From positions 1 through 8,727 of the forward strand of contig CAMLNE010000176.1 of the NCBI GenBank assembly GCA_946481265.1: 8,727 nt of DNA. The letters run 5' to 3'. This document shows positions 1 to 8,727 of this stretch, piece after piece. The stretch is from an uncultured Panacagrimonas sp. (GTDB lineage Bacteria; Pseudomonadota; Gammaproteobacteria; Nevskiales; Nevskiaceae). Numbering within the stretch: the stretch's first letter is position 1; each line of letters starts with the position of its first letter. Made by a program: the position numbers and the translations under genes. Below the pieces are notes generated by a model. It did not search any database, was not told where the DNA came from, and saw nothing but the letters and a program-made list of their open reading frames with translations.

Positions 1-1
1 G

Positions 2-1285
2 CTGGATGCGGCCCGCGACGAGACCCGCCTGCGCCGCGCCGAGAAGGACATCCGCTGGCTGCGCTTCTCCGGCCTGATCGGCTGGTTCGTGGTGTTGCAG
101 GGCCACGGCTACGATCTGGGCTTCACGCCGGTGTGGGCGATCTATACCGGCGGGGTGCTGTACGCGGCCTGGGCCCATATCCAGGCTGGGCGCTCGACGG
201 ACATCTACCGCACGGCGGTGGTCACCACCTTCGCCGACCCGGTGCTGGCCGGCATGATCTGCCTGGTCACGGGCGGCATCGACTCGGTGCTCTACCCCTT
301 CTTCTTCTTCACGCAGATGTCGGTCGCCATCCGCTTCGGCGTGCTCGAATCGATCGGCATTGCGTTCTTCAACTGCGTCGTGACCGTGGCGATCTACCTG
401 ATCGAGCCCTGGTACAACGGCCACGCGCATGGCTCCACACCGTTGATGCTCGGCACCAAACTGTTTCTGCTCGGATTCGCCGGGTTCCTGGGCATGATCA
501 TCGCGGAGTGGGCCCGCGCACACGCACGCCTGCTGATCGCGCATGCGCACTCGCTGGGCGAGGCGGGCGAGCGCTACCAGACGGTGCTGCGCCGCTTCGC
601 GCAGGTGCAGGAGGAGGAGCGCCGCAACATCGCCGCCGAGCTGCACGACCGCATGAGCGGGCACCTGTTCGGCCTGCGCCAGGGCCTCGAACAATGTCGC
701 GCCGGCCTGGACGATCGCCAGGCGCTGCGCCAGCGCCTGGACGAGCTCGAGGCCACCGTGCGCGCCTGCACGCATGACGTTCGCTCGATCATGAACGAGC
801 TGCGTCCCACGGTGCTCGACGAGCTCGGCTTCTACGAGGCGGCCAGCGAGCACCTTTCCCGACACGCGGAAACGGCGCCCTACCGGCTGGTGCGGCGCAT
901 CGATCCCGCGTTGCGGGACTGGCGTTCGCGGCAGGACGCGATGCTGTTCCGCCTGCTGCAGGAGGCGCTGTTGAACATCCAGAAGCACGCCCAGGCGGTC
1001 ACCGTCGAAGTGCTGCTCGAGCCGCAGGGCGACCAGGTGGTGCTGAGCATTTCCGACGACGGCCAGGGTTTCGATCCCGACAAGGTTCCGCTCGGCCACT
1101 ACGGCCTGATGACGATGCGCGAGCGGGCCGAGGCGGCTGGCGGCACCCTGCACGTGGACGCCGGAGGCAACCGGCGCGGGACGCGCATCGAGGTCAGGCT
1201 GCCGCGGAGCGAGCCGGGCGGACCCGCCAGCGCGCCGGCAAGCCGGCCTGGAAACGAACCGGGAGACGGTCGATGGGCAACGTGA
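2..1285 (+). CDS. Membrane sensor histidine kinase, NarX/DegS type (5' end outside window)
   Basis: Sensor kinase of a two-component system; by family it autophosphorylates a histidine and passes the phosphate to the response regulator encoded next. The frame is open from base 2, so the true start lies upstream; the GTG at 89 falls inside a hydrophobic segment and is not a believable start. The first ~170 visible residues form about six hydrophobic segments with short loops and no large periplasmic sensor domain, suggesting sensing in or near the membrane. A HisKA_3 dimerization domain follows, with an EEERRNIAAELHD box (histidine codon 644-646). The HATPase domain shows an N-box (QEALLNIQKHA, about 957-990), a DDGQGF G1 box (about 1057-1074) and a later GLMTMRERAEAAGG block. 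The usual glutamine five residues after the phospho-histidine is glycine here. The 3' end overlaps the regulator gene by 13 bases, implying translational coupling. The signal is unknown. Confidence 0.9.
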   Translation: MDAARDETRLRRAEKDIRWLRFSGLIGWFVVLQGHGYDLGFTPVWAIYTGGVLYAAWAHIQAGRSTDIYRTAVVTTFADPVLAGMICLVTGGIDSVLYPFFFFTQMSVAIRFGVLESIGIAFFNCVVTVAIYLIEPWYNGHAHGSTPLMLGTKLFLLGFAGFLGMIIAEWARAHARLLIAHAHSLGEAGERYQTVLRRFAQVQEEERRNIAAELHDRMSGHLFGLRQGLEQCRAGLDDRQALRQRLDELEATVRACTHDVRSIMNELRPTVLDELGFYEAASEHLSRHAETAPYRLVRRIDPALRDWRSRQDAMLFRLLQEALLNIQKHAQAVTVEVLLEPQGDQVVLSISDDGQGFDPDKVPLGHYGLMTMRERAEAAGGTLHVDAGGNRRGTRIEVRLPRSEPGGPASAPASRPGNEPGDGRWAT

Positions 1286-1923
1286 TCCGGGTGTTCCTGA
1301 TCGACGATCACCATGTCCTGCGCCAGGCCATCGCGCGCATGCTCGACCAGGAGACGGATATCACGGTGGTGGGGCAGGCCGGTGACGCCCGCAGCGGCAT
1401 CGCGGCGATGGAAGCCCTGCAGCCCTATCCGGAGATCGTGATCGTGGATCTCAAGATGCCGGGCCAGAGCGGCATGAGCGCGATCGTCGAGATCATGCAG
1501 AAGCATCCCGAGACGCGGATCATCGTCTTCACCATGTACGACAACCCCGGCTACGTGTGGAGCACGATGAACGCCGGGGCACGCGGCTACATCCTCAAGA
1601 GCGCGTCCGGCAGCGACCTGCTGCGCGCGGTGCGCTCGGTCGCCAATGGCGGCGCCTACCTGCAGGCGGAGATCACCATGCCGCTGCTCAGGCGCCTGGT
1701 GCAGGACGCGCGCGCGGCAGACGATCGCGGCACGCTGTCGGTACGCGAGATGCACATCCTCGAGGCGCTGGCGGAAGGGCTGAGCAACAAGATGATCGCC
1801 AAGTCGCTGTCGATCACCGAGGAGACCGTCAAGTCGCACCTCAAGAAGATCTACGAGAAGCTCGGCGCCGCCGACCGCGCGCATGCGGTTGCCATCGCCC
1901 TGCGCCAGCAGCTGCTCGGCTGA
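1273..1923 (+). CDS. NarL/FixJ-family DNA-binding response regulator
   Basis: A 216-residue response regulator of normal length for the family. The receiver domain (about residues 5-122) has the acidic pair D11-D12, phospho-acceptor D59 in VIVDLKMPG, T87 and K109 (YILKSAS), so all key phosphorylation residues are present. The C-terminal LuxR-type helix-turn-helix (about 153-216) contains LSVREMHILEALAEG and the recognition-helix region ITEETVKSHLKKIYEKL. The ATG is supported by GGGAG at 1261-1265 with a 7-base spacer, and the gene overlaps the kinase gene by 13 bases, so the two are almost certainly partners. The targets are not visible; the adjacent catabolic-looking genes are a plausible local regulon. 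As I recall, styrene degraders use a similar NarL-type pair, StyS/StyR, next to a flavin epoxidase operon, but I do not claim orthology. Confidence 0.93.
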   Translation: MGNVIRVFLIDDHHVLRQAIARMLDQETDITVVGQAGDARSGIAAMEALQPYPEIVIVDLKMPGQSGMSAIVEIMQKHPETRIIVFTMYDNPGYVWSTMNAGARGYILKSASGSDLLRAVRSVANGGAYLQAEITMPLLRRLVQDARAADDRGTLSVREMHILEALAEGLSNKMIAKSLSITEETVKSHLKKIYEKLGAADRAHAVAIALRQQLLG

Positions 1924-1930
1924 CGCGCGG

Positions 1931-1944
1931 CCGGCGTTCGCCGG
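1931..1944 (+). other. Short GC-rich hairpin just after the response regulator
   Basis: CCGGC and GCCGG flank a GTTC loop (the stem can be drawn as 6 bp with a 2-base loop), starting 8 bases after the regulator stop codon. The position fits a transcript end or pause, but no T-run follows, so this is not a convincing intrinsic terminator. The rest of the 244-base gap up to 2167 shows CGCATC repeats and a second small hairpin (1999-2016) but no recognisable promoter. Confidence 0.25.
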
Positions 1945-2167
1945 AAGGGATTCCCGCAGGGCGTGCAAGGCGCTCGATGTTCGGCGCATGCATCGCATCG
2001 CATCGCCGCGGATGCGCGGCCGGCAGCGCTGCGGATCGCGCACCCCCGCGGATCTTCCCCGCATCCCCCGAACGGGTCGGCGTCGCGCCTGATCCGCGTG
2101 ATATCCAGCGCCGCGTCCCGGTCGAACAATCCGCAGTCTCCGGATCCCGGTTCCATCGAGACGACGC

Positions 2168-2968
2168 ATGCGCATCGAAGACAAGTCCTACACCACCATC
2201 AGGTTCAGCCGGCAGGGCCGGATCCTGACCGCCACGCTGTCGCGGCCCGAGGCGATGAACGCGGTCAACGCCGCGATGCACGAGGAACTCTCGCGCCTGT
2301 TCTACGACCTGGCCGACGATGCCGAGTCGGACATCCTGGTGCTGACCGGCGAGGGCAAGGCCTTCTGCGCCGGTGGCGACCTGCTGTGGCTGCAGGAGGC
2401 GATCGACGATCCCGAGGTCTTCCTGCGCATGGGCGGTGAGGCCAAGCGCATCATCTTCGGCCAGCTCGAACTGGAAAAGCCGCTGATCTGCCGCCTCAAC
2501 GGCGCCGCCACGGGCCTGGGCGCCTCGCTCGCCCTGGGCTGCGACATGACCATCGCCAGTGGCAACGCCGTGATCGGCGATCCGCACGTCTCGGTGGGCC
2601 TGGTCGCGGGCGACGGCGGCGCAATCCTGTGGTCGCAGCTGGTCGGCTTTGCACGTGCCCGCGAGTACCTGTTCACCGGCAAGCTGGCCAAGGCCGAGGA
2701 GGCCGAGCGCATCGGCCTGATCAACCGCGTGGTGCCCATCGAGGAACTCGACGACGCCGTCTACGGCCTGGCGCGCGAACTCGCGGCGGGCGCCACCAAG
2801 GCGATCCGCTGGACCAAGATCGTCACCAACACGCCGCTCAAGGCGCTGGCGCACCAGCTGTTCGACATGGGCCTAGCCTACGAGAGCATGTCCAATGTCT
2901 CTGCCGATCACCAGGAGGCGGTCAACGCCTTCCGCGAGCGGCGCCGGCCGAAATTCACCGGGAAGTGA
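2168..2968 (+). CDS. Enoyl-CoA hydratase/isomerase (crotonase) family protein with atypical active site
   Basis: A 266-residue crotonase-fold protein; the family binds acyl-CoA thioesters and stabilises an enolate in an oxyanion hole. Visible landmarks are the N-terminal LSRPEAMNAVN strand-turn (24-34), the CoA/oxyanion loop KAFCAGGDL (64-72), the second oxyanion block NGAATGLGASLALGCD (111-126), the segment IGDPHVSVGLVAGDGG (136-151) and the C-terminal trimer region ending in FRERRRPKF. Aligned by eye with rat mitochondrial hydratase, catalytic Glu144 falls on S120 and Glu164 on H140. Classical syn-hydration is therefore doubtful, and isomerase, lyase, hydrolase or another crotonase chemistry is possible. 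D138, H140 and D149 are candidate catalytic residues. The ATG has only a weak ribosome site (GAG about 8 bases upstream) but lies at the expected N-terminus. It precedes the monooxygenase ORF by 118 bases and may share its pathway. The family call is firm; the reaction is not. Confidence 0.9.
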   Translation: MRIEDKSYTTIRFSRQGRILTATLSRPEAMNAVNAAMHEELSRLFYDLADDAESDILVLTGEGKAFCAGGDLLWLQEAIDDPEVFLRMGGEAKRIIFGQLELEKPLICRLNGAATGLGASLALGCDMTIASGNAVIGDPHVSVGLVAGDGGAILWSQLVGFARAREYLFTGKLAKAEEAERIGLINRVVPIEELDDAVYGLARELAAGATKAIRWTKIVTNTPLKALAHQLFDMGLAYESMSNVSADHQEAVNAFRERRRPKFTGK

Positions 2969-3003
2969 CCCGGATGCGCCCCGCGGCGCCTCGACCGGCT
3001 GCG

Positions 3004-3037
3004 GCCGGCCCCCTTATCGGGTGATAGGCGGGCCGGC
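3004..3037 (+). other. Long stem-loop between the crotonase gene and the reductase-monooxygenase ORF
   Basis: Perfect 8-base arms GCCGGCCC (3004-3011) and GGGCCGGC (3030-3037) enclose a second stem, CCT/AGG plus ATC/GAT with single-base bulges, capped by GGGT. This makes a nearly continuous 14-bp hairpin. No T-run follows, so it does not look like a normal intrinsic terminator. It ends 49 bases before the next start codon and could act in mRNA processing, stabilisation or attenuation within an operon. The structure is seen in the sequence; the function is inferred. Confidence 0.5.
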
Positions 3038-3069
3038 GATGCGGGTCGATCCTGCCCCCCTACTTTCCC

Positions 3070-3075
3070 AAGGAA
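3070..3075 (+). promoter_or_regulatory. Ribosome binding site deciding the start at 3087
   Basis: AAGGAA lies 11 bases before the ATG at 3087, where ferredoxin homology begins at once. In-frame ATGs at 2895 (inside the crotonase gene) and 3039 (just after the hairpin) lack such a site, so 3087 is preferred although the spacing is slightly long. Confidence 0.55.
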
Positions 3076-3086
3076 CGAAATCAGGC

Positions 3087-4757
3087 ATGGACCACGTTGT
3101 CACCGTGCGCTACCTGGGCGGGGCCGAACGCACCATGCGCGTGGCGGCCGACCAGACCCTGCTGGAAGCCGCCGAAGCCGCCGGCGTGCCGATCGTCAGC
3201 GAGTGCGAGAGCGGGGTCTGCGGCACCTGCGTGGCGGGCTGCACCAAGGGCCGCTACCAGATGGGGCGCACCGAAGGCCTGAGCGATGTCGAGCGCGAGA
3301 ACGGCAAGATCCTGACCTGCCAGACCCTGGTGGAGTCGGACTGCACCATCGAGCTGCAATACCCGCTCGACGACAACGCGGCGACCCTGGTCCTCGGCGA
3401 CGGCGTGGTGACAAGGGTGGAGCAGCTGTCGGCATCCACCGCGCTGCTGAGTATCGATGCCTCCGGCATCGGCCAGCGCATCGACTACCGGCCGGGGCAG
3501 TTCGCACAGCTGGAAGTGCCGGGTACCGGTGCCTGGCGCAGCTACTCCTACGCCAACCTCGCCAACGCCGACAACCGGCTCGAGTTCATCGTGCGCCTGC
3601 AGGCCACAGGTGCCATGTCGGATTATCTGCGCGAGCGGGCCAAGCCCGGCGACCGCATTGCGTTGCGTTGCAGCAAGGGCGACTTCCACCTGCGTCCGAT
3701 CGCGCGGCCGGTGGTGCTGATCGCCGGTGGCACCGGCCTGTCGGCGATTCTCGCGATGGCGCACAGCCTGCGCGGCGCCAGCCTGGCGCACCCGGTGACC
3801 TTGCTGTACGGCGCCACCCGCTACGAGGACCTGTGCAAGCTGGACGAGCTGGAGGCGCTGGCGCGGGAGCAGCCGCGCCTCGAGGTGCGCAGCATCATCG
3901 GCAGGGCCGATCCCCGCTGGAGCGGGCCGGTCGGCCTGGTGACCGATCTGCTCGGTGCCGCGGTGCCGGAAGACGGTGACCTCGACGTCTACCTGTGCGG
4001 GCCGGCGGCGATGGTCGATGCGACGCGCGCCTGGCTGAGCCAGGCGGGCCTGCACAGGGCCGGCATCTATTTCGAGAAGTTCGTGCCCACCGGCGTGCAG
4101 CGTTCGCGCGTGCCGCCGCAGCTGGACACCAAGGCCCTGGACCTGGACGCGGTCCAGCGCGCCGGGCGCGGCACCGCGGTCGTGATCGGTGGCAGCATCG
4201 CCGGCATCGCCGCAGCCAAGATTCTCACCGAGCGCTTCGACAAGATCATCGTGCTCGAGCAGGACGGTCCGCACCGCCGCAAGGAAGGGCGTCCGGGCGC
4301 TGCTCAGGGCTGGCACCTGCACCACCTGCTGACCGCCGGACAGATCGAACTCGAGCGCCTGTTCCCGGGGATCATCGACGACATGGTCCGCGAGGGCGCG
4401 TTCAAGGTGGACATGGCCGACCAGTACCGGCTGCGCCTGGCGGGCTCCTGGAAGAAGCAGTGCAAGAGCGACATCCGGATCGTCTGTGCGGGCCGTCCGC
4501 TGCTGGAATGGTGTGTCCGGCGCCGGCTCGACACCGAGCCCAAGGTCGATTTCCGCTACGACACGCAGATGCAGGACCTGGTCTACGACGCGCGCACGAA
4601 CACCGTGATCGGTGTGGCCGTGGATGCGGCCGAGGGACTGAGCGTGATCCCGGCCGAGTTCGTGGTGGATGCCTCGGGCAAGAACACGCGCCTGCCGGAG
4701 TTCCTCGAGCGCATGGGCATCGGCAGCCCCGAGCTGGAGCAGGACATCCTCAACTGA
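3087..4757 (+). CDS. [2Fe-2S] ferredoxin / ferredoxin reductase fused to N-terminal half of an FAD monooxygenase
   Basis: This 556-residue ORF encodes three modules. A plant-type [2Fe-2S] ferredoxin occupies about 1-92, with ligands C40, C45, C48 and C78 (C-x4-C-x2-C-x29-C). A BenC-like ferredoxin-NAD(P)+ reductase follows: FAD-binding RSYS at 151-154, the nucleotide-binding glycine motif GGTGLSA at 214-220, YLCGP at 302-306 and the terminal FEKF near 329-332. A linker (about 335-360) leads to a group-A-like flavoprotein monooxygenase start with the Rossmann motif VVIGGSIAG (365-373), then RPGAAQGWHLHHLL and GRPLLEW. The frame stops at TGA 4755-4757 inside the monooxygenase, before its second FAD motif (GD), which lies downstream in the same frame. 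The reductase half looks functional alone; the flavin hydroxylase half is incomplete without the next ORF. Expected role: NAD(P)H-driven oxygenation, possibly epoxidation, of a hydrophobic substrate. Alternative reading: one 835-codon gene with a nonsense mutation. Confidence 0.85.
   Translation: MDHVVTVRYLGGAERTMRVAADQTLLEAAEAAGVPIVSECESGVCGTCVAGCTKGRYQMGRTEGLSDVERENGKILTCQTLVESDCTIELQYPLDDNAATLVLGDGVVTRVEQLSASTALLSIDASGIGQRIDYRPGQFAQLEVPGTGAWRSYSYANLANADNRLEFIVRLQATGAMSDYLRERAKPGDRIALRCSKGDFHLRPIARPVVLIAGGTGLSAILAMAHSLRGASLAHPVTLLYGATRYEDLCKLDELEALAREQPRLEVRSIIGRADPRWSGPVGLVTDLLGAAVPEDGDLDVYLCGPAAMVDATRAWLSQAGLHRAGIYFEKFVPTGVQRSRVPPQLDTKALDLDAVQRAGRGTAVVIGGSIAGIAAAKILTERFDKIIVLEQDGPHRRKEGRPGAAQGWHLHHLLTAGQIELERLFPGIIDDMVREGAFKVDMADQYRLRLAGSWKKQCKSDIRIVCAGRPLLEWCVRRRLDTEPKVDFRYDTQMQDLVYDARTNTVIGVAVDAAEGLSVIPAEFVVDASGKNTRLPEFLERMGIGSPELEQDILN
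4755..4757 (+). other. In-frame TGA interrupting the monooxygenase
   Basis: The frame that starts at 3087 stays open from 4758 to 5591 without any other stop, and the protein after TGA (FYSSMYHHVPP onward) continues the monooxygenase fold. The codon would be residue 557. It lies just after the DASGKNTRLPEFLE block, next to the strand that in relatives I recall reads roughly D-L-x-Y-A-S/T-R. Other genes here (1273-1923, 2168-2968, 4770-5594) end in TGA, so general UGA reassignment is excluded. The base after TGA is T, which is not a context I associate with leaky reading. Confidence 0.85.
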
Positions 4758-4769
4758 TTCTACTCGAGC

Positions 4770-5594
4770 ATGTACCACCATGTGCCGCCCGAGCGGCAGT
4801 GGACCGACCGCGTCATGCAGATCTGCTATGCATACCGGCCCAACGAGCAGACCTACGCGGCGCAGTACTACATCGACAGCAGCCGCACGATCCTGTGCAC
4901 CTCGCTGATCGAGTACAACTGCTATTCGCCGCCGCGAAATGCGCAGGAGTTCCGCGAATTCGCCAAGCGCATGCAGTCGCCGCTGGTGGCCGAGAACATC
5001 GAGGGGTTGGAGCCGGCGTCACCGGTCTACAACTTCCGCAGTCCGCGCATGCAGCGCTATCACTACGAGAAGCTGCCGCACATGCCGAACGCGCTCGTGG
5101 CCATCGGCGACTCGTACACCAGCACCGATCCGGTCGCCGGCCTGGGCATGACCATCACGCTGCAGGAGGCCGCGCGACTGCGCGAGCTGCTGCAGGTCCA
5201 CGCGCCCACCAGCCCGGAACTGATCCGGCGCTATTACCGGGCGATCGCCAAGATCGGCGATCACGCCTGGTTCGTGGTGCGCGAACAGACGCTGCGCTTT
5301 CCCTGGGTCAAGGACGTGGAGAAGAAGCGGCCGTTCTACTTCCGCGCGCTCAACTGGTACATGGACAGGGTCACCGAGCTGGTGCACGACGACATCGACT
5401 CCTACCGGACCTTCCTCGCGGTGATCCATCTGGTGAAGCCGCCGTTCGCGCTGCTTACCCCGGTGATGATCACGCGCGTGATCGGCAAGTGGGCCTGGAC
5501 CCGGCTGCGCATGCGCAAGACGCTGATCCAGAGAAACTACCCTCCGACCCAGGAGCTGCCACCATCGGGCATGCCCGTGTCGCCACGGGCCTGA
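4770..5594 (+). CDS. C-terminal half of the FAD monooxygenase (separated by in-frame TGA)
   Basis: A 274-residue ORF from the first ATG after the interrupting TGA, in the same frame; homology actually resumes at 4758 (FYSS). It carries the second FAD-binding block of group-A-like flavoprotein monooxygenases, ALVAIGDSYTSTDPVAGLGMTITLQEA (as short motifs: GDS, DP, GLGM; aspartate codon 5109-5111), and before it the substrate-domain beta region with RYHYEKLPHMPN. The C-terminal ~100 residues include a hydrophobic stretch, FLAVIHLVKPPFALLTPV, that could touch a membrane or bind a lipophilic substrate. The ORF lacks the N-terminal Rossmann fold and has no ribosome site before ATG 4770 (upstream bases TTCTACTCGAGC). 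Independent expression would therefore need reinitiation 12 bases after the TGA. Either it is the second chain of a split enzyme or the distal part of an interrupted gene. Codon use resembles its neighbours and shows no decay. Confidence 0.75.
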   Translation: MYHHVPPERQWTDRVMQICYAYRPNEQTYAAQYYIDSSRTILCTSLIEYNCYSPPRNAQEFREFAKRMQSPLVAENIEGLEPASPVYNFRSPRMQRYHYEKLPHMPNALVAIGDSYTSTDPVAGLGMTITLQEAARLRELLQVHAPTSPELIRRYYRAIAKIGDHAWFVVREQTLRFPWVKDVEKKRPFYFRALNWYMDRVTELVHDDIDSYRTFLAVIHLVKPPFALLTPVMITRVIGKWAWTRLRMRKTLIQRNYPPTQELPPSGMPVSPRA

Positions 5595-5618
5595 CGCTGA
5601 TCCGACGCTGATCCGACG
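5593..5618 (+). repeat. 11-base tandem repeat at the end of the monooxygenase
   Basis: GACGCTGATCC occurs twice back to back (5593-5614), followed by a partial third unit, GACG. The first copy overlaps the TGA stop and a second in-frame TGA lies at 5598-5600. It is probably a local slippage duplication. The 65 bases between the stop and the next start otherwise show only the ribosome site. Confidence 0.7.
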
Positions 5619-5646
5619 TTCGAGAAATAGAAGACCCGAAAACAAT

Positions 5647-5652
5647 GGAGAG
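5647..5652 (+). promoter_or_regulatory. Ribosome binding site deciding the epoxide hydrolase start
   Basis: GGAGAG lies 7 bases before ATG 5660. The in-frame ATG at 5645 overlaps this site and has no good Shine-Dalgarno sequence of its own, so 5660 is preferred, shortening the protein from 356 to 351 residues. Confidence 0.65.
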
Positions 5653-5659
5653 CCGCACC

Positions 5660-6715
5660 ATGCCGCAGTGGACGCACCGGATGATCAACGCCAAGGGTGC
5701 CCGCATCCACGCCGTCGAACAGGGCGAAGGACCGCTGGTGATCCTCGTGCACGGTTTCCCCGAGTCCTGGTACTCGTGGCGGCACCAGATCCCGGCGCTC
5801 GCCGCGGCGGGCTACAAGGTCGTGGCGATCGATCAGCGCGGCTACGGACGTTCCTCGAAGTTCCGTGTGCAGGAGGCCTACCGCATCGGTCGCCTGGTCG
5901 ACGACATCGTCGGTGTCATCGACGCCTACGGCGTGGAAAAGGCCTTCGTGATCGGTCATGACTGGGGCGCCCCGGTGACCTGGACCTTCGCCTGGACACG
6001 CCCCGAGCGCTGCAGTGGCGTGGTCGGCGTCAGCGTGCCGTTCGCGGGTCGCGCGCTGATCGGCCTGCCCGGCTGTCCCTTCGGCGAAAAGCGGCCGCGC
6101 GACTACCACATCGAGCTGGCGGGCCCGGGCAAGGAGTTCTACCAGGATTATTTCGGCGCACAGGACGCGGTCATCACCGAGATCGAGGAAGACGTGCGCG
6201 GCTGGCTCAAGGGCCTGATGTGGACGGTGGCCGGCGAAGTGGGCGCGGCCTACGCAGCGGCGATGGCGGCGGCCGGAACGCCCGCACCGACCGGCGTGGA
6301 AGCCTTGCGCAACGGCCCGCTGTGCATGCCCAAGGGCGCACGCCTGAAGGACGCCTTCGTCTATCCCGAGCAGATGCCGGCCTGGCTGAGCGACGCGGAC
6401 CTGGATTTCTACGCCGACGAATTCGAGCGTTCCGGTTTCGGCGGGCCGCTGAGCTTCTATCACAACGTCGATGCCGGCTGGATGGATCTCGAGGGCATGG
6501 CCGGCAAACCGCTGACGCCACCGGCGCTGTTCATCGGAGGCAACTACGACGTGGGGACGGCCTGGGGCGAGGAGGCGATCGCGAAGGCGGAACAGCACAT
6601 GCCGAACTATCACGGCAGCCACATCGTGGACGGCAGCGGACACTGGATCCAGCAGGAATATCCGGAGCAAACCAACCGGCTGCTGATCGGTTTCCTGGAC
6701 AGCTTGAGGCGGTAG
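5660..6715 (+). CDS. Alpha/beta hydrolase, epoxide hydrolase type
   Basis: A 351-residue soluble alpha/beta-hydrolase; the family opens epoxides to vicinal diols through an aspartyl-ester intermediate. Seen: oxyanion motif HGFP at 31-34 followed by ESWYSWRHQ, DQRGYGRSS (58-66), nucleophile elbow GHDWG with D101, likely acid D297 in GGNYDVG, and catalytic H328 in GSGHWIQQEYP. The lid region holds candidate ring-opening tyrosines: Y161 or Y164 in FYQDYFG and Y267 in LSFYHN, the position of the WYRN-type motif in epoxide hydrolases. These tyrosines with HGxP favour an epoxide hydrolase over a haloalkane or fluoroacetate dehalogenase, which also use Asp and His. There is no signal peptide. It starts 65 bases after the monooxygenase frame and is followed by a terminator-like hairpin, so it may be the last gene of that transcript. 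It could hydrolyse the epoxide made by the upstream oxygenase; the substrate is unknown. Confidence 0.88.
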   Translation: MPQWTHRMINAKGARIHAVEQGEGPLVILVHGFPESWYSWRHQIPALAAAGYKVVAIDQRGYGRSSKFRVQEAYRIGRLVDDIVGVIDAYGVEKAFVIGHDWGAPVTWTFAWTRPERCSGVVGVSVPFAGRALIGLPGCPFGEKRPRDYHIELAGPGKEFYQDYFGAQDAVITEIEEDVRGWLKGLMWTVAGEVGAAYAAAMAAAGTPAPTGVEALRNGPLCMPKGARLKDAFVYPEQMPAWLSDADLDFYADEFERSGFGGPLSFYHNVDAGWMDLEGMAGKPLTPPALFIGGNYDVGTAWGEEAIAKAEQHMPNYHGSHIVDGSGHWIQQEYPEQTNRLLIGFLDSLRR

Positions 6716-6735
6716 GCGGGCAGTGAGGCAGAGGT

Positions 6736-6777
6736 CCCCCGAACGGTCGGACGCCCGACTAAAGACGGGGATATTTT
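6736..6777 (+). terminator. Putative intrinsic terminator after the epoxide hydrolase gene
   Basis: Outer arms CCCCG (6737-6741) and CGGGG (6766-6770) flank an inner stem GTCGG/CCGAC (6746-6750 and 6755-6759) with an ACGC loop. ATATTTT follows immediately at 6771-6777. It lies 21 bases after the hydrolase stop, a fitting place for the end of that transcript. The internal loop is asymmetric and the T-run is short, so the call is moderate. Confidence 0.45.
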
Positions 6778-6826
6778 CGTGTTTGCTTTTGTAGATTGAT
6801 ATGGTACCGTACAGATGTCATCGGTA
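6771..6826 (+). promoter_or_regulatory. AT-rich promoter-like patch with a spaced inverted repeat
   Basis: About 35 bases from 6771 are strikingly AT-rich against the surrounding GC-rich DNA and include TTGCTT (6783-6788) as a possible -35 element, but no good -10 hexamer is placed at the right distance. The patch ends in TACCG (6805-6809) and CGGTA (6822-6826), perfect 5-base arms 12 bases apart, which could be an operator for a dimeric repressor or activator. TGGTACCGTAC here recurs as TGGCACCGTAC at 7108-7118 (10 of 11 identical). A promoter for the DUF1329 gene is plausible, implying a leader of over 400 bases. Confidence 0.3.
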
Positions 6827-6893
6827 TCCGGCGGCGAGCACACGCTGATCACGGCGGGTCGCAGCACCTCTGGATGCAGGCACGAAGTAAAAA

Positions 6894-6939
6894 CGCATCG
6901 CGACAGTCGATGCGATCAAACAAGAGCCACCAAAGGCTC
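6894..6939 (+). other. Two consecutive hairpins in the leader upstream of the DUF1329 gene
   Basis: The first hairpin has perfect 7-base arms CGCATCG (6894-6900) and CGATGCG (6908-6914) around a 7-base loop. The second has perfect 5-base arms GAGCC (6924-6928) and GGCTC (6935-6939) around ACCAAA. An AGGAGG sequence (6951-6956) and an ATG (6962) follow shortly after. I recognise no known riboswitch or small RNA family here. Confidence 0.35.
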
Positions 6940-7204
6940 ATTGCGGTGCGAGGAGGGGTCAATGCTGGTTGTGCAGTGCAATAAGCGGTGCGTGCCATCC
7001 GTGCAGCCAGTCCCTGTCCGCGCCCATCGTGCTGGTGCGGCATCTGCATCCCCTGTCATCCGGTCCGGCTCTTTCCGCCGATCACTCCCTGCGTCTGCTG
7101 ATTCGTCTGGCACCGTACCTCTTGTGCGGGCTTCAGGTGTCTATGCCTATGGAGCGATCCGCGCAACGTCGGCGACTTCGGCGGGGCCCCGGCAGGCGGT
7201 GATC

Positions 7205-7221
7205 TCGAAACCGGTTTTCGA
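7205..7221. other. Inverted repeat upstream of the DUF1329 gene
   Basis: TCGAAA (7205-7210) and TTTCGA (7216-7221) flank CCGGT, with a GATC at each outer edge. It ends 72 bases before the start codon and could be an operator or an RNA hairpin. No regulator is identified. Confidence 0.35.
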
Positions 7222-7280
7222 TCAGCGGCGGCCGTCCCGGTTGTAAGGAAGTCCTCGGCGACCTAAACGCGGTATTTACT

Positions 7281-7285
7281 GGAGG
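7281..7285 (+). promoter_or_regulatory. Strong ribosome binding site of the DUF1329 gene
   Basis: GGAGG with an 8-base spacer to ATG 7294 is the clearest Shine-Dalgarno sequence in the window and fixes this start. Confidence 0.75.
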
Positions 7286-7293
7286 TTTCATCA

Positions 7294-8691
7294 ATGCGTA
7301 TCAGAAAGTACGACTTCGATTACTCGCGCCGGAAATTGATGGAGAAGGTGGCGCTCGGTCTTGGCGCCGGTGTCCTTGCTCCCACCTGGGAAACCATCGC
7401 CGCCACCGGTGAAGTGACCAAGGCCTATCCGGACGAGCTGACCTCGATCGAGCTGCAGACCAAGGGCAAGATCAAGGTGGGCGACACCATCGACGCGAAC
7501 AACGTCGAGCACGTCAAGCACCTGCTGGACCCGATCTACTTCAAGCAGATCTCGGAGATGGGCCGCAAGGTCAAGATCCGCGCTCCAACCAAGAACGTGT
7601 CCGAGCTGTTCCCGCACGCCTATTTCGAGGCCACCCTCAAGAACGCCGGCAAGGCGAAGTTCGACGAGACCGGCAACGTGGTGGAAGCGGCCACCGGTGG
7701 ACCGTGGATCGGCGGCAATCCGTTCGTGGACATCAAGACCGGCCAGGAAGGCATCGCCAACCTGACGCTGAGCTGGGGTCGCCACGATATGTCGCAGTAC
7801 GCCGTGCGCTCCTACTCGAACAACCCGGACGGCTCGCCGGCCTACACCTACGACCTCTACTGGACCGAGCTGAACACGACGGCCCGCACCGAGGGCGAGG
7901 CGGTGTTCGACGGCAAGTCGGACATGCTGCGCTACCAGAGCGTGTTCTTCACCGCGCCGCAGGAGCAGGCGGGCGCCTCGTTCCTGGTGCCCTGGTACTA
8001 CGACCAGCGCAAGTTCCCGGATATCTACGGCTACCTGCCGCAGTTCCGTCGCGTGCGCCAGTTCCCCGCCAACCAGCGCTTCGAGCCGATCGTGCCGGGT
8101 CTGTCGTTCTTCCTGTCCGACGCCTGGGGCGCGGGCGATCCGATGCTGACCTGGGGCAACACCAAGATCGTCGGCCGCGGTCCGCACCTGGGCGCATTGG
8201 GCGGCAACTTCAAGGGCAAGTCGCACGCCAACTGGGAAAACCAGTCCTGGCACGGCGGGCCGAAGGGCCGCACCTTCATGGAATACACGATGGAGCTCAT
8301 TCCGGAGTGCGTCCAGATCGAGTCCGAGCCCACCGGTTATCCGCGTGCGCCGGTCGGCAAGAAGAAGCTGTGGGTGGACGTACGCAACGGCATGCTCGTC
8401 GCCTACATCACCTTCGACCGCCGAGGCGAGCTGTGGAAGCAGGTCGACGCGGCGTTCGGCCCGCAGGTCGAGGGTGACTTCGTGAACAAGGACCGCCACG
8501 GCAAGCCGCACTGGTCCTGGACCAATGTGCACTTCCACGACATCCAGTCGGGCCGCATGGACCTGTTCAACCACTGCAAGCAGATCTCGGGTGGCTACAA
8601 GAGCCAGTACGAAGCCCCCGGCGGCAACGAGAAGGCCATCGTCGAGAAGTTCTGCACCCAGGCGGCGATCGCGCGTCTGGGCGCGGTGTAA
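7294..8691 (+). CDS. DUF1329 family exported protein
   Basis: A 465-residue protein matching my recollection of the DUF1329 family (about 450 residues; often annotated as outer-membrane lipoprotein-sorting-like). Family-like blocks include GGPWIGGNPF, NLTLSWGRHDMSQY, YDLYWTELNTTAR, PWYYDQRKFPDIYGYLPQF, RFPANQRFEPIVPG and AWGAGDPMLTWGN. The N-terminus carries SRRKLME (residues 11-17) followed by the hydrophobic VALGLGAGVLAP, resembling a twin-arginine export signal with cleavage perhaps near 36-37. There is no lipobox cysteine, so a lipoprotein is not indicated. Three cysteines (339, 428, 454) lie in the last third. The molecular function is not established; genes of this family are, to my knowledge, often next to DUF1302, YCF48-like and RND/MMPL genes in clusters for steroid or hydrocarbon use, which would lie beyond the right edge. 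It follows a long leader and has its own strong ribosome site, so it likely starts a separate transcript. Confidence 0.78.
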   Translation: MRIRKYDFDYSRRKLMEKVALGLGAGVLAPTWETIAATGEVTKAYPDELTSIELQTKGKIKVGDTIDANNVEHVKHLLDPIYFKQISEMGRKVKIRAPTKNVSELFPHAYFEATLKNAGKAKFDETGNVVEAATGGPWIGGNPFVDIKTGQEGIANLTLSWGRHDMSQYAVRSYSNNPDGSPAYTYDLYWTELNTTARTEGEAVFDGKSDMLRYQSVFFTAPQEQAGASFLVPWYYDQRKFPDIYGYLPQFRRVRQFPANQRFEPIVPGLSFFLSDAWGAGDPMLTWGNTKIVGRGPHLGALGGNFKGKSHANWENQSWHGGPKGRTFMEYTMELIPECVQIESEPTGYPRAPVGKKKLWVDVRNGMLVAYITFDRRGELWKQVDAAFGPQVEGDFVNKDRHGKPHWSWTNVHFHDIQSGRMDLFNHCKQISGGYKSQYEAPGGNEKAIVEKFCTQAAIARLGAV

Positions 8692-8727
8692 GAAGTCCGG
8701 CGCCAGGGACCAGTAGAAAGAAGCGTC

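Follow-up and report, generated by a model that had tools for sequence, protein, structure and literature searches.

The closest described system is the mycobacterial mel2 locus, which comprises Rv1936-1941 (PMC5584760) and includes melF (Rv1936; PMC6626058) and melH (Rv1938, also EphB; PMC11036813); from the gene order between melF and melH, MelG corresponds to Rv1937. The locus has been described as specific to M. marinum and M. tuberculosis (PMC5584760), and has so far been modeled on the lux genes. Rv1937 has been termed a probable monooxygenase containing a [2Fe-2S] cluster, and MelG is annotated, in protein names and in the same source, as an oxygenase of unknown reaction (PMC7029489). 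The legend to Figure 2 of the 2007 mel2 paper places fer2, NAD, and FADred among the mel2 domains; on our reading of this legend and of the related text, these are the domains of MelG (PMC1793995). Within the open-licence literature, as far as its text was available, we found no report of MelG as an epoxidase or of MelG in Nevskiales.

Several better characterized enzymes resemble one or the other half of this protein. Reductases of the BenC/AntC kind are recognized by four Cys ligands, RxYS, an NAD glycine motif, and CGP, and those of the BenC type serve separate oxygenases. Squalene epoxidase is served by a separate reductase, and StyA2B carries its flavin reductase at the end opposite to that seen in MelG, without an iron-sulfur cluster. 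StyA2B nonetheless provides a precedent for a flavin epoxidase joined to its own reductase (PMC6165268). The polyether epoxidases Lsd18 (LasC) and MonCI, which act on polyketide polyenes, are stand-alone proteins of ~490-510 aa with no reductase attached. MonCI uses either NADH or NADPH, an added flavin reductase raising its yield by ~20%, and its O2 activation has been modeled as proceeding through a C4a-hydroperoxyflavin (PMC10560226).

Judged by its sequence, the gene examined here, which lies in an 8,727-nucleotide stretch of DNA from an uncultured Panacagrimonas sp. (hereafter the window), is a fusion of the MelG (Rv1937) type. The first-pass annotation took its domain order to be previously undescribed, but this order is already known from the mycobacterial MelG of mel2 (PMC1793995, PMC7029489). 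MelG is a known kind of fusion with uncharacterized chemistry, and the window gene adds another member; because the architecture is already known, the value of the comparison lies in a putative epoxidase assignment and in a candidate epoxide core found across phyla.

Fused frame and its internal stop

The fused frame contains the following features, all on the forward strand.

3087..4757, + strand: upstream ORF of the fused melG-type gene, 556 aa, covering the reductase module and the first 196 monooxygenase residues and ending at an in-frame TGA
3120..3332, + strand: [2Fe-2S] ferredoxin domain Fer2 with Cys 40, 45, 48, and 78 (Pfam, residues 12-82)
3405..3689, + strand: FAD domain of the ferredoxin reductase, FAD_binding_6, with RSYS (Pfam, residues 107-201)
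3717..4028, + strand: NAD(P)H domain of the reductase, NAD_binding_1, with AGGTGLSA and CGP (Pfam, residues 211-314)
4086..4166, + strand: inter-module linker, residues 334-360, with boundaries set by us (alignment of 120 relatives)
4167..5546, + strand: flavin monooxygenase module, Lsd18/MonCI-like, residues 361-820, interrupted by the stop (sequence; predicted fold of P0002)
4755..4757, + strand: in-frame TGA within the monooxygenase, residue 557 (Cys in 118 of 120 relatives)
4758..5594, + strand: rest of the same frame, 278 aa, C-terminal part of the monooxygenase, with its own stop TGA at 5592-5594

Translation from the ATG at 3087 matches Fer2, FAD_binding_6, and NAD_binding_1 with Pfam scores well above cut-off, and the four cluster cysteines are invariant across the 120 aligned relatives. 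A BenC-like ferredoxin and reductase with four cysteines, RSYS (residues 151-154), the glycine motif, and CGP (residues 304-306) had been proposed from the sequence; all of these elements are present, and Pfam confirms the module. It shares with BenC/AntC the Fer2-FAD-NAD order and the full set of motifs, and its best PDB match is 1krh; it differs in being fused to a flavin enzyme. NCBIfam equivalog cut-offs are not reached (299 of 402 bits for the AntC model; 271.9 of 430 bits), so that the module is a homologue of these reductases, and not BenC or AntC itself.

Pfam matches to the monooxygenase part are weak and general, and its identity therefore depends on comparison with solved structures. 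Both in sequence and in predicted fold (modeled from P0002, the protein listed as encoded by the window), the module is closest to Lsd18 and MonCI; identity is remote at 22-25% (~25% for Lsd18), a distance that counts against the reaction proposed below, and the R.G..Q..H.H and D(A/T)(S/T)G regions are shared in the alignments. Squalene epoxidase is also a fold relative in Foldseek, and the Pfam SE model matches the C-terminal piece barely above cut-off (20.6 vs. 20.1 bits), but this match is much weaker than that to Lsd18/MonCI, and squalene epoxidase is absent among the 50 matches listed in the Z-scored fold comparison. p-Hydroxybenzoate hydroxylase and the brominase Bmp2 share the fold at lower Z. 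Together with the low identity to Lsd18, these relatives would allow a monooxygenase whose product is not an epoxide (arising instead by aromatic hydroxylation, Baeyer-Villiger oxidation, or halogenation), with the adjacent hydrolase MelH acting on an epoxide from elsewhere; we regard a non-epoxide product as unlikely and an epoxidase as the preferred assignment.

The placement of the reductase module ahead of an FAD monooxygenase, as first suggested, is borne out by Pfam and by the solved-structure comparison, and the order [2Fe-2S]-FAD-NAD-linker-flavin monooxygenase is real. The linker is 27-28 residues long in the 120 relatives, and residues 333-340 in this region fall below 50 pLDDT in the predicted model.

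The first-pass annotation also described the fusion as lying in one frame with a complete monooxygenase. Neither description holds for the window copy: the ORF is cut off after 556 residues by the TGA at 4755-4757, which lies within the monooxygenase. The fused frame is open everywhere else. Of 120 aligned relatives, 118 have Cys at this position, and the remaining two have Thr and Ala. As written, the window copy would yield a product consisting only of the reductase and part of the monooxygenase.

We interpret the TGA as either a nonsense change of recent origin or an error in the sequence. The piece downstream of it is also stored as a separate 274-aa protein (P0148) on a 6,803-base contig, so the stop has been called in at least one stored contig. 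Two near-identical proteins are uninterrupted. One, P0003 (contig source "lgn"), departs from the window reading at the stop residue and at one other; the second, P0002, differs at the stop residue only and is otherwise letter-for-letter identical. P0002, like P0148, is listed without a source, the mark of a protein encoded by the window, and is not counted as independent. The fused frames of loci L001-L005 likewise lack the internal stop. The position of the stop, the separate storage of the C-terminal piece, and the uninterrupted relatives suggest that the window copy is probably broken, by nonsense change or sequence error, and would yield a truncated reductase along with a detached C-terminal piece. 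The remaining frame is identical to P0002 and to all but one residue of P0003, which argues that the event is recent or not real, and the genes downstream are intact. This reading concerns the window copy only and is compatible with the functional readings considered below; if it is correct, function is to be inferred from the relatives.

A TGA at a residue that is Cys in nearly all relatives is the usual sign of Cys/Sec exchange, and could in principle be read as selenocysteine or as another residue. However, P0003 has Cys at this position, and the kinase, regulator, and hydratase genes of the window all end normally at TGA, as does this frame itself. SelB scores above the family cut-off in none of five relatives' genomes, though weaker matches occur in all five; among 14 controls, 12 gave weaker matches and two exceeded the cut-off. 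The hairpin predicted after the codon is also predicted in three of five relatives with Cys. Together these data make recoding highly improbable.

Distribution of the fusion and its neighbors

Genes were called by a GC3-based method suited to GC-rich DNA. The window includes the following neighbors, again on the forward strand.

2..1285, + strand: HisKA_3 sensor kinase running off the left edge, a conserved neighbor (Pfam, locus comparison)
1273..1923, + strand: LuxR-type response regulator (Pfam; 96% identity to the Panacagrimonas copy)
2168..2968, + strand: enoyl-CoA hydratase/isomerase family gene (Pfam; conserved in four of five gammaproteobacterial loci)
5645..6715, + strand: alpha/beta-hydrolase epoxide hydrolase of the melH/ephB type, 356 aa (569 bits to EphB 2zjf/2e3j)
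7294..8691, + strand: DUF1329 protein (Pfam; 88% identity to Panacagrimonas; among L001-L005 only in L005)

Of 7,995 candidates scored in the full-length protein search, 398 proteins reached E <=0.001. Among these, the 120 relatives listed are 823-863 aa long and all carry the three reductase domains; named sources among them include Mycobacterium/Mycolicibacterium, Panacagrimonas, Nevskia, Nevskiaceae, and Pseudonocardia. Among the matches listed, those named Mycobacterium share 65-69% identity over 96-100% of the query. A genome scan identified five loci, in a Lysobacteraceae-labelled bin, Mycobacterium barrassiae, Solimonas aquatica, a gammaproteobacterial bin, and Panacagrimonas perspica; the P. 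perspica match (L005) is 81% identical. Together with the 96% and 88% identities of the response regulator and the DUF1329 protein to their Panacagrimonas counterparts, this makes a relative of that genus the likeliest origin of the window.

Sampling of additional genomes recovered MelG in 34 of 198 genomes from the genus of M. barrassiae (33 of the 34 in one open frame, with single-frame matches at 64-69% identity), in 10 of 85 genomes from the order of Panacagrimonas (all 10 in one frame), and in two of 274 genomes from a sample of the same gammaproteobacterial class. Across the genus and order samples, MelG therefore occupies one open frame in 43 of 44 genomes, a count that includes one genome (G354) whose match spans residues 2-654 only. 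The sole split copy, in G402, has its frame break in the linker; a second MelG copy in this genome is broken into several frames, so G402 says little about true gene separation, though the finding of this split indicates that the query is able to detect separate modules at such identity. Modules always encoded separately in homologs would have pointed to a local merger or assembly artifact; instead they share a frame in nearly all MelG genomes of two bacterial groups. This continuity, together with the length and reductase domains of the 120 listed relatives, indicates that the fusion is genuine, and not the product of a local merger, chance, or assembly.

The adjacent hydrolase resembles EphB over residues 10-355 of its 356 and retains the HGFPESW and GHDWG motifs. 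A MelH match occurs in all 44 MelG genomes and is directly adjacent to MelG in 40. In the Mycobacterium-genus sample, MelH is found in exactly the 34 MelG genomes, with a gap of 45-108 bases in 33 and of 602 bases in the remaining genome, where the MelG match stops early. In the order sample, MelH-level matches occur in 15 of 85 genomes, of which 10 have MelG and five do not; among the MelG genomes the distance to MelH is 43-98 bases in seven and ~18 kb in two, and the last has MelH on a different contig. The three displaced copies and the five genomes with MelH-level matches but without MelG count against the reaction proposed below.

A second type of epoxide hydrolase is also associated with the fusion. 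This 130-aa protein is of the limonene-1,2-epoxide-hydrolase type (Pfam LEH; 65.7 bits to PDB 5aif). LEH was detected in 22 of 198 Mycobacterium-genus and 9 of 85 order genomes (31 in total), in these samples always together with MelG; its distance from MelG is at most 11 kb in 19 of the 22 Mycobacterium-genus genomes and at most 12.4 kb in eight of the nine order genomes. The hypergeometric values calculated for these co-occurrences do not correct for kinship among the genomes. It is absent from 12 of 34 Mycobacterium-genus MelG genomes, also a point against the proposal, and from one of 10 in the order. The window itself contains no LEH gene; the LEH genes of L003, L004, and L005 are immediately upstream of the kinase gene, a position that in the window would fall past the left edge.

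The window gene agrees with MelG of mel2 in length (~825-850 aa in the Mycobacterium proteins listed), in domain order, in identity (64-69%), and in having MelH/EphB as the next gene. It differs in the stop at residue 557 and in its surroundings: the gammaproteobacterial loci examined lack MelF and have a two-component system. The mel2 layout, with melF before and melI-melK after, is not reproduced; within the flanks examined, MelF is absent from the window and from five gammaproteobacterial loci (L001, L003, L004, L005, and L021), all six of which encode the two-component system, and is present in L002, L017, L018, L019, and L020. The gene is thus of the MelG type, yet the locus is not a mel2 locus. 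Two adjacent acyl-CoA dehydrogenases occur in four of the five gammaproteobacterial loci, but these are not close orthologues of the mycobacterial pair. The LEH proteins of Panacagrimonas and M. barrassiae are 81% identical; by contrast, the acyl-CoA dehydrogenases and ligase of L004, the SDR of L005, and the window hydratase share only 27.5-35.3% identity with mycobacterial neighbors of the same families. Since these other neighbors are so divergent, and the two-component system and MelF occur apart from one another, the part shared across phyla comprises MelG, MelH, and LEH.

Proposed reaction and stand-alone relatives

We consider it probable that the MelG-type fusion passes NADH electrons through FAD and a [2Fe-2S] cluster to a flavin epoxidase, with MelH and LEH opening the resulting epoxide; electron route, product, and substrate are those we infer from the architecture, family, fold, and gene linkage described above. 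NADH would reduce the FAD of the N-terminal reductase, and electrons would pass singly through the cluster to the monooxygenase FAD. The reduced monooxygenase flavin would then react with O2 to form a C4a-hydroperoxide, which may epoxidize a C=C bond of a hydrophobic, perhaps CoA-linked, substrate. The MelH encoded next door and the LEH-type protein encoded nearby in relatives would open the epoxide to a diol.

The first-pass annotation had stated that group-A flavin monooxygenases normally need no iron-sulfur reductase. This is roughly true of the nearest solved relatives, in that MonCI takes NAD(P)H, though a reductase still brings it a gain of ~20% (PMC10560226); the fused reductase is accordingly not explained by necessity alone, and that its need is not obvious argues against the proposal. 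The direct use of NADH/NADPH by MonCI (PMC10560226) is also consistent with a fusion that only co-locates two activities, the monooxygenase taking NAD(P)H directly and the reductase half feeding another oxygenase, as BenC-type family members do; the mycobacterial loci encode a second oxygenase, MelF. However, MelF was not found in the flanks examined of the window or of the five gammaproteobacterial loci, and Pfam analysis of 10 of the neighbors in L004 and L005 revealed one other oxygenase-type gene, PaaA_PaaC in L004. The conserved length of the linker across 120 relatives also argues against simple co-location, which we judge improbable. The fusion most likely serves as an internal electron chain feeding the flavin.

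Published work on MelH bears on the downstream step, and two of its results weigh against the proposal. MelH prefers epoxides with one aromatic substituent (2024 MelH paper), a preference that does not suggest a steroid or isoprenoid substrate. A melG transposon mutant lacks the oxidative-stress phenotype of melH (PMC11036813), and a tight two-step MelG-MelH pathway is therefore not favored under those conditions. The 2024 MelH paper uses neither "monooxygenase" nor "epoxidase" in its main text, so that the pairing of MelG and MelH as epoxide maker and opener seems not to have been drawn there. A steroid substrate was considered and set aside, the pointers being indirect: the Mce3R regulon (PMC11667970), and acyl-CoA dehydrogenase pairs whose members are not close orthologues of the mycobacterial ones. 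A link to rubber degradation (Solimonas, Nevskiales) was likewise set aside, as the available text of PMC10837239 contains nothing bearing on a MelG-type enzyme.

In distantly related bacteria, gene position and co-occurrence both tie MelG to epoxide hydrolases of two kinds, and the cross-phylum part of mel2 resembles a pathway for epoxides more than it does a lux-like system. We put at about even the chances of a broader reading, in which MelG would be the first flavin epoxidase of the group-A type to contain its own [2Fe-2S] reductase, and the mel2 core across phyla (MelG, MelH, and the LEH-type protein) would be an epoxide-making and epoxide-opening unit, not a bioluminescence-like one, with MelF and the flavin genes as mycobacterial lineage-specific additions. 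The epoxidase assignment offers a concrete, testable reaction for the uncharacterized MelG and a candidate source of epoxide for MelH, and the protein from the environmental bacterium Panacagrimonas could serve for testing this reaction.

In plasmid records, the protein search found no record with a single place covering 80% of the query, and the DNA search returned 13 records matching 2-4% of the query, five annotated benC and eight without annotation. A search for stand-alone modules, limited to proteins of up to ~768 aa, returned 285 matches, of which 120 were listed. Those above 50% identity are mostly pieces of fused proteins (examined through P0178), though at least three (P0129, P0141, and P0150), which start in linker-like sequence, could be true stand-alones. 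In an unrooted tree, a selection of 18 listed stand-alone proteins at ~30% identity falls on a side of its own with 100/100 support.

Regulatory and DUF1329 genes around MelG

The surroundings of the gene for MelG, the fused reductase and flavin monooxygenase, include the following features in the window:

2-1923, HisKA_3 kinase and LuxR-type regulator
7294-8691, DUF1329 gene

The kinase and LuxR-type regulator occur near MelG in the window and in all five gammaproteobacterial loci examined; in the Mycobacterium barrassiae locus (L002), a double TetR gene takes their place. In Panacagrimonas perspica (L005:14622-22508), the DUF1329 gene is grouped with BNR, DUF1302, second DUF1329, and MMPL genes, perhaps, as a guess, a transport set for hydrophobic substrates.

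Acyl-CoA enzyme genes

MelG is flanked by an adjacent pair of acyl-CoA dehydrogenase genes, an enoyl-CoA hydratase gene, and an acyl-CoA ligase gene in both L002 (3677-8565) and the gammaproteobacterial locus L004 (5024-9904). The pairs compared between these loci are only 27-32% identical; these neighbors, though alike in enzyme class, were apparently recruited separately.

Joined and additional genes

Two database proteins (P0159 and P0230) combine an alpha/beta-hydrolase domain with a C-terminal MelG monooxygenase piece in a single protein, as if MelG had merged with the epoxide hydrolase MelH; the joined form could instead reflect a lost stop. Among Mycobacterium-genus genomes, G402 carries two mel2-like loci (L019 and L020), each with a broken MelG frame, and G296, G315, and G397 have an extra EphB-type gene on the opposite strand, a few kilobases from the first.
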